IMG/VR virus record: IMGVR_UViG_3300017767_000016
Location: 1 to 52,610 of that record
Direction: 5' to 3' (one strand)
Length of the DNA: 52,610 nucleotides
Source of the DNA: a virus
A program made the translations under genes and the position numbers. Position 1 is the first letter of the stretch, and each line of letters starts with the position of its first letter. The notes under the pieces are model-generated. The model did not search any database and was not told the DNA's origin. It was given only the letters and a program-made list of their open reading frames with translations. Of this stretch, positions 1 to 52,610 are shown piece after piece.

Positions 1-90
1 TATTTACAAAAGCTACGTGAAACTATGACAGAAGAACTTCAGCAAGCACTTCTAAATAATATTGAAGTCAATGAAGAGGAGACCATATAA
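1..90 (+). CDS. 3' end of an upstream gene (partial)
   Basis: An open frame enters from the left edge and ends at TAA 88-90, leaving 29 residues. The tail is acidic and helical, finishing in EVNEEETI. It overlaps the start of the endonuclease gene by 20 bases, as is usual for the tightly packed genes here. A replication or nucleotide-metabolism protein would fit the context, but the fragment is too short to identify. Confidence 0.5.
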   Translation, partial: YLQKLRETMTEELQQALLNNIEVNEEETI

Positions 91-526
91 GAGACGAAAG
101 CGCGGACCGGTACAAGCAAAGAGGATATCATATGATGGTATCAACTTTGCTTCCGGTTTAGAGCGCTATATGTATATGGCTTTGAAAAAAGCAAATATCA
201 AAGCTAAGTACGAGGGCGAAACGTTTGTGTTGCTGAATGGATTTCACTTCCCAAACAAATGCTATGCACGTCAAGCTAATGGTAAAGGTGATTTTAAAGA
301 TCGAGGCAGCAAGCGCATACTTCCTATAAAATATACACCCGACTTCATTGGTGATGACTTTATTATAGAAACAAAAGGTAGAGCTAACGAATCTTTTCCA
401 ATGCGTTGGAAATTATTTAAAAAGCTAGTAACTGAACAGTTCCCGCAGTACACATTATATAAACCACAAAATCAAGCAGAATGCGACAGAACAATAGAGC
501 TAATCCGCAACTCGCAAAAAAAGTAG
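71..526 (+). CDS. T7-type endonuclease I (Holliday-junction resolvase)
   Basis: This 151-residue protein matches the phage T7 gp3 endonuclease I family, which resolves branched DNA and helps degrade host DNA. The catalytic signature is visible: Glu31 in FASGLERY, Asp91 in KYTPDF, then Glu100 and Lys102 in IIETKG, the PD-(D/E)xK arrangement of the family. A basic N-terminus (MKRRPYKRRKR) precedes the fold. I chose ATG 71; a TTG at 62 in the same frame would add three residues, but ATG is the usual start here. It sits upstream of ribonucleotide reductase, which fits a role in turning host DNA into nucleotides. The 151-residue length matches the roughly 150 residues of T7 gp3. Confidence 0.88.
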   Translation: MKRRPYKRRKRGPVQAKRISYDGINFASGLERYMYMALKKANIKAKYEGETFVLLNGFHFPNKCYARQANGKGDFKDRGSKRILPIKYTPDFIGDDFIIETKGRANESFPMRWKLFKKLVTEQFPQYTLYKPQNQAECDRTIELIRNSQKK

Positions 527-654
527 CGAGACAGAAATACAAGGAGCGGCAGATCGATAAGTTTGTTAAATGGGCTGCTGAGCAAAAAGGATATATAAAG
601 TATAAAGAGATAGTTCAACTGCATGAGCAGTACAATATAAAAGTGTATGGCTAA
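481..654 (+). CDS. small conserved-context protein, 57 aa
   Basis: ATG 481 to TAA 652-654 encodes a basic protein of 57 residues that starts MRQNNRANPQ and ends YNIKVYG. It overlaps the endonuclease by 46 bases and the next gene by 8, the tight packing seen throughout this operon. No family is recognised. Codon use and the chained overlaps support translation. The Lys/Arg-rich first half could contact nucleic acid, but that is only inference. Confidence 0.55.
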   Translation: MRQNNRANPQLAKKVARQKYKERQIDKFVKWAAEQKGYIKYKEIVQLHEQYNIKVYG

Positions 655-781
655 AGTAAATTTATTCGCTTTTAAAGAAAAAGCAAAGGTGCGTAGACCA
701 GGTGTCCACGCAAAAACAAAAACCAGTAACAATAAACAAAGTAAAAATTATGTCAAAAAATACAAAGGGCAAGGCCGCTAA
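647..781 (+). CDS. small basic phage protein with RRPGVHAKTKTS motif, 44 aa
   Basis: ATG 647 to TAA 779-781 encodes 44 residues rich in Lys and Arg. The core RRPGVHAKTKTS followed by SKNY and a GQGR C-terminus is a pattern I recognise as recurrent in marine and T7-like phages next to endonuclease genes. No biochemical role is known to me. The gene overlaps its upstream neighbour by 8 bases and the next gene by 32. The region would otherwise look like a gap before RNR. Confidence 0.72.
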   Translation: MAKVNLFAFKEKAKVRRPGVHAKTKTSNNKQSKNYVKKYKGQGR

Positions 782-911
782 AGATTGGTCGTTAAGTTTT
801 GGAACATATCCAGGTATATTATTTGGTATACGTACATACCACGGTGATACACATTCTCAAACTGTATTTTACTTACCGTTTATTGATGTTGCTTACGAAG
901 TTGAAAAATAA
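750..911 (+). CDS. hypothetical protein, 53 aa
   Basis: I place the start at ATG 750, giving MSKNTKGKAAKDWSLSFG and 53 residues. An earlier ATG at 702 in the same frame would run deep into the preceding gene. The C-terminal two thirds alternate hydrophobic and aromatic residues (YPGILFGIRTY, FYLPFIDVAYE), suggesting a small beta sheet. The stop TAA overlaps the ATG of nrdB by one base, so translation is probably coupled. No family is recognised. Confidence 0.6.
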   Translation: MSKNTKGKAAKDWSLSFGTYPGILFGIRTYHGDTHSQTVFYLPFIDVAYEVEK

Positions 912-1870
912 TGGGATTGTTTGATGAGCGCATAGCGTACAAACCATTTGAATACCCCGACTATTATACAGAAGGGTGGCTTAAGCAAGCTCAGGCGTTT
1001 TGGTTACACACTGAAATACCTATGCAAAGCGACATTAAAGATTGGAAAGAAAAATTAAATGACAAAGAGAAGAACTTGGTCGGAAACATATTACTCGGTT
1101 TCGCCCAAACAGAGTGTGCGGTATCAGACTACTGGACACAGAAGGTTGTCTCATGGTTTCCTAAACATGAGATACAGCAGATGGCAATGATGTTTGGTTC
1201 GCAAGAAACAATACACGCTGTTGCTTATAGTTATTTAAATGAAACGCTAGGTCTTGAAGATTATGAAGCTTTTTTACATGAGCCAGCAACTGCTGGAAGG
1301 TTTGACAATTTGGTTAGTTATAGCGGCACCGATCCTATTGGTATTGGCAAGTCTCTTGCTGTCTTTAGCGCTTTTGCTGAAGGGGTTAGTTTATATTCTG
1401 CATTTGCTGTTCTCTATAGTTTTCAGTTAAGAAACTTACTGAAAGGTATTGGTCAACAAATGAAATGGAGCGTGCGTGATGAGTCACTGCACAGCAAAAT
1501 GGGTTGTAAACTGTTCCGTGATATGTGTAAAGAAACACCTGGTTTATTAATAGAATGTCATCCAGATATAGTTGAAGCTGCCAAAACAATGGTAGATTTA
1601 GAAGAAAAGTATATTGACAAAATGTTTGAAATGGGTGATATTGAAAACCTAAAAGCATATGATCTTAAACAATTTATTAGAAAAAGAGCAAATGAAAAAT
1701 TACAAGAGCTTGGATATTCAGCCTTCTTCGATGTCAATACTGAAGCGGCTGATAACCTTGATTGGTTTTATCATCTTACCGGGGGTCATACTCACACAGA
1801 TTTCTTTGCTATTCGGCCAACTGATTATTCAAAGGCTAACGAAGGTGAGGACTTCGAAGATATTTGGTAA
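911..1870 (+). CDS. nrdB: class I ribonucleotide reductase, small (beta) subunit
   Basis: The protein of 319 residues is a ferritin-like RNR beta subunit that stores the radical used to reduce ribonucleotides. Predicted metal ligands are Glu68 (AQTEC), Glu99 and His102 (SQETIH), Glu157 (FAEG), and Glu191 and His194 (RDESLH). The radical tyrosine fits Tyr106, four residues after His102 as in E. coli. The C-terminus ends in acidic residues and EDIW, the usual tail that docks on the alpha subunit. It is a little shorter than E. coli NrdB (about 375), as is common for phage versions. It precedes the alpha subunit with three tiny genes between them, so the two subunits are co-transcribed. Whether the metal centre is Fe, Mn or mixed cannot be read from sequence. 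Confidence 0.93.
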   Translation: MGLFDERIAYKPFEYPDYYTEGWLKQAQAFWLHTEIPMQSDIKDWKEKLNDKEKNLVGNILLGFAQTECAVSDYWTQKVVSWFPKHEIQQMAMMFGSQETIHAVAYSYLNETLGLEDYEAFLHEPATAGRFDNLVSYSGTDPIGIGKSLAVFSAFAEGVSLYSAFAVLYSFQLRNLLKGIGQQMKWSVRDESLHSKMGCKLFRDMCKETPGLLIECHPDIVEAAKTMVDLEEKYIDKMFEMGDIENLKAYDLKQFIRKRANEKLQELGYSAFFDVNTEAADNLDWFYHLTGGHTHTDFFAIRPTDYSKANEGEDFEDIW

Positions 1871-1874
1871 TTTA

Positions 1875-1928
1875 ATGTCAGAAGATGAAATGTGGGACGA
1901 TTTAAGAGAAAGAAATGAAAGAAAGTAA
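1875..1928 (+). CDS. possible 17-aa peptide
   Basis: ATG 1875, four bases after the nrdB stop, opens a frame of only 17 residues (MSEDEMWDDLRERNERK). It overlaps the next start by 14 bases. It may be a real micro-protein or a leader that couples translation across the operon. Nothing else supports it. Confidence 0.25.
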   Translation: MSEDEMWDDLRERNERK

Positions 1929-2145
1929 ATTAATTGAAATGCAAAAACAGATTCAAGCACTTATAAGAGTGGTTGACTATATGCGCCAAGAACTGGAGCA
2001 AGTAAAAACAATGTCTGTTGGAACTTTCCAAACAATAAAAGAAATGCCTGATTATGAAGAAGCAATCGAAAAGCTTAAAGAGAAAGCTGTTGGAGAGCAT
2101 GGTGAAAGAGCGTCGTTTGACGCCGACGGAAAGATTAGCGAATAG
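1915..2145 (+). CDS. coiled-coil hypothetical protein, 76 aa
   Basis: The 76-residue product is almost all helix. The first 35 residues have heptad-like spacing (IEMQKQIQALIRVVDYM), followed by a polar, acidic tail. It lies between the two RNR subunit genes and overlaps the next gene by 47 bases. No family is recognised. A coiled-coil protein co-transcribed with RNR might be a regulator or scaffold, but this is only inferred from position. Confidence 0.6.
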   Translation: MKESKLIEMQKQIQALIRVVDYMRQELEQVKTMSVGTFQTIKEMPDYEEAIEKLKEKAVGEHGERASFDADGKISE

Positions 2146-2332
2146 GCTAGGATATATGGGGACCGGGTTTTTTGTAACTGCTCCCCATATGTTACCTGAT
2201 ACACCTGGCGTTGTAATATATTTTTTAGCAGGTTTATTTTGCACACCCCAAGTGTGGGTAGCAAAACAATGGAACTTAGTAATAGTAAACTTAAATGTAA
2301 TGATGGCGTACGCGCTACTATTTTTTAAATGA
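2099..2332 (+). CDS. small membrane protein, 77 aa
   Basis: I prefer ATG 2099 (MVKERRLTPTERLANRLG) because an earlier in-frame ATG at 2054 lies deep inside the previous gene. The 77 residues contain a charged N-terminus and probably two membrane spans (about residues 32-46 and 58-76, ending YALLFFK). The stop overlaps the nrdA ATG by four bases. Function is unknown. The location between RNR genes recalls small membrane proteins in other marine phages. Confidence 0.62.
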   Translation: MVKERRLTPTERLANRLGYMGTGFFVTAPHMLPDTPGVVIYFLAGLFCTPQVWVAKQWNLVIVNLNVMMAYALLFFK

Positions 2333-4098
2333 TGTGGAATAATGAATGGAAAAAAGGTGTCGACTACCCATCTTGGGGAGACACGGAAGTATACAAGAAG
2401 ACTATATCCGGGGGATATCTACATATGGGAGAGTCCCCAAGAGACGCATACAAAAGAGTCGCAACAACAGTCGCGAAACGATTGTACAAACCAGAACTAG
2501 CAGATACATTTTTTGATTACATCTGGAAAGGTTGGTTATGTTTAGCGTCTCCGGTTTTATCTAATACAGGTACCGATCGTGGTTTGCCTATATCGTGCTT
2601 CGGTATAGATGTGGGTGATAGTATACACGACATTGGTACTAAAAATTTAGAAATGATGATGCTTGCCAAACACGGTGGGGGTGTTGGTATCGGAGTTAAT
2701 ATGATTCGTCCCGCCGGAGCTAAAATCACAGGAAATGGAACATCAGATGGAGTCGTACCCTTCTGCAAAATCTACGATAGCACAATTCTTGCAACCAATC
2801 AAGGATCAGTTAGACGCGGAGCTGCAAGCGTTAATATCAACATTGACCACGGAGATTTTGAAGAGTGGCTTGAAATACGAGAGCCTAAAGGAGATGTCAA
2901 CAGACAATCGCTTAACTTACATCAGTGCGCAGTGGTTGGCGATAAGTTTATGCGAAAGCTTGAACGAGGAGATGCAGAGGCTAGATCTAAGTGGAGTAAA
3001 CTTCTTAGAAAAAGGAAAAGCACCGGAGAACCGTATATCCTTTTTAAAGGAAACACTAATAAAACAAATCCAGCAGCGTACAAAGACAACGCTTTAAAAG
3101 TTCATATGACTAACATCTGCAGCGAAATAGTATTGCATACAGATGAGTCACATAGCTTTGTTTGTTGTTTAAGTAGTTTAAATGTTACTAAGTATGAAGA
3201 ATGGAAGAATACAAACCTCATCTACGATGCTATCTGGTTTCTTGATGGAGTCTTGGAAGAGTTTATTCAGAAAGCTAAGGGGCTTACAGGCTTTGGAAAC
3301 TCTGTTAGATCTGCTGAGAAGGGCAGAGCACTTGGCTTGGGAGTCTTGGGTTGGCATACGTACCTGCAACAAAACGGTGTACCCTTTGAAGGATTACAAG
3401 CACAGTTCCAGACAAGACGTATATTTAGCCAAATTAAGATTGAATCTGAACGAGCATCAAGAGCGCTTGCTGAGATTTATGGTGAACCTCTTTGGTGTCG
3501 TGGCACTGGCTTTCGTAACACTCATCTTAGGGCTGTTGCTCCTACTGTGTCTAATAGTAAGCTTGCCGGTAATGTTAGTCCTGGTATTGAGCCTTGGGCC
3601 GCTAATGTTTTCACTGAACAAAGCGCGAAGGGTACGTTCATTAGGAAAAACAAAGAGCTAGAAAAAGTACTTCGTAAAGTTGGTATCAACGTTAAAGAAA
3701 CGTGGGACAAGATTATGGCCGATGGCGGAAGTATACAAGATATTGAAGAGTTAGATAACTGGGGATATGTTAATGGTAAGCTTACGCTTATTGAGGACTC
3801 AAAATCGTACGATCTAACAGGCTTTGATAAAGTTAAAGATGTATTTAAAACCTTTAAAGAAATAAATCAATTAGAGCTAGTTAATCAAGCCGGCATACGT
3901 CAGCAATATATTGACCAATCTGTCAGTTTGAATTTAGCTTTTCCTTCTGAAGCGTCGCCTAAGTGGATTAATCAAGTTCACATGGACGCCTGGAAAAAAG
4001 GTATTAAAACATTATATTACATGAGGACAGAGTCTGTGCTGAGAGGCGATATAGCCGCGAGTGCTATGGACCCAGACTGTGTTGCTTGTGATGGGTAA
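2329..4098 (+). CDS. nrdA: class I ribonucleotide reductase, large (alpha) subunit
   Basis: The 589-residue protein is the catalytic RNR subunit. Key residues are in place: Cys90 (PISCFG) and Cys279 form the expected redox pair, Asn262, Cys264 and Glu266 in NICSEI are the active-site triad, and Tyr563-Tyr564 in TLYYMR continue the radical path to the beta subunit. The C-terminus ends CVACDG, the CxxC used for re-reduction by thioredoxin or glutaredoxin. There is no N-terminal ATP cone, so it is shorter than bacterial NrdA (about 760) and should lack that overall-activity switch. ATG 2329 overlaps the upstream stop; ATG 2332 is equally possible. Confidence 0.93.
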   Translation: MMWNNEWKKGVDYPSWGDTEVYKKTISGGYLHMGESPRDAYKRVATTVAKRLYKPELADTFFDYIWKGWLCLASPVLSNTGTDRGLPISCFGIDVGDSIHDIGTKNLEMMMLAKHGGGVGIGVNMIRPAGAKITGNGTSDGVVPFCKIYDSTILATNQGSVRRGAASVNINIDHGDFEEWLEIREPKGDVNRQSLNLHQCAVVGDKFMRKLERGDAEARSKWSKLLRKRKSTGEPYILFKGNTNKTNPAAYKDNALKVHMTNICSEIVLHTDESHSFVCCLSSLNVTKYEEWKNTNLIYDAIWFLDGVLEEFIQKAKGLTGFGNSVRSAEKGRALGLGVLGWHTYLQQNGVPFEGLQAQFQTRRIFSQIKIESERASRALAEIYGEPLWCRGTGFRNTHLRAVAPTVSNSKLAGNVSPGIEPWAANVFTEQSAKGTFIRKNKELEKVLRKVGINVKETWDKIMADGGSIQDIEELDNWGYVNGKLTLIEDSKSYDLTGFDKVKDVFKTFKEINQLELVNQAGIRQQYIDQSVSLNLAFPSEASPKWINQVHMDAWKKGIKTLYYMRTESVLRGDIAASAMDPDCVACDG

Positions 4099-4102
4099 TA
4101 AA

Positions 4103-4138
4103 AAAAGGGGTTACTTTCGTAGCCCCTTAATTTTTTTT
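4103..4138. terminator. bidirectional intrinsic terminator between convergent operons
   Basis: A 10-bp stem (4105-4114 with 4119-4128, one T-G wobble) closes a four-base loop. It is followed by eight T on the plus strand and six T on the minus strand. It sits between the nrdA stop and the end of the minus-strand late block, so it can end transcription from both sides. On the minus transcript the loop reads GAAA, a stable tetraloop. Confidence 0.9.
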
Positions 4139-4149
4139 GCTATACACAA

Positions 4150-4506
4150 TTATTTTTTTACTTCAAACTTAAAGTTTTTACCTGATACAGCAAGCTTATC
4201 AATTACTTCAGTTTGTGTATCACGAAGCAGCTTTTCAAGTTTATCTTTTTCAATAACCATTCCAGCTACTTTATCTTCTAGCGCTTCGTTTTTTGCTTTT
4301 AATGATTCTAACTCTTCAGGATTCTTACCTATAAAAGTATATATTACCACCGACAAACTACCGACTAGCATACCGACAATAACTTTAAATATATCATTAT
4401 TAGTTTCAGGTATTTCTTTAAATGCTAAAAATAGTAATAAACTCATTACCATTGCGAACACTGTAGCGGAGCCTATATAACCGCGCATTTCTTTATTTCT
4501 AAACAT
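4150..4506 (-). CDS. membrane protein with C-terminal coiled coil, 118 aa (holin-like candidate)
   Basis: This is the last gene of the late block. The 118 residues show two membrane spans (about 9-29 and 38-60) joined by a short loop, then a charged helical tail (about 64-105). Two spans plus a coiled coil, at the end of a module with an M15 endolysin, fit a holin or lysis accessory protein. No holin family signature is visible, and a 3TM holin-like gene lies at 42045-42431, so the role is open. Confidence 0.65.
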   Translation of the reverse strand: MFRNKEMRGYIGSATVFAMVMSLLLFLAFKEIPETNNDIFKVIVGMLVGSLSVVIYTFIGKNPEELESLKAKNEALEDKVAGMVIEKDKLEKLLRDTQTEVIDKLAVSGKNFKFEVKK

Positions 4507-4508
4507 AT

Positions 4509-4919
4509 CTAAAAATTACTTGCTAAATTAATTTCATTTATTGTTTCTTGTATTTCAGCCAACCCAACAGGAAGCGTAAGGTCAAGACCGGCTTTAAATA
4601 TTTTTTCCATACTACCAGACTTAAAAATAAGCACAGTAGGTACCATTCGAACCCTATACTTTTTTTTAGCTTGTGGCGCTGTAGATATATCAACTCTATA
4701 ATATGATGCATTTTCTATTTTGTCCCATTCATTAAAACAATTTGCTTCATTAAATTTAGCCCAGAATTCAACAACTATTGTGCCATTGTTATCATCGCCA
4801 AAAGCATTATCATTACTTATTATTTGGTCAAAGTTACTATCATCAATCCAGTATTTTTCTGGCACTTCGGATTGCGCGTGCGCTAAAGCGCTTATAAGTA
4901 GTAGTATTAAAGTTCTCAT
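4509..4919 (-). CDS. secreted thioredoxin-fold protein lacking the CxxC
   Basis: Residues 1-15 form a signal peptide (MRTLILLLISALAHA, cleavage before Gln). The rest follows the thioredoxin pattern: strand TIVVEFWAKF, then YRVDI and the cis-proline loop MVPTVLIF at about 92-99. Where thioredoxins have WCGPC this protein has F56-N-E-A-N60, followed by Cys61. Both active-site cysteines are thus replaced by Asn. It should be periplasmic and unable to do dithiol exchange. It lies in the lysis/envelope module. It may act as a folding or binding domain, or engage a host Dsb-like partner; both are inference. Confidence 0.72.
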   Translation of the reverse strand: MRTLILLLISALAHAQSEVPEKYWIDDSNFDQIISNDNAFGDDNNGTIVVEFWAKFNEANCFNEWDKIENASYYRVDISTAPQAKKKYRVRMVPTVLIFKSGSMEKIFKAGLDLTLPVGLAEIQETINEINLASNF

Positions 4920-5200
4920 TGATTTTTTCTTATTTCGTATAAACGCCCATCTATTTTTTCCAGTTCCTCAAGTATCTTATCAACATCTTCTTGCGTGTCC
5001 ATTATTGTTTGGCGCACAAGCTCATCTTTCAAATCATACTCGGTTCTTGAAATTACTGGCTCAGGTAGTTCCTTAGCAAGCGCTATATCAGATTTTAAAG
5101 TAAAATACATAGTAGCCAAAGAAATTGCGCCGCCTATAATTATACCTATCGTCTTTAAATCAAGAGTTATTTTTGTGCCTTCTCCTATCTGTGTAGCCAT
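4916..5200 (-). CDS. single-span membrane protein with coiled-coil tail, 94 aa
   Basis: A 94-residue product with one membrane span at about 17-36 (IGIIIGGAISLATMYFTL). A long acidic helix with heptad character follows (VDKILEELEKIDGRLYEI). It overlaps its neighbours by one and four bases. The shape, N-terminal anchor plus long helical domain, is common in phage lysis cassettes (inner-membrane spanin-like or holin accessory), but there is no family-level evidence. Confidence 0.62.
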   Translation of the reverse strand: MATQIGEGTKITLDLKTIGIIIGGAISLATMYFTLKSDIALAKELPEPVISRTEYDLKDELVRQTIMDTQEDVDKILEELEKIDGRLYEIRKNQ

Positions 5201-6393
5201 TACCTAAATGTTATATTGATTCCAAAATTAGAGTTAAATATTTCTGAGTCCCAAAATTTAGTATACTCACTTTCTACAAATATACCTATTGATTTAGTTA
5301 CTTTCCAACCGAACATTAAACCAGCTTGATAGTCGTCCCATTGTTCGCCGCTTATTAAATTATTGTGACCACCTTTACCCCAGCTATTCCGATGCAAATA
5401 ACTAAAATCCTCGTTGCCTTCTACATAACTGTGGTTAGGCATAATCCAGTTACCGTAAGCGTGTAACCAAAAGTTATTTTTATAATGATAAAAATCAAAT
5501 CCAACAATCGGAGCAATCTCAGCAAATGAGTCTAGCTCAGCCCATGCTTCCTGGTTAAACCTATTCATTAGGCTACCAAATATACGGTCTCTAAAATCTT
5601 CATCTGTATACGCAACTATATTCCCTCTATCGTTTGTCCATAAATAATTATATATTTGTGATGTGCTACCGTCGGGATTATAAACTTCTGAAGAATAGAA
5701 CGCATCTTGAAACCCATATTCATATCCTAAAGAATACCAAGGATTAGCAGGTATTTCTTGACCTGAGTATTCGTCTATCATTGTTTCATTAAGCCATATT
5801 TCAATAGGATTATAGCCATACGCTTTTTGGTGCGTGCGGTATATAATACCCGCAGATATACTAAGCTTATTACCTATAGGTAGTCTGGCTCTTACTTCAC
5901 CAGACATATATTCAAATCCAACATTTCCAGATTCTCTAGATTCAAACTTGCCTATATGATATTTACCTGTATGCCTTACAAATAAACGTCTATTATCAAA
6001 TTCGTTGCCGTCTATTCTTTGTTTTTCCCAGTGCAATAAATATTCTAAACCTTTTACCGCAGCTGTAGGCGCAGATAACCCTACGTTGTTTTCTGTACCG
6101 TTGTAAAAATTTGGTCTACTTTCATAGCCAAATCTTGCTAACTTACGAAGCCCAACACCAATACGATAATTATTCGGATGATACGTAGTTTGATCTACAA
6201 CACGAGGTATACCATATAAATCGTTAGGGTCTGTTCTAACAAAATACTTTGTTTGTTCTAATTTAGCATTACCTATATTACCCGCAGCATACACGGTGCC
6301 ATATTTTAAAAAGTCATCGTACAAGCCTTTAAGGAATTGCGATTGCACGTTAAAAGAAAATAGCACTGCTATCAGCAGAATTAATTTTTTCAT
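5200..6393 (-). CDS. phage-encoded outer-membrane beta-barrel protein
   Basis: The 397-residue protein starts with a Bacteroidota-style signal peptide (MKKLILLIAVLFSFNVQSQ). It contains many alternating polar/aromatic strands (for example LSISAGIIYRTHQ, YQAGLMFGWKV, IGIFVESEYTKFW). It ends FGINITFR, an aromatic-rich last strand of the kind recognised by the BAM machinery. It therefore looks like an exported outer-membrane barrel. Genes on either side encode an endolysin and an anchored coiled-coil protein. Possible roles are help in outer-membrane breach at lysis, receptor masking (superinfection exclusion), or altered permeability late in infection. None can be chosen from sequence alone. 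Confidence 0.7.
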   Translation of the reverse strand: MKKLILLIAVLFSFNVQSQFLKGLYDDFLKYGTVYAAGNIGNAKLEQTKYFVRTDPNDLYGIPRVVDQTTYHPNNYRIGVGLRKLARFGYESRPNFYNGTENNVGLSAPTAAVKGLEYLLHWEKQRIDGNEFDNRRLFVRHTGKYHIGKFESRESGNVGFEYMSGEVRARLPIGNKLSISAGIIYRTHQKAYGYNPIEIWLNETMIDEYSGQEIPANPWYSLGYEYGFQDAFYSSEVYNPDGSTSQIYNYLWTNDRGNIVAYTDEDFRDRIFGSLMNRFNQEAWAELDSFAEIAPIVGFDFYHYKNNFWLHAYGNWIMPNHSYVEGNEDFSYLHRNSWGKGGHNNLISGEQWDDYQAGLMFGWKVTKSIGIFVESEYTKFWDSEIFNSNFGINITFR

Positions 6394-6848
6394 ATCACCT
6401 CGTATTTTGTTTTGTTGTTAGAATCTCTGTAAGCTTTTAAGCATCTGTTTCTATTAGAGTCAGAACATACATAACTAACATGTAACCAATCAGGGTTGTT
6501 ATCTGTTCCAAACTCCCATATGAGTTGATCAAAATCAAGATTGTTTTTTATGTAATTATACATTTCCGCGTTTGTTTTATGACCATATGTGTCATCAATA
6601 TCAATTGCACGGCCTTCACAATGTTGTGATTTTGAACTACCTCCGATTGCTTTATTAAGCTCAACCGAACGAAAAAATGAATTAATTTTTATTGGACCAC
6701 CCACCCATTTACGTAGTGGCTCAAATATATTTTCCGCAACAACTTGCATATTAGTCTTTTCATACTCGTTAGGTATGTTGTTTATACCTTTTCTTTTAGC
6801 TGTGTATGAAAGCGTAGCTTCTTTGTAACTAATGTGATCGCTTATCAT
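6390..6848 (-). CDS. endolysin, peptidase M15 family (D-Ala-D-Ala or L-Ala-D-Glu type)
   Basis: This 152-residue zinc peptidase cuts peptide cross-bridges or stems in peptidoglycan. The M15 ligand set is visible: His76 and Asp83 in SQHCEGRAID, and His123 in DWLHVSY, with Asp120 nearby as probable catalyst. An upstream SFFRS motif is typical of the family. There is no signal peptide, so export should depend on a holin. It overlaps its neighbours by four bases on each side and is the anchor of the lysis/envelope module at 4150-6848. Confidence 0.9.
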   Translation of the reverse strand: MISDHISYKEATLSYTAKRKGINNIPNEYEKTNMQVVAENIFEPLRKWVGGPIKINSFFRSVELNKAIGGSSKSQHCEGRAIDIDDTYGHKTNAEMYNYIKNNLDFDQLIWEFGTDNNPDWLHVSYVCSDSNRNRCLKAYRDSNNKTKYEVI

Positions 6849-7120
6849 TTTCTTCTCTTTACAGATTTAACGCGACGAGGCTTACCCGCTGGCTGGCCTA
6901 GCCTTTTCTTTTCAGCTATTTTTTTACTTTTTTCAGAAGAAGACATTTCAGATGCTGTTTTTGGCGTTGCGCTAGATACGCGTTTTTTAGGGCGACAATA
7001 TGGCACACCTCTCTTTTCACCTTTTCTTCTGCCACATGGTTTGCCTGTTCGAACGTCAACCCATTCTTCTTTGAACCATCTACGCAGAGCAGCACCTTTT
7101 TTAGTTTTTCTTACTGCCAT
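6845..7120 (-). CDS. small basic cysteine-containing protein, DUF5872-like
   Basis: The 91-residue, strongly basic product has an N-terminal pattern (ALRRWFKEEWVDVRTGKPCG, then RGVPYCRP) that I recognise from phages and large DNA viruses (DUF5872-type). A Ser/Lys/Arg-rich tail follows. The paired Cys residues could bind metal. The function is unknown. It overlaps the stop of the upstream 45-aa gene by one base and the endolysin start by four. Confidence 0.7.
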   Translation of the reverse strand: MAVRKTKKGAALRRWFKEEWVDVRTGKPCGRRKGEKRGVPYCRPKKRVSSATPKTASEMSSSEKSKKIAEKKRLGQPAGKPRRVKSVKRRK

Positions 7121-7257
7121 TATTTATTTTTGCTTTTGTTGCCCCAATTGGCAGCGCCAACTTTACGGCACTTGCTTAATGCTCCACTTGCATACGCAGA
7201 AGGGAATACTTTATATCTTGCTTTTACTTTATGGTAGCATGCGTCTTTTTTTCCCAT
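7120..7257 (-). CDS. small conserved protein with SAYASGA motif, 45 aa
   Basis: ATG at 7257 opens 45 residues: MGKKDACYHKVKARY, then PSAYASGALSKCRKVG, and a basic end. The Ser-Ala-Tyr-Ala-Ser-Gly core flanked by two Cys is a recurrent small-protein pattern in phages and large viruses. It is very basic and may bind nucleic acid or be packaged, but no role is established. Its TAA overlaps the next ATG by one base. Confidence 0.75.
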   Translation of the reverse strand: MGKKDACYHKVKARYKVFPSAYASGALSKCRKVGAANWGNKSKNK

Positions 7258-7261
7258 AATA

Positions 7262-10200
7262 TTATCTTTTAACTTGTTTTCTTTCTACTTGTTTTCTTTT
7301 TGTTTGTTTTCTTTTATTTGATTTAGGTTTTTTAGCTTGGGATTCTATTAATCCAACATCCCATTTGCTATACCCTAATGCAAGTGATATTGCTTGCCAA
7401 GTTTCAACATCTTGACGCACAGGTGTAGAAAGGTTATCTAATTTACGTATTACGCGATCTGCAGGTAAATTAGTAGTTGCCGCTATAATTTGCCCAACTG
7501 CTTCAAAAGCAGGATTGTCCAAGCTCACACCTTCAGTTCTCATTTTTTCTCGTGACTGACGATACGTAAATGATCTACCGGCTGAAGCTAGCTTGCTTAT
7601 TTTAGAATCAATTGGAGGTGATAAACTTAAAGCCTCTAAAGCAACCTTCTCATAATTTGGTCTACCACTTTTGTATTGCCTTATTACTTCAAGAACCATA
7701 TTTTTGCCTGTAGCAACAGCAGCACCTGCAAATCCAATACCACGTAGAAGAGAATCAGCAGTGCTATTAGCAATCCTATAATATCTTTTTTCAGTTTCTT
7801 CGTCTTCTTCATCGGTAAACATTAAAGCAAACATTGCAGATTGCAAACTAGAAAATATAATGTTTTGAACAACACTATAATACATTAATTTACTAAGGTT
7901 TGTTTTCCAATCACCTCTACGATTAGCTAAGTCTAAGACAGCTTTTTTACTTAAGCGAGCGTATTGCATAGGGGTATTAGCAAAAGCTAATATAACGCGC
8001 CCTAAACCGCTTGCTTGCTGCATTGAAATACGGTCTGGTCTTGATGATTGCTGTGTTTCTTCAGCAACTTCCTGAAAATCTAAAAACGCTTTATCAGCTG
8101 CCTCTTGTTCTGTCATACCCTCTTTTATGTATCGCTTTAATCTGTTGCGATAAAACGAAGCACCACCCATAGCGATTGCATGAGAGTCAGCAAGCTGTGT
8201 TGGCAAGAATCCTTTCTTAAGTATCGATGCTATTACAGACCTAACAGGATTTGTACCCGATTCTGCTGCCTTAGCAATTTCGTCTGCATTTACATCTGTT
8301 TTTAATCCTGATCGTCTTTGCTTAAGAAAATCAGAGTTGAATAAGAACGTATAGTCTTTCCAAAACTGTGGTTGATTTACAAATGCTGCGCCCGCAGACA
8401 ACGGATTATTATCGCTAAAGTTTATAAAGTTAACCATTGATAGCTGCTGCAATAATGCTGATCTTGAGTTAAAGAACATAATAGCGCCAACAGAATCATT
8501 AACCCAGTTTATTAAAGAATTTGTAAGTTTATTTGCTCCAGCTGGTCTTCTTCTACCAGTCTCCATTCTGTAAAGAATATCCTCCAATGCTTCGGTATAG
8601 CTTTCCCCAAATGCAGCCTTTAACTTATTCATTGTTTTGTCGGTAAAGAAAGCGTCTTTAGCTGCTTGCCACGGTTTTAAGTACTCAGATCTTTCAGTTT
8701 TGTTCACATACGTTAAAAGATCAGTAGTCATTGAACCGGCATCCCAACCATTATCGGGCTCAGGGTAGCCCATAATAGATATACCTTGTACGTTTTGAGC
8801 AAACGCCAATAAATCTTCATTACCTTTAACAAGTTTTACGTGAGGTGCAATATCTTTCTTTTGCATACCAGGGACAGTATAACCTAAGCTATTCCATATA
8901 TATATTCTTACTGAATCCTCGTTTGTAAATCCTGTTTCGTTTTTCCTTGAAAGACGGGTAGGCGTTCTGCGTATTAACTTTTTAAGTTCTCTAAAGTCTG
9001 CCAGGCGCTTTTGCTTCGCTGAATCAAATTTTCTTATCGCCTTACCGAATGGGTCAAATAAGTTTTCTTTTAAAAACTTTAAATCGTTATTACCCTGCTT
9101 GCCTTTGCCAACCATATAGTACATAAGACCCGCAAAATCATCAGCTGAAGGTGGTATAAAAAATCTAAATCTACCTTTATTTTTACCAAGCATTGTAGCA
9201 ACCTTGTCAGATATTTGTTCGCGTGTGCCAAACCCAGTTGCTCGTGCAATCACTCTGTTAAATTCAGGAGCAGCTTTTGAACTAAGCTTTTCTGTTATTT
9301 CTTTTGGATTTAATGGTGTTAATCTTTCTTTTATACCGGTTTCATCATATCTAGATTGCTCGCTACCTACTTGTTTATATCCTAATTTAGTTAGTTCATT
9401 ATCTGTTTGTTTTGAAACTAATGCTACTTTGCTGTTTTCTAAATTTTTGAAAAGCAATTCTCTACTCACTAGCTTATCACTAATTAAGTATGACATGCTC
9501 ATACGTGCTAGCAATGAGGATGGGGTCATGTGCTCATATACTAAATTGTCAAAGTTACCTTTTTCAATGTAAGAAACATTACCCAATAATTTTAGGGCTG
9601 TCCGCATGTCCCCGGTTTCTAGCTGAAGATATGTTCTTGCCATATCAATATCGCCTATACTTTTAAAATAATCAATTCTAGACTTAAAATAATCTAGCGC
9701 TTTTTTAGATTGAATATCAAACTCTGGCTTAAACTCCTCAACACCCATTCTAAATTTTTTATTAGTAGGATCTTTTAAAGCAGTAATTTGCCCTTCGCCA
9801 ATATATATTCTGCCATTTTTTATTTTAAATACACCTTCAAATTCTGGAAACTTTTCAATTATTTTGCTATACACATTATCCCAAGCCTGTTTGTTTGTTG
9901 TAAAATACATAGAGCCTTGTCTTATGTTTCTACCTTCAAATCTTACAAAGTCTATAAATCTATCAAACATTTGGTCTTTTGGAGCATTGGTAATGTAATC
10001 TAAAGCAAAATTAATTTGTTCTTTGGCATAGGCCTGGCCGCTGGTTGTTAATTTTCCTTTTTTATTTATTAACCTTAATGTTAATCCCCCAGAAACAGTA
10101 GCAATACCGTCTATTACAGAAATTAAATTAAACTGATTATCGTTTATATATTCTATTTGAGTTTGTCCATATTGCTTTGTCCTGTTAGGAGGAAACTCAC

Positions 10201-13200
10201 TTTTTAATTTATCAATTATACCTGTCACGTAGTTTTCAGGTACATTTAATTTATTAGCAATACTTAAAGAGCTTTCGCCTTCCTGTATTAAATTAACAAG
10301 CTTTTCAGTTGGTACCTCTTTAATTTTTATACCTTTATTAGTTATTGAAAACTTTTGCCGTAAATCTCTATTTACTTTTAATGCTATTTTAGCCGCTTCC
10401 TGCTCTGTATAAGGCTTTGCTTGAATTACCCCAGGTGTTGCATCATACGCTGTTTGCAATCCTATATTAGCACCTAACTCTGATTTTCTGGCTGCTAGCG
10501 TGGAAGGGGAAACAGTGTAGCCAAGGATATCTGACATTGACTGATCGCCTACAGGCCCAGTAAAGAACGCTTGTATTTGTGCATCAGTAGGATTTAATAC
10601 CTGATAAAGTTCAGGACCATCAGCGTCATTTTCTGTATATACTCTGCCAAGAGCGGTGTACTTATCTATTTCTGCTTGCGTAGTTAATCTTTTAACATAC
10701 TTAGTAAAAATCTTTTGCGTATCTGGTAATAACCTTTCAATTTGTACCCAATAAGAAATAGGCAAGCCTTCTAATAAGTTTTGTTTGTTTTCTATAACAA
10801 AATCTGCTAATTTCTTTTTATTACCTAATGCTTTTTTAACAATAGGCATAAGCTTTTTCTTGTATGAGTCAGTAACAAACTTTCTAAAATCACGGCTATC
10901 TATAGGTGGCAAATCGCCTTCAAAAGTTTCATAAGCTGCTGTTCTAATTTCTTGCGCAAGCTCAGGTGTAATAAACGGTTGACCACCAACAGTAAGCGTA
11001 GACCTTAGCTGTGATTCAAAAGTTTGCTGCTCTTCTGTTAAACTCCTGTCTACAATTTCTTCTATCTGCGCAGACTCTGTGTCTACTGCCTCAAAACTTC
11101 TACCCTCTGTTTCAATGTCTGTAGATACGGTCCTGACTTGCTGAGCATATTTCTTTTTGACATCACGAAGTGCAAAATCAACTATAGGTTTTGACCCAAA
11201 CAAATAACCAAATAAACTTTCGTTTTTAGCTGGGTCAAAGTTCTTTAAAAATCTTTCAGTTATAACTTCTCTAACGTTACTTATAACTTCACTTTTTATA
11301 TTTTCGTCAAGCGAGCCTATATTTTTGTCGGCATTAACAAGGCCTCTTACATATTTACCTATAGCGTCGCCTTCCGCAACTTCATTATATGCATCAAAAT
11401 AATCTTCAGATTTTTTAAAAGCTTCTAGGGTTTTATATTTTGTTTTGCCATCTGGTGTTTGTACAAACTTATCAAATATACCTTTAAGATCTTTTTTATC
11501 AGGTGATACGCTCCTGCTAAACTTAGGTTTTAATCCGCCTTTGTCAAGTAAGTCTTTGATTAGCTCTAGCTTTTGGTCCGCGGATAATGCTTCATATGTA
11601 CTAAACTGACCAGATTTTACTTTATCTTCATTTGCAACATTTGGAAACATCGAGTTTGCCGCGACTTGTACAAAGTCGTATTGATCAAACGGAGATAAAT
11701 CACTTGCAAATATAGGCTTAGGGTCTTTGAATATTTTACTTGCTTTATTTGTAAACTCTTTAAACTGCGGCGATTTACTTTCTGGTGATACAATTAATTT
11801 TCCTTTTGCACCTTCTTTTGCTAATTTTTTAATACCTTCTCCCCATTTACCGGTTTGAAAACTTTTATTGTAGTTTTGGATAAATTTTATAACATCTTTG
11901 CCTTCGTCAAAAGTTATATCTTCAGTAACATTTTTACCAAATAATTTTTCAAAAAATTCTTTTATTTTTTGTATAAAAGATTTATTAGGCGTTTTAAATG
12001 CGCCATTAGCAAGCCCTTCGGCATAAAGAGTTAAACTTTCTTCCCATGCGTTCCCCTGTTGTTGCTCTGTTGTGGCTTCCTGTAAATAACTTGATAATCT
12101 ATCAAAATAATCAGAACTTACAATTTTATCTAAGCCTTCTTGTTTTATAAGTTCATCATGCAAAGCTTTTCCTAAATTAGTCTGCGCTTCAGGGTTATTT
12201 TTAATGGTTTGGTATAATACGGCATGTAAAAATTCGTGATCAGCTGTTGTTACAACTTTATCTTTAAGTTTTTGTTCTTTATTTATAAGTATTTCTTGTT
12301 CATTAGTATTAGGGTTTTGATATATTACCCCATATTTTCCATCAAACTTTTTTGTTCCTTTTGTTTTTGCTACGTAATCCTCAAGCTCGGATTGCTTATC
12401 AAAAGATCTTATTTTTAAATCCGGAATAACACCCTGCTCTTGTGCTTTTTTAAGCATTTCTTCTCTTTCAGCAATGCTTTGTCCAGCTTTATCTAGGTCT
12501 ATTGAATTTTTTATTTTAACTATACCGTTTGAAATTGCTTTATTTTGATTAGCAATAATTCCTTTAGCAAGCCCATACTGTTGCCCAGTTATTTTTTTAT
12601 CATTATAAGATTTTTCTAAATCTTTTAGCTTAGTTTGATTTTCTTCTTTTTGTTTTATGAAATTATCAAGCTCATTCCTTTGCTCTTTTGAAAGACTAGA
12701 TGTTTTTATATATGCGTCTTCAAGAAATGTTTTTAAAGATTTTTCAACATTTTGTATTTGTAAATCAATTGCGCTTCTATATGATTTATCTTTATTTAAA
12801 GATCTTTGTTTTTGCAAGGTGCCTATAGCGTCAATATGGTCCATAACTGTTTTCATGGACCCTTCATCACTTCTCAACGCTTTAGCTACACTAGATGGGC
12901 CAGCAATAACACCTGAGCCTATAAATCCACCTAAATAGCTTTCTAAGCCATCGGCGCTTGCCATCGCACTAAAGCCGTCAGCAATAGCATTATTTAAAGA
13001 TTTACCTTCAGCTAAACTAGTGTTTACTACTTCTAATCCAGTTTGAGTTACCTCTGTTATTCCTTCTTTATTTTGTGTACCTAGCAAAGAAACTAAAGGC
13101 TTAAGCCCGCCCGCTCTAGCTGCAATTTGCTTAGTAATTCCTTTAAAACCTACATATTCTAAACCACTTGCTAACGTGCCAAGAGCCAATGGAACCGCCA

Positions 13201-14062
13201 TTTCAGTTTGGTTATTTTCTACCAACTTTTTAATAGCATCAGGGTCATCGCCATATAATCTTTCGGCTTTTTGCACGTTGTAATCTATGTACATTGGCGC
13301 CGTGATTTGAGGCCCTAATGAAGCGCCTCTTGTTAAAACGGCGGGCACCATAGTAGTAACTAAACTACCAACTACATTTGTTATGCCATTAAATAGCTCA
13401 GGCCCTGAAGTAAACTTAACATTAAAAGGGTCTGTTATATCAAATTCTTCAACAATTTTACCCGCTCTTAAACGCTGAGATACTAGATTTTCAACTTCTT
13501 TATATTTGTCTACAATATATTTTTCAGCTTCTTTTCCTAACTCTGCAACATTTATAATATCACCCTTTTTGTATTTTTTATCTTTTCCAATTAAAAAATC
13601 TGCAGCATCTCCACCAGCTACGTCTTTAATGTAATCTACAGCAGCTCCCTTAACGCCTTCCCATGCCTCTTGCAAACCTAATGGAATATTTAAAGCAGGG
13701 TTAATGACCCCTCCTGCATATGTAAAAGGCTCTTCTGGTCTTTCTCTTTCGCTTTTAGCTAATTCACCTATATAATCCGAAAGCATATCATATTGGTCAG
13801 AAGATAGCTTTTGTGATTCAGTTTGTTTTGTTGGTTCTGGAGCTAAATCCAATAAAATATTTTCCGAATCTAAATCCATATTCGGTTGATCGGGCACTGC
13901 AGTTTCCTCCACAACCGCACCCGGAGTTGTGGGAGTTGTCTTTCCCGGCTCAATAGTTTTTAAGCCTGCTTTTTTAATATATTCCTCTAAAGAAAGATTT
14001 GAGCTTGCGGCCGCCTGTTCGACATCCTGCAAAGAATATTCTTTTCCGTTTAATTCAAACAT
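7262..14062 (-). CDS. giant internal virion-type protein (2266 aa) with HExxH zincin motif
   Basis: This is the largest gene. The N-terminus (MFELNGKEYSLQDVEQAA) matches a start common to very large phage virion proteins. A zinc-peptidase motif HEFLH lies at residues 609-613 in a helix (TTADHEFLHAVLY). A coiled coil spans about 450-545. The C-terminal 500 residues (for example LLQQLSMVNFINF, SRPDRISMQQASG, LAFANTPMQYARL) resemble the large-polyvalent-protein repeats of ejected or conjugatively delivered proteins. Hydrophobic stretches near residues 226-250, 370-390 and 1990-2065 could cross a membrane. It lies downstream of nozzle and virion genes, the place of internal/ejection proteins in podoviruses. 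I infer that it is packaged and ejected with the DNA. Confidence 0.75.
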   Translation of the reverse strand: MFELNGKEYSLQDVEQAAASSNLSLEEYIKKAGLKTIEPGKTTPTTPGAVVEETAVPDQPNMDLDSENILLDLAPEPTKQTESQKLSSDQYDMLSDYIGELAKSERERPEEPFTYAGGVINPALNIPLGLQEAWEGVKGAAVDYIKDVAGGDAADFLIGKDKKYKKGDIINVAELGKEAEKYIVDKYKEVENLVSQRLRAGKIVEEFDITDPFNVKFTSGPELFNGITNVVGSLVTTMVPAVLTRGASLGPQITAPMYIDYNVQKAERLYGDDPDAIKKLVENNQTEMAVPLALGTLASGLEYVGFKGITKQIAARAGGLKPLVSLLGTQNKEGITEVTQTGLEVVNTSLAEGKSLNNAIADGFSAMASADGLESYLGGFIGSGVIAGPSSVAKALRSDEGSMKTVMDHIDAIGTLQKQRSLNKDKSYRSAIDLQIQNVEKSLKTFLEDAYIKTSSLSKEQRNELDNFIKQKEENQTKLKDLEKSYNDKKITGQQYGLAKGIIANQNKAISNGIVKIKNSIDLDKAGQSIAEREEMLKKAQEQGVIPDLKIRSFDKQSELEDYVAKTKGTKKFDGKYGVIYQNPNTNEQEILINKEQKLKDKVVTTADHEFLHAVLYQTIKNNPEAQTNLGKALHDELIKQEGLDKIVSSDYFDRLSSYLQEATTEQQQGNAWEESLTLYAEGLANGAFKTPNKSFIQKIKEFFEKLFGKNVTEDITFDEGKDVIKFIQNYNKSFQTGKWGEGIKKLAKEGAKGKLIVSPESKSPQFKEFTNKASKIFKDPKPIFASDLSPFDQYDFVQVAANSMFPNVANEDKVKSGQFSTYEALSADQKLELIKDLLDKGGLKPKFSRSVSPDKKDLKGIFDKFVQTPDGKTKYKTLEAFKKSEDYFDAYNEVAEGDAIGKYVRGLVNADKNIGSLDENIKSEVISNVREVITERFLKNFDPAKNESLFGYLFGSKPIVDFALRDVKKKYAQQVRTVSTDIETEGRSFEAVDTESAQIEEIVDRSLTEEQQTFESQLRSTLTVGGQPFITPELAQEIRTAAYETFEGDLPPIDSRDFRKFVTDSYKKKLMPIVKKALGNKKKLADFVIENKQNLLEGLPISYWVQIERLLPDTQKIFTKYVKRLTTQAEIDKYTALGRVYTENDADGPELYQVLNPTDAQIQAFFTGPVGDQSMSDILGYTVSPSTLAARKSELGANIGLQTAYDATPGVIQAKPYTEQEAAKIALKVNRDLRQKFSITNKGIKIKEVPTEKLVNLIQEGESSLSIANKLNVPENYVTGIIDKLKSEFPPNRTKQYGQTQIEYINDNQFNLISVIDGIATVSGGLTLRLINKKGKLTTSGQAYAKEQINFALDYITNAPKDQMFDRFIDFVRFEGRNIRQGSMYFTTNKQAWDNVYSKIIEKFPEFEGVFKIKNGRIYIGEGQITALKDPTNKKFRMGVEEFKPEFDIQSKKALDYFKSRIDYFKSIGDIDMARTYLQLETGDMRTALKLLGNVSYIEKGNFDNLVYEHMTPSSLLARMSMSYLISDKLVSRELLFKNLENSKVALVSKQTDNELTKLGYKQVGSEQSRYDETGIKERLTPLNPKEITEKLSSKAAPEFNRVIARATGFGTREQISDKVATMLGKNKGRFRFFIPPSADDFAGLMYYMVGKGKQGNNDLKFLKENLFDPFGKAIRKFDSAKQKRLADFRELKKLIRRTPTRLSRKNETGFTNEDSVRIYIWNSLGYTVPGMQKKDIAPHVKLVKGNEDLLAFAQNVQGISIMGYPEPDNGWDAGSMTTDLLTYVNKTERSEYLKPWQAAKDAFFTDKTMNKLKAAFGESYTEALEDILYRMETGRRRPAGANKLTNSLINWVNDSVGAIMFFNSRSALLQQLSMVNFINFSDNNPLSAGAAFVNQPQFWKDYTFLFNSDFLKQRRSGLKTDVNADEIAKAAESGTNPVRSVIASILKKGFLPTQLADSHAIAMGGASFYRNRLKRYIKEGMTEQEAADKAFLDFQEVAEETQQSSRPDRISMQQASGLGRVILAFANTPMQYARLSKKAVLDLANRRGDWKTNLSKLMYYSVVQNIIFSSLQSAMFALMFTDEEDEETEKRYYRIANSTADSLLRGIGFAGAAVATGKNMVLEVIRQYKSGRPNYEKVALEALSLSPPIDSKISKLASAGRSFTYRQSREKMRTEGVSLDNPAFEAVGQIIAATTNLPADRVIRKLDNLSTPVRQDVETWQAISLALGYSKWDVGLIESQAKKPKSNKRKQTKRKQVERKQVKR

Positions 14063-14067
14063 AATTA

Positions 14068-15420
14068 TTAATTAAATATTGGTAGATCGTTGCTAAAAGA
14101 TTGATCAAGTAGCTGTCTGATTTTTTGCATAGCTAAATCTTTTGTTGGGCTGCTGCTGTATCTGCTATCTACAATGCCTTTAAATAAATTTTCCTGCTGA
14201 TTTCTATTGCTTAAATCAAAAGGAAAATCTTCTTTATTGCCTTGACCCGTGGCTAAAGTTAATGTTAACACAGGCTTGGTTTTGCCGCTTCCTAATCCGC
14301 CAAATGGTTGGTCTTCTATTCTGGCATTTAAAACATTTTTGCCATTAAACTTTGAATTTTTAAAATATTTTATATAGTCTTCCGCGGTTTTTAAATCAGT
14401 AATATTTGTTAATAAGCTGTTTAAATCTCGCATAGCCGCTATATCTTTATTGTCGGCGGGGGTTTGCTGACTAGTGGTGTATTGTTTATAGAAGCCATCG
14501 TGCTCTGTAGATAACCCTTTAACAAGCTGATCAGCAATTAATTCTCTAGCCTCATTTAAATTGTTTTCTTCAATAGCCTTTAGTATTTCAGGAGTTTGAA
14601 GACCTGCGGCTGTAGTAAATCTAGGGTCATCATCATAAACAAGAGAAAGAACTCTTTCTTTGCCTCCTTGAGCTAGCGCAGTTTGTATTCTTCTTGCGTA
14701 TAAGTTTTGCTTTGAATCAAATGTTTTTCCTTTTAAAGCATCATTTTCAACCATAATAGCAACTTTATCAATTTCATTTTGAACTTGATAATCTGGTGAA
14801 TAAAAATTACTAATTTCTCCAGCTGAATAATTTACTGTTTTGCCGTCTACGGTGTTAAATAAAAGCTGACCGTTTTGAATATTTAATTTAGCAAGTCTCC
14901 CGCCGCTACCAAATATAGAAGACGCATTTCTGTAGTTGTCTTGCTCACCTATAGTATATCCTCTTGAAAGTCCACCTTGATCTACTGCCGTAATATACTC
15001 TTTAGTGTCATTTTGAAAATTATTTAACTCACCGTTTAACGTTTCAAAGCTATTTCGTATTGATTGCATTTCATTGAGAGTAGCCATATAAGCCTCATCG
15101 GAAGATGACATATTAGCTAATTCTCTAGCTTTTTCAGCGTACGATTGTTTTTGCTCTACTAAATAATTATTAACATCATCCCTCATCCAACCAGGAATTT
15201 TATTTATTGCATTTACATTTGGTATTTGGCTAATATATTGCTTTGTTTCTCTATCAATTTTTTCAGCTTTTTGTTTTTGCTTTTCTAAATTTTGTTTTTG
15301 GTTTTCCAAATAATTAAGAAAAATTGAAGTATTTTTTTCAATTGCTTTTCCAATTATAGAGCTGGTTCCTGCACTTCCTCCGGATGCGGCTTTTCCTATT
15401 TTAAAAAAATCTGTTGCCAT
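14068..15420 (-). CDS. virion-associated protein, 450 aa
   Basis: The protein has a Gly/Ser-rich start (MATDFFKIGKAASGGSAG). A long charged coiled coil with many Gln, Lys and Glu follows at about residues 35-150, then a mixed alpha/beta region. The position between the 206-aa protein and the 2266-aa protein is typical of internal core proteins. I know similar organisation from marine podoviruses but no named family. A structural or ejection role is inferred. Confidence 0.55.
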   Translation of the reverse strand: MATDFFKIGKAASGGSAGTSSIIGKAIEKNTSIFLNYLENQKQNLEKQKQKAEKIDRETKQYISQIPNVNAINKIPGWMRDDVNNYLVEQKQSYAEKARELANMSSSDEAYMATLNEMQSIRNSFETLNGELNNFQNDTKEYITAVDQGGLSRGYTIGEQDNYRNASSIFGSGGRLAKLNIQNGQLLFNTVDGKTVNYSAGEISNFYSPDYQVQNEIDKVAIMVENDALKGKTFDSKQNLYARRIQTALAQGGKERVLSLVYDDDPRFTTAAGLQTPEILKAIEENNLNEARELIADQLVKGLSTEHDGFYKQYTTSQQTPADNKDIAAMRDLNSLLTNITDLKTAEDYIKYFKNSKFNGKNVLNARIEDQPFGGLGSGKTKPVLTLTLATGQGNKEDFPFDLSNRNQQENLFKGIVDSRYSSSPTKDLAMQKIRQLLDQSFSNDLPIFN

Positions 15421-15421
15421 T

Positions 15422-15556
15422 TTATTGTGATGTTGTACGTGTTGTTAATCCGCCAATTTGCGGGAGTGTTGAAATTTTTAATGGTTGTGTTGTAACATTT
15501 GCGTAAGGGTTGAGGACAGACTGTGTGCTTGGTGTGCTTTTTTCTAATCTTGACAT
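15422..15556 (-). CDS. 44-aa frame: -1 frameshift extension of the 206-aa protein, or separate gene
   Basis: ATG 15556 to TAA 15422-15424 reads MSRLEKSTPSTQ and ends TTRTTSQ. The same frame stays open upstream through the G-run at 15589-15595 and joins the 206-aa gene by a -1 shift, adding about 55 residues after the GG of its last codons. The added part keeps the Pro/Thr/Ser/Gln style of the upstream C-terminus, so an extended product of about 261 residues is plausible. The alternatives are an independent tiny gene or a one-base sequencing error in the homopolymer. Confidence 0.5.
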   Translation of the reverse strand: MSRLEKSTPSTQSVLNPYANVTTQPLKISTLPQIGGLTTRTTSQ

Positions 15557-15585
15557 TTGAGGTGGACTTACACTAGGAGTTGCCT

Positions 15586-16206
15586 CTACCCCCCCGGTGT
15601 CGGTTTAGCTCCCATAGCTAGTATTTGACCTGCGCCGGTAACCCCTCCTATCGCCGTGCTTAAAGCTTCTTGCCGTGCTTGATCAGCTCCTTGTTTTCTT
15701 CCCGCTGCCATTTGAAGCAGGTTACCTGTTTTTTGCATTTCTAGCTCTTGAGATCTTGCGTCACCAGAAGCAATTAACTGTTGGCGCTGTTGTTCTCCTT
15801 GAGCTGTAAGCATTTGATTTCTTTGTTCTTGCTGACCTATACTAGCTGATGCGGCTTGCGATGCCTGCGTTTGTTGATTGGCCAATGCCTGAGCCAATGA
15901 AGCTACTCCACTGCCTCCGGCGGATGAGGACATTGAACCTAATATATTTGCTGTGGACTGCTGATTTTGTTGAGCCGCAAACTGTGCTGCTTGTGTATTT
16001 ACAGTTAAATCTTCAAATGTATTTGATAAATTAGCATATGGATTAGAAGTATCTAAATTATTATAGCGAGCCTTCATAGCATCAAATTCAGCTGCTGCTG
16101 CCTTTTGCTCCGCTCTTCTTTTACCTCCACCGATCAACCCACCAGCAATTCCGCCGGCTGCTGATATACTTGCGCCTATAATAGCTGCTGTTGCTATTCC
16201 TGCCAT
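15586..16206 (-). CDS. Ala/Gln-rich virion protein, 206 aa
   Basis: The N-terminus has a glycine/alanine-rich hydrophobic helix (ATAAIIGASISAAGGIAGGL) that could insert in a membrane. Then comes an Ala/Gln-rich helical stretch (about 30-180). This composition is typical of T7 gp14-like internal virion proteins that form part of the ejection channel. Its position, just before the 450-aa and 2266-aa proteins, matches the gp14-gp15-gp16 order of podovirus core genes. That is analogy, not sequence identity. It overlaps the cupin gene by 13 bases. The stop codon directly follows seven G, see the slippery-site entry. Confidence 0.6.
   Translation of the reverse strand: MAGIATAAIIGASISAAGGIAGGLIGGGKRRAEQKAAAAEFDAMKARYNNLDTSNPYANLSNTFEDLTVNTQAAQFAAQQNQQSTANILGSMSSSAGGSGVASLAQALANQQTQASQAASASIGQQEQRNQMLTAQGEQQRQQLIASGDARSQELEMQKTGNLLQMAAGRKQGADQARQEALSTAIGGVTGAGQILAMGAKPTPGG
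15589..15595 (-). promoter_or_regulatory. candidate -1 ribosomal frameshift site (seven G before UAG)
   Basis: On the minus strand the 206-aa gene ends CCG GGG GGG TAG. The run of seven G is in the X XXY YYZ phase needed for a -1 slip (G GGG GGG), directly before the stop. A slip joins the 44-aa frame below. A small GAG/CUC hairpin with a GCAA loop follows. A purine-rich GGGAG lies 13 bases upstream, but host ribosomes of this phylum use such signals weakly. Confidence 0.45.
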
Positions 16207-16679
16207 AATTTTTCTTTTTTATTATATTCTTCTATGGTTATAGAATACAAAGATTCTTCAACCTCTTTCATGTCTTTAGTGTTAGTTGGGTTTTTATGTA
16301 CGTTTATAAATAAAGAATCTTCTAAAGACAATATTAATCGTTTTGCTCCTTTAATAGATTTTTCATAACATGGAGCTATATGTTCAACTTGTTCACCATT
16401 AGTTGTAACTAATATTCTACCATACATTAAAAACCAAAAATGTTCTGTATGATGATTAGCGCTAATAACAACACATTGCTCAGGCATATACATTTTTCGC
16501 ATATAAAGCTGATCAGCAAAATCATTTTCAATACGAAATACTTCGTTATTTACTAAATTTTTACCGTCACCATATATACCTTCAATATGGTTATTTTCTA
16601 TAAATACGTTTTGTAATGTTTCTAAATCAGAAAGTATTACGCTCTTTTCTTTATTTGATTTAACTAGATTTTTTGACAT
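16194..16679 (-). CDS. cupin-fold protein, 161 aa
   Basis: The 161-residue product fits a small cupin beta-barrel. A His cluster (His76, His77, His80 in ANHHTEHFWFL) is followed by a glycine turn (MYGRILV), IAPCYEK, and His128 in INVHKNP. These could bind a metal. The fold is seen in phage genes near tail and virion proteins, where no enzymatic role is settled. It is co-transcribed between a 114-aa protein and the 206-aa virion protein. It may be structural or modify virion or host molecules; the sequence does not decide. Confidence 0.65.
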   Translation of the reverse strand: MSKNLVKSNKEKSVILSDLETLQNVFIENNHIEGIYGDGKNLVNNEVFRIENDFADQLYMRKMYMPEQCVVISANHHTEHFWFLMYGRILVTTNGEQVEHIAPCYEKSIKGAKRLILSLEDSLFINVHKNPTNTKDMKEVEESLYSITIEEYNKKEKLWQE

Positions 16680-16700
16680 ATAATTATTATTACATGTTTC

Positions 16701-17045
16701 CTAGCTACTTAAAAAGACCTCACTGTTGACTGCAAATAATTCTTTTTTTGTTGTAGAAGTAACTTCCATATCAACTTCTGCAAAATAACCTATAATACCT
16801 GTAGTATTTATTTCTTTCTTTTTTGTAAAAAATATAAAATCACCATTGCCAGGTCTTTTAGCGTCATCTTCAATATCACAAGTTATTGTATTTTCTGATA
16901 TTGCTATACACGGCCCCACCTTATAAATTTTATTATCTTCGGAATCTTTAAAAAATACAATATCTGCGCCTGGATATCCATTAGTATTGTTTGCCTGCAA
17001 AGATACGTTTAGCGGATTTGTAAATGTTAATGTTACTGTTGCCAT
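16701..17045 (-). CDS. hypothetical structural-context protein, 114 aa
   Basis: I start at ATG 17045 (MATVTLTFTNPLN); an upstream in-frame ATG at 17126 would overlap the end of the 999-aa gene by 65 bases. The 114 residues alternate like beta strands (VTLTFTNPLNVSLQ, ADIVFF, DFIFFTKKK). It probably forms a small beta domain in the virion. It is located between the Ig/cadherin-like protein and the cupin protein. No family is recognised. Confidence 0.6.
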   Translation of the reverse strand: MATVTLTFTNPLNVSLQANNTNGYPGADIVFFKDSEDNKIYKVGPCIAISENTITCDIEDDAKRPGNGDFIFFTKKKEINTTGIIGYFAEVDMEVTSTTKKELFAVNSEVFLSS

Positions 17046-17061
17046 AATTTTAAATAAAAAT

Positions 17062-20061
17062 TTAATTTGAATCTGGAGTCCAAATTGTTCTATATATACG
17101 AAAAGCAGTGAGGTCTGACCCGCCAAATATTCTTATAAATAAAGTAAAAGATTTTGTTGTTGCTGGTTTGTTATATTTAAGGGCTATATTACCGTCCCGA
17201 GGTTCTCTATCAACTGTGGTGGCGGTTGTATCTGTAGCATTTGTAAATACAGGATAAATTACGCCTTTTTGTCGAGTATTGCCGCTTTGTGAAAGGTGAT
17301 TTGTTTTACTGCTTTTTCTTAAATTTTTACCTGTATTTATAACGCGCGTGGAAGCGTCGCGAGCTATGCTATGGTTCACTACATCTCCATTTGCATCAGT
17401 TTCTGCATTAAAAATTGAAGCATTAGTGCCCTGTAGCTGCGCGCCATTTCCGTTAGCCCCAACATATGTATATTTTGGAGCTGAAAGAGTTGAGGTTGAA
17501 GGGTCAGTGGTAGTGCCTAAATCATCTCCAACAAATAAGGTGTCAGCCACAACCTGAGCCCCAGTCTCTGTGTTAGTTAAATCATTTTCATCAAATAAAA
17601 ACTGAAATCTATCAGGCTGATTAAAGGCTTCAAAATGAGCTTCAAAAGTGCCGGAACTAGTGCCTAATACTATTGGAAAAATAAAAGTACCTTCCATGTC
17701 ACTCACATTCTCAACAGTTATGCTTGTGCCAGTGGCAGGAACACCTACAGCTATACCTATTGTTGCTGGATAACTATCTCTTGAAGTATTGTTAACCTTA
17801 AAATCAAAACCATCATCAAGATTAGTACTGTTATCATGCCCATAATAAACTGTAGCGCTGCCCAAAGTATATGGTAATCCAGATTGAACTATTTGAGTTT
17901 GTTTAGCTTGATCAATGTATAAATCACCATGAGCCGGCAATGTTTCTATAATATATGAAAGAGTACCGCCTCCGTTAGAATCGCCTGTTAAAGTTATTTC
18001 TTTGTCGCCTCCTTTATTTACAGCAAAAGAATTAGGATTTGCTGTGGGCTTTTTTACATAATTTATCGTTATTGTTACGCTATCAGATAAATCTCCGTCA
18101 TTTACAGAAACTACTATTTGGGAACTATTATCAGTTGTTCCTGCGCCATCTGTAAAATTAAAGAAAAATTCAGAGTCATTATCAATATTTACGTTATTAA
18201 CACCTCCGTTTGCTGGCTGTGCAACGGTCCAATAAAAAAGATCATTGTTAGGGTCACTTGCTACAACTTTTACGAATAAAGTTTCGCCAGGAAAGTATTC
18301 ATCACTTAATGTTATTGCATTATTTGAAACCTCTTCCCCGTTAACAGTTCTAATTATAGGAGCATCATTTTGTATTGTTAAATCTACAGTGCCTATATTT
18401 GTGCTGTCTTCATAAGGGTCTTTAGCTTTAAATGTAAACTCGTCTTTATAATTAGTGCTGCCGTCGTGAGTATAGTCAATTTTTTTTGCTATTTCTTTAG
18501 TTCCGTCTGGCAAAGTTCTGCTATAAAAATCTACTATATTATAATTGCCGTTGCTATCAACTGCTAATGATCCGTTTTGGGGAGGTTCTACAATTTCAAA
18601 TGTTAAATTATCACCATCAATATCTTGTCCGGCTAAAAAAATTTCTTTTAAACTATTTCTTTTAACAGTTGTTTCAAAATCTTCAACAGATGATTTATTG
18701 TTTACTTTTATATTTGTATCTAAAGAGTAAAGTGTTGTTACATTTTGATCACCTATTACATCAACTTCGGCGTCTAAAGTAGCAGTTATTTGATTGTTGT
18801 TAACTTTTGTAAAAGTTAAACTTCCAAATACAAACTCTGTGCCGCCATTATTGCTTAAATTAGTAAACGTTGTTAAATCAACAGTTGTGCTGGTTAAAAC
18901 TAAAAATTTATCAGAAGTAATAGTAAAACTATGTGTTAGGTCCCCTTCGTCAGCTAAATCTCTATTTGCTCTTGCTGTTATTGATTTATTAGCAGATATA
19001 GTAATATCATTATCTGTATGTGTTAAGCCTGCCTGTACAGTAACATCGCCTAGTTGTTTTATACTAAATGTATGCGGCTTTTGATTTGTACCCCCAAAAT
19101 TTGTAGAAACTCCATCGCCGGTTAATACAAAATCATATTGGTCAGTTGCAGTTGCTAAAATACCAGGAAATTCTATTGTAAAAGAATGAGAGCCGGTAGA
19201 ATCTAATGTTTGATTAGATATAGACAATATAGATTGTGAAGCTTGGTTCTGAACAGTTAAACTAAACTGCGCAACAGGAACCCCAAAAACTGTCATTTTT
19301 CTTTCTTCTCCAATTGTTTCTATAACTATTGTTCGTAAACCATAATCCTGTATTTCAACAGTAGGTGAAAATATAGTAACTGTATTTACGGTAAATGCTA
19401 TTGAGTCGCCAGTTTCACTTTCATTTGAAAAAGTATATTTAACAGTAAAAGTGACTTGTGTAACATTTCCATCAGAATCAGACCCCGTGGTTGTTCTTGA
19501 TATATCATATCTGGAAGAGTTTTTTGCAGTTAAAACATAAGAAGGTAATGTTTCAAAATGAGTACCTGATTCTGCTGAAAAAACTTTTGTTAGTACAGTT
19601 ACTTGTTGCCCAAAATTTCCACTGCCACTATATGTGCTGGATTCTGAAGAAGGTGTTGCTCCAGAAACAGTAGTTGAGTAATTACCAGATAAACTATATG
19701 ATTGCAAATTTGCAACGCCATCAATATCAATAACCAAAGTAGTATCGGCATCTGGCATAACAAAACTATCTGTTAAATCAACTAATACTGAAATATTATT
19801 TTCAACAGAATTCGATGCACCTGTATTAGACAATGTTATACTGCTTATGCCGGTTGGCAAGGTAACTCCGTTGCTGCCGCTGGTCCACTGTAAGTTATTA
19901 CCGTTATTTGTATAGGTTACATCATCAACACTAAAATCTGCAGCATTTAAAACATAGCCCTGTGCCGGGGTTATTATTAAAGTAGCATTGTCCGCCCCAA
20001 TAGCAGTGCCACTTTGCCTAGAAAAACTCTGTGATGTTATGCTACAATTATTTAAAGCCAT
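17062..20061 (-). CDS. large beta-rich virion protein with cadherin-like repeats, 999 aa
   Basis: The protein is rich in Thr, Ser, Asp and Asn. It carries at least three cadherin/Ig-like modules, at about residues 480-560 (GQDIDGDNLTFEI), 565-675 (NDAPIIRTVNGEEV, VVASDPNNDLF) and 677-760 (FAVNKGGDKEITL). The Asp-rich turns (DxDGDxL) are calcium-binding-like. Similar modules decorate phage tails and capsids and may bind host surface glycans. It directly follows the nozzle-like protein, which suggests attachment to the tail tip. No signal peptide is present, so it is a virion protein rather than a secreted one. Confidence 0.7.
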   Translation of the reverse strand: MALNNCSITSQSFSRQSGTAIGADNATLIITPAQGYVLNAADFSVDDVTYTNNGNNLQWTSGSNGVTLPTGISSITLSNTGASNSVENNISVLVDLTDSFVMPDADTTLVIDIDGVANLQSYSLSGNYSTTVSGATPSSESSTYSGSGNFGQQVTVLTKVFSAESGTHFETLPSYVLTAKNSSRYDISRTTTGSDSDGNVTQVTFTVKYTFSNESETGDSIAFTVNTVTIFSPTVEIQDYGLRTIVIETIGEERKMTVFGVPVAQFSLTVQNQASQSILSISNQTLDSTGSHSFTIEFPGILATATDQYDFVLTGDGVSTNFGGTNQKPHTFSIKQLGDVTVQAGLTHTDNDITISANKSITARANRDLADEGDLTHSFTITSDKFLVLTSTTVDLTTFTNLSNNGGTEFVFGSLTFTKVNNNQITATLDAEVDVIGDQNVTTLYSLDTNIKVNNKSSVEDFETTVKRNSLKEIFLAGQDIDGDNLTFEIVEPPQNGSLAVDSNGNYNIVDFYSRTLPDGTKEIAKKIDYTHDGSTNYKDEFTFKAKDPYEDSTNIGTVDLTIQNDAPIIRTVNGEEVSNNAITLSDEYFPGETLFVKVVASDPNNDLFYWTVAQPANGGVNNVNIDNDSEFFFNFTDGAGTTDNSSQIVVSVNDGDLSDSVTITINYVKKPTANPNSFAVNKGGDKEITLTGDSNGGGTLSYIIETLPAHGDLYIDQAKQTQIVQSGLPYTLGSATVYYGHDNSTNLDDGFDFKVNNTSRDSYPATIGIAVGVPATGTSITVENVSDMEGTFIFPIVLGTSSGTFEAHFEAFNQPDRFQFLFDENDLTNTETGAQVVADTLFVGDDLGTTTDPSTSTLSAPKYTYVGANGNGAQLQGTNASIFNAETDANGDVVNHSIARDASTRVINTGKNLRKSSKTNHLSQSGNTRQKGVIYPVFTNATDTTATTVDREPRDGNIALKYNKPATTKSFTLFIRIFGGSDLTAFRIYRTIWTPDSN

Positions 20062-20062
20062 A

Positions 20063-23000
20063 TTATTCGCCGTCTTCTTGTATTGTTAAAGTAAATTGTG
20101 TTATATCTGTTGATCCAGATATTGATCCCAGTGTTCCTATACCCTGCGTTAAAAATTCTTTGCTATCAAATCCTCCGGTCTGTAATTGTTGATTCCAGTC
20201 TTCATGATTGCCTTTTATAAAGTTGTAGTACATTCCCTCTTTGTCTTTGAACTCCAAAACTTTGCCTTCTTGTAAATTTGTTTTAATTTTAGGAGCAACC
20301 CATTCGCTACTTCCTTCGTATTTAATTGTTTTAAAACTTTTTACATTTGAGGGATTTGCATTAAGCACTAACTTAACAGTAGACTTATATTGAACGCCAT
20401 AAAAATTATTTCTAGTTTCATTGCCATGACTCCATATAACACCATTTTTAAATGTATAATATTTATTGTTTAATGAAACTCCAGCTTCAGCAATAAACGA
20501 TTTTCTAGTTGGCCAACCTTCAAGACCTTGCATATAGCTGACTGTATCATCATTAAAAGATAAATTATAACAATTAGAATTATCATCATAATTACCAATA
20601 ACATTTGTAGCGGTGCTTAGCTTATCTTTAAAATAATCTCTCATTCCCTGTGCAGATATTTCTTCTAAGCCATTTCTTGAAAGCCTTAAAACAACACCTC
20701 TGTTTTTATCTGTAAAAAACGCTCTAAACCCATACGACGCAAAGCTTTCTGGATTTTTTGATATGCCATATTCACCAACATATGGTATAGTTTGGCCCAG
20801 CACATTGTTATTTGCTGTTATATTAGCATTACCATCTGCATTAAATAAAGCATCCTTTTGAGCTAATACTTTTAAACATTTGTCTTCACATAATGTTATA
20901 AGATCAGTATCTCTTGCGTGCAATTTCTGTATAGATCCGTATGCCGGATTTAAATCTTTTGTTATAGGTAAGCCTTGTATAAACTGATTTAAATTATTTA
21001 CACCGGAAGTTGAATTAAATATTTGAGAAAATATAAGCCCGCTTGCTCTTCTTTCTTCTTCATAAGGCTCATCTAAAACTGTAGAAACCTTAACACCTTT
21101 ATCAATAGTAGGCGCATTAAAGTCGTCATTTATTCTGTTAGACTCTACACCATTTCCAAAAGAATAACAATTAAACCAATTTAATATTTTAGGGGTTGCT
21201 GCTTCGGAAACAGGAAAAGCATCAGATGCTTCATAATATATATCTATATCAACAGCTTCTTTCGGCTCTGTTTCAAACACAGAAGGATTAGATGAAGCTA
21301 ATAACTGAAAACTATCTGTAAAAACCTCTTTAACAATTTCAATTCTATCAGAAGTATTTGTGTCTTGCCCTATTTCAAGCCCTCTTTCAAATGGTCTATC
21401 TAAAATTATTTCCATTTGTTTTCTCCAGTTACCAGCTTTTTTAGTTTTTTGCCGTCTATCAAATCTTCTCTCTCTTGATTGTATAAAGTCTTTTATAGTA
21501 TATATCTCGCTTTTTTGATTAGTAGTAACATTAACAAACCTTAATAAAGTGCCGACTTTATTTAAATTGTCGTCTAGCAAAGGCATTGTTTTGTTTACAT
21601 AATGACCATTTGAAAACGCGGTTCCTGCTGAATATCCAATTTGAAATCTATCGCTACCCGCTGTTGGCGGTCCCTTTGTGAATCTAAAATTTCTATCAAA
21701 CCACACTGTAAACTCGGCTTTTGTATCTCTCCAACCTGGTCCATTTTTTGTACTTTTTTTTCTTTCGCCAGCTCTTCTGTCAATTCTATAAGGAATTGCA
21801 TTGCTACTTTCTATAATAACTTGTTTTTCAACGCCTGAAAAAACATCTATAATATTTGTTTTTATATTTGAGTCTCTATTAATTTTAACAAAAAATCTTC
21901 CTTCAAATTCTTCGTTTTTTTCAATCTCATCTTTATAAACAATTATTTCAATTTGGTTTTGACCAGTTTCTATGCCACTTAAAAAATCAGCGTCTTCTTT
22001 TAATGGCGTTTCTAGTGTCACTTTAAATTTATTGCTTGACGTTAACCCTCCGCTCTCAATTTTGTACATAAGAGTTCTTTGTCCGCCGTTAGAATCATTT
22101 TCTATATTTTCTACAATTTTTAAATAATTCGGCGCTTTAAATTCTTTTACAAATTCAGGATTTTTTTCTATGCTTGCTGTAAAAGCAAAAGATATTGCGT
22201 CCGTTACAGGCTGATCACCAGTTCCAATAGTACAGTCTGTTCTGGCCACAGCATTTCTTTTCTTCGCTATAAAATCAGGAGCCTCGTTTGATATATCTAA
22301 TATTTTGTACTTAATTACTTCGTCAGGCATATCTTCAGAGTCATGCTTCTTTTTTAAGTACATATAAGTTTCTTCATATACTTTATTTCTTTCTGATGAT
22401 GGAAAACTAAGCCATATATTGCCATCTTCAGCAAAATAAAATCTATCTAAAGCAAGATTGTAATATTGATTTGAAGTTTCTTTTATGAAGTACTTAAAAT
22501 GGGTTGCCCAACTCGGTGGTTCAGAATTTATTGAGGCAGTAAGCTTATTTTCTTTATCAGCCTCTTTGCTTCCTATTTTTAAAGTAGAGTCTTTAGTAGT
22601 AAATATAGGCGTTTCTCTTCCGTATTTATCTTTCCAAACAATTCCTAATTGATATGTTCTTAAAGATTTTACAGAAGGTTTTGCTAAGCCCCTGTCGCTA
22701 TGTGCTTTTGAATCTAAATAAAAACTTGCAGATAAATTATCTGCTACATTGTAATTTTGCAAATAATTTCCATAAACTATTCTATTGCCTATAATTTCTT
22801 GAGATTTAGCTAAGCGAGGTACATTATCCCATGGTCTTAGTATTTGATTTGACTCAACAACTTTATGTATAAGCTCAGATTCTATTTCTATTTCTCTATT
22901 GTCTAATGGAAGAGTATCTACTGTATATATGTTTGTTGAAACGCTATCTTTATATAATACTTCAATTTCTTTAACGCCCAGAGGAGGAGACTCTAAATTA

Positions 23001-24145
23001 TGCACTCTAAGAAATCGCATATTGTTTTTCATGCCCTCATTAAAACCATCTGTAGAAAGATATCTAAATTTGCCAGGAAAAAACGCCACAGTTGAAAAAG
23101 GAGAAAAAGTTGAATATTGATTATCTTCATATCTCCATCTATACGCAAATCTGCCAAACGAGTTTTCAAATATAGGTTCGCCTTCTTTGAGCACAGTGTC
23201 CCAGGTTAAGTATTCATTTGGCACATTATCTGGAATACTTAAAATTTTAAATCTTGGTATTATAGCACCTGAGCCTGTACCTAAGCTTAATATAACTGTA
23301 GAAACAATTAATTCTTCAGAATTTCCATCTTCATCTACAAAATTGTTTGTCCATGTTATAACATCTCCCACTTTCCAGTTTGGCTTTACATAGTAACTTC
23401 CGTTAAACTCGTACCCTGCAGGTCTTGATTCAAAATCGGGACCACCGTCTACTTCAACCGCAAAATTAAAGCTCTGCGAAATAGAATTTATGCCGGTACC
23501 ATTACCCTCTCTTTTAGAATCTTTTACTTCTACTGAGGGAGCTGTTAAAGGTGACTTTTTAATTACAACAACATCATCTTCAATAAAATCTCTACCGTAT
23601 ATTTCCGTATGAGAAGTGTCACCGCTTAATGCAGTTGCATCTTTAAATTTTTTTATATTTATTGATTTTGGCTCGTTTAAATCATCTGTAAAAAACAGCA
23701 AGCCATCAATAATATTTATACCAGTTATTAAATTATTTTTTGAAAAATTTAAAACATTATTTTTATCTATAAGTATAGGAGATATTACATTAGTAGTTTG
23801 GTCTAATTCTAATATGCCATCCTGATTATCGCCTGTTATAAACCAATATATTTTTTCTTCTTTGTCGTATTTAATAACACCAATAGTAATAGCATTGTCA
23901 AAACCATAATAGTTTGTATCACTGTCATTTAAACCCCATAGGGTATATGTATTAAGGCTTGGATTGTAGGATCTATTAAATATTGCAGTATTGCCCAATA
24001 TGTTTTCTATAGCACCAACATCGCTGCCCTCAGAGCTGGCAACTTGGATGTTTAGCGCGTCTCTATATTGATTATTAGGAATAAGTCTTTCGTCTAGGTC
24101 TTTATTCATTTTCCCAGACGTAAATAAATTCTTAATTTCAGGCAT
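20063..24145 (-). CDS. tail nozzle/stabilisation-like virion protein, 1360 aa
   Basis: The N-terminus (MPEIKNLFTSGKMNKDLDER then LIPNNQYRDALNI) is a distinctive start of large virion proteins in marine phages, comparable in length and position to nozzle proteins of the T7 gp12/P22 gp10 type. The body is mostly beta strands with frequent Asn, Asp and Tyr, consistent with a propeller-like tail protein. It follows the two connector-like genes, exactly where the nozzle gene lies in short-tailed phages. The equation with gp12/gp10 is by context and style and needs structure comparison. Confidence 0.6.
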   Translation of the reverse strand: MPEIKNLFTSGKMNKDLDERLIPNNQYRDALNIQVASSEGSDVGAIENILGNTAIFNRSYNPSLNTYTLWGLNDSDTNYYGFDNAITIGVIKYDKEEKIYWFITGDNQDGILELDQTTNVISPILIDKNNVLNFSKNNLITGINIIDGLLFFTDDLNEPKSINIKKFKDATALSGDTSHTEIYGRDFIEDDVVVIKKSPLTAPSVEVKDSKREGNGTGINSISQSFNFAVEVDGGPDFESRPAGYEFNGSYYVKPNWKVGDVITWTNNFVDEDGNSEELIVSTVILSLGTGSGAIIPRFKILSIPDNVPNEYLTWDTVLKEGEPIFENSFGRFAYRWRYEDNQYSTFSPFSTVAFFPGKFRYLSTDGFNEGMKNNMRFLRVHNLESPPLGVKEIEVLYKDSVSTNIYTVDTLPLDNREIEIESELIHKVVESNQILRPWDNVPRLAKSQEIIGNRIVYGNYLQNYNVADNLSASFYLDSKAHSDRGLAKPSVKSLRTYQLGIVWKDKYGRETPIFTTKDSTLKIGSKEADKENKLTASINSEPPSWATHFKYFIKETSNQYYNLALDRFYFAEDGNIWLSFPSSERNKVYEETYMYLKKKHDSEDMPDEVIKYKILDISNEAPDFIAKKRNAVARTDCTIGTGDQPVTDAISFAFTASIEKNPEFVKEFKAPNYLKIVENIENDSNGGQRTLMYKIESGGLTSSNKFKVTLETPLKEDADFLSGIETGQNQIEIIVYKDEIEKNEEFEGRFFVKINRDSNIKTNIIDVFSGVEKQVIIESSNAIPYRIDRRAGERKKSTKNGPGWRDTKAEFTVWFDRNFRFTKGPPTAGSDRFQIGYSAGTAFSNGHYVNKTMPLLDDNLNKVGTLLRFVNVTTNQKSEIYTIKDFIQSRERRFDRRQKTKKAGNWRKQMEIILDRPFERGLEIGQDTNTSDRIEIVKEVFTDSFQLLASSNPSVFETEPKEAVDIDIYYEASDAFPVSEAATPKILNWFNCYSFGNGVESNRINDDFNAPTIDKGVKVSTVLDEPYEEERRASGLIFSQIFNSTSGVNNLNQFIQGLPITKDLNPAYGSIQKLHARDTDLITLCEDKCLKVLAQKDALFNADGNANITANNNVLGQTIPYVGEYGISKNPESFASYGFRAFFTDKNRGVVLRLSRNGLEEISAQGMRDYFKDKLSTATNVIGNYDDNSNCYNLSFNDDTVSYMQGLEGWPTRKSFIAEAGVSLNNKYYTFKNGVIWSHGNETRNNFYGVQYKSTVKLVLNANPSNVKSFKTIKYEGSSEWVAPKIKTNLQEGKVLEFKDKEGMYYNFIKGNHEDWNQQLQTGGFDSKEFLTQGIGTLGSISGSTDITQFTLTIQEDGE

Positions 24146-24148
24146 ATA

Positions 24149-25279
24149 TTAGTGTTTAATCCATTTAGACTTACCTCTTAAAGTTTGTGTAAGTTCTTCT
24201 ATTTTAAGATTTGACAAACGTAATTTTGCTTGTCTTATTGCTGCAAATCTTTCTTTTTTAAATCTTGCTACAATATATTCCGGTGTATTTTGTCTAGTTG
24301 ACAATATTGAATGAGCGATGCTTTTATACATAGCCTCTTCTGCAAATTTATGTACAATTTTTTCTTCCGCAGTAGCAACGCCGTCACTTATGTATTTTAG
24401 CGTTACAACTTTATTAACCATATGGCCGGAAAAGAATATTTTACCTTTGATCATGTCTATAAAAAACGACCCATTAGAATTCATATGCTGAGGGTCAGCA
24501 CCGTATCTTCTCCCATGCAGCACCTGGAATGTTCTATTGTCTTCTATATAAAAATCTTTTATAGCGTCCGTGGTTGCATTTTGGGTTTTAAACTTTTTAA
24601 ATGTTTCAGATTGATCAGCTTTTAGCAATTCACCGCTACTGTCAAATAAATAGTTAAATTCGCTGTCTTGTAATAAAGCCGTAGGATTGCTTGTTTTTAG
24701 CGCAGGCATAATAGTATGCTCAATTCCTTTATCGTCACACCAGGTGAGCTTAATGTGGTTCACATAGTCGTGTGGTAGCTTCATTTCAAGACTAGATGGT
24801 ATTTCAATCTCTTGGGATTTTTCGCTTCGTAGCGTATCGTAGCTTAATTCTTGAATTGCTCTTTGAGCAAAAAACAATACATTACTTCTTTTTGCTTTTG
24901 GTATAATTTTTTCTTCACCAACATAGGCTATTATAAAATTATTTACAATATCTTTTAGCGTTAAATACTGATACCCTCCTAACTTGTTTTCTGCATTTAT
25001 TTGGACAATTGTAATTAATAAATCAAGCTTAGGGGCTCCTCCTGATTCTAATACATCTGTATTATTTGTATTTGCATCAAATACTATTGCTCCACCTGTA
25101 TATTCATAATTATTAACATTAATTAAATTACCGTCTACAAATACCTCTAATTCTCCTTTAGCTTGCGGCAAAGGGTTAAACATATCAGTAGTTAAAGGAA
25201 AAGACGTTCTGGCGCCTGTTCCAGTAAAATTAACACTGTTATTATAATAACGCTCGTGTGTTATATTAAATAATGCCAT
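24149..25279 (-). CDS. head-tail connector / tail ring-like protein, 376 aa
   Basis: Two parts are visible. Residues 1-110 form a beta-rich domain (FTGTGARTSFPLTTDMF, GELEVFVDGNLINV) like those at the base of phage fibres. Residues 115-376 hold the pattern RAIQELSYDTLR, LPHDYVNHIKLTW and LKYISDG, typical of crAss-like ring or adaptor proteins. The helical end (RFKKERFAAIRQAKLRL) is basic. It lies between the 231-aa adaptor-like protein and the nozzle protein. The combined fold could bridge the tail ring and fibres. Confidence 0.6.
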   Translation of the reverse strand: MALFNITHERYYNNSVNFTGTGARTSFPLTTDMFNPLPQAKGELEVFVDGNLINVNNYEYTGGAIVFDANTNNTDVLESGGAPKLDLLITIVQINAENKLGGYQYLTLKDIVNNFIIAYVGEEKIIPKAKRSNVLFFAQRAIQELSYDTLRSEKSQEIEIPSSLEMKLPHDYVNHIKLTWCDDKGIEHTIMPALKTSNPTALLQDSEFNYLFDSSGELLKADQSETFKKFKTQNATTDAIKDFYIEDNRTFQVLHGRRYGADPQHMNSNGSFFIDMIKGKIFFSGHMVNKVVTLKYISDGVATAEEKIVHKFAEEAMYKSIAHSILSTRQNTPEYIVARFKKERFAAIRQAKLRLSNLKIEELTQTLRGKSKWIKH

Positions 25280-25282
25280 TTA

Positions 25283-25978
25283 TTATGCTTTTTCTTGTTG
25301 AGTACTTTTTACTTCTTCAGCAGTCCCCATTTGATATATACTAGGATCTTTTATAGATACACCCGCTAACTGAAGAATTTTTATAACCAATTCAGTTTCT
25401 TCGGATTCATGTAGATGAAAATTTTCGCTACTTGAGCTATTCCAAAGGGCATTTCCATTAACCTCTGTAAAAGCCCACTCAACTTCATTAGGAGCGTTTG
25501 GCTTTTTAATATATTGAAATGTAACGTCTGCGGTTATTTCAGAATTGCCATATACTTTGATTCCACTTGCGCCTCTAGTGTATATAGGAAAATCATTTGT
25601 TGGTTTTGAAAGCGGCGATGAAGTAATGTATAAATATTCGTTTTTATTAACGTGTTCTGCTTCGCTTCCGTTATAAATAACTGAGCCAAGTCTATAAAGA
25701 TCAGACGGCTCTGGCCAATAGTTATTTGTGTATGTAGTTGAACCAGAAGTTTCAAATAAACTTATTTTTTCTTCAAGTATATCAACCATATCCGAGTACT
25801 CTGTGCTATTACCCGGCAATCTGCTAAACTGATTTAAATCGTAAAAATATTGTTCAAATATATCAAGTTCTGCTTGATTGGCGAATAAGTTATATTCAGT
25901 AGGTGATAAATACCCACGCTGTTCTTTATTAAGTATTGCCAATACTCTTTGATATACTGTATCTACACTTATTGCCAT
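25283..25978 (-). CDS. adaptor / ring-like head-tail protein, 231 aa
   Basis: The N-terminal helix bundle (VDTVYQRVLAILNKEQRGYL then SPTEYNLFANQAELDIFEQY) is a pattern I recognise in marine and crAss-like phages downstream of the capsid, in the place of the head-tail adaptor. A beta-rich middle follows (TADVTFQYIKKPN) and a helical end. A strong terminator lies directly upstream (25996-26021), so expression may come from read-through or an internal promoter. The assignment is from pattern and position. Confidence 0.6.
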   Translation of the reverse strand: MAISVDTVYQRVLAILNKEQRGYLSPTEYNLFANQAELDIFEQYFYDLNQFSRLPGNSTEYSDMVDILEEKISLFETSGSTTYTNNYWPEPSDLYRLGSVIYNGSEAEHVNKNEYLYITSSPLSKPTNDFPIYTRGASGIKVYGNSEITADVTFQYIKKPNAPNEVEWAFTEVNGNALWNSSSSENFHLHESEETELVIKILQLAGVSIKDPSIYQMGTAEEVKSTQQEKA

Positions 25979-25995
25979 ATTATTTTTTTAATAAA

Positions 25996-26021
25996 AAAGG
26001 CCCACAAAGTTGTGAGCCTTT
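25996..26021 (-). terminator. intrinsic terminator after the 251-aa gene
   Basis: On the minus strand a stem of about 11 bp (25996-26007 with 26010-26021, one G-U wobble) is followed by TTT and an A/T run. It lies between the 251-aa gene and the next gene of the late block, so it should only reduce, not abolish, downstream transcription. Confidence 0.82.
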
Positions 26022-26029
26022 CACAACTT

Positions 26030-26785
26030 TTAAGCCAAACGTTTTTCTATTGTTTGGTAAACTTCAATACCCTCGTCCGTTTTAAAATATGCAGCTAATG
26101 CTGAATATGGATTTTCATCGAATGGTACTGTTATTAATTTTCTATTATTGCTAGCCCAAGCAAATGTTCTTTGATCATTTGAAAGCTTTATAATGCCTTG
26201 TTCGACTGACTTAATACCTATATTTCTAATATTTATATTTTCGTCATTTGCAAGCTCTATTAATAGCCCCGGGTTCTTTTTAGCGAATACCATCAAGTCT
26301 CTTTTAAGCTCTCTAGACGTTAACCCAACGACCTTAGAGCCTAATTCAGTTCTTAGTATTGCTTCGGCTTGATCAACTTCCATGCTCATTGCAATTTCCA
26401 TTGCGTCAAACTCTAACTCTATTTGAGATAGCTGATCTTCCGCTTGTTCTTCTGCATCAAACTCTTCGTAAATTTTACCCTTTCCAGGATGATACAGTGA
26501 TAGTATTTGTTGCAAAACTACTTTTTCTTTAGGTACAGATAAAACACCGTCTGAAAATACAATATGTTCTAATCTTGATTGCCCTTTAAACTCATCTGCA
26601 AAAGGAGTTTTTTGGTTCGCAGTATACTTTATTTCTCTTTCATACCCTAGTTCTTCGTCGTACCACATTATATTTTTTGATGAAATAGTATAAGTTAAAG
26701 GCGACTGATTGCCTAGTAAATAGTATGTTCTGTCTTTTCGCTCCCAACTTTTAACTGGGGCTGTTTTTGTTTCTTTTTTTGCCAT
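26030..26785 (-). CDS. hypothetical structural-region protein, 251 aa
   Basis: The gene is framed by terminators on both sides and directly follows the major capsid gene. The product has a charged start (MAKKETKTAPVKSWERKD), a beta region (TYYLLGNQSPLTYTISSKN), an acidic helix (about 105-145) and a helical second half (ELKRDLMVFAKKNPGLLIEL). A minor head protein or assembly factor would fit the place. No family is recognised. Confidence 0.6.
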   Translation of the reverse strand: MAKKETKTAPVKSWERKDRTYYLLGNQSPLTYTISSKNIMWYDEELGYEREIKYTANQKTPFADEFKGQSRLEHIVFSDGVLSVPKEKVVLQQILSLYHPGKGKIYEEFDAEEQAEDQLSQIELEFDAMEIAMSMEVDQAEAILRTELGSKVVGLTSRELKRDLMVFAKKNPGLLIELANDENINIRNIGIKSVEQGIIKLSNDQRTFAWASNNRKLITVPFDENPYSALAAYFKTDEGIEVYQTIEKRLA

Positions 26786-26812
26786 GATATAATAAAATAA
26801 AAAAATTAAAAT

Positions 26813-26844
26813 AAACCCAGGGCCAAATAAATGACCCCGGATTT
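26813..26844 (-). terminator. intrinsic terminator after the major capsid gene
   Basis: Arms 26813-26825 and 26832-26844 pair over 13 positions on the minus transcript (with G-U wobbles) around a six-base loop. They are followed by ATTTT and a run of seven T. The site is 12 bases after the capsid stop codon. Confidence 0.78.
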
Positions 26845-26855
26845 AATGTAAAATA

Positions 26856-28307
26856 TTAAGCTTTAAACAACATAAAGTTATTAGCCGCTTGAGTTACTAA
26901 ACATCTTTCAGATAAATAGTGAACCTCCATTACGTCAAGGTCAGAAGTTGCTGCCCCACCAACTGAACCAGTAATCCAAGATTTCATTCTTCGATCATCA
27001 GCTTCAGAAGCTTTATAACGTACGTGTAAGAAAGGGCGACGAACGTTTTTACCTAACATTTGATCGTATACAGAAGAAGTACCAGCTGGAACTAATACAC
27101 CTTCAATATCTGAAAACAATCCACGAGTAGATGAGTTGTTTAGATATTTCCAATCAGTTTTGTAAAAATCATACGATCCTCTTCGGAAGCCTCTAAATCC
27201 AAGATTAAGAGCCATATCCTCGCTATTTTCAAAAATACCGAAAGCAGTACCACCAGCACTACCAGCAGAGATATTCGCAAGAGCGTCATCAACTTTTAGT
27301 GTAGATGTACGATTTAAGAAAAGTAAATTTTCTTCAATAGCACCTTGCTTATCTAGCTTTTTAAGTATTTCATCAAAATCAGAAATAAGGTCTGTGGCAT
27401 CGTCAAAAAGTTTTTCAGCTACGTGACCTCTTGCCTGAATAGCCGCGAAGAGCCCTTCGGTACCTGCGGTATTATCAGCTCCCTCAGTTCCTAAAATAGC
27501 GTCTACGCCTCCAGAAGATTTTGCAAATTCTGCTTCAACCATAGTCATTTCTAAGTAGTCTTCAAAGCGAACGCGAGTATCGCCTTCAGCCTTCATGTAC
27601 CATAAATAACCTGATTGCCCTCCTTCACCGGAAACTTCTACCCAGCCAATTTGAGAAGCGTCAGATCCTGATACTTCAAATTTATCTTTAAGAATAATTG
27701 GCTTGTTTGTAAAAGACTCAAATTCAGGTGTTACAGATCCTGTCATTCCCGCTTGGCCCTTTTTAAATTCAGAACCATAAACGAAAAAGCTACAGGTATT
27801 AGCTCCAGCGTCATCAACTGTGTCAAAACCAGTTACAGCCCCAACAGTTGCTCCCCCAGAATAAGGTACAACAGTTAAAGTAGTGTTATCAGCTGCAACA
27901 GCGCTAACATAACATTTGATAATAGTAGGAGTTGTTTGATTGTCTGAAAGAACAATTGTTTGTCCTGCTCTTACTGCATGCGTTCCCGCTGCGGCTCCAT
28001 TAATATCGATTACGCCTGCATTAGTAACAGTTGCTCCTTCATATGCTAAATGCAAACGCCCTTGCTCAGACCAAATAATTTGATCAGAAGCCATAGGCAT
28101 TTCTGCACCTACCATACGTAGGAAAGATGAGATTGAACGATTTCCATAACGCTCTACTTCTTGTTCGTAAAGCTCAGGAAGATATTGTTGGGACCAGTTT
28201 TTGCCGCCGCTCCCGTGAAAGTTTAGGTAATTACCAGCTGTTACAGTTTTACTTGCGTAAGGTGTAAACTCAGGTGGTAAATTGTTACCAAAATCAATTG
28301 CTGCCAT
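26856..28307 (-). CDS. major capsid protein
   Basis: The 483-residue protein follows the scaffold-like gene and precedes a strong terminator, the usual place and control for an abundant capsid subunit. The start (MAAIDFGNNLPPEFTPYASK) and the helix with YLPELYEQEVERYGN then SISSFLRMVGAEMPM match the N-arm and spine of HK97-fold capsids of crAss-like and marine phages. A domain rich in Thr, Ala, Gly and Val (about 100-190) may be a surface insertion. The call rests on gene order and these motifs. Confidence 0.82.
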   Translation of the reverse strand: MAAIDFGNNLPPEFTPYASKTVTAGNYLNFHGSGGKNWSQQYLPELYEQEVERYGNRSISSFLRMVGAEMPMASDQIIWSEQGRLHLAYEGATVTNAGVIDINGAAAGTHAVRAGQTIVLSDNQTTPTIIKCYVSAVAADNTTLTVVPYSGGATVGAVTGFDTVDDAGANTCSFFVYGSEFKKGQAGMTGSVTPEFESFTNKPIILKDKFEVSGSDASQIGWVEVSGEGGQSGYLWYMKAEGDTRVRFEDYLEMTMVEAEFAKSSGGVDAILGTEGADNTAGTEGLFAAIQARGHVAEKLFDDATDLISDFDEILKKLDKQGAIEENLLFLNRTSTLKVDDALANISAGSAGGTAFGIFENSEDMALNLGFRGFRRGSYDFYKTDWKYLNNSSTRGLFSDIEGVLVPAGTSSVYDQMLGKNVRRPFLHVRYKASEADDRRMKSWITGSVGGAATSDLDVMEVHYLSERCLVTQAANNFMLFKA

Positions 28308-28318
28308 TTTTTAAATTT

Positions 28319-29557
28319 TTAATAATTTTTAAGTTTTAGTTTTAATTTAGAAGTATCATCTCCTGCCAAAACTTTTGCTTGCATACCGCTTTGAGTATTT
28401 TTTGTATGCACCCCTCTCGGATCCATATTAATATTCTTAGCTGTTTTCATGCTTTCTTTCATCGCGTCGGATTTTCCTTGCTGATAAAAGTGATTTGCAA
28501 TAGCATCTGCATTCATAGCTGTAAATAATGATTTGTGATAACCTTTTGCGTCACTCATAACCTGGTCCTCATTTAGAAACTTTCTAATGAAATTATTAAT
28601 GTCGCTCTGAGTTGTTTTAACCTCATCTGTGTCTTTTACATTAAATCTGTAGCGTTTATCACCGACTTTATATTCAAAACCTTTGAATTCGTCATTAAAC
28701 ACTTGATCTGTTTTTTGCAAAAATACAGATTTAGCTTTTTCAGCTATTTTTGATGATTCTTCGTTTTCTGTGTTATACCTATTGAAAAAATCTACAGCCT
28801 TTTGTTGATCTTGCGTAAGCCTAGACCCAGCTTTGATTTCTTCATAGTATTTGGTTTTTAGCCCTTCGAGTTCAGACTTAGCGCTCGCTACCTCTTCTTT
28901 GAATGCTAATTTTTTTCTTTTTACATCTCTTTCATCGTCAACTTCTTCATCAAATGTAAATTTATCTTCAATAAGAAAGTCGATTTCTTCGGATGACAGA
29001 TGTGGTTTAGATTGTTGATAATATTCTCTAAGTAATGCAAGATCATCTACATTTGAATAATCTTTGTTAAGCGCTACATAGTCTTCAAGCGATCCGCCCG
29101 TTTCGTTTATAAAATCAACAACCTTTTGAATATTTTCAGGAAGCTCTATACCTTGCTCCTCTTCTTTTTGAAATGCTTCTTCAACTTTTTCAGCAAGATC
29201 TTCAACTTCTTTAATAGTTTCTTCTTGCTCCTCTTGTGCTGGAAGTTCTTCTAAAACCGTTTGTTCAGTTTCTTCTTTTACTTCTTCTTCTTGTCGTACT
29301 TCTTGCAGTTCCACTTCGGCTTTTTCCCCAGCTTCTTCAGCCGGTTCATCTCCGCGTAGCACGCTGCCCTCTGCTTCTTGTTCTTGAACGGCATTTTCTT
29401 CTTCTTTATTTTGTTCGGCGGCAGGAGGCTGATTTAAATCAACTTTATACATACCGTCTTCAAATACAGTGCCTGCTTGTTCTTGCAGGGCTTCTTCTTT
29501 TTCTTGTATTGATAACTCTTCGCTTTCAATAGCTTTTGCTTCAACGTTTTCAGACAT
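28319..29557 (-). CDS. scaffolding-like acidic protein, 412 aa
   Basis: Residues 1-150 are extremely rich in Glu and Gln (for example EVELQEVRQEEEV) and probably disordered. The rest is helical with repeated charged heptads and a basic C-terminus (DDTSKLKLKLKNY). An acidic, helical protein immediately upstream of the capsid gene is the usual profile of an assembly scaffold whose basic tail binds the capsid subunit. There is no protease gene beside it, so the mode of removal is unknown. Confidence 0.72.
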   Translation of the reverse strand: MSENVEAKAIESEELSIQEKEEALQEQAGTVFEDGMYKVDLNQPPAAEQNKEEENAVQEQEAEGSVLRGDEPAEEAGEKAEVELQEVRQEEEVKEETEQTVLEELPAQEEQEETIKEVEDLAEKVEEAFQKEEEQGIELPENIQKVVDFINETGGSLEDYVALNKDYSNVDDLALLREYYQQSKPHLSSEEIDFLIEDKFTFDEEVDDERDVKRKKLAFKEEVASAKSELEGLKTKYYEEIKAGSRLTQDQQKAVDFFNRYNTENEESSKIAEKAKSVFLQKTDQVFNDEFKGFEYKVGDKRYRFNVKDTDEVKTTQSDINNFIRKFLNEDQVMSDAKGYHKSLFTAMNADAIANHFYQQGKSDAMKESMKTAKNINMDPRGVHTKNTQSGMQAKVLAGDDTSKLKLKLKNY

Positions 29558-29588
29558 AATAAAATATTATAAGATTATACACTATACA

Positions 29589-32012
29589 TTACTTGGGTTC
29601 AAAAGAACCTAAGTCAAAATTACCGCTAAGTATATCGTTTCCTGCGGATTCAAATACTTTTGGTGGTAAATTATTTTTTCTTTGATCAATAAGTTCGCTT
29701 TGTTGCGATGCTTGTATTTTTGTTCGCTCATCTTTGCGATCTTCTTTTTCTTTAATTGCAGCTTTGCTGCCTTCAACCTCTATGCCTTTTAATTGCATAT
29801 TCATTTGAAATTCTAGCTGCATTAAATCTTTTTTAAGCTGAGCCTCGTTTGATAATTTTTGCATTTCAAGTTGTGACTCTAGTTGCTTAAGCTCTGCTTT
29901 TTGAGCGGTTAGTGCTTGCTGTTTTTGCACCTCCGCCTGAGCAGCTACTTGTTGTGATTGTGCGTTCGCTTCAGCTTGAACTTGTATGTTTTGCTGTTGT
30001 ATCATTTGGTCACGCTCAAGCTTTTTGCGTCTACGTATTTTTAGCATTTGATTTGCAAGCTGAATATTTTTAATTTCTCTTAAATCTATAGCATCTTCGA
30101 GATCAATTAAAGATGCTGACAATGCTGTCTGTATATTGTTTTCAAGCTTTTGGGCTTCTTCCTCGTCAGGCATTAAATCAATAAATATTCCAAAATCGTG
30201 TAAATGCAACTCATTCAATTCTGAAAGTGTAGCCACATTATGCACTCCTATTGCTTGTATAAACGCCTCCCTTGCAGGCGAGTACTCTATAATATCAGAT
30301 ATTCTTAAAGATATTTTTTCGGCAGTTTCGGCTGTTAAAAATAATCCAGCCTGTAATATATGTCTTGTAGCTGTATTAGAATTAGCAGCTGCTATTTTTT
30401 GTATACCAACTAATGCGTTTTTATCAGGCGTGCTACCGTCTCTCGCTTCATTAAGGCCTGTAGCGTCTCGCATCATTTGCAAATAATAATTATACGTGCT
30501 TATTAACGAGCCTATTTTATTATTACCAGAACCAGATGCAATTTCTTGAATTGGCACTTTACCTGGGTTCATATCGCCATCAGACGTAAACGATCTTCCA
30601 ATTACAGACCCTGTTTGAAAAAACATATTTAATGCTTCTTGCGGATTATAATTTGTTCCATTACCCAAATCTATTTCGGCAATACCATCAGCGTCTAAAT
30701 AAACACCATCCGGCACCATGCGCGATAACACCTGTTGCAGCTTTAAATGCGTTAACTGAATCATATCTGCAAAACCAGTTACTCTGCTAACTAAAGATTC
30801 GACCTTACCGTTATATATTCTAGGGGCTACTATAGAATAATTTGTTCTAATTTTAGTAGAGTCACTTTTTGGACGCAGCATGTTTTCAGCAAGTTTCCAA
30901 TCGAGCAGCATATTAGCGCCTGGAATATACGCGCCTTCATACAGTACTTCTATGTTTCTAGCTATTCTTTCAAATCTAGCCCTTGCGTCTATAGGTGGAT
31001 TAAACGTTTCGTCTTTAATTATAATTTTTTCTGCGCCTGTTACAGTGCTTTTTACTTTATAAACTTCGTTGTGAAAGGTTTTATAATTAAAATATAACAC
31101 ATCCACAGTGTTAGCGTCTTGCCTATTTGTTTCTGTATTAAATTTATTATATATTCTATAGTTTGAATAACCTTTTGAGCCAAGCTGCTCTAGGTCCTCA
31201 TTAGTTAAATTTGGAAACTGCTTTTTAAGTTCATTAACGGGTATTGTTTTTATTTCTCCAACATAATATATATCTTCAAAATAAGGTGATTCTGTAAAAG
31301 AATAAACTAAATTAGCGGGATCAACATAGCTAATTTTAATGCCTTCTGAATTATTATATTCAGTTTTAACACACGCAATACCTAATACAGCTAAATCATA
31401 ATAAAAACGTTTTTTGGTGAGCTCGTATCTATTTTTTTCTAAAGTAACAGATATAGCTTGCTCCTCTGCTATTTCAATAGCCTGTTTATAATTAAGCTGC
31501 ATGTGCAAAGCAAGTTCATCTTCATTTTGCGGTAACTCAGACACATTGCTTTCTCTTAAATTAATACCGAAGTTTTCAGCCGCAAAATCAGTAAGCTCTT
31601 TACTGCGAATATCATTAAGTATACTTTCCATATACTCAGTTCTTTTTTCGACGCCAAATGGATCTTGTGAATATGCGTTAACATCATATGTTCTTTGGGC
31701 CATGCCATTAACAACTATATCTACAAATTTTGGTATAATAGGCACAGGCTTCCAATCTAAATTAAGATAAGACAAATCTCCATTAATAGATAATTCGTCT
31801 TTATATTTTTGTACAGACTGCTCGCCGCGAGCATATAGTCTAAGTTTATGATAAGAATTCTGATTTATATAATATCTATTGCCAGAAGAATCTCTTTTAA
31901 ACCATTCGCTTTCTATAGCACGAGCAACATCAAGACCATATTCTGGGCTTGCTTTCTTAATATCGCTAGCCGTTTGGCTTGGAAAATAACTTTTTACAAC
32001 TGATTCAGCCAT
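29589..32012 (-). CDS. portal protein
   Basis: This 807-residue protein directly follows the terminase (8-base overlap), as in crAss-like and many other phages. Characteristic segments include SYHKLRLYARGEQSVQKYK, the stem-like NGMAQRTYDVN, and a long wing region. The last 150 residues are a Gln/Lys/Glu-rich coiled coil (QAEANAQSQQVAAQAEVQKQ), a typical portal C-terminal extension. The protein should form the dodecameric DNA channel at one capsid vertex. Length is within the range for this group. Confidence 0.85.
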   Translation of the reverse strand: MAESVVKSYFPSQTASDIKKASPEYGLDVARAIESEWFKRDSSGNRYYINQNSYHKLRLYARGEQSVQKYKDELSINGDLSYLNLDWKPVPIIPKFVDIVVNGMAQRTYDVNAYSQDPFGVEKRTEYMESILNDIRSKELTDFAAENFGINLRESNVSELPQNEDELALHMQLNYKQAIEIAEEQAISVTLEKNRYELTKKRFYYDLAVLGIACVKTEYNNSEGIKISYVDPANLVYSFTESPYFEDIYYVGEIKTIPVNELKKQFPNLTNEDLEQLGSKGYSNYRIYNKFNTETNRQDANTVDVLYFNYKTFHNEVYKVKSTVTGAEKIIIKDETFNPPIDARARFERIARNIEVLYEGAYIPGANMLLDWKLAENMLRPKSDSTKIRTNYSIVAPRIYNGKVESLVSRVTGFADMIQLTHLKLQQVLSRMVPDGVYLDADGIAEIDLGNGTNYNPQEALNMFFQTGSVIGRSFTSDGDMNPGKVPIQEIASGSGNNKIGSLISTYNYYLQMMRDATGLNEARDGSTPDKNALVGIQKIAAANSNTATRHILQAGLFLTAETAEKISLRISDIIEYSPAREAFIQAIGVHNVATLSELNELHLHDFGIFIDLMPDEEEAQKLENNIQTALSASLIDLEDAIDLREIKNIQLANQMLKIRRRKKLERDQMIQQQNIQVQAEANAQSQQVAAQAEVQKQQALTAQKAELKQLESQLEMQKLSNEAQLKKDLMQLEFQMNMQLKGIEVEGSKAAIKEKEDRKDERTKIQASQQSELIDQRKNNLPPKVFESAGNDILSGNFDLGSFEPK

Positions 32013-34224
32013 AATTTTTTATTAGTTTTGATTTTTGCCCTTCATTTTTATACCTTGCGATATTAAAGGATAATTTTAATTTTTGTCGTTCTTGGTTAGG
32101 AGCATACAAATGCCTGTTGCATGCCATAATAGCTAATCCCGAACTAATAGCGGCGTCGAATTTTGTTCTTTTATTTAGATCAAACTTAGCCCAATCATTA
32201 AGTGTGCCATTAAAATACATTTGACCGTAAGTTCCATCTTCTACTAATCCTACATATTTTTGTATATAGGATTCTATAGCGGCTGCATGAGCCTGCTTAA
32301 TATCTTCACTTGAGTTAGGCATTCCGCCTATTTCTTTTTCAGTAACAGACAATTTATTAAATGCTTTATCAGGTCTGTTTATTGAAAACTTCCTATAGCC
32401 TCTGCGCTTTAAATAATATAATAATCTAGGTTTATTGTTTTCTGCGAGTATCGGCATACCGTAAAAATGTAATGCCATTAATACATCTTCAAAAAACATT
32501 TCAGCAGTTTGAGGCCGTGCAATATATTCAAGAAAAAACATATTCGCAGGGGCTTCTTCCATACTAAATTTAGTTAACCCGTGCAACGCGCCTTTAGATC
32601 CTTGCCCATCTGTTGTTCCTGATATATCATATGAGTCACAACCAAATGCGCCGACGTGCTCGTTTCCGGGGTACAACACCCCTCTTTTCTCTATTACGCG
32701 GTTTTGAAGATTTGTAGGCGGCACCCAACTTACTTTAATCCTGCCGTTTGGGTTTGGGGTGAATACAACACTGCTGTCCTTTATACCGTTTGCCCAACTA
32801 AAGCTACCTTGCGTTACACCTGCTGACGAATATATATCGTCGTTGTAATCTATTTGTTCGTATATTTTTGCAAGGTTAAATATGCTATTTTGTGTCTCGT
32901 CTCTAAAAGCATGCTCCTCCGTACGTGGAAACTGCCTGTACATTTCGTTTAAGGCATCCTGGTCTCCTTTTAAGCCATCAACTTCATTATTCCAATGATC
33001 TATGACTCCGACCTCAATAAGGTCTCTATACGGGCCTTCAATCGGCTTTTTCGGCGTATCAAAGACAGGGTTTCCAAAAGAATCAATGAATCCTTCGTAG
33101 TTCCATTCCATAGGTATGAACAAAGAATATAATCCTGAGCGAGTCTGTCCATTTGCGTTTCGCTTTGTAACGTCCGAATCATAATATAGTTTTTTAAAGT
33201 TTTCGCCACCTTTGTCTAAAGCATTGCTTGTAGACCCCATCAAACATTTACCAATAACCCGACTACCTAACCTTAGCGTTGTTTTTGTGACTCGCCAGTT
33301 GTTGAGGATGTTGTCCGGCCGTTCCCATTTGCCCGATTCGTCGTGTACGAGGAGTTTGAGTTTTTCGCCGTCATAGGAGTTGTCACCCGTGTTCTTCCAG
33401 TCGATTGTCGTGTCAAGTCCCTGCAGCTCTTCCCGCGTCTGCCCTGACTGTATAGATTTACGTGTGAGTTTTGAAGCGGGTACTCTATATGCAAGCTCGG
33501 TTTTGGGACGATCCATACCGTCTTGTATTGGTTTAAAAAAGAACGGGTAGTTAACGGATATTGGAACAACTTTATCTGTGAACATTTTCTTAGCGTCAGC
33601 TCCAGATTTGGAAAGTATGCCAAACCGTGAATCGGACGATATTGTTGCCATATTAACAGCTTCTGATGATGCCATAAATGAAAAGCCAGAGCGTCTGTTT
33701 TTGAGATAGCACATTCCATAACACCGTTGATCGGCTTTACATGCTTCCCAAAATATAAAGAATAATCTGTTTGCTTCTCTAAATTCAGGGGCCCCAACGT
33801 CAATCTTACTCCACTGCAAGTACATGTAATGAGTACCGGTAATATAAGTAGGCTTGTCCTTGTTATGGAACCAATGACCCTCATCGCGTCTTTTAAACTC
33901 TTCATCTATATATGGTTCCCATTGATCTTTAAATTCTTCTGGATAACTTTTCCAATCAAAGATAGTTTTTATTCTATTTAACTCTTTAGGGTATTCGCTT
34001 TTACCCCATTTATTTTTGCCTTTAGTAATCTTGGTTGGCATAGGAGGCAGTGCAATCTTTAAATTTTGTATGCTATACACATCGCCAATTTGCCCTGTCT
34101 TACTAATGACTACAACATCATTTTCTTTATCGTAGCCGTACTTCCATCGCTTTGCTTTGTTGTGACGTTTAAGCGTATTTATTTTAATCGGTTGAATAAC
34201 CTCAAATAAAGTTTGCTCGTACAT
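32005..34224 (-). CDS. terminase large subunit (packaging ATPase/nuclease)
   Basis: The 739-residue protein carries an ATPase with a deviant Walker A, KNRRSGFSF at about 175-183, as in crAss-like terminases. A Walker B LLVHDE lies at 291-296 and a coupling motif MGSTSN at about 329-334. The C-terminal RNase H-type nuclease follows, with GCDSYDISGT as its first acidic motif. The enzyme cuts concatemeric DNA and pumps it into the procapsid. Its ATG shares one base with the stop of the preceding 91-aa gene and its end overlaps the portal start. Confidence 0.92.
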   Translation of the reverse strand: MYEQTLFEVIQPIKINTLKRHNKAKRWKYGYDKENDVVVISKTGQIGDVYSIQNLKIALPPMPTKITKGKNKWGKSEYPKELNRIKTIFDWKSYPEEFKDQWEPYIDEEFKRRDEGHWFHNKDKPTYITGTHYMYLQWSKIDVGAPEFREANRLFFIFWEACKADQRCYGMCYLKNRRSGFSFMASSEAVNMATISSDSRFGILSKSGADAKKMFTDKVVPISVNYPFFFKPIQDGMDRPKTELAYRVPASKLTRKSIQSGQTREELQGLDTTIDWKNTGDNSYDGEKLKLLVHDESGKWERPDNILNNWRVTKTTLRLGSRVIGKCLMGSTSNALDKGGENFKKLYYDSDVTKRNANGQTRSGLYSLFIPMEWNYEGFIDSFGNPVFDTPKKPIEGPYRDLIEVGVIDHWNNEVDGLKGDQDALNEMYRQFPRTEEHAFRDETQNSIFNLAKIYEQIDYNDDIYSSAGVTQGSFSWANGIKDSSVVFTPNPNGRIKVSWVPPTNLQNRVIEKRGVLYPGNEHVGAFGCDSYDISGTTDGQGSKGALHGLTKFSMEEAPANMFFLEYIARPQTAEMFFEDVLMALHFYGMPILAENNKPRLLYYLKRRGYRKFSINRPDKAFNKLSVTEKEIGGMPNSSEDIKQAHAAAIESYIQKYVGLVEDGTYGQMYFNGTLNDWAKFDLNKRTKFDAAISSGLAIMACNRHLYAPNQERQKLKLSFNIARYKNEGQKSKLIKNYG

Positions 34225-34499
34225 TATCTTGATCTTTTTTCCGCAAAGCCGCTAAATGCTTCTTTTTTTTCTTTTTTAGGCTTGTTTAGCAGTATTGATT
34301 TTTCTTCTTCTATTCTATTTAGAATTTCAAACGCATCAAATATTGCAAGCTTTTTAGTTGCTGCCGCATTCTTAAGCCTATCTGCAGAAACATCATCTTC
34401 TGTATTTGTTATGATTTTTTCTTCTGCAACATGTATAAGCTCATCAACCGCCTTGTAGCCAGCTCGGATTATATTCTGTTTCGTCTCCTTGATATTCAT
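34224..34499 (-). CDS. candidate terminase small subunit, 91 aa
   Basis: The 91 residues are all helix and charged, with SADRLKNAAATKKLAIFDAF and a Lys/Arg-rich end (KKEAFSGFAEKRSR). The gene directly precedes the large terminase (one-base overlap), the standard place of terS. Small size and charge fit, but a DNA-binding helix-turn-helix is not obvious. It overlaps the GroES-like gene by 56 bases. Confidence 0.5.
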   Translation of the reverse strand: MNIKETKQNIIRAGYKAVDELIHVAEEKIITNTEDDVSADRLKNAAATKKLAIFDAFEILNRIEEEKSILLNKPKKEKKEAFSGFAEKRSR

Positions 34500-35049
34500 A
34501 TTTAATAGAAATTGAATTGGTTAACACCCTATACATTCTTTCACCATCAACAACGAATTCATATTCGCTGCTAGGTGTAAAACCTACAAGGTCATTTTTA
34601 TTAATACCGTTTTTCTGAAGCTCTCTGTCAACAAACTTTATTACACCCATCAAAGGCCTTTCAAAATTTGTGTCAAACTTATCTATTGATTCAATTGGCT
34701 TGACAAAACAATATCCTTTAGGTGCGCACCATTCTTTATTTCTTTTATAAAGAAATATTTGATCAGTGTCAACAAAATATTTATTTTCATTTAAAAACCC
34801 TGCTGAGTTTTTCTCGCGTCCCTTCATGTCATACCATCTCCTAAAGACATTGTGATGCAATATGACTTCATCACCTTTTTTAATATCTGTTTTCACTTCA
34901 ACGGGCGTTTCAAGAACAACACCGTTTCTACTTACATATCTATGATCAGATATTTCGGTATTTAATATTAATTCTTTATTGCCTATAGATTTTTTATTAT
35001 TGTATCTATCTTCTTTTGGGGCTATAATAAAATTAAATATACTTCGCAT
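34444..35049 (-). CDS. double GroES-like (cpn10-fold) protein, 201 aa
   Basis: Two successive beta-barrel halves are visible. The first (about 30-105) contains a GroES-like core: ELILNT, KGDEVILHHNVFRRW and DTDQIFLYKR. The second (about 108-190) contains GYCFVKPI, MGVIKFV, NDLVGFTP and ITIKY-like ends (SISIKYEYQ). Order and spacing match a KxGDxV core with a late strand, as in GroES and T4 gp31, but the mobile loop is not clear. This gene is distinct from the ordinary GroES at 44801-45058. It lies just before the terminase, so it may help head assembly, by analogy with T4 gp31. Confidence 0.6.
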   Translation of the reverse strand: MRSIFNFIIAPKEDRYNNKKSIGNKELILNTEISDHRYVSRNGVVLETPVEVKTDIKKGDEVILHHNVFRRWYDMKGREKNSAGFLNENKYFVDTDQIFLYKRNKEWCAPKGYCFVKPIESIDKFDTNFERPLMGVIKFVDRELQKNGINKNDLVGFTPSSEYEFVVDGERMYRVLTNSISIKYEYQGDETEYNPSWLQGG

Positions 35050-35267
35050 TAATATTCTAAGTTGTATTCTACAGCTATTCCCATGTTCTTATTAAAATCT
35101 TTCCATGGCAGCACATCGTTATTTTTTTTAATATATATACTATATTTATCGTCGACTTCAACTATATCACAAATAGTATGCCCTCCGTAGACCTCTTGAC
35201 CCACGGAGTAATGCATAGCTTCATTTTTATAGTCTCTACCGATACTAATCTTCCTTATCAGATTCAT
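35049..35267 (-). CDS. conserved-type small protein, 72 aa
   Basis: The 72 residues include IGRDYKNEAMHYSVGQEVYG and end in VEYNLEY, a pattern I associate with marine phage genes next to the terminase. It is beta-rich with a central glycine turn. The function is not known. It shares one base with its downstream neighbour and overlaps its upstream one by 23 bases. Confidence 0.65.
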   Translation of the reverse strand: MNLIRKISIGRDYKNEAMHYSVGQEVYGGHTICDIVEVDDKYSIYIKKNNDVLPWKDFNKNMGIAVEYNLEY

Positions 35268-35496
35268 CTTCTTCGGTTATTTCTTCGTAAGTCCCATCTT
35301 GAACATTGATAGATACTTTGCCATATGTTTCTTCAAGTTCGTCCTGGAGTTCTTTCAATCCATTCTGTAAATCAGAAGACTGATGTAATAAACCGTGCTT
35401 TTGAATTTCAATACTTCCTATTTGTGATTGGACTTGATTTAATTGCTTAATTAGTTCTTGTAGCTTTTCAAGCTCTTTCTTTTTAATTTTTGACAT
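35245..35496 (-). CDS. prefoldin-like coiled-coil protein, 83 aa
   Basis: A long hairpin of two heptad helices (ELEKLQELIKQLNQVQSQIG, then LQNGLKELQDELEETYGKVS) precedes a short acidic tail. The length, the central break (SIEIQKHGLLHQ) and the YGKVSINVQDG end resemble prefoldin subunits and phage proteins of the same shape. It precedes the double GroES-like gene, which strengthens a chaperone role in head assembly. The homology is by pattern only. Confidence 0.55.
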   Translation of the reverse strand: MSKIKKKELEKLQELIKQLNQVQSQIGSIEIQKHGLLHQSSDLQNGLKELQDELEETYGKVSINVQDGTYEEITEEDESDKED

Positions 35497-35524
35497 AATA
35501 ATTTAATTTAATTGTGGTTAATGG

Positions 35525-35887
35525 TTATTCTTCGTTCTCTGTAGAGCTAGACGGAAGAAAAGATAATTCTTCTCCGGTCACCTCTACATTTGTTGGTGTA
35601 ATTATTCTGTTAATATCTTCTTCAATAACAGAATTCATGTGCCCTACAGGATGCGCTGCTTGCGCCCATTCAATAACTTTAGCCTCGTTTAGATCCGCTA
35701 ACGCTATAAATTCATCGCCTTCTTGAGGAGTGACTAATGGGCAAGCTCCGTGAAATATAGATGAATGACCTGAATCAGCATCTGTCCCCGTGTAGTTAAA
35801 ATTAACGTGTGTGATTACATTTGACAATCCGTCTAACGTGGGTGCTTTTTTCATAGCCGTAATCGCCCACTCGTAACTCATATTCAT
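35525..35887 (-). CDS. conserved phage protein of unknown function, 120 aa
   Basis: The start SYEWAITAMKKAPTLDGLSN, then VITHVNFNYTGTD and KVIEWAQAA, recalls a small family often found next to phage tail fibre or virion genes. It may be a fibre assembly or accessory factor. No catalytic residues are seen. It lies between the 292-aa fibre gene and the prefoldin-like gene. Confidence 0.6.
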   Translation of the reverse strand: MNMSYEWAITAMKKAPTLDGLSNVITHVNFNYTGTDADSGHSSIFHGACPLVTPQEGDEFIALADLNEAKVIEWAQAAHPVGHMNSVIEEDINRIITPTNVEVTGEELSFLPSSSTENEE

Positions 35888-35943
35888 AATTTATAATTTA
35901 TTGGTTATATATATGTTAAATAATCACTTGTTTTAATAATTAT

Positions 35944-36822
35944 CTAAACTTCTAAAAAATAAACTCTCATAGTTCCCATGTTACTACCATACGCGCCATA
36001 CGTAAAATAAAACAACGCATTACCACTTTGTGTTGTAATGTGGGTCCACTCAGGGCTTCTCAGCCAAAAGTTTTTATTTGGATTACCAGAACTACTAGTT
36101 TCAGCGTATACGTGCATACCGCTAAAAGGGCTTGATGTTAAACCAGTACTTCCAGAAGGAGTTCCGTTGCTTCTTCCAACCCATCTTCCGTAAGAACCTG
36201 TGTTAGTTCCAATGCTACCAAACGTTGTTGTTGTGTAACTACTTGAATTGTTTGTACTTGTTTCCCAGTTTCCATTTGAGGTAAAATCTGGGTTTAATTG
36301 TAATGCGCTAAACGTACTACCTCCAAAACCAGTAACCATTGCTTGCCATTGATTGCCGCTTCCAAAAAAATTTCCATACCAAGGCATCATTATGGTATCT
36401 AGCTGGAAGTCGCCTCTGAAGCTAGTTCCTGAAACGTAATGAAATACAGCTCTGACCGTTTTACCTTTAAAAGCATTAACGTTTATTGATACAGTTGTTG
36501 GTGTAGCTGAAGATGATGTGTGTTGCTGGCCGGTTATTGTTTGGAGTAACGTTAAAGCACTAACATCGTGATCATATCCTCTAAATTCACCCATACCATG
36601 AGGCGTAGAGCCATCTGGTTTAGAAGATGATGCAGAGTTAATAGCGTCAAATCCACCCGCGCCTGTGCTCATGTTTTTTAAACTAATTGGTGTAGGATAG
36701 CTAAACGTGTCCCAGTTAGTACCTGATTGGTTTGGATTTGGTATTGTATTGCTGTAGTCATTTAAATGTATTTCTTTAGCAATACCATATAAAGAAACAG
36801 AGCCAGAACTAGGAACCGCCAT
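35944..36822 (-). CDS. tail fibre / adhesin protein, 292 aa
   Basis: The start MAVPSSGSVSLYGIAKEIHL is the common anchor start of phage tail proteins (also seen in T4-like and marine phages). A Gly/Ser/Thr-rich beta body follows, with aromatic clusters (FYFTYGAYGS). It overlaps the S74 fibre gene by 14 bases and follows it directly in transcription order. It is probably a tip or side adhesin that binds the host surface. Confidence 0.65.
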   Translation of the reverse strand: MAVPSSGSVSLYGIAKEIHLNDYSNTIPNPNQSGTNWDTFSYPTPISLKNMSTGAGGFDAINSASSSKPDGSTPHGMGEFRGYDHDVSALTLLQTITGQQHTSSSATPTTVSINVNAFKGKTVRAVFHYVSGTSFRGDFQLDTIMMPWYGNFFGSGNQWQAMVTGFGGSTFSALQLNPDFTSNGNWETSTNNSSSYTTTTFGSIGTNTGSYGRWVGRSNGTPSGSTGLTSSPFSGMHVYAETSSSGNPNKNFWLRSPEWTHITTQSGNALFYFTYGAYGSNMGTMRVYFLEV

Positions 36823-39800
36823 TGATTATAGATTTAAGTTCATCAATTTGTTTTTGCTGTTCTTGAACTGCCCCTATCAAAGTTGAAACAAGATGCTCGT
36901 AGTCAACTTGTTTATATAATGTATCATCATCATCTGAAAGTCTTGTATTCTCTCTTACTACTTCAGGAACAACTTTTTCAACATCTTGTGCTATAAGCCC
37001 AATTTCTTTTTTACCATCTCTACTACCATCTTTCCAAGAGTATTCTACAGGCTCAAGTTTAAGTATTTTGTCTAAGTTGTCTGTAGTTGGCTTTATGTCT
37101 GTTTTTAATCTTTTATCTGAAAAACTATAATATGCAATAACATCACTAGCAGCGTATACATCACCAGTTCCTAATACTCTAAATATTACGTTACCTGTGC
37201 CTGTAGTATTGTTACCTATTTCAAATTTTTCGTCTGTGTTATTGTTATTACTGTCAATATTTATTCTTAAATGGTGATAAGAGTTTATAGTCATATCATC
37301 TCCATAGCTATCTCCGTAAGTAGATCTTATAGAGTGGTGTGTGTTCGTTCCATAACTATCAGAATCCCAGGTAAAATATATACCACCCATTCTGTATATA
37401 TTAGAATATTGACCATTTACAGATCTACCATAGAAATGTCCACGTGCTGTAACATTTGTTGATATATCAGCACTACCACTAACATATAATGCTTCTGTAC
37501 TAGGAGATGTAGCAGATTCACCTTGCCCAATAGATAATGATGTAGCAACAGTTAGTCTACCATTAGTAGTTAATGACATTGCACCTTGTGCATCAGTATG
37601 AGAATTATCTCCCCACCAAAACCCTCTATCATCTTCATTGTTCATTTGGAATGACATAGCGTAGTCATTTAAATGTCCAAAAGTAAAGCCGCTCTTCATA
37701 CCTATAGTATAAGCACTACTGTTCCAAACTCTTAATTTATCTCTTGTTTGGCTTGAGTTTCCGTCTATAAGCCCAAAATTATATCTAGTGCTATTAGCAA
37801 ACAAATCACTAAACGTTCCAGAGGTTATTTTAGAAGCGTCTAAATTGGGGATCCTTGCTGTTGCAAACGTTCCTGAAGTAACATCTCCAGCTGCATGGGT
37901 ATGTGAAGATGCTGCATAACTGCCAGCAGCTTGAGCACCTATTTCAGATAGGCTCCAACTCACGTTTCCTGATCCGTTTACTGACTTTCCGGTGCTTCCT
38001 ATAGTTATAGTTCTAGCTGTTGTCCAAGTGTCTGCATTTGGGTGGTAACCCGTGTGAAAAACCTGCTGGTTATTAACGAGGAGTTCTTTATTGAAGTAGA
38101 AGTTAGGTCTATCAGTATAGATATGAGCGTGGCTAGTGTTAGCAGGCCCAAAATCTATATAACCGTCGTTTGTTTGATGTCTTAAACCACCCCAGCTATT
38201 TACAGAGTTTGCTGTTTCACCATCTATATTAGCCCATGTTAAATCGTGACTATCGTCATTTACAGTTGCTGTTAATGTTACGTTAGCAGAACCATCTATA
38301 GATACGGATCCACTTAAATCACCAGCTAATGTTATTGTTCTTGCTGTAGTCCATTTATCAGCTTCAGGATGGTAATCAACATGATACAGCTGTCTCCAGT
38401 TTTTCCAAGTATTTGCGCCGTTTTCTGAACTAGAATTATCCGTACCCGATCTAAAATAAAGCTCATTCGACCCACCATACCTAGAGGCTAATTGTATTCC
38501 TTTAGTGCGGTCGCCAAAATTTACAGCAAACATATAAGATGTTGGCCATGTACCCCTGTCCGTTTGAGTAGATCTAGTTGCTTGGTATATTGCATTTGCT
38601 GTTGATGCGTCTATATTATAATCTTCTTTTGCTTGATATAGATATCCATTTGTAGTTAAAGCTGCTCCTGCGCTACCTGGTTCAATATAGTATGATGTAG
38701 AATCTATGTCATAAAATCTTTGAGCGCCCATACCCTGGCTGCCGCTATCAACCTGCACTTTTTTAGTCCATGAATTGCTGTCAAAATCCGATCCTGCATA
38801 AAAAGTTAAGTCATTACCGTCATGATGTATAAGCCATTTGTTATCGCCAGCGGTGTTTCTTAAAGCCAAGGACGGATATTCACCCACTATAGATAGCTGC
38901 TCTCTAGAATAAAAACCTTGCCCCCAGTTGTCGGCTATTTTAACTGAACCAGTAGTTGTCTCTATGTCGCCAGCCACATGAAGAGGGCGTGAAGGATTTG
39001 TTCCAATACCAACATTACCGCTTGAATCAATACGCATTCGTTCCACAGGGGTTCCACCGCTACTTGACGGTGTTGTTTTAAATTTTAATATTCCCCCACC
39101 AGAATTACCACCTCCAACTGTTGAAGCACTTTCAACTTCAATTTGAGCGTTACAATAGTTATTGTCGTCATCAACACTGAACTGAAGTATCCCAGTTGTT
39201 TCTCCAGCAGTTGCCGTTCCATCTTTTCTAAGTATATCTATAACCCCCGGGTTACCTGTACCACTAATAGAACCAACCCTTAAATCTGGGACAGAACCGA
39301 ATGTTGTAGTAAAATCCGTTACAGCGATGCCAACTTTGCCATTTAATACAGCCGCTGTTGTGCTATTATTAGGATCTACAAAATACGTTGTATTTCCATT
39401 GCCATGAAATCTATTTGCGTATACAGGTCCGTTGCTTGCTGCAATCCCACCCGTCTCTGTCGCCTCTAAATCGTTACAAACTATACTATTTGTAACATTT
39501 ACTTCTGAAGACGCTATCAATGAATACGGCGCTCCACTATCCAAATCTAAATACGAGCTTGTGCCGCTGGTGCCATAGTATCTACCGGATCTTACGGCGT
39601 TGCTATAAGTTGTACCATTTACATGCAAATCATAGGACGGAGAAGATGTACCAACACCAAGTCTATTGTTAGTAGTATCCCAGTGAAGATTTGTGTCGTT
39701 GGTTAGAGCTGTTGCTGAAGTCCATATTGCTAGTTTATTAGCTGAACCGCCGGAAAGGCTAGCGCCTCCAGAAGCATCTTCCCAAGCAATACCTGATCCT

Positions 39801-39907
39801 GTGGAGGTTAATACTTGCCCATCTGTACCTTGAGCACTGTCGATTGTTAAGTTACTTAAATCAACAGTGCCGGATACGTCTATACCTTTAAGAAATGGTA
39901 TTGCCAT
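36809..39907 (-). CDS. tail fibre with C-terminal S74 intramolecular chaperone, 1032 aa
   Basis: The start MAIPFLKGIDVSGTVDLSNL is followed by beta-helical repeats (TTARTITLAGDLSG, NRLGVGTSSPSYDLHV). It ends in a peptidase S74 domain from Ser930 (SDKRLKTDIKPT) through the helical coiled coil. S74 domains trimerise the fibre and then cut themselves off just before the Ser; the Ser930-Lys932 context is intact. Mature fibre would be about 929 residues. The N-terminal MAIPFLxxI matches the next gene, suggesting both bind the same tail protein. Confidence 0.85.
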   Translation of the reverse strand: MAIPFLKGIDVSGTVDLSNLTIDSAQGTDGQVLTSTGSGIAWEDASGGASLSGGSANKLAIWTSATALTNDTNLHWDTTNNRLGVGTSSPSYDLHVNGTTYSNAVRSGRYYGTSGTSSYLDLDSGAPYSLIASSEVNVTNSIVCNDLEATETGGIAASNGPVYANRFHGNGNTTYFVDPNNSTTAAVLNGKVGIAVTDFTTTFGSVPDLRVGSISGTGNPGVIDILRKDGTATAGETTGILQFSVDDDNNYCNAQIEVESASTVGGGNSGGGILKFKTTPSSSGGTPVERMRIDSSGNVGIGTNPSRPLHVAGDIETTTGSVKIADNWGQGFYSREQLSIVGEYPSLALRNTAGDNKWLIHHDGNDLTFYAGSDFDSNSWTKKVQVDSGSQGMGAQRFYDIDSTSYYIEPGSAGAALTTNGYLYQAKEDYNIDASTANAIYQATRSTQTDRGTWPTSYMFAVNFGDRTKGIQLASRYGGSNELYFRSGTDNSSSENGANTWKNWRQLYHVDYHPEADKWTTARTITLAGDLSGSVSIDGSANVTLTATVNDDSHDLTWANIDGETANSVNSWGGLRHQTNDGYIDFGPANTSHAHIYTDRPNFYFNKELLVNNQQVFHTGYHPNADTWTTARTITIGSTGKSVNGSGNVSWSLSEIGAQAAGSYAASSHTHAAGDVTSGTFATARIPNLDASKITSGTFSDLFANSTRYNFGLIDGNSSQTRDKLRVWNSSAYTIGMKSGFTFGHLNDYAMSFQMNNEDDRGFWWGDNSHTDAQGAMSLTTNGRLTVATSLSIGQGESATSPSTEALYVSGSADISTNVTARGHFYGRSVNGQYSNIYRMGGIYFTWDSDSYGTNTHHSIRSTYGDSYGDDMTINSYHHLRINIDSNNNNTDEKFEIGNNTTGTGNVIFRVLGTGDVYAASDVIAYYSFSDKRLKTDIKPTTDNLDKILKLEPVEYSWKDGSRDGKKEIGLIAQDVEKVVPEVVRENTRLSDDDDTLYKQVDYEHLVSTLIGAVQEQQKQIDELKSIINGGS

Positions 39908-39925
39908 ATTTTATTTAATTGTTTA

Positions 39926-41362
39926 TTATGATATTGCAGGGAATGAACTAATTAAAACAACATAATCTTGCGTTGCACTCGGAGCGGATCCAAAAGAAAC
40001 ATCAACGCTGCTAGTTTCTGATCCCGATGTGGCAGTCACGTCGGCAAAAACTCTTTCGTAAGTAGCTCCAGTGCCGTTATTACCATAATCTAAAATTTCA
40101 ACACTAACAAGTGCATTGTTTAATCCATGCGACAGCGAAAACGTGGTTTCTGTTCCATCACCTGATATTTTTTTAGTCTTTTTGCCTGTATGAGCTAAAG
40201 ACGTTACGCCATCTAAAAGGTTAATTTCAGATGCCGTAGCGGTAACACCATCTAGTATATTTAATTCCGCTGTAGTGGATGTTACACCATCCAAAATGTT
40301 TAATTCAGCAGTAGTGGATGTTACTCCATCTAGTATATTTAACTCTGATGCGGTTGATGTTACACCATCTAATATATTTAATTCGCTGGTTGTTACAGTT
40401 GCACCGTCTAATATGTTTAATTCAGATGGGGTTGATGTTATAGTTGCTGTGGGAGCAGTTGAAAATAAAGCTACGTGACCAGCTAAATTAGGTAACGTAT
40501 ATGTTTTACTTGAACCCGCTACGGTTGAAACAAGAGTTGCATCATTTCCATCAGCAGCCGTTCCTTCAAATATAACGCCACTCGATGTGCTAACTGTTTC
40601 AACATTATTAGTAATGGTTTTTCCAATAACCGTTAAGTTACCTTTTATAGTAACTTGAGTGTCATCGCCTGAATCTCCAATAGTCAGCGTGTCGCTTCCT
40701 GTCATTACAGAAGTAACAGCGTTTAACTTAGTTAAATCTAAACTATAGTTGTTTGCGCCAGCGTCCACACCGTCAAGCTTAGTTTTATCTGAAGCTGTCA
40801 TTACCCCCGCTAAACTTTGTGTTGCAGCAGCGATAGAATCATTTGTGCCTGTTGAAGATTGAATTTCAACGGTGCTAGCGCCTTCTGATATAGTTATGTT
40901 TGTAGCATCAACTACAAAATCCATATTATTATTAGTATCGTCGTATGTGACGCTAATGCGAGTTTTTGTGCCGCCTGTAGCAACTAAAGGTCCGGCTATA
41001 TCCATAACCTCCTCGCTTGTTAAAGCAGAAGTATCAGTCCATGGTACATTTACGAAAGCCTTGTTATCGCCATCTAATTCTATAGGATAATTTTTACCGC
41101 TTTCGGTATAACCTATTTTTACACCTCCCAGTGCGCTATTTGTAGCGACTGGTAATGTGTAATCATTAAAGTTTGAAGTTACCCAGCTTCTAAAAGCAAC
41201 AGTTTCCCAGCTTGACCCGCTATGTACATTGACTGTTTTGCCAGTAGTATGAAAATAGATTTGCCCTTCTGCTGAAGTAGGTGTTGACGACGTTTTATGC
41301 AGTTTTGCGTTTTGCAGCTCGTTGTCTGATAAATTTATATTGTTAAGAAATGGAATTGCCAT
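39926..41362 (-). CDS. tail fibre with tandem 13-residue repeats, 478 aa
   Basis: The start MAIPFLNNINLSDNELQNAK is related to that of the 1032-aa fibre. The centre carries six tandem copies of SELNILDGVTSTT-type repeats (at 40193-40426), a pattern typical of fibre shafts that form trimeric rods. The C-terminal 110 residues form a compact beta domain ending YVVLISSFPAIS, the likely host-binding tip. The gene precedes the 1032-aa fibre in the operon. Confidence 0.75.
   Translation of the reverse strand: MAIPFLNNINLSDNELQNAKLHKTSSTPTSAEGQIYFHTTGKTVNVHSGSSWETVAFRSWVTSNFNDYTLPVATNSALGGVKIGYTESGKNYPIELDGDNKAFVNVPWTDTSALTSEEVMDIAGPLVATGGTKTRISVTYDDTNNNMDFVVDATNITISEGASTVEIQSSTGTNDSIAAATQSLAGVMTASDKTKLDGVDAGANNYSLDLTKLNAVTSVMTGSDTLTIGDSGDDTQVTIKGNLTVIGKTITNNVETVSTSSGVIFEGTAADGNDATLVSTVAGSSKTYTLPNLAGHVALFSTAPTATITSTPSELNILDGATVTTSELNILDGVTSTASELNILDGVTSTTAELNILDGVTSTTAELNILDGVTATASEINLLDGVTSLAHTGKKTKKISGDGTETTFSLSHGLNNALVSVEILDYGNNGTGATYERVFADVTATSGSETSSVDVSFGSAPSATQDYVVLISSFPAIS
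40193..40426 (-). repeat. six tandem 39-bp repeats in a fibre gene
   Basis: Six in-frame copies of a 39-bp unit encode 13 residues each, with consensus SELNILDGVTSTT. Copies differ mainly at silent or conservative positions. The array can grow or shrink without breaking the frame. Confidence 0.9.
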
Positions 41363-41366
41363 AATT

Positions 41367-42041
41367 TTAATTCATATATGCTTTGCCCGATTCAGCACCG
41401 GTAAAGGTTATTGTTAAACTGTTTTTTGATGTGTAATTTACGTCGCCATAACCTTTTTGCCCTGTTGACAATACAGCCGACACCGACGGGTATTTTCCTA
41501 AATTATGCTGAATAGTCCACGTTTGGCTAGCCTGACCTTGATTATGTACAAAATGCTTATCCCCTGCTCCAGCAAAAGATATCACATAATACTTATCAAA
41601 AGTCAAAACCCCGTTTGTAGACTCAGCAGTTAATGTTATATTAAAAAAATTCTGCCCAGAGGGCTTTGTTACGGAATCAACATTATATATACCGTAAACA
41701 TCTTTATCGTCTGTTTGAGATAGTATAATTTTATTACCTGAATATTCTTCTATAAAATTACTTATATCTTGCTCAGACTGGTCTATTTGATTAAATTTTA
41801 ATAATGTAACAGAAGAAAATGCCGTATTACCTGCAACTCCTGTAAATTTTCCAGCAGACTGTGCTGTTCCAAATTGGTACATTACTTGACCTCCTACAGC
41901 AACAAGTCCTTTGCTGCTTAAAAAATTAGCCAAGCTATCTAGTGTATAATTTATGGTCACTGAACCAGATGAATCCGTACCTAATATTTTATCTCGTCGG
42001 GTAAGATTAACATCATTTGAATATGTACCTATTCTTGCCAT
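41367..42041 (-). CDS. tail fibre-associated protein, 224 aa
   Basis: The start MARIGTYSNDVNLTRRDKIL is shared with the 805-aa fibre (MARISTYLKES, then NNRDIVIGSDYVSGT), so both probably dock to the same tail site. The body is beta-rich, with SAGKFTGVAGN and SLTITFTGAESG. Four bases separate it from the upstream holin-like gene and four from the downstream fibre. It is probably a short adhesin. Confidence 0.65.
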   Translation of the reverse strand: MARIGTYSNDVNLTRRDKILGTDSSGSVTINYTLDSLANFLSSKGLVAVGGQVMYQFGTAQSAGKFTGVAGNTAFSSVTLLKFNQIDQSEQDISNFIEEYSGNKIILSQTDDKDVYGIYNVDSVTKPSGQNFFNITLTAESTNGVLTFDKYYVISFAGAGDKHFVHNQGQASQTWTIQHNLGKYPSVSAVLSTGQKGYGDVNYTSKNSLTITFTGAESGKAYMN

Positions 42042-42044
42042 TTA

Positions 42045-42431
42045 TTATTGTTTTTTAGACTTTTCCCAAGTTCTGCCTACAAAATATGCACCATACACTG
42101 TAATAAGTAAAGACTGAAAAATAGGTATATATTCTTCAGCCACTTGAAAACCGCCTATGTTACCGTCAAAAAACGACAAGGCGGTAAATATGAATGTTAA
42201 ATAAATTAAAACTAGAGGTCTAATGTTTTTAGAAAGAAAAGAGTCGGATTGCATGTCAAGCTTCCAGCGCTCAGTAATTTGACCTTGCGCGTCTTGATCT
42301 GCCTTTTCCAAAAGCTCTTGTAATTTCTGCTTAGCCTCTAGTCTTTCTTCTTCTGTGGTTGTTAAGCTATCAATAACTCCCCCAACGTCTTTTATAAGCC
42401 CCCCAGTTATTAAACTGAGTAATTTTTTCAT
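42045..42431 (-). CDS. 3TM holin-like protein (GTA holin type)
   Basis: The 128-residue product has an amphipathic N-terminal helix (LTGGL-like start), a charged linker (about 28-55), and the pattern ERWKLDMQSDSFLSKNIRPL before two clear membrane spans (about 70-86 and 101-118). This is the signature of the three-helix holin family first seen in gene-transfer agents. It should make inner-membrane holes for an endolysin. The M15 endolysin lies far away (6390-6848), so lysis genes are split in two places. Confidence 0.8.
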   Translation of the reverse strand: MKKLLSLITGGLIKDVGGVIDSLTTTEEERLEAKQKLQELLEKADQDAQGQITERWKLDMQSDSFLSKNIRPLVLIYLTFIFTALSFFDGNIGGFQVAEEYIPIFQSLLITVYGAYFVGRTWEKSKKQ

Positions 42432-42790
42432 TTTAATGCTATTGATTTATATTTATAAAAATTATTTCTAACATCCACATAAAATGAGTCAATAGTTTTT
42501 TCTCTTGTTACTTCTAATAAAAAAGTGCCATCAACACAATATGCTGTTATTAAATATTTTTTTACTTTATCTTTTGGGTCCTTTCTATTAAAACTTTTAA
42601 TTCCTGTCCTTCCGTGATATTCCTCTATTTCATGAAACATATCAGTAACATCTGTGGTTTCAGACTCGCAGCTTATTATATAATCAGAAATTGTTTCGTC
42701 ATAAGAATTATAATGGTATTCAGCCATGTCAGGAGCCTGTGAAAATGATAAAAAAGATATTAATAAAAAAATGGTATTTAGGTATTTCAT
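42428..42790 (-). CDS. secreted protein, 120 aa
   Basis: A short Bacteroidota-style signal peptide (MKYLNTIFLLISFLSFSQA) precedes about 100 residues with Cys41 and Cys79, which could form a disulfide. It has a mixed beta/helix pattern. It overlaps the holin gene by four bases. A role in the envelope, perhaps blocking competing phages or aiding lysis, is only suggested by the location. Confidence 0.6.
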   Translation of the reverse strand: MKYLNTIFLLISFLSFSQAPDMAEYHYNSYDETISDYIISCESETTDVTDMFHEIEEYHGRTGIKSFNRKDPKDKVKKYLITAYCVDGTFLLEVTREKTIDSFYVDVRNNFYKYKSIALK

Positions 42791-42851
42791 TGTATTTAAT
42801 TTAAGTTATTTATATAATATACATATTACATAAATTTTTCTTAAATTACTA

Positions 42852-43685
42852 CTACCTAATCCCTCTTGATTTTACTTTTTTATAAGTTAATCGGTCCACC
42901 CCAAGAGCAATAGAACTTGCAGCATCACCTATACCTTCACCAACGCTAGATATTCCTGAGCCAATACCTTTCCCAACTGAGCCTATAGCGCTGCCAACTT
43001 TATTTAAAAGAGTTTGCTTGTTTCTCCTTGATCTTGAAGTTGTTGATTTTTTTGTTGGTTTTGAAGGTTTTGTTGAGGACGAAACATTGTAACCAAAGCT
43101 CATATCAATACCCTTAGACTTCAGAGTGCTAATGCTACCGCCTGTTTTTTGCATTGTTTTAGCTGCTTCAACTGCGCCGCTATACATGTCAGCCGATAAC
43201 TGCTTCTGTTTTTTGATAGCTCTATCGAAACCTTGTTTTTTAACCTGAGTATTTGTAGCTTTTGAATCAACAAAATTAAACATACGAGATGACCCTTTAC
43301 CAAATTGACCTTCAAACTTTTGTTTTTGTTCTAAAACTCCCCCTTTGCCTCTTACTTTGCCAAAACCACGCACATCATATGCACTATGAATTTGTTCGTC
43401 TGGAGATAAATCTGAATATGATTTTCCAAACATTCTTTTCGCACCTTCCCCTTGCTCATATTCATAAGCACTCGGTCCTTTTCCTGAAAACTGAAAAGAC
43501 TTTGCTGGTTTTGGCGAAGTTAACCCCTTACCTCCTTCTGGAAACGCCGCTTTTTCTAGCTGGCTACCGGCATTAAAAGCCATATTGTTTAAGCTTTGTA
43601 CAGTACCTGTATCAAGAGAACTAAAAGAACCTGGCGAGTCGGCATTTGCGGTGCCTTTACCGTTTTTCATTTTAAATTTTGACAT
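42852..43685 (-). CDS. Gly/Ser/Lys-rich protein, 277 aa
   Basis: The protein is basic and low in complexity, with many Gly, Ser and Lys (MSKFKMKNGKGTANADSPGS). A glycine-zipper stretch near the C-terminus (IGSVGKGIGSGISSVGEGIG) could insert in a membrane. A 61-base A/T-rich gap separates it from the secreted-protein gene downstream. It may be a packaged virion protein. No family is recognised. Confidence 0.55.
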   Translation of the reverse strand: MSKFKMKNGKGTANADSPGSFSSLDTGTVQSLNNMAFNAGSQLEKAAFPEGGKGLTSPKPAKSFQFSGKGPSAYEYEQGEGAKRMFGKSYSDLSPDEQIHSAYDVRGFGKVRGKGGVLEQKQKFEGQFGKGSSRMFNFVDSKATNTQVKKQGFDRAIKKQKQLSADMYSGAVEAAKTMQKTGGSISTLKSKGIDMSFGYNVSSSTKPSKPTKKSTTSRSRRNKQTLLNKVGSAIGSVGKGIGSGISSVGEGIGDAASSIALGVDRLTYKKVKSRGIR

Positions 43686-43690
43686 AACCT

Positions 43691-43852
43691 TTATTTTTTG
43701 TATCTGCGAGGAAATAGAGTGTTCATAGCCTTACGACGTCCCTCACAGCCGCACGGTATGTTTAAACTTGTTGACATGAAATCTACAGCTTTTTTAATGC
43801 CTGTCGCTTTGGTAAATTTATAAATATCATCACCTAACCCTTTTGATTTCAT
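43691..43852 (-). CDS. small CGC-motif protein, 53 aa
   Basis: ATG at 43852 opens 53 residues: MKSKGLGDDIYKFTKATGIK, then IPCGCEGRRKAMNTLFPRR. The GLGDxxxKFTKATGIK start, the CGC Cys pair and the final LFPxR are a pattern common in Bacteroidota phages and prophages near holin genes. The Cys pair could bind metal. The function is unknown. Confidence 0.75.
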   Translation of the reverse strand: MKSKGLGDDIYKFTKATGIKKAVDFMSTSLNIPCGCEGRRKAMNTLFPRRYKK

Positions 43853-43962
43853 TTTCTTTTTTTTCTTTTTTTCAAAGCTTTAAAATCAGCTCCGGTAATT
43901 TTATTATACGGCTTAGCTGCTTTAGCAATTCTTTTTTGCCCTGTTGATAGTTTCTTTTTCAT
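43849..43962 (-). CDS. tiny Lys-rich protein, 37 aa
   Basis: ATG at 43962 opens 37 residues beginning MKKKLSTGQKRIAKAAKPYN and ending KKRKKRK. Its TGA overlaps the ATG of the 53-aa gene by four bases, which supports translation. The extreme charge suggests nucleic-acid binding or packaging. Confidence 0.55.
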   Translation of the reverse strand: MKKKLSTGQKRIAKAAKPYNKITGADFKALKKRKKRK

Positions 43963-43966
43963 AATA

Positions 43967-44254
43967 TTAACAATTCCATTTTCTTCGCGCTGCCTTACCC
44001 CTTTCAGAAGTCCAGCTTTTTGATCTTGCGCAAAATGATTTTCTACGTTTCCAAGCTTTGCTTCCTTTTTTAAGTTTTGAAGGAGGTGTCGTCACAGCTG
44101 TTTTTAGCTTGCTACCCGGGTTATCTTTACGGTATTTTTTAACGCCTTTAGCTGTCATTCCACCACCGGCGCTCTTGCCTGTACCTCTGCCTTTTTTTAC
44201 TTTGGCGTAATATCCTTTAGATTTTTTTCTTGATGGTGCGTTTTTACTAGGCAT
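43967..44254 (-). CDS. small basic protein, DUF6321-like, 95 aa
   Basis: The central block GGGMTAKGVKKYRKDNPGSK then LKTAVTTPPSKLKKGSKA and RRKSFCARSKSW is a well-marked pattern of small phage proteins (DUF6321-type). About a third of residues are Lys or Arg, with two Cys. It may bind DNA or be packaged, as no enzymatic residues are evident. It lies in a cluster of tiny basic genes. Confidence 0.75.
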   Translation of the reverse strand: MPSKNAPSRKKSKGYYAKVKKGRGTGKSAGGGMTAKGVKKYRKDNPGSKLKTAVTTPPSKLKKGSKAWKRRKSFCARSKSWTSERGKAARRKWNC

Positions 44255-44256
44255 AA

Positions 44257-44352
44257 CTACTTTTTCTTTTTAGTCATAGACTTTTTACCGTAAGATTTTT
44301 TATAACCTTTTTTTACTGTAAGGCCTCCGCCTTTTTTGCTTTTACCTGGCAT
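44257..44352 (-). CDS. tiny Lys/Gly-rich protein, 31 aa
   Basis: ATG at 44352 opens MPGKSKKGGGLTVKKGYKKS and eleven further residues ending KKKK. The MPGKSKKGGGL start recurs in phage genomes beside DUF6321-like genes. The stop is two bases before the next ATG, which supports a real gene despite its size. Confidence 0.6.
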   Translation of the reverse strand: MPGKSKKGGGLTVKKGYKKSYGKKSMTKKKK

Positions 44353-44363
44353 AATAATAAATT

Positions 44364-44804
44364 TTAACGTTCTGGATCTTTGATCATATCATCAATAGCC
44401 TTGTTGTAGACTTTATCTGTATATGTTTTATTTTTGAAAAATATGCTACGCTCAGACGTTGGAAGGTCTTCTTCGCCTAGCATTATTCTATATATTCTAC
44501 TTACTAAGTGTTTGCATTTAAATGAGGTTTGAAATATAGAATATTTAATTGAAGTACGGTTACGATGACGCCAAACCTCAATCCAGCCATCGCGGCGAAG
44601 GCGCTCCCACCTATCTTTATCCCAAGAATATGTGTATTCACCTTCTATAAAATCATTACGTGTAAAACGCTTTTTGCAATCTAAATATATTAAAAGTTCT
44701 AAATCAGCATCTTTTAAGTTATGAGTTTTACAGGCCCATTTGCGAATGAGCCTATAATACTTCATTAAATTTAGTTCTCTAAAGTCGTCCGCGCTTATTC
44801 TCAT
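44364..44804 (-). CDS. winged-helix-like DNA-binding protein, 146 aa
   Basis: The product resembles MarR-like winged helices. A helix start (YYRLIRKWACKTHNLKDADL), ELLIYLDCKKRFTRNDFIEG and a strand hairpin (DGWIEVWRHRNRTSIKYSIF) are visible. The basic WRHRNR loop could be a wing. It overlaps groES by four bases and lies directly downstream of the chaperonin genes, so it may control late or chaperone expression. The regulatory target is unknown. Confidence 0.6.
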   Translation of the reverse strand: MRISADDFRELNLMKYYRLIRKWACKTHNLKDADLELLIYLDCKKRFTRNDFIEGEYTYSWDKDRWERLRRDGWIEVWRHRNRTSIKYSIFQTSFKCKHLVSRIYRIMLGEEDLPTSERSIFFKNKTYTDKVYNKAIDDMIKDPER

Positions 44805-45058
44805 TCAACCATAACTATATCGCCGAGCTTTAGCACATGATACAGCTTATTCTTCCATTCTATACCGTGCCCATTATGCTTGTCGTAATAAACAATATCG
44901 TCTTTTTTAAGGGATTCAACTAAATTACCTGCAGATATAACCTTACCCTTCAAGTACCTAACGTCGCTGTTTTGCGATTCCGTAAGCTCAAGCCCACCTA
45001 CTGTCTTCGGTGCTTCCTTTATTTTTTCAATAACTACGAAATAATTAATTGCTTTCAT
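44801..45058 (-). CDS. groES: co-chaperonin GroES
   Basis: The 85-residue protein is slightly shorter than E. coli GroES (97). It keeps the N-terminal strand (NYFVVIEKI), the mobile loop ending in GGLEL (GroES: GGIVL) that binds GroEL, and the core KGKVISAG with KKDDIVYYDKHNGHGIEW. The roof loop appears short. It overlaps the groEL stop by 14 bases, inverting the bacterial groES-groEL order. It should cap the phage and possibly the host GroEL. Confidence 0.85.
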   Translation of the reverse strand: MKAINYFVVIEKIKEAPKTVGGLELTESQNSDVRYLKGKVISAGNLVESLKKDDIVYYDKHNGHGIEWKNKLYHVLKLGDIVMVE

Positions 45059-46616
45059 CTAATCGTATATTATTGATTATACAGTCAGCAGATATAATTG
45101 TATTAACAACTGATACCGCATTTTTAAGAGCAGTTTTTGTAACAAACGCCGGATCAATAATTCCAGCTCTAATCATATTAGTCGGCTTGCCTGTTACAAC
45201 ATCACGTCCCCAGCCTTTGCGTTCCATGCTTAAATTATCGCTAAGTCCTGCATTATTAAGAATAGTTCTGTATGGCGATAGTATAGCGCCTAATAGGACC
45301 TCTTCTCCTTTACTTTTTGGATTTATTTTTTGAGCTGCGTTCATAAGTGCGACACCACCACCTGGCACTATACCCTCTTTAAGCGCGGCTTTTACGGCAA
45401 ATAAAGCATCTTCAACCCTATCTCTTTTTTCTTTAAGCTCAATTTTAGAATCAGCCCCAACTTTTATAACGCCGACAGCACCGTTTAGCATTGCTAGTCT
45501 TTGCTGTAATCGTTTCTTAAAATATGGATTAGTTTCGTTTTTAATTTTTTGTTCAACTTGCAAAACTCTTTCTTTTAAATCTTCACCTAGCTCTAGAGTT
45601 TGCAAAACTGTTGTTTTTTCATCAGTTATAGCTTTTGTAACTTCGCCTAATACTGATGGCTCTATAAGATCTAAATCATCACCTAGTTCTTCATTTATAA
45701 CAGTTGCACCTGTTAAAAACGCTAAATCTTCGATTGTGTCTTGTTTTGACGGCCCAAAGCCAGGAGGGTCAATAACATTAACTTTTATATTACCTTTTAC
45801 TTTATTAGCTAAAAGAGCTGCCATTGGCTGCTGCTCAATTGAAGAAACAATTAATAAGGACCTATTCTGTTTTATAACATGCTCTAGCACCCCCTGTATT
45901 TTTCTAATATTAGGTATAGGAGAAGATACAATAAGAACATACGGGTTATCTAAAACAGCTCTGTTTTTGTCTTTATCTGTAATAAGATGCGGAGATTTTA
46001 ATCCTGACTCTAACTGTACGCCTTCTACGAATTCAACATAAGTTTCGCCGGTATCGGATTCCTCCATTAATACAATTCCGTCTTTGCCGACTTTTTCAAA
46101 TGCATCACCTATTTTTTCACCAAGTTCTGTATCATTGTTACAACTAATGGTTGCTATTTGTTTTAACATAGAGTCTTTTACAGGTACAGCTATTTTATCA
46201 ATATATTTAGCTACATTTGTCGCAGCTTTTTCCACGCCTGCTTTTAAAGAGCGAACATCTGTTTCGCCTTTATCTAATTCTTTACTGGCATTACTGAGTA
46301 GCCAGTGAGCGAGTACGGTAGCCGTTGTGGTACCGTCACCCGCTTCTCTGACCGTGTTTTTAGCTGCCTCTTTTATAAGTGTCGCTCCGATGTTTTCAAC
46401 TGGGTCTCTTAAGACTACGGATTCCGCAACCGTTACACCATCTTTTGTTATGACCGGTTTTCCTAACGCATCTTCATATATAACGCACTTACCTGAGGCA
46501 CCTAAAGTAGAGCTCACAGCTTTTGCAAGCTTCTCTACACCTGCCATTACTTTATCTTTACCTTCACTCCCGAATGATAAAGATTTTACTATCTCGCTTG
46601 GGTTATTATATTCCAT
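45045..46616 (-). CDS. groEL: chaperonin GroEL
   Basis: The 523-residue protein is a full group I chaperonin: equatorial, intermediate and apical domains in the usual order. ATP-site residues are present: Asp59 (TKDGVT), GDGTTTA at 93-99 with Asp94, and Asp403 (VEDAL), followed by PGGGVAL. The C-terminus stops at IRLDESN and lacks the GGM repeats that line the cavity in E. coli (548 residues). The phage ring may thus have a different chamber and client range. Phage chaperonins are known from some giant phages and from virioplankton. Likely clients are the long fibres and capsid, an inference. Confidence 0.95.
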   Translation of the reverse strand: MEYNNPSEIVKSLSFGSEGKDKVMAGVEKLAKAVSSTLGASGKCVIYEDALGKPVITKDGVTVAESVVLRDPVENIGATLIKEAAKNTVREAGDGTTTATVLAHWLLSNASKELDKGETDVRSLKAGVEKAATNVAKYIDKIAVPVKDSMLKQIATISCNNDTELGEKIGDAFEKVGKDGIVLMEESDTGETYVEFVEGVQLESGLKSPHLITDKDKNRAVLDNPYVLIVSSPIPNIRKIQGVLEHVIKQNRSLLIVSSIEQQPMAALLANKVKGNIKVNVIDPPGFGPSKQDTIEDLAFLTGATVINEELGDDLDLIEPSVLGEVTKAITDEKTTVLQTLELGEDLKERVLQVEQKIKNETNPYFKKRLQQRLAMLNGAVGVIKVGADSKIELKEKRDRVEDALFAVKAALKEGIVPGGGVALMNAAQKINPKSKGEEVLLGAILSPYRTILNNAGLSDNLSMERKGWGRDVVTGKPTNMIRAGIIDPAFVTKTALKNAVSVVNTIISADCIINNIRLDESN

Positions 46617-46640
46617 TTAATTAAATTTTTTATAGAGATA

Positions 46641-46934
46641 TTATTCAAATGTTTTAACCACTACTGGACCTTTAGCAAAGTCAAGCCGTTTGTTATAGTG
46701 TTCTAATGAAGCATCAATTGCTGCTTCTGCACCTTCAACGGTTTCTCTTCGCGTTACGTCAACCCAGTTATTATCTTTATTTGGATCGAGGTACTCGGTT
46801 TGGTAATAACCATTTGGTAATTGGACAATTCGCCAGTTTTTCTTATCGGTTAAATGTGTAAGAAACTGGACTTCTTCTTCGGTTATTTTTGGAGATGATG
46901 TTCCCCAAGAATAGGTTCTATAATATAGTGTCAT
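46641..46934 (-). CDS. hypothetical protein, 97 aa
   Basis: The first gene of the chaperonin cluster in transcription order. The 97 residues include TLYYRTYSWGTSS, a charged middle (KNWRIVQLPNGYYQTEY) and a helical end (EGAEAAIDASLEHYNKRLDF). No family is recognised. A 60-base gap with two palindromes separates it from the 485-aa gene, so it may begin a transcription unit. Confidence 0.55.
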   Translation of the reverse strand: MTLYYRTYSWGTSSPKITEEEVQFLTHLTDKKNWRIVQLPNGYYQTEYLDPNKDNNWVDVTRRETVEGAEAAIDASLEHYNKRLDFAKGPVVVKTFE

Positions 46935-46969
46935 AGGTTTTGGTTTTAAATTAATTATTGGTTTGCCCT

Positions 46970-47005
46970 ACCCGGACCGGGTGTATTTTATATATTACGT
47001 AATAT
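46970..47005. promoter_or_regulatory. paired palindromes before the chaperonin cluster
   Basis: Two perfect dyads lie here: ACCCGGACCGGGT at 46970-46982 (6-bp arms, single central base) and ATATTACGTAATAT at 46992-47005, which overlaps the 485-aa stop codon. They lie upstream of the 97-aa gene and groEL on the minus strand. They do not match CIRCE. They could be operators or, for the first, a weak hairpin terminator without a T run. Confidence 0.4.
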
Positions 47006-48452
47006 TAACTATTTTAGGTATTGATGTTAAAAATCGGTGGTGTTGTGGCCACCATCCGTACCCATATCGGGTTAAAAGAGACGTATACGTATGATTTTGA
47101 TGCAGACTAAGGGTGTCTAGTATAGGGGTGGTGCCTTCTAGCACTATAGGGTAATAGGGGTATAAAATAGTAGATGTAAATTGGCCGTTAGAGCTTAAAT
47201 ACCCTGCCTCCAATCTTGAAACACTAGACTGACCCTCATTAATTCCCTGATCAAACTTAATTTGGCCTCGTAGCTCTCCCGCTTTAGCAAGATCGCTGTG
47301 TGTTAAAGATCCATAAGCACTTTCACTTATCCCACTTATTAAGGTCATATACTCATCATTTCCATCAGTAGATTCAAATATAGCTTTTGTACCTTCATAA
47401 TCTGCATATGCTTTCCTACTATATCCTGCCCCTTGGTCTAAAACAGGATTAGCAAAAGGGCCTACAAGCCTAAATGTTTGACCATAATCATTAGAAGCAT
47501 AATATCTTCTAGTGGTTATTGCATAGTAGTCAAAAAGAAATACTCTTTTACCATTTCCTGAAACCGCAACGCTGGTCAGTAGTGAACGAGTGCTATATTG
47601 GCTATCTGATAAACCTGAAGATATTGTTATGTAATTAAAGGTTTTTCCAAAATCAGAGCTTCTATAAACATGTAAGCTGCGGAATTTTATTATGTATATG
47701 TATTTACCTCCCGCTGATATTGATATTCCAAAACCATATTTATCATTATCAGGTATTCCTACTGATGAAATTGGTCTAGTACTATTTTGCATAAAAAAAT
47801 AAAATAAATCTGCAACTTTTTCCCAAGTAACACCATAATCTCTAGATATTGCAATGCCATAATAGCTAGAGTCAGAAGCCGTGCGAGGTCTATCTTTATA
47901 AGGTACACATATAACTTTTCCGTTTCTAGACGCTGTCATGAGAGTGGGGTAAGTATCAAAATTTGAATTATAAATAGCCGGATCTGTGATTTCAATCCAA
48001 TTTTGTCCAAAATCCTCTGTCCTCACTATAGATTGAACCCCTTGCTGGTTTCTTCCCCATGCATACATATATTTATAGTCATCACTAACTTGACATATCC
48101 TATATTTGTCTGTTGTTTCGGCAGCAGGCAATGAATCTGGTAAAGCGCCAAAAGGATGGGCTGGGTTTACCATTTCAAAACCCACTGCTATTCCGTCAGG
48201 CGGAAATAGTTCAGGGGCTATTTTTTTAATTTTAAGCAATCCAAATCCGTTAGTACTACCAATAGGACTGCGAGTTGAAACATTTGAAATAAAATAAGGT
48301 TCAGCACCTGGAGACGCCTGTGGAGGTATATACGAGTCGTCCTCGGGTGGCCACACCCAATTTTCTCCCTTATATATTCTTTTTACATTAGTGTCTCCAA
48401 CTTTTATATTACCAACATCGGGCACGGTGTCTAATACTTTAAAGTTTCCCAT
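46995..48452 (-). CDS. adhesin with Asp-box (BNR-like) beta-propeller, 485 aa
   Basis: The anchor-like start (MGNFKVLDTVPDVGNIKVGD then TNVKRIYKGENWVWPP) is common in phage tail proteins. At least four Asp-box motifs follow in a propeller rhythm: EDFGQNW, RDYGVTW, SDFGKTF and NDYGQTF. Asp boxes form turns in sialidases and carbohydrate-binding propellers. No catalytic Tyr/Glu/Arg set of sialidases is evident, so glycan binding is more likely than cleavage. It shares one base with the 805-aa fibre gene. Confidence 0.7.
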   Translation of the reverse strand: MGNFKVLDTVPDVGNIKVGDTNVKRIYKGENWVWPPEDDSYIPPQASPGAEPYFISNVSTRSPIGSTNGFGLLKIKKIAPELFPPDGIAVGFEMVNPAHPFGALPDSLPAAETTDKYRICQVSDDYKYMYAWGRNQQGVQSIVRTEDFGQNWIEITDPAIYNSNFDTYPTLMTASRNGKVICVPYKDRPRTASDSSYYGIAISRDYGVTWEKVADLFYFFMQNSTRPISSVGIPDNDKYGFGISISAGGKYIYIIKFRSLHVYRSSDFGKTFNYITISSGLSDSQYSTRSLLTSVAVSGNGKRVFLFDYYAITTRRYYASNDYGQTFRLVGPFANPVLDQGAGYSRKAYADYEGTKAIFESTDGNDEYMTLISGISESAYGSLTHSDLAKAGELRGQIKFDQGINEGQSSVSRLEAGYLSSNGQFTSTILYPYYPIVLEGTTPILDTLSLHQNHTYTSLLTRYGYGWWPQHHRFLTSIPKIVNIT

Positions 48453-50869
48453 TATATAATTACGTACATTTTGTCAGACTCAGGGGTAATATTGTTATAT
48501 TGCGTTTGTGATAATGTTACAATTTCTGATACAGCCGTGTTATTTGTTTCAGCGGAACCAAATACAATATTGCCTGGTACGTTTTGTATAAACGTAGGGC
48601 TTAATGGATCTGTCTCATCAAAGTTTGCTTGAGCATTAATATCTGCTTCTACCCAAGGAACATTAACAACCAGTTGATCGGTATTATTAACTTGAACCGC
48701 GTATGTTCTATTTGTATTGTTCGAAACGGCATTCGCAGCTACAGTCTGTTCTGTACTGCTTCCTAGTTTAATAAGGCCTAATGTATTTACAGTCGCTGTA
48801 GAATAACTTGATGTTGCTGCAGACACAACTCCATTTGAGTCTATGCTTAAGTTATTACCTATTTTTATACCACCTAAAACCGCATCGGATGCAGTTGGTA
48901 AAACGTAATCTGGGGTACTATCTTCTATATTTGTCCAATTTGTTCCGTCCCATGTAAGCACATCCCCGTATTGCACATTAGTTACAGATACGTCACTTAT
49001 TGTATTAACTTGTATATCTTCCACAGTTTGTGTTGTAGCATAACCTGACAAATCCGCCGGCTGGAATGTGAATGTACCATTGGTATTATTATAAGATAGA
49101 GCGCCACCGCTAGACGCGTCCCCTGTTGAAACACTCAAATCTGCTAAAGTTATACCGCTACCACCTGACCCACCCACATTATCGGTGCCGGGGTACCAGT
49201 GCCCATTTGCATTACTCCACTTTAGCACTTGCCCGTCTGACGGTGTTGCAGTACTAACATCCGATAGATCGCTTAAATTATCAGGAATATTAGAAGATAG
49301 TGCATAGTTTGAAAGATCAGGAGGCGTATATGTAAATGTACCCGCATCATCATAAGTCAGACTTGTGTTTCCTGCGTCAGCAGTTACTGCGGAAAATTGT
49401 GTAAAGTCAACTCCGCCACCGCTTACGCTTGTATTATTGTCGGTTCCAATAACCCAACTTGTGCCATTATATTTTAACACGCTGCCTGAAGCTGCATTTG
49501 TGGTGTCAACGTCTGTTAAATCGTTTATCGACACCGACGTTAAGAAAGATGATAGGTTTGGGGGTGTATATGTAAATACACCGTTAGTATCATCATATAT
49601 AAGACTAGCAGCGCCAGAAGTAAGAGTATTTACTGAAAAGCTGCCAAGCGATGCCGCAGAGCCTGTATCATCCGCAGAAAGTGCCCAGCTATTACCATCC
49701 CACTTAATTATTTGGTTAAGTGAGGGAGTTCCATCGTCTACATCTGATAGATCCTGTAAAGCTGTTGGTATAGCTGAAGTGGTTGCATACCCAGACAGAT
49801 CTGGCGGAGTGAAAGTGAAAACACCGGTTGTATTATTATAGGATAAGCTTGCTGTGCCCGTAGCTCCTACTGATACGCTTAAATCTGTTAGCGTAATACC
49901 TGAGTCGGGTGTAGCTGTTAAATCCGTGCTTGGCTCCCATTCTGTACCACTCCATTTTAACACTTGACCTGTGGTTGGGGCTGTTGCTGAAACGTTGGAT
50001 AGACCAGTTGTTGATAGTGTCGCCCAAATCCCGTCTTTTCTTAAAAACGCGTCTCCGTGTGTTGCATTACCGGCTAGTACTAAACCTGCGGCGTAGGAAT
50101 TACCAACTCCCATTATGGAATAGTTAGTATCGTTATCTACACCAAGTTCCCATTTGCTAGTTCCATTATTATATTTTAATACCGCGTTAGCGGTCGGATT
50201 TGAAAAATTGACATCCGTAAGGCTATTTAAGTTAAGGGCACCGACTTCTGCGGATGTTGCTAGACCTGATAAGTCGGCCGGTTTAAATGTAAATGCCCCA
50301 CTTGCACTAGCATAAGACAAAGAGCCGCCACTTAAAGCAGCGTCTGTAGTAACTGATAGGTCAGTTAGTTCTATACCGCCTCCAGATCCTGCTCCTTGTA
50401 GATCTGCACTAGCTTGCCATTGGTTATTAGAAGCACTCCATTTTAAAACATGCCCATCGGTTGGGGAATCTACCGATACATTACCTAAGTCCCCAAGATC
50501 CATTATAGCCCAGCTACCGTCTTTACGCAAGTATGTTTGGTTATGTGTAGCAGATCCCGCAAGCACAAGCCCGGCTACATAGCTATTGCCACTACCCATA
50601 ACATCGTATGTAGTGTTTGTGTCAGTTGCAGATAGCACTCCGGATTCGGTAATACTTAAGTTAGCACCTACTATAATACCACCTAACTTGCTTGTAGTAG
50701 CAATAGGTAACGTATACTGGTCATTAATAAACTCAGCTAGGCCTCCTAGTTTGAAGTTAGCTGTTTGGTATATTTCATTTCCCTGGGTGCCGGAAACATA
50801 ATCCGAACCAATTACAATATCTCGGTTATTAAAACCGGACTCTTTTAAATACGTACTTATCCTAGCCAT
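48452..50869 (-). CDS. long repeat-based tail fibre, 805 aa
   Basis: The anchor start MARISTYLKESGFNNRDIVI is shared with the 224-aa protein. The shaft has about five imperfect modules of roughly 80 residues, each with GITLxDLSV, SLSYNNTxGxFTF, TPPDLSGYATT, LSDV and VLKWxGxxW. Two further modules carry NSYVAGLVLAG with FLRKDGSW-type ends. It ends in a compact domain (NITPESDKMYVII). Modular repeats of this sort build long trimeric rods. It is the second gene of the late block. Confidence 0.78.
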   Translation of the reverse strand: MARISTYLKESGFNNRDIVIGSDYVSGTQGNEIYQTANFKLGGLAEFINDQYTLPIATTSKLGGIIVGANLSITESGVLSATDTNTTYDVMGSGNSYVAGLVLAGSATHNQTYLRKDGSWAIMDLGDLGNVSVDSPTDGHVLKWSASNNQWQASADLQGAGSGGGIELTDLSVTTDAALSGGSLSYASASGAFTFKPADLSGLATSAEVGALNLNSLTDVNFSNPTANAVLKYNNGTSKWELGVDNDTNYSIMGVGNSYAAGLVLAGNATHGDAFLRKDGIWATLSTTGLSNVSATAPTTGQVLKWSGTEWEPSTDLTATPDSGITLTDLSVSVGATGTASLSYNNTTGVFTFTPPDLSGYATTSAIPTALQDLSDVDDGTPSLNQIIKWDGNSWALSADDTGSAASLGSFSVNTLTSGAASLIYDDTNGVFTYTPPNLSSFLTSVSINDLTDVDTTNAASGSVLKYNGTSWVIGTDNNTSVSGGGVDFTQFSAVTADAGNTSLTYDDAGTFTYTPPDLSNYALSSNIPDNLSDLSDVSTATPSDGQVLKWSNANGHWYPGTDNVGGSGGSGITLADLSVSTGDASSGGALSYNNTNGTFTFQPADLSGYATTQTVEDIQVNTISDVSVTNVQYGDVLTWDGTNWTNIEDSTPDYVLPTASDAVLGGIKIGNNLSIDSNGVVSAATSSYSTATVNTLGLIKLGSSTEQTVAANAVSNNTNRTYAVQVNNTDQLVVNVPWVEADINAQANFDETDPLSPTFIQNVPGNIVFGSAETNNTAVSEIVTLSQTQYNNITPESDKMYVII

Positions 50870-51102
50870 TATTCTTTCTTTGTTCCTTTGCCATGACCTG
50901 AACGGTTTTTCTTAACTGAAACAAACCTTTTTGTCTTATGGTCATAGTCTTTGCCTTTAATGTTTTTGCCAGCCTTTATAGCAGCTCTTCTGCGACGCTG
51001 GTTTTCTGCACGCATAGCTTTCCTTCTAGCACCATTTGCGGTAGCCAAATCTCGCTTCTTCTTTGCAGCAGCGGCTGTACGTGATAGTTTCTGTTTACCC
51101 AT
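50869..51102 (-). CDS. small basic protein KQKLSRTAAAAKKK, 77 aa
   Basis: The first gene of the minus-strand block. The 77 residues are about 40% Lys and Arg: MGKQKLSRTAAAAKKKRDLA, then RAENQRRRRAAIKAGKNIKG, KDYDHKTKRFVSVKKNRSGH. I recognise this as a recurrent family in marine phage genomes, of unknown function. A nucleic-acid-binding or packaged protein is likely from charge. Its stop shares one base with the ATG of the 805-aa fibre gene. Confidence 0.78.
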   Translation of the reverse strand: MGKQKLSRTAAAAKKKRDLATANGARRKAMRAENQRRRRAAIKAGKNIKGKDYDHKTKRFVSVKKNRSGHGKGTKKE

Positions 51103-51161
51103 ATCTATTATATCACTGATGTTTAGTGTTTTTTACTTTGTAAGATATATAGGGGTAACGG

Positions 51162-51195
51162 GTTATATATACATTTTTTTTATAACGTATGCAAA
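51162..51195 (-). promoter_or_regulatory. possible late promoter for the minus-strand block
   Basis: On the minus strand a TTTG (51195-51192) lies 20 bases before TATATATAAC (51171-51162), which partly fits the Bacteroidetes TTTG / TAnnTTTG pair. A start near 51155 would give a leader of about 50 bases before the 77-aa gene. Confidence 0.3.
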
Positions 51196-51340
51196 ACTAA
51201 AGCTAATTCTTTTTAACCAGCCCCCGTGCCGTTTTACGGTTACTGCCTGGGGTTCTCTGGATCCGAACAGCCGGGTCAACAAGAGTCGGACTCGGAACTC
51301 GACCGGATAATTCAGCTTTTTGTACAGCTGCAGCGCAGCG

Positions 51341-51361
51341 TGCATAGCAACGCGTATAGCA
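51341..51361 (+). repeat. TATAGCA-type direct repeat, copy 1
   Basis: Two heptamers, CATAGCA and TATAGCA, are separated by ACGCG. The element lies 14 bases before the matching TTTACAG block that leads into the first promoter module. It is the same 21-base element as at 51571 and 52158 with one changed base. Confidence 0.8.
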
Positions 51362-51369
51362 TTTACAGT

Positions 51370-51401
51370 CTAGTCACGATCCCGTACCGATAATATATTT
51401 G
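51370..51401 (+). promoter_or_regulatory. promoter-like module, copy 1
   Basis: CTAGTCACGA, nine bases, then GATAATATATTTG. The last eight bases, TATATTTG, fit the Bacteroidetes -7 consensus TAnnTTTG exactly. A start would fall close to 51408, a dozen bases before ATG 51420. Confidence 0.72.
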
Positions 51402-51419
51402 AATATTAAATTACCAGTT

Positions 51420-51548
51420 ATGAAACGTAAATTCAATCACAAACAAATAATCGTCGGAGTAATCGTAACCACGTACCTGACTATGTTAATCGGTGGTATC
51501 ATCACCGTATTGTCCAACCTTGATTCCGCATCGTACGGTATCTACTAA
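51420..51548 (+). CDS. early small membrane protein, 42 aa
   Basis: ATG 51420 to TAA 51546-51548. A basic start (MKRKFNHKQ) is followed by one hydrophobic span (IIVGVIVTTYLTMLIGGIIT) and a short tail. It lies directly behind promoter module 1. A single-span micro-protein expressed early may act on the host membrane or block superinfection, but this is inference from position. Confidence 0.6.
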   Translation: MKRKFNHKQIIVGVIVTTYLTMLIGGIITVLSNLDSASYGIY

Positions 51549-51570
51549 ACCTAAGGGCACCGCCCTGCGG

Positions 51571-51591
51571 TGTATAGCACCGCGTATAGCA
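51571..51591 (+). repeat. TATAGCA-type direct repeat, copy 2
   Basis: Two TATAGCA heptamers separated by CCGCG. A 6-bp hairpin (CACCGC-CCT-GCGGTG, 51559-51573) overlaps its left edge. The following ATTTTTACAG also matches copy 1. Confidence 0.8.
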
Positions 51592-51601
51592 TTTTTACAG
51601 A

Positions 51602-51633
51602 CTAACCACGATACTACTTCGATAATATATATG
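51602..51633 (+). promoter_or_regulatory. promoter-like module, copy 2
   Basis: CTAACCACGA, nine bases, then GATAATATATATG, 37 bases before ATG 51671. The leader after it is almost pure A/T. Confidence 0.7.
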
Positions 51634-51670
51634 AAACGAATTTAAAAGTATAACTATTAAAATTAAAATT

Positions 51671-51811
51671 ATGAGTATAAATGACAAATTAAAACAACTG
51701 TACAATCGCTACGACTTCTTAATTGATAACGATAGATGGGTACAAGCTAAGACAATTCAAAATGAAATAAGAGAATTAGAATTGTTACGTGAAGAAAGTT
51801 ACACAAACTAA
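51671..51811 (+). CDS. early small helical protein, 46 aa
   Basis: ATG 51671 to TAA 51809-51811. Charged helical protein (MSINDKLKQLYNRYDFLI ... NEIRELELLREE) with an A/T-rich leader directly behind promoter module 2. It could be a coiled-coil host-takeover factor. No family is recognised. Confidence 0.62.
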   Translation: MSINDKLKQLYNRYDFLIDNDRWVQAKTIQNEIRELELLREESYTN

Positions 51812-51839
51812 ACACGAAGTAAAGTAGATAATATAAATG
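51808..51839 (+). promoter_or_regulatory. promoter-like module, copy 3
   Basis: CTAAACACGA, nine bases, then GATAATATAAATG. It overlaps the stop codon of the 46-aa gene and precedes ATG 51863 by 23 bases. Confidence 0.7.
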
Positions 51840-51862
51840 TAAACAAATTAAAATAAATAATT

Positions 51863-52114
51863 ATGAGTAAATTAAATAACACATTAGTAAGTAAAAGATT
51901 TATCATTCGAAAGTCTTTAATCGGTAAAAACATCAATGTCTCATTCACAGACTACGATGGTAAAGTACACAAGTATTCACATGACAAAGTATATGAGTTA
52001 TGTAAAGAAAGATTCGACAACATGAAATGTTTCCAAAAATACAAGTACTACTCTCAAACATTCGCACTGCCGAAGTTTGTACGCGAGTTAGGTGATGAGG
52101 TTCTAGTCAAATAG
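51863..52114 (+). CDS. early small protein, 83 aa
   Basis: The 83 residues include a beta start (NTLVSKRFIIRKSLIGKNIN), VSFTDYDGKVHKYSHDKVYE and a basic helical part (KERFDNMKCFQKYKYYSQ). An A/T-rich leader follows promoter module 3. The function is not recognised. The codon pattern and leader match the other early genes, so it is probably real and expressed early. Confidence 0.7.
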   Translation: MSKLNNTLVSKRFIIRKSLIGKNINVSFTDYDGKVHKYSHDKVYELCKERFDNMKCFQKYKYYSQTFALPKFVRELGDEVLVK

Positions 52115-52115
52115 A

Positions 52116-52192
52116 ACTTCACCCCTAGCGGGGGCTACCGCCCTCGTGTACAGCATATGTATAGCAACGCGTATAGCACAGTGCGGTGAAGT
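52116..52192 (+). repeat. inverted repeat flanking TATAGCA copy 3
   Basis: ACTTCACC at 52116-52123 and its exact complement GGTGAAGT at 52185-52192 enclose a G/C-rich hairpin (CCCC-TAGC-GGGG) and repeat copy 3. The left arm lies just after the 83-aa stop codon, so a large stem could form at the mRNA end. Confidence 0.6.
52158..52178 (+). repeat. TATAGCA-type direct repeat, copy 3
   Basis: Two TATAGCA heptamers separated by ACGCG. A third related heptamer (TACAGCA, 52149-52155) lies 11 bases before the first, so heptamers recur about once per helical turn. Confidence 0.8.
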
Positions 52193-52398
52193 AATAAAAA
52201 GTAGCACCTTCCCAAAAAAAAAGTAAAGAACAGATCAGTGATGAAGAGATTAGTAACGAAAAGTGCGACACTAGCCTGTTATTAATAATACTTAACTAGC
52301 TAATGTCACATTTCTTGGTAACTCATGCACAGAGAGGTGATGTTATACCTACAACACTTTTTTATACTACAAACACTTTACCTACTTTTATTTACAAA
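52193..52398 (+). other. intergenic region before the last early gene
   Basis: No convincing gene is seen between the inverted repeat and the fourth promoter module. Frames of 14 codons (starting ATG 52231) and 37 codons (52303-52416) exist; the second runs into the promoter module and is doubtful. A run of nine A lies near 52216. Confidence 0.4.
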
Positions 52399-52430
52399 TT
52401 GAACACGAATCGGTGACGATAATATATATG
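52399..52430 (+). promoter_or_regulatory. promoter-like module, copy 4
   Basis: TTGAACACGA, nine bases, then GATAATATATATG, 20 bases before ATG 52451. The TTG fits the Bacteroidetes -33 element. Confidence 0.72.
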
Positions 52431-52450
52431 AAACTTTAAAACACATTACT

Positions 52451-52610
52451 ATGAATAAATATGATTTTCATTGGGATAGTGATACTATCAATTACTATGC
52501 TACCGGCTTTCTAAATTGCGAGATTAGTAATGGCTGGGCAGGTACTGCACTTGTAATCTACAAATACGTAGCAGACGAGTGTGACTATGACTACGAGAGT
52601 GATTTTCGAA
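52451..52610 (+). CDS. early protein, 5' part (runs off the window)
   Basis: ATG 52451 opens a frame to the right edge, at least 53 residues: MNKYDFHWDSDTINYYATGF, then a Gly/Trp turn and an acidic, Tyr/Asp-rich stretch (DECDYDYESDF). The acidic character resembles phage DNA mimics or antirestriction proteins, but the end is missing. It lies directly behind promoter module 4. Confidence 0.6.
   Translation, partial: MNKYDFHWDSDTINYYATGFLNCEISNGWAGTALVIYKYVADECDYDYESDFR

Follow-up and report, generated by a model that had tools for sequence, protein, structure and literature searches.

A promoter-type module ahead of early phage genes recurs across a phage family and is probably read by a phage-encoded sigma70-family factor

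Introduction

Near one end of the window, which here denotes all 52,610 bases of one IMG/VR virus record from an uncultured Bacteroidetes phage, a short sequence module is repeated ahead of a series of small genes, which raises the question of what the module does and which RNA polymerase reads it. An initial annotation of this DNA had taken the module for an early promoter, with its right half as the -7 box of the Bacteroidetes host, a leading YTR as the -33 box and a CACGA block as an addition. The primary sigma factor of Bacteroidetes is unusual (accessible part of PMC9723704), and the leaders described in the accessible part of PMC6847099 for this phylum have no Shine-Dalgarno sequence. 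Our search found little literature on how Bacteroidetes phages take over transcription, and no description of this motif or its sigma factor was found among the titles and abstract openings searched, which covered few subscription journals.

Results

The module in the window

The exact pattern CACGA-N9-GATAATATA was found four times in the window, always on the + strand (Table 1). The four copies with fixed spacing reported by the initial annotation were thus exact, and the starts it gave (51370, 51602, 51808 and 52399) lie five bases ahead of each CACGA. With up to two mismatches allowed, the window contained the same four copies only, and the reversed control pattern gave one match. With up to three, the total was 11 matches against a shuffle mean of 7.0, the seven non-exact matches having three mismatches apiece and being at about chance level. 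All four right halves end in WWTG (TATATTTG in copy 1), at a distance of 18 to 37 nt from the following ATG, and ACA is present at -10 to -8 relative to CACGA in every copy.

The module is located at the point where two gene blocks diverge. The block on the - strand comprises structural genes and GroEL, and that on the + strand comprises short early genes, with ribonucleotide reductase at the opposite end of the record. The phage GroEL gene (45045-46616, - strand) is present in 10 of the 10 genomes compared below and is adjoined by a gene for an 85-aa GroES-like protein, named by eye (44801-45058, - strand), which is present in nine of the ten. A 25-nt direct repeat of the GTGTATAGCAACGCGTATAGCA type was also observed at 51340-51364, 51570-51594 and 52157-52181; it adjoins copies 1 and 2 on their upstream side, and the third unit stands alone. 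GTATAGCA shows enrichment close to the early promoters in several genomes of the ten, and in two it does not occur on that strand.

Table 1. Coordinates of the four module copies and the reading frames behind them in the window
Feature	Position	Strand	Remark
Copy 1, upstream (-35 type) block TTACAGTCTAGT	51363-51374	+	consensus TTACAnnCTnAA from 137 sites
Copy 1, CACGA element	51375-51379	+	predicted -26 to -22
Copy 1, GATAAT	51389-51394	+	predicted -10 hexamer, -12 to -7
Copy 1, transcription start (G)	51401	+	predicted, motif position 26
Short ORF behind copy 1, 42 aa	51420-51548	+	Pfam: no match
Copy 2, upstream block TTACAGACTAAC	51595-51606	+	
Copy 2, CACGA element	51607-51611	+	
Copy 2, GATAAT	51621-51626	+	
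Copy 2, transcription start (G)	51633	+	predicted
Short ORF behind copy 2, 46 aa	51671-51811	+	Pfam: no match
Copy 3, upstream block ACACAAACTAAA	51801-51812	+	
Copy 3, CACGA element	51813-51817	+	
Copy 3, GATAAT	51827-51832	+	
Copy 3, transcription start (G)	51839	+	predicted
ORF behind copy 3, 83 aa	51863-52114	+	family in 9 of 10 compared genomes; Pfam: no match
Copy 4, upstream block TTACAAATTGAA	52392-52403	+	
Copy 4, CACGA element	52404-52408	+	
Copy 4, GATAAT	52418-52423	+	
Copy 4, transcription start (G)	52430	+	predicted
ORF behind copy 4, open at record end	52451-52610	+	

Recurrence and anatomy of the motif

Scanning of viral contigs with the core pattern returned at least 119 stretches, which contained 156 unique sites. 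The consensus of 137 non-redundant sites extended upstream, where a block TTACAnnCTnAA precedes CACGA, and the ACA of this block was conserved at 93% (A), 94% (C) and 96% (A). The search pattern did not include this block. The element, TTACA-nn-CTnAA, had been missed by the initial annotation, whose observation was right and is larger than it described.

The window was then compared with 9 of 23 related virus records; 11 gene clusters, defined by gene clustering, were common to all ten genomes, which form one phage family. An extended pattern consisting of ACA, YACGA and the right box, with no more than three mismatches in total, gave 114 sites in the ten genomes, on a single strand within each; when every one of the ten sequences was shuffled five times, no site was found. 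At 109 of the 114 sites, a frame that begins with ATG and has 25 codons or more followed within 120 nt, at a median distance of 20 nt. The core pattern with up to two mismatches gave 186 matches in the 23 related records, on one strand per record, compared to two for the reversed control; the motif is therefore not randomly scattered in related genomes. Spacing was similarly rigid: among YACGA and right-box pairs lying 0-20 bases apart in the ten genomes, 97 of 105 were separated by exactly nine bases, and viral scans with a longer pattern returned at least 120 stretches with N9, six with N8 and one with N10. In front of phage genes, these sites share a block near -35 and another near -10, both conserved and separated by a constant distance, and recurrence, spacing, strand and gene context together support the view of the module as a promoter-type element of early genes.

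The CACGA block is indeed present and lies outside the known Bacteroidetes consensus, as had been stated, but its proper form is YACGA, with lineage-specific exceptions. Loci L206, L221, L235 and L241 have no YACGA and keep ACA and GATAAT, and L193 and L231 mostly have TACGT in its place, with ACA and GATAAT again kept. Loss of YACGA in some lineages suggests that the -35 and -10 blocks are the core of the motif and that YACGA is an added element. Some sites in one genome (G004) read TTGACA-N17-TATAAA across the motif stretch. In addition, one contig of 129,537 bases carries two early promoter clusters (12.9-19.1 kb and 75.2-83.0 kb) and two sigma genes, and it perhaps represents two phages joined in assembly.

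A scan of 84,980 bacterial and archaeal genomes showed 22 motif stretches on 20 contigs. In 14 of these, tblastn (E ≤ 1e-8) matched an ORF from the ten phage genomes, suggesting that phage DNA had been binned with bacterial sequence; judged by their titles, seven of the remaining eight are in bacteria outside Bacteroidetes and one is in a Flavobacteriales assembly. A sigma gene was not encoded in any of the 22 stretches, each of at most 8 kb. A host chromosomal promoter was rejected as an explanation on the basis of these counts, and by its distribution the motif is a feature of phages and not of host promoters. Among cultured phages, phi38:1, elemoF 6-3D and Gundel_1 (whole) and phi19:3 (first 40 kb of 76 kb) contained no copy of either core form, and a looser look at two of the four found none. 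The sigma gene discussed below is absent from the four records examined too, so that no case within the family separates the sigma factor from common descent.

Predicted position of the transcription start

Motif position 0 was defined as the first base of YACGA, and start codons were mapped at 699 non-redundant sites (892 before near-identical ones were merged; loci in bacterial genomes left out). An ORF of at least 35 aa started within positions 20-109 at 615 of the 699 sites. ORF starts peaked at positions 44-48, and a sharp separate spike was found at position 26 (68 of 615 sites), with 2, 1, 12 and 6 sites at positions 25, 27, 28 and 29, respectively. The genes with ATG at 26 belong to many families and include the phage sigma gene. 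Position 26 was a purine in 401 of the 406 sites of loci that had been fetched via the sigma protein, without the motif; the share of 694 of 699 in the full set is partly built in, as some loci had been fetched with a pattern that fixes G there. The simplest reading of the spike and the purine is that these are leaderless mRNAs starting with the A of the start codon, which would place +1 at motif position 26. Leaderless reading does not account for a lesser peak of start codons at 37 (24 sites), and the ATG at 24 (29 sites), which is part of the motif itself, falls outside it. A start at motif position 28 was considered and dropped given the spike at 26.

With +1 at 26, TTACAnnCTnAA would span -38 to -27, YACGA -26 to -22 and GATAAT -12 to -7, so that GATAAT would occupy the usual place of a sigma70-type -10 hexamer, with TTACAAACTAA near -35. 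The same start would put TATAWWTG at -7 to +1, and it would thus not be the host box TAnnTTTG, which lies at -12 to -5 in Flavobacterium psychrophilum according to the accessible part of PMC9723704. This goes against the proposal that the right half is the host -7 box. TATAWWTG is present in only 130 of 372 sites that keep GATAAT, and the YTR found no support as a -33 box.

A sigma70-family protein downstream of the motif

A protein of the sigma70 family (251-255 aa) is encoded in all nine compared genomes other than the window. In one of them (G002), Pfam matched regions 2 and 4 with scores just above the cut-offs (PF04542, 25.6 bits, cut-off 24; PF04545, 24.5 bits, cut-off 24.1). The best PDB sequence matches of the phage sigma were SigA/RpoD, and its model (pLDDT 78.6, pTM 0.47) gave sigma subunits in the 50 fold matches listed, at TM-scores of 0.3-0.4. 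A tblastn search of 50,697 phage records with the sigma of another genome (G003) returned nothing at E 0.01. The window has no sigma gene because the record is incomplete, with about 12.4 kb missing as judged from contig G012. This contig has three stretches in common with the window, at 99.1-99.8% identity, and bridges the end of the window (52610) to its start (1) with 12.4 kb of extra sequence, which contains four more motif-type sites and the sigma gene. On the evidence of this contig, through which alone the sigma of the window phage is shown, the genome is about 65 kb.

Search with the sigma alignment found 322 viral contigs, from which 80 loci were kept, 62 of them with at least 4 kb upstream (18 under 4 kb were dropped). 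The motif was present upstream of sigma in 59 of these 62 loci, with three or more sites in 47, and across all 80 loci 396 sites were on the sigma strand vs four on the opposite one. Two of the three exceptions, L185 and L206, have a variant motif without YACGA. At L168 (contig G063), sigma and its neighbour described below are present and the early small-gene block and motif copies are missing; the gene after sigma is cut short in this contig, which could reflect a deletion or an assembly fault. Conversely, sigma was found in 30 of 48 motif contigs, and the 18 that gave none comprised 12 under 30 kb and six of 41-53 kb. In some genomes the sigma gene stands directly behind its own motif copy; if sigma production depends on that copy, the first sigma must come from elsewhere.

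A 204-aa protein with a helix-turn-helix (HTH) resemblance is encoded upstream of the sigma gene in 78 of the 80 loci, within 300 bases in 71, and overlaps the sigma start in 50 of the 78. Its model was of high confidence (pLDDT 93.3), and the best Foldseek match had an E value of 0.9, with nothing at E ≤ 0.001. The C-terminal part matched DNA-binding HTH domains weakly (VIA-align Z up to 6.2, in the common range). This protein could read part of the motif and is a candidate partner of sigma.

Genome-specific bases in the motif

Base variation was analysed in 406 sites from 55 loci, the 25 of 80 loci with fewer than three sites being left out. The results showed that motif bases agree within a genome and differ between genomes. 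At -13 (motif position 13), mutual information with the genome was 1.33 of 1.91 bits, compared to 0.34 when shuffled (z 30.7), and genome-specificity was also clear at position -4 (z 19.6) and position 3 (z 15.3), whereas spacer positions 7 and 8 were nearly without it (z 1.7 and 1.0). All four bases are found at -13, usually a single one in any given phage genome, and 13 changes are needed on the tree of 50 loci. As the spacer is not levelled, copying of whole promoters is the poorer account, and the -13 pattern is better accounted for as the mark of selection by a reader evolving with the phage.

Residue covariation with the motif was tested for the sigma protein, the HTH protein and eight other proteins, and nothing rose above background; column-wise association, branch-wise co-change and distance regression singled out neither the sigma nor the HTH protein. 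Sigma region 2.4-3.0 does not predict the base at -13, as L193/L231 and L196 share this region and use A and G, respectively, and motif distance tracks sigma distance no better than it tracks that of the helicase or other neighbours. A separate observation concerns gene c24, located downstream of sigma (L167-L246), in which two unrelated thymidylate-synthase-like types with 24% identity alternate. Type 1 occurred with a purine at -13 in 23 of 24 loci and type 2 with a pyrimidine in 14 of 16, an association (37 of 40 loci) that represents only two to four independent changes.

Host-type boxes and late genes

In the early upstream regions of the ten genomes, TAnnTTTG occurred three times vs 8.1 in shuffles, and the paired host box (TTG about 17-23 bases upstream of TAnnTTTG) was found in none of 163 early regions (0.7 in shuffles). 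The late upstream regions contained TAnnTTTG 12 times vs 9.0 when shuffled and the paired box four times vs 1.1. Among the 372 sites, whose definition requires GATAAT and leaves no base of it free beyond the first, TATAWWTG was kept in 58% of the 74 located 8-10 kb upstream of sigma vs 8% of the 59 at 2-4 kb. A search of 133 late upstream regions in the ten genomes by k-mers and spaced dyads revealed no late promoter motif comparable to the early one, the best late 8-mer occurring in 18 of 133 regions vs 57 of 163 early regions for GATAATAT.

Discussion

Taken together, the motif copies are probably promoters of a phage-encoded sigma70-family factor, with YACGA as a spacer element and a genome-specific base at -13. 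Each copy would serve as the promoter of a phage early/middle gene block and would be built, in order, of TTACAnnCTnAA (about -38 to -27), YACGA, a nine-base spacer ending at -13 and GATAAT, then a discriminator rich in A/T and, at +1, a purine. Behind +1, roughly one site in ten would have the start codon directly, the others an A-rich leader some 20 nt long. The reader is most likely host core RNA polymerase together with the phage sigma (about 253 aa, regions 2 and 4), encoded some kilobases downstream within the same block. Where the sigma gene lies behind its own motif copy, the factor would feed back on its own expression.

The same arrangement is relevant to a different reading, in which host sigmaA reads the promoters through TATAWWTG as the -7 box, YACGA and TTACA form the site of a phage or host activator, and the phage sigma serves late genes. 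A source other than the phage sigma is needed for the first sigma, TATAWWTG is commoner near the start of the block, and copy 1 has an exact TAnnTTTG; however, the exact box is found in just one of the four copies, many GATAAT sites have no TATAWWTG, and TATAWWTG falls at a position, given the predicted start, that differs from that of the host box in the accessible part of PMC9723704. The early regions are moreover poor in TAnnTTTG and free of the paired box, and no comparable motif was found for the late genes, which the phage sigma would then have to serve. We consider this reading unlikely. A T4-like appropriation of sigma, in which an activator, with the 204-aa HTH protein as candidate, binds TTACA...YACGA at about -38 to -22 while polymerase with the phage or host sigma reads GATAAT, appears distinctly unlikely. 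The block overlaps the -35 region, as does the MotA box, centred at -30 in the accessible part of PMC2988021, so that T4 middle promoters (MotA/AsiA) likewise combine a phage element over the -35 region with a -10 element, and the HTH protein is a near-constant neighbour with a weak HTH-domain match. Yet the distance to the -10 element is 14 bp from the end of TTACAnnCTnAA and 9 bp from that of YACGA, compared to 12 ± 1 bp for the MotA box (same part of PMC2988021), a phage sigma gene is present here, the HTH protein has no fold match at E ≤ 0.001, and its residues associate with the motif no more than those of other proteins.

That the motif serves as promoter for a phage RNA polymerase, whether single-subunit or virion-borne, is highly improbable. 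The motif is long, rigid and phage-specific, as such a promoter would be, and a 999-aa protein of the window contains the string DIDGD, but D-x-D-G-D strings also occur in a few unrelated large proteins in three of the ten genomes, the geometry is that of a sigma70 promoter, and the Rpb1-type domain PF00623 was found in none of 14 records, some of them fragments, compared to 14 of 14 for the control. The T7-type polymerase domain PF00940 was also found in none of the 14, and its control likewise matched no genome. A giant 2266-aa protein was considered as a virion RNA polymerase and rejected, as it had no PHROG match and no PDB sequence match; it gave one weak tblastn match in the 50,697 phage records and by eye resembles an internal virion protein.

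Transcription by the phage sigma, the preferred reading, has parallels among known systems. T4 gp55 and SPO1 gp28 and gp33/34 are sigma factors encoded by phages, with a dedicated class of promoters. As in those phages, a phage sigma would redirect the host core polymerase to a phage-only consensus; unlike them, the class would here drive the early/middle block rather than late genes, with YACGA as an addition within the spacer and a base at -13 that varies between phages. In Escherichia coli, -13C sets sigma specificity at sigmaS promoters. The -13 base would similarly act here as a specificity-setting base, although any base may occupy it and its identity does not follow the sigma residues expected to determine it. 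By analogy, the system would work like a phage sigma regulon, and its layout recalls T4 middle promoters without their defining spacing. Promoters of the Bacteroidetes primary sigma, as described in the accessible part of PMC9723704, share an A/T-rich downstream half with the motif but have TAnnTTTG at -12 to -5 rather than GATAAT at -12 to -7, and their TTG box is not required here. The leaders are also similar to those of the phylum in having no Shine-Dalgarno sequence (accessible part of PMC6847099).

How the first transcripts would be made is a related matter. Carriage of sigma in the virion is one possible source of the first sigma. If host sigmaA read the first promoters as well, the TATAWWTG gradient would be explained, as it would by a simple difference in discriminator strength. 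A more far-reaching proposal, which we put forward as doubtful, is that of an orthogonal sigma-promoter system in which -13 has switched repeatedly and in concert at all promoters of a phage and in which two overlapping boxes, GATAAT read by the phage sigma and TATAWWTG read by host sigmaA, lie near the start of the block. If true, the host sigmaA start would lie about five bases further on, and one sequence would serve host-driven and later phage-driven transcripts.

For this large phage family as a whole, these results provide a testable hypothesis of one sigma and one promoter class, with start sites predicted to the base. The hundreds of naturally occurring variants, among which the base at -13 switches, form a comparison set for sigma-promoter co-evolution and, if the reading is confirmed, may give sigma-promoter pairs without cross-talk to flavobacterial promoters, for use as genetic parts in strains kept in the laboratory.

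Follow-up and report, generated by a model that had tools for sequence, protein, structure and literature searches.

The TATAGCA repeats that lie beside the early genes of this phage contig form the local portion of a wider system, whose true unit is the 10-bp word RYGTATAGCA. This word quite possibly serves a phage-encoded DNA-binding factor, linked to the polarity of replication, as its recognition site.

The window analysed is a whole IMG/VR contig of 52,610 bases, classed linear. Late genes run leftward from 51102 and early genes rightward from 51420 to the contig end, beyond which they probably continue at the contig start. The window encodes GroEL, class I ribonucleotide reductase genes and a crAss muzzle-domain protein, and in the large subunit of its terminase it shares 62% identity with the uncultured podovirus MW202828 and 32 to 45% with Flavobacterium, Cellulophaga and Tenacibaculum phages. 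Two sets of genomes were compared: a discovery set of 15 relatives, read whole, and a second set of 15 further records, selected for the tandem element, the junction gene or a near relative of the window's reductase gene. The polarity described below was discovered without using the second set, for most records of which some by-strand motif counts were already known. All records are uncultured contigs, sampled via one junction gene and the motif itself.

The first-pass annotation had described three near-identical TATAGCA-N5-TATAGCA repeats, and these are real. All three are intergenic and on the + strand; those at 51573 and 52160 are exact, and the one at 51343 carries a mismatch (CATAGCA). 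The 17-mer TAGCA-M-CGCGTATAGCA occurs exactly three times, against none for the reversed control. The G/C-rich hairpin described beside each copy was found again (Table 1). A run of three heptamers had been claimed for copy 3; the extra one does stand 11 bp before the next unit, but it reads TACAGCA (52149), with one mismatch. Copies 1 and 2 have the TTTACAG stretch in common and lie, as described, upstream of a promoter module, ending 28 and 30 bases before GATAATATA. The early promoter consensus, TTACAAACTAAAYACGA-N8-GATAATATA..TG, is found on the + strand at 51365-51401, 51597-51633, 51803-51839 and 52394-52430, and forms many one-strand repeats across the early regions of the phage family.

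Table 1. Features of the repeat region and single sites of the window
Feature	Position	Strand	Basis
Stem-loop GCTGC-AGC-GCAGC before copy 1	51327..51339	+	sequence
Copy 1, in the divergent late/early gap: variant unit TGCATAGCA and exact site GCGTATAGCA (51352-51361)	51341..51361	+	
First early promoter module, TTTACAG...CACGA-N-GATAATATATTTG	51365..51401	+	
Stem-loop GCACCGC-CCT-GCGGTGT before copy 2, directly past the stop of ORF 51420-51548	51557..51573	+	
Copy 2: GTGTATAGCA (51570-51579) and GCGTATAGCA (51582-51591)	51570..51591	+	
Second early promoter module	51597..51633	+	
Immediate-early 83-aa protein gene, with copy 3 behind it	51863..52114	+	
Predicted stem-loop structure around copy 3	52116..52191	+	fold z = -4.7
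Copy 3: near-unit TACAGCA, ATGTATAGCA (52157-52166) and GCGTATAGCA (52169-52178)	52149..52178	+	
Candidate origin zone X, from the last + site to the contig end, with the GTGCGACA...TGTCAC hairpin (52263-52309)	52179..52610	.	inferred
Single site GTGTATAGCA at the late operon end, before a bidirectional terminator hairpin	4138..4147	-	
Single site within the 2266-aa ORF	9865..9874	-	
Single site within a late ORF	16902..16911	-	
Single site near the terminase gene start; similar place in G006, G018 and G034	34071..34080	-	

RYGTATAGCA occurs nine times in the window against 0.5 expected, a number reached by no shuffle: five copies are on the + strand between 51352 and 52178, and four single ones are on the - strand in the late region (4138, 9865, 16902 and 34071), the latter absent from the first-pass annotation. 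Over 15 genomes, the octamer GTATAGCA ranks third, and its complement first, among 14,814 over-represented 8-mers, and GTGTATAGCA has 33 + 91 copies where about one per strand is expected. Single-mismatch versions of GTGTATAGCA are nearly absent, except for A at position 1 and C at position 2, the two changes that RYGTATAGCA allows for, and the exact core TAGCANCGCGTATAGCA was found on 53 viral stretches. A search in the rest of the genome and in relatives had been suggested, and it returned the further single sites and RYGTATAGCA across the family. Absence from close relatives with the same early genes, or a purely coding location, had been named as evidence against the element; it is in fact carried by many such relatives, and its tandem form is intergenic. 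At 4090-4147, where early and late genes converge, the motif stands together with an A run and a bidirectional terminator hairpin; the same arrangement is seen near the early-gene end of G007, with the motif in the orientation opposite to the window's.

Outside these phages the word is not enriched. The octamer is near control level in 99 bacterial genomes of the presumed host class, nor is it over-represented in two MAGs from the host side once their phage contigs are set aside; we therefore think it most likely that the factor reading RYGTATAGCA is encoded by the phage. No exact match to the doublet was found in bacterial genome contigs. A BLAST search of phage records with the cassette had only weak AT-rich matches among its 20 best listed, and these left the repeats uncovered, and the literature matches listed for the octamer were all unrelated. 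The cultured or complete relatives MW202828, elemoA, phi18:3 and phi38:1 have neither the element nor this early promoter. Some relatives carry motifs of their own. The nearest complete one, MW202828.1 (L137, L138), has a palindrome, GTGTCGTTAACGACAC, that is present about 14 times and resembles a dispersed operator, and in phi38:1 (L143, L144) TTGATAGTG is present 12 times on one strand and 0 times on the other. The early leaders of L089, L097, L127, L135 and L136 show repeated TGACAT / TGTCAT before the first early promoter, possibly a different site doing the same job.

In most of the 53 stretches the order is stem-loop, then units, then promoter. Of 137 first units, 73 have a stem of score at least 12 ahead of them, compared with 7% in shuffles; stem sequences vary freely, and the loops are stable ones (for example, GAA, GAAA, GCAA and TTCG). 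These stem-loops are found mainly where an upstream co-directional gene ends. At divergent junctions units are present, often without a good hairpin, and between convergent genes they almost never occur. Around 509 early promoters, the forward heptamer shows strong enrichment between -80 and -28, and the reverse heptamer, which is less common, gathers at -30 to -37; upstream of early promoters the heptamer was counted 258 times, against 62 for four control heptamers together. The tandem form is confined to one strand in 25 of 25 records, and in 22 of the 23 records with a strict promoter pattern (the exception is G025) this is the strand of all or nearly all promoters. In G034 the site is reversed at the first four early promoters, always at the same place (-30), which indicates that its use at promoters is a function at least partly distinct from polarity.

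The heptamers had been said to recur once per helical turn, recalling iterons or operator sites. This spacing finds no support: among 183 tandem pairs the step varies between 8 and 17 bp (12 bp in 89 pairs, 13 in 24, 9 in 22, 11 in 15, 10 in 13 and 14 in 13). A sequence-specific, phage-specific site beside early promoters does agree with the data. Like iterons and DnaA-box clusters, the repeats are short, tandem and direct, and lie near a skew minimum beside early genes; unlike them, they form not one array of constant helical spacing but three clusters with variable steps, which extend over about 0.8 kb and are separated by genes, and they have opposite-strand copies genome-wide. Of the binding proteins that the first-pass annotation had envisaged (repressor, activator or replication initiator), a replication factor is possible. 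The iteron picture misses what matters most, the genome-wide single sites on the opposite strand.

Several other ideas were tried and rejected. Inverted pairs show no enrichment (68 stretches, against 80 for the reversed control of a looser tandem pattern). Recognition of a UAUAG loop on a varying stem was significant only in the middle unit of triples (3.1 against 1.6 bp, 14 cases) and, weakly, in first units. RNA pairing of the elements with early mRNAs would leave the enriched late-strand sites unexplained. An Rfam scan of the window gave one gathering match, unrelated to the repeats: a marginal one to iron response element II at 8748-8778 (+), inside the 2266-aa ORF, which is most likely due to chance.

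Whole genomes carry single copies throughout, most of them on one strand. Sites on the early strand occupy the first ~2.5 kb past the late/early divide, often in tandem, behind a variable stem-loop and before an early promoter; beyond ~2.5 kb, nearly all copies are single and on the opposite strand. In the discovery set, the first 2.5 kb hold 60 early-strand and 10 opposite sites, and the interval from 2.5 to 10 kb holds 3 and 57; the second set gives 46 and 4, then 4 and 53 up to 10 kb. These counts are not of independent events, inherited sites being common to related records. Among 432 testable 8-mers, GTATAGCA shows the largest strand flip (100:12 against 16:175). In several records (G027, G039, G026, G032 and G037) early-strand sites are missing from the neighbourhood of the divide. 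In circular coordinates, which presuppose complete, circularly permuted genomes, the density of opposite-strand sites decays with distance (0.67, 0.43, 0.19 and 0.04 per kb), and the sites do not change their physical strand across the late genes. Early genes are co-directional across the flip, and late genes are opposite where the site strand stays constant, so that site direction is decoupled from transcription both ways.

Most single sites lie inside ORFs, where they have no hairpins; the ORFs are unrelated and all codon phases are used (AIH, LYT, CYT), and some sites lie between genes. Sites in ORFs exceed synonymous-shuffle expectation 7 to 11 times (68 against 9.4, and 35 against 3.1), and are thus kept by selection over the coding sequence. 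Their spacing is more even than chance, with a coefficient of variation (CV) of 0.52 against 0.83 in the null (0/2000), and of 0.61 against 0.85 (fraction 0.002) in the second set.

The cumulative GC-skew, proposed by the first-pass annotation as a check for an origin, has its minimum to the right of the late/early divide in 30 of 30 records, at a median of +1.34 kb. AT skew switches at the divide itself, as coding strand would predict. This is indirect evidence, and fits an origin placed about 1 to 2.5 kb into the early region, which in the window means position 52.2 kb or further right. The change in GC skew is gradual and third-codon skew is weak; G+C is lowest (0.316) in the bin from 1 to 2 kb past the divide. 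In 13 of the 30 records a conserved hairpin, GTGNGACA...TGTCAC, was matched within the first 6 kb, lying some tens to about 100 bases past the last + unit in the window and several relatives, and elsewhere in the zone in others. It takes the form GTGNGACA(C/A)TAGCC...CTAAYGTCAC in the early leader, often followed by a T-rich stretch and sometimes in two copies; besides the window (on the + strand), similar hairpins were seen in G006, G018, G020, G013, G019, G007, G022 and others. It has no Rfam match, and may be an ncRNA, a terminator or an origin hairpin.

The question arises as to how these observations could be joined. Most likely, the factor is part of the replication machinery, and the hairpin-linked clusters double as control sites of the immediate-early promoters. 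The scheme that we envisage has a zone X, 1 to 2.5 kb into the early region, as the origin of mainly rightward replication. Near the divide, clustered sites, single to triple, stand upstream of the first few early promoters, preceded by a stem-loop where a co-directional gene ends; those near X would bind an initiator-type protein that also touches the adjacent immediate-early promoters. To the right of X, single opposite-strand sites, dense and then thinning, extend all round the genome and would serve the travelling replication or recombination machinery, through helicase or primase loading or a Chi-like stop. A wider statement of this scheme, which we offer with more reserve, is that a lytic phage family possesses a polar signal of its own, of the kind seen in chromosomes: a nearly exact word of 10 bp which marks replication direction, flips at the phage origin, is kept in genes by synonymous-codon selection, and is clustered with hairpins at the origin, coupling immediate-early transcription to replication.

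Other readings have to be weighed against this one. A phage regulator could act at the immediate-early promoters and, at dispersed polar sites, halt elongation in one direction (for example, of leftward transcripts), as a form of temporal control. Sites do lie near the first early promoters and in excess upstream of early promoters, and dispersed, asymmetric, oriented sites are a hallmark of L5-type stoperators, the repressor sites of cluster A mycobacteriophages (PMC9283540, PMC6550527). The likeness includes phage specificity, strong orientation and a placement both at promoters and genome-wide. However, stoperators measure 13-14 bp and sit in short intergenic gaps, whereas the site here measures 10 bp, is mostly found within ORFs when single, and forms hairpin-linked tandem clusters. 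Stoperators are oriented with transcription, and the site here is not: its strand stays constant across early (+) and late (-) genes, and changes at a point where the early genes are still co-directional. Moreover, no integrase above cut-off was found in the 26 records searched, which argues against a temperate life. We consider such a regulator rather unlikely, if still worth keeping in mind. An octamer that stops a one-direction exonuclease, of the host AddAB/RecBCD type or of the phage, and is dense near an exposed or origin-proximal end, would account for the exactness, the strand polarity, the even steps of 1-2 kb and the decay with distance, but would leave the hairpin-linked tandem copies at promoters unexplained. 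The bacterial counts given above also run against it; a host Chi site was rejected on the lack of enrichment in the host-side genomes tested, and we hold a Chi-like role in general to be improbable. The stoperator-like and Chi-like readings each fail one tested feature.

Could the elements instead end transcription? T4 PeSL is a mobile regulatory cassette made of an early promoter and a stem-loop, and here too, modules of intergenic hairpin and early promoter are repeated between small early genes; the difference is a strict motif, resembling a protein site, that stands between hairpin and promoter and is also found alone elsewhere. A stem-loop with a TATAGCA tail might thus close one early unit before the next promoter, and the variable stems with stable loops directly before units, mostly where an upstream gene ends, agree with this. 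Yet the hairpin is followed by TATAGCA, not by the T run of an intrinsic terminator, and single copies in ORFs have no hairpin. As the units occur at divergent junctions and are nearly absent between convergent genes, a pure terminator was rejected, and the cassette with promoter seems to us quite improbable. Finally, exact, dispersed, one-strand sites, with a hairpin ahead of the tandem copies, might be nicked on one strand by a phage nuclease, as in T5-type genomes; the tandem arrangement linked to promoters does not call for nicking, such a nuclease is putative, and we find this reading very hard to credit.

Which protein would read the site? The DnaA box has the consensus TTATnCACA, and TGCTATACRY, the reverse complement of the site, is not such a box: it agrees at about 7 of 9 positions, its first base being C and its last R. 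The DnaA domain-IV family PF08299 was found in only 6 of 47 records, and DnaA domain IV was therefore rejected as the universal binder. A family of 83-aa basic immediate-early proteins is present in 13 of 15 genomes, with two copies in several. Pfam has no match for this protein, and although its model is confident (pLDDT 86.8), no PDB fold matches it significantly, so that the predicted fold speaks neither for nor against it as the binder. N4-type promoters are conserved hairpins read by a virion RNA polymerase; stems here vary freely, and the 2266-aa protein, for which no PDB chain or Pfam family was matched by sequence, shows no match to a polymerase, and this candidate was set aside.

Bacterial chromosomes are known to carry dispersed polar words that are linked to replication, and temperate actinobacteriophages to carry repressor sites that are likewise dispersed and oriented. 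Like Chi, KOPS and AIMS, the word described here is of 8-10 bp, nearly exact, on one strand, selected over coding sequence and flipping at an apparent origin; the octamer has a strand bias, with a flip that would correspond to the origin. Unlike them, it occurs in phages and not in the bacteria tested, its density falls from the flip, and it has tandem copies beside promoters. A phage-specific word that flips at the apparent origin, independently of gene direction, would, if true, be a new use of such signals. RYGTATAGCA provides an exact bait sequence for finding the factor, and the origin is predicted to within about 2 kb. For uncultured phages of marine Bacteroidota that are related to crAss-like viruses, the motif may also be of use in locating early regions and origins.
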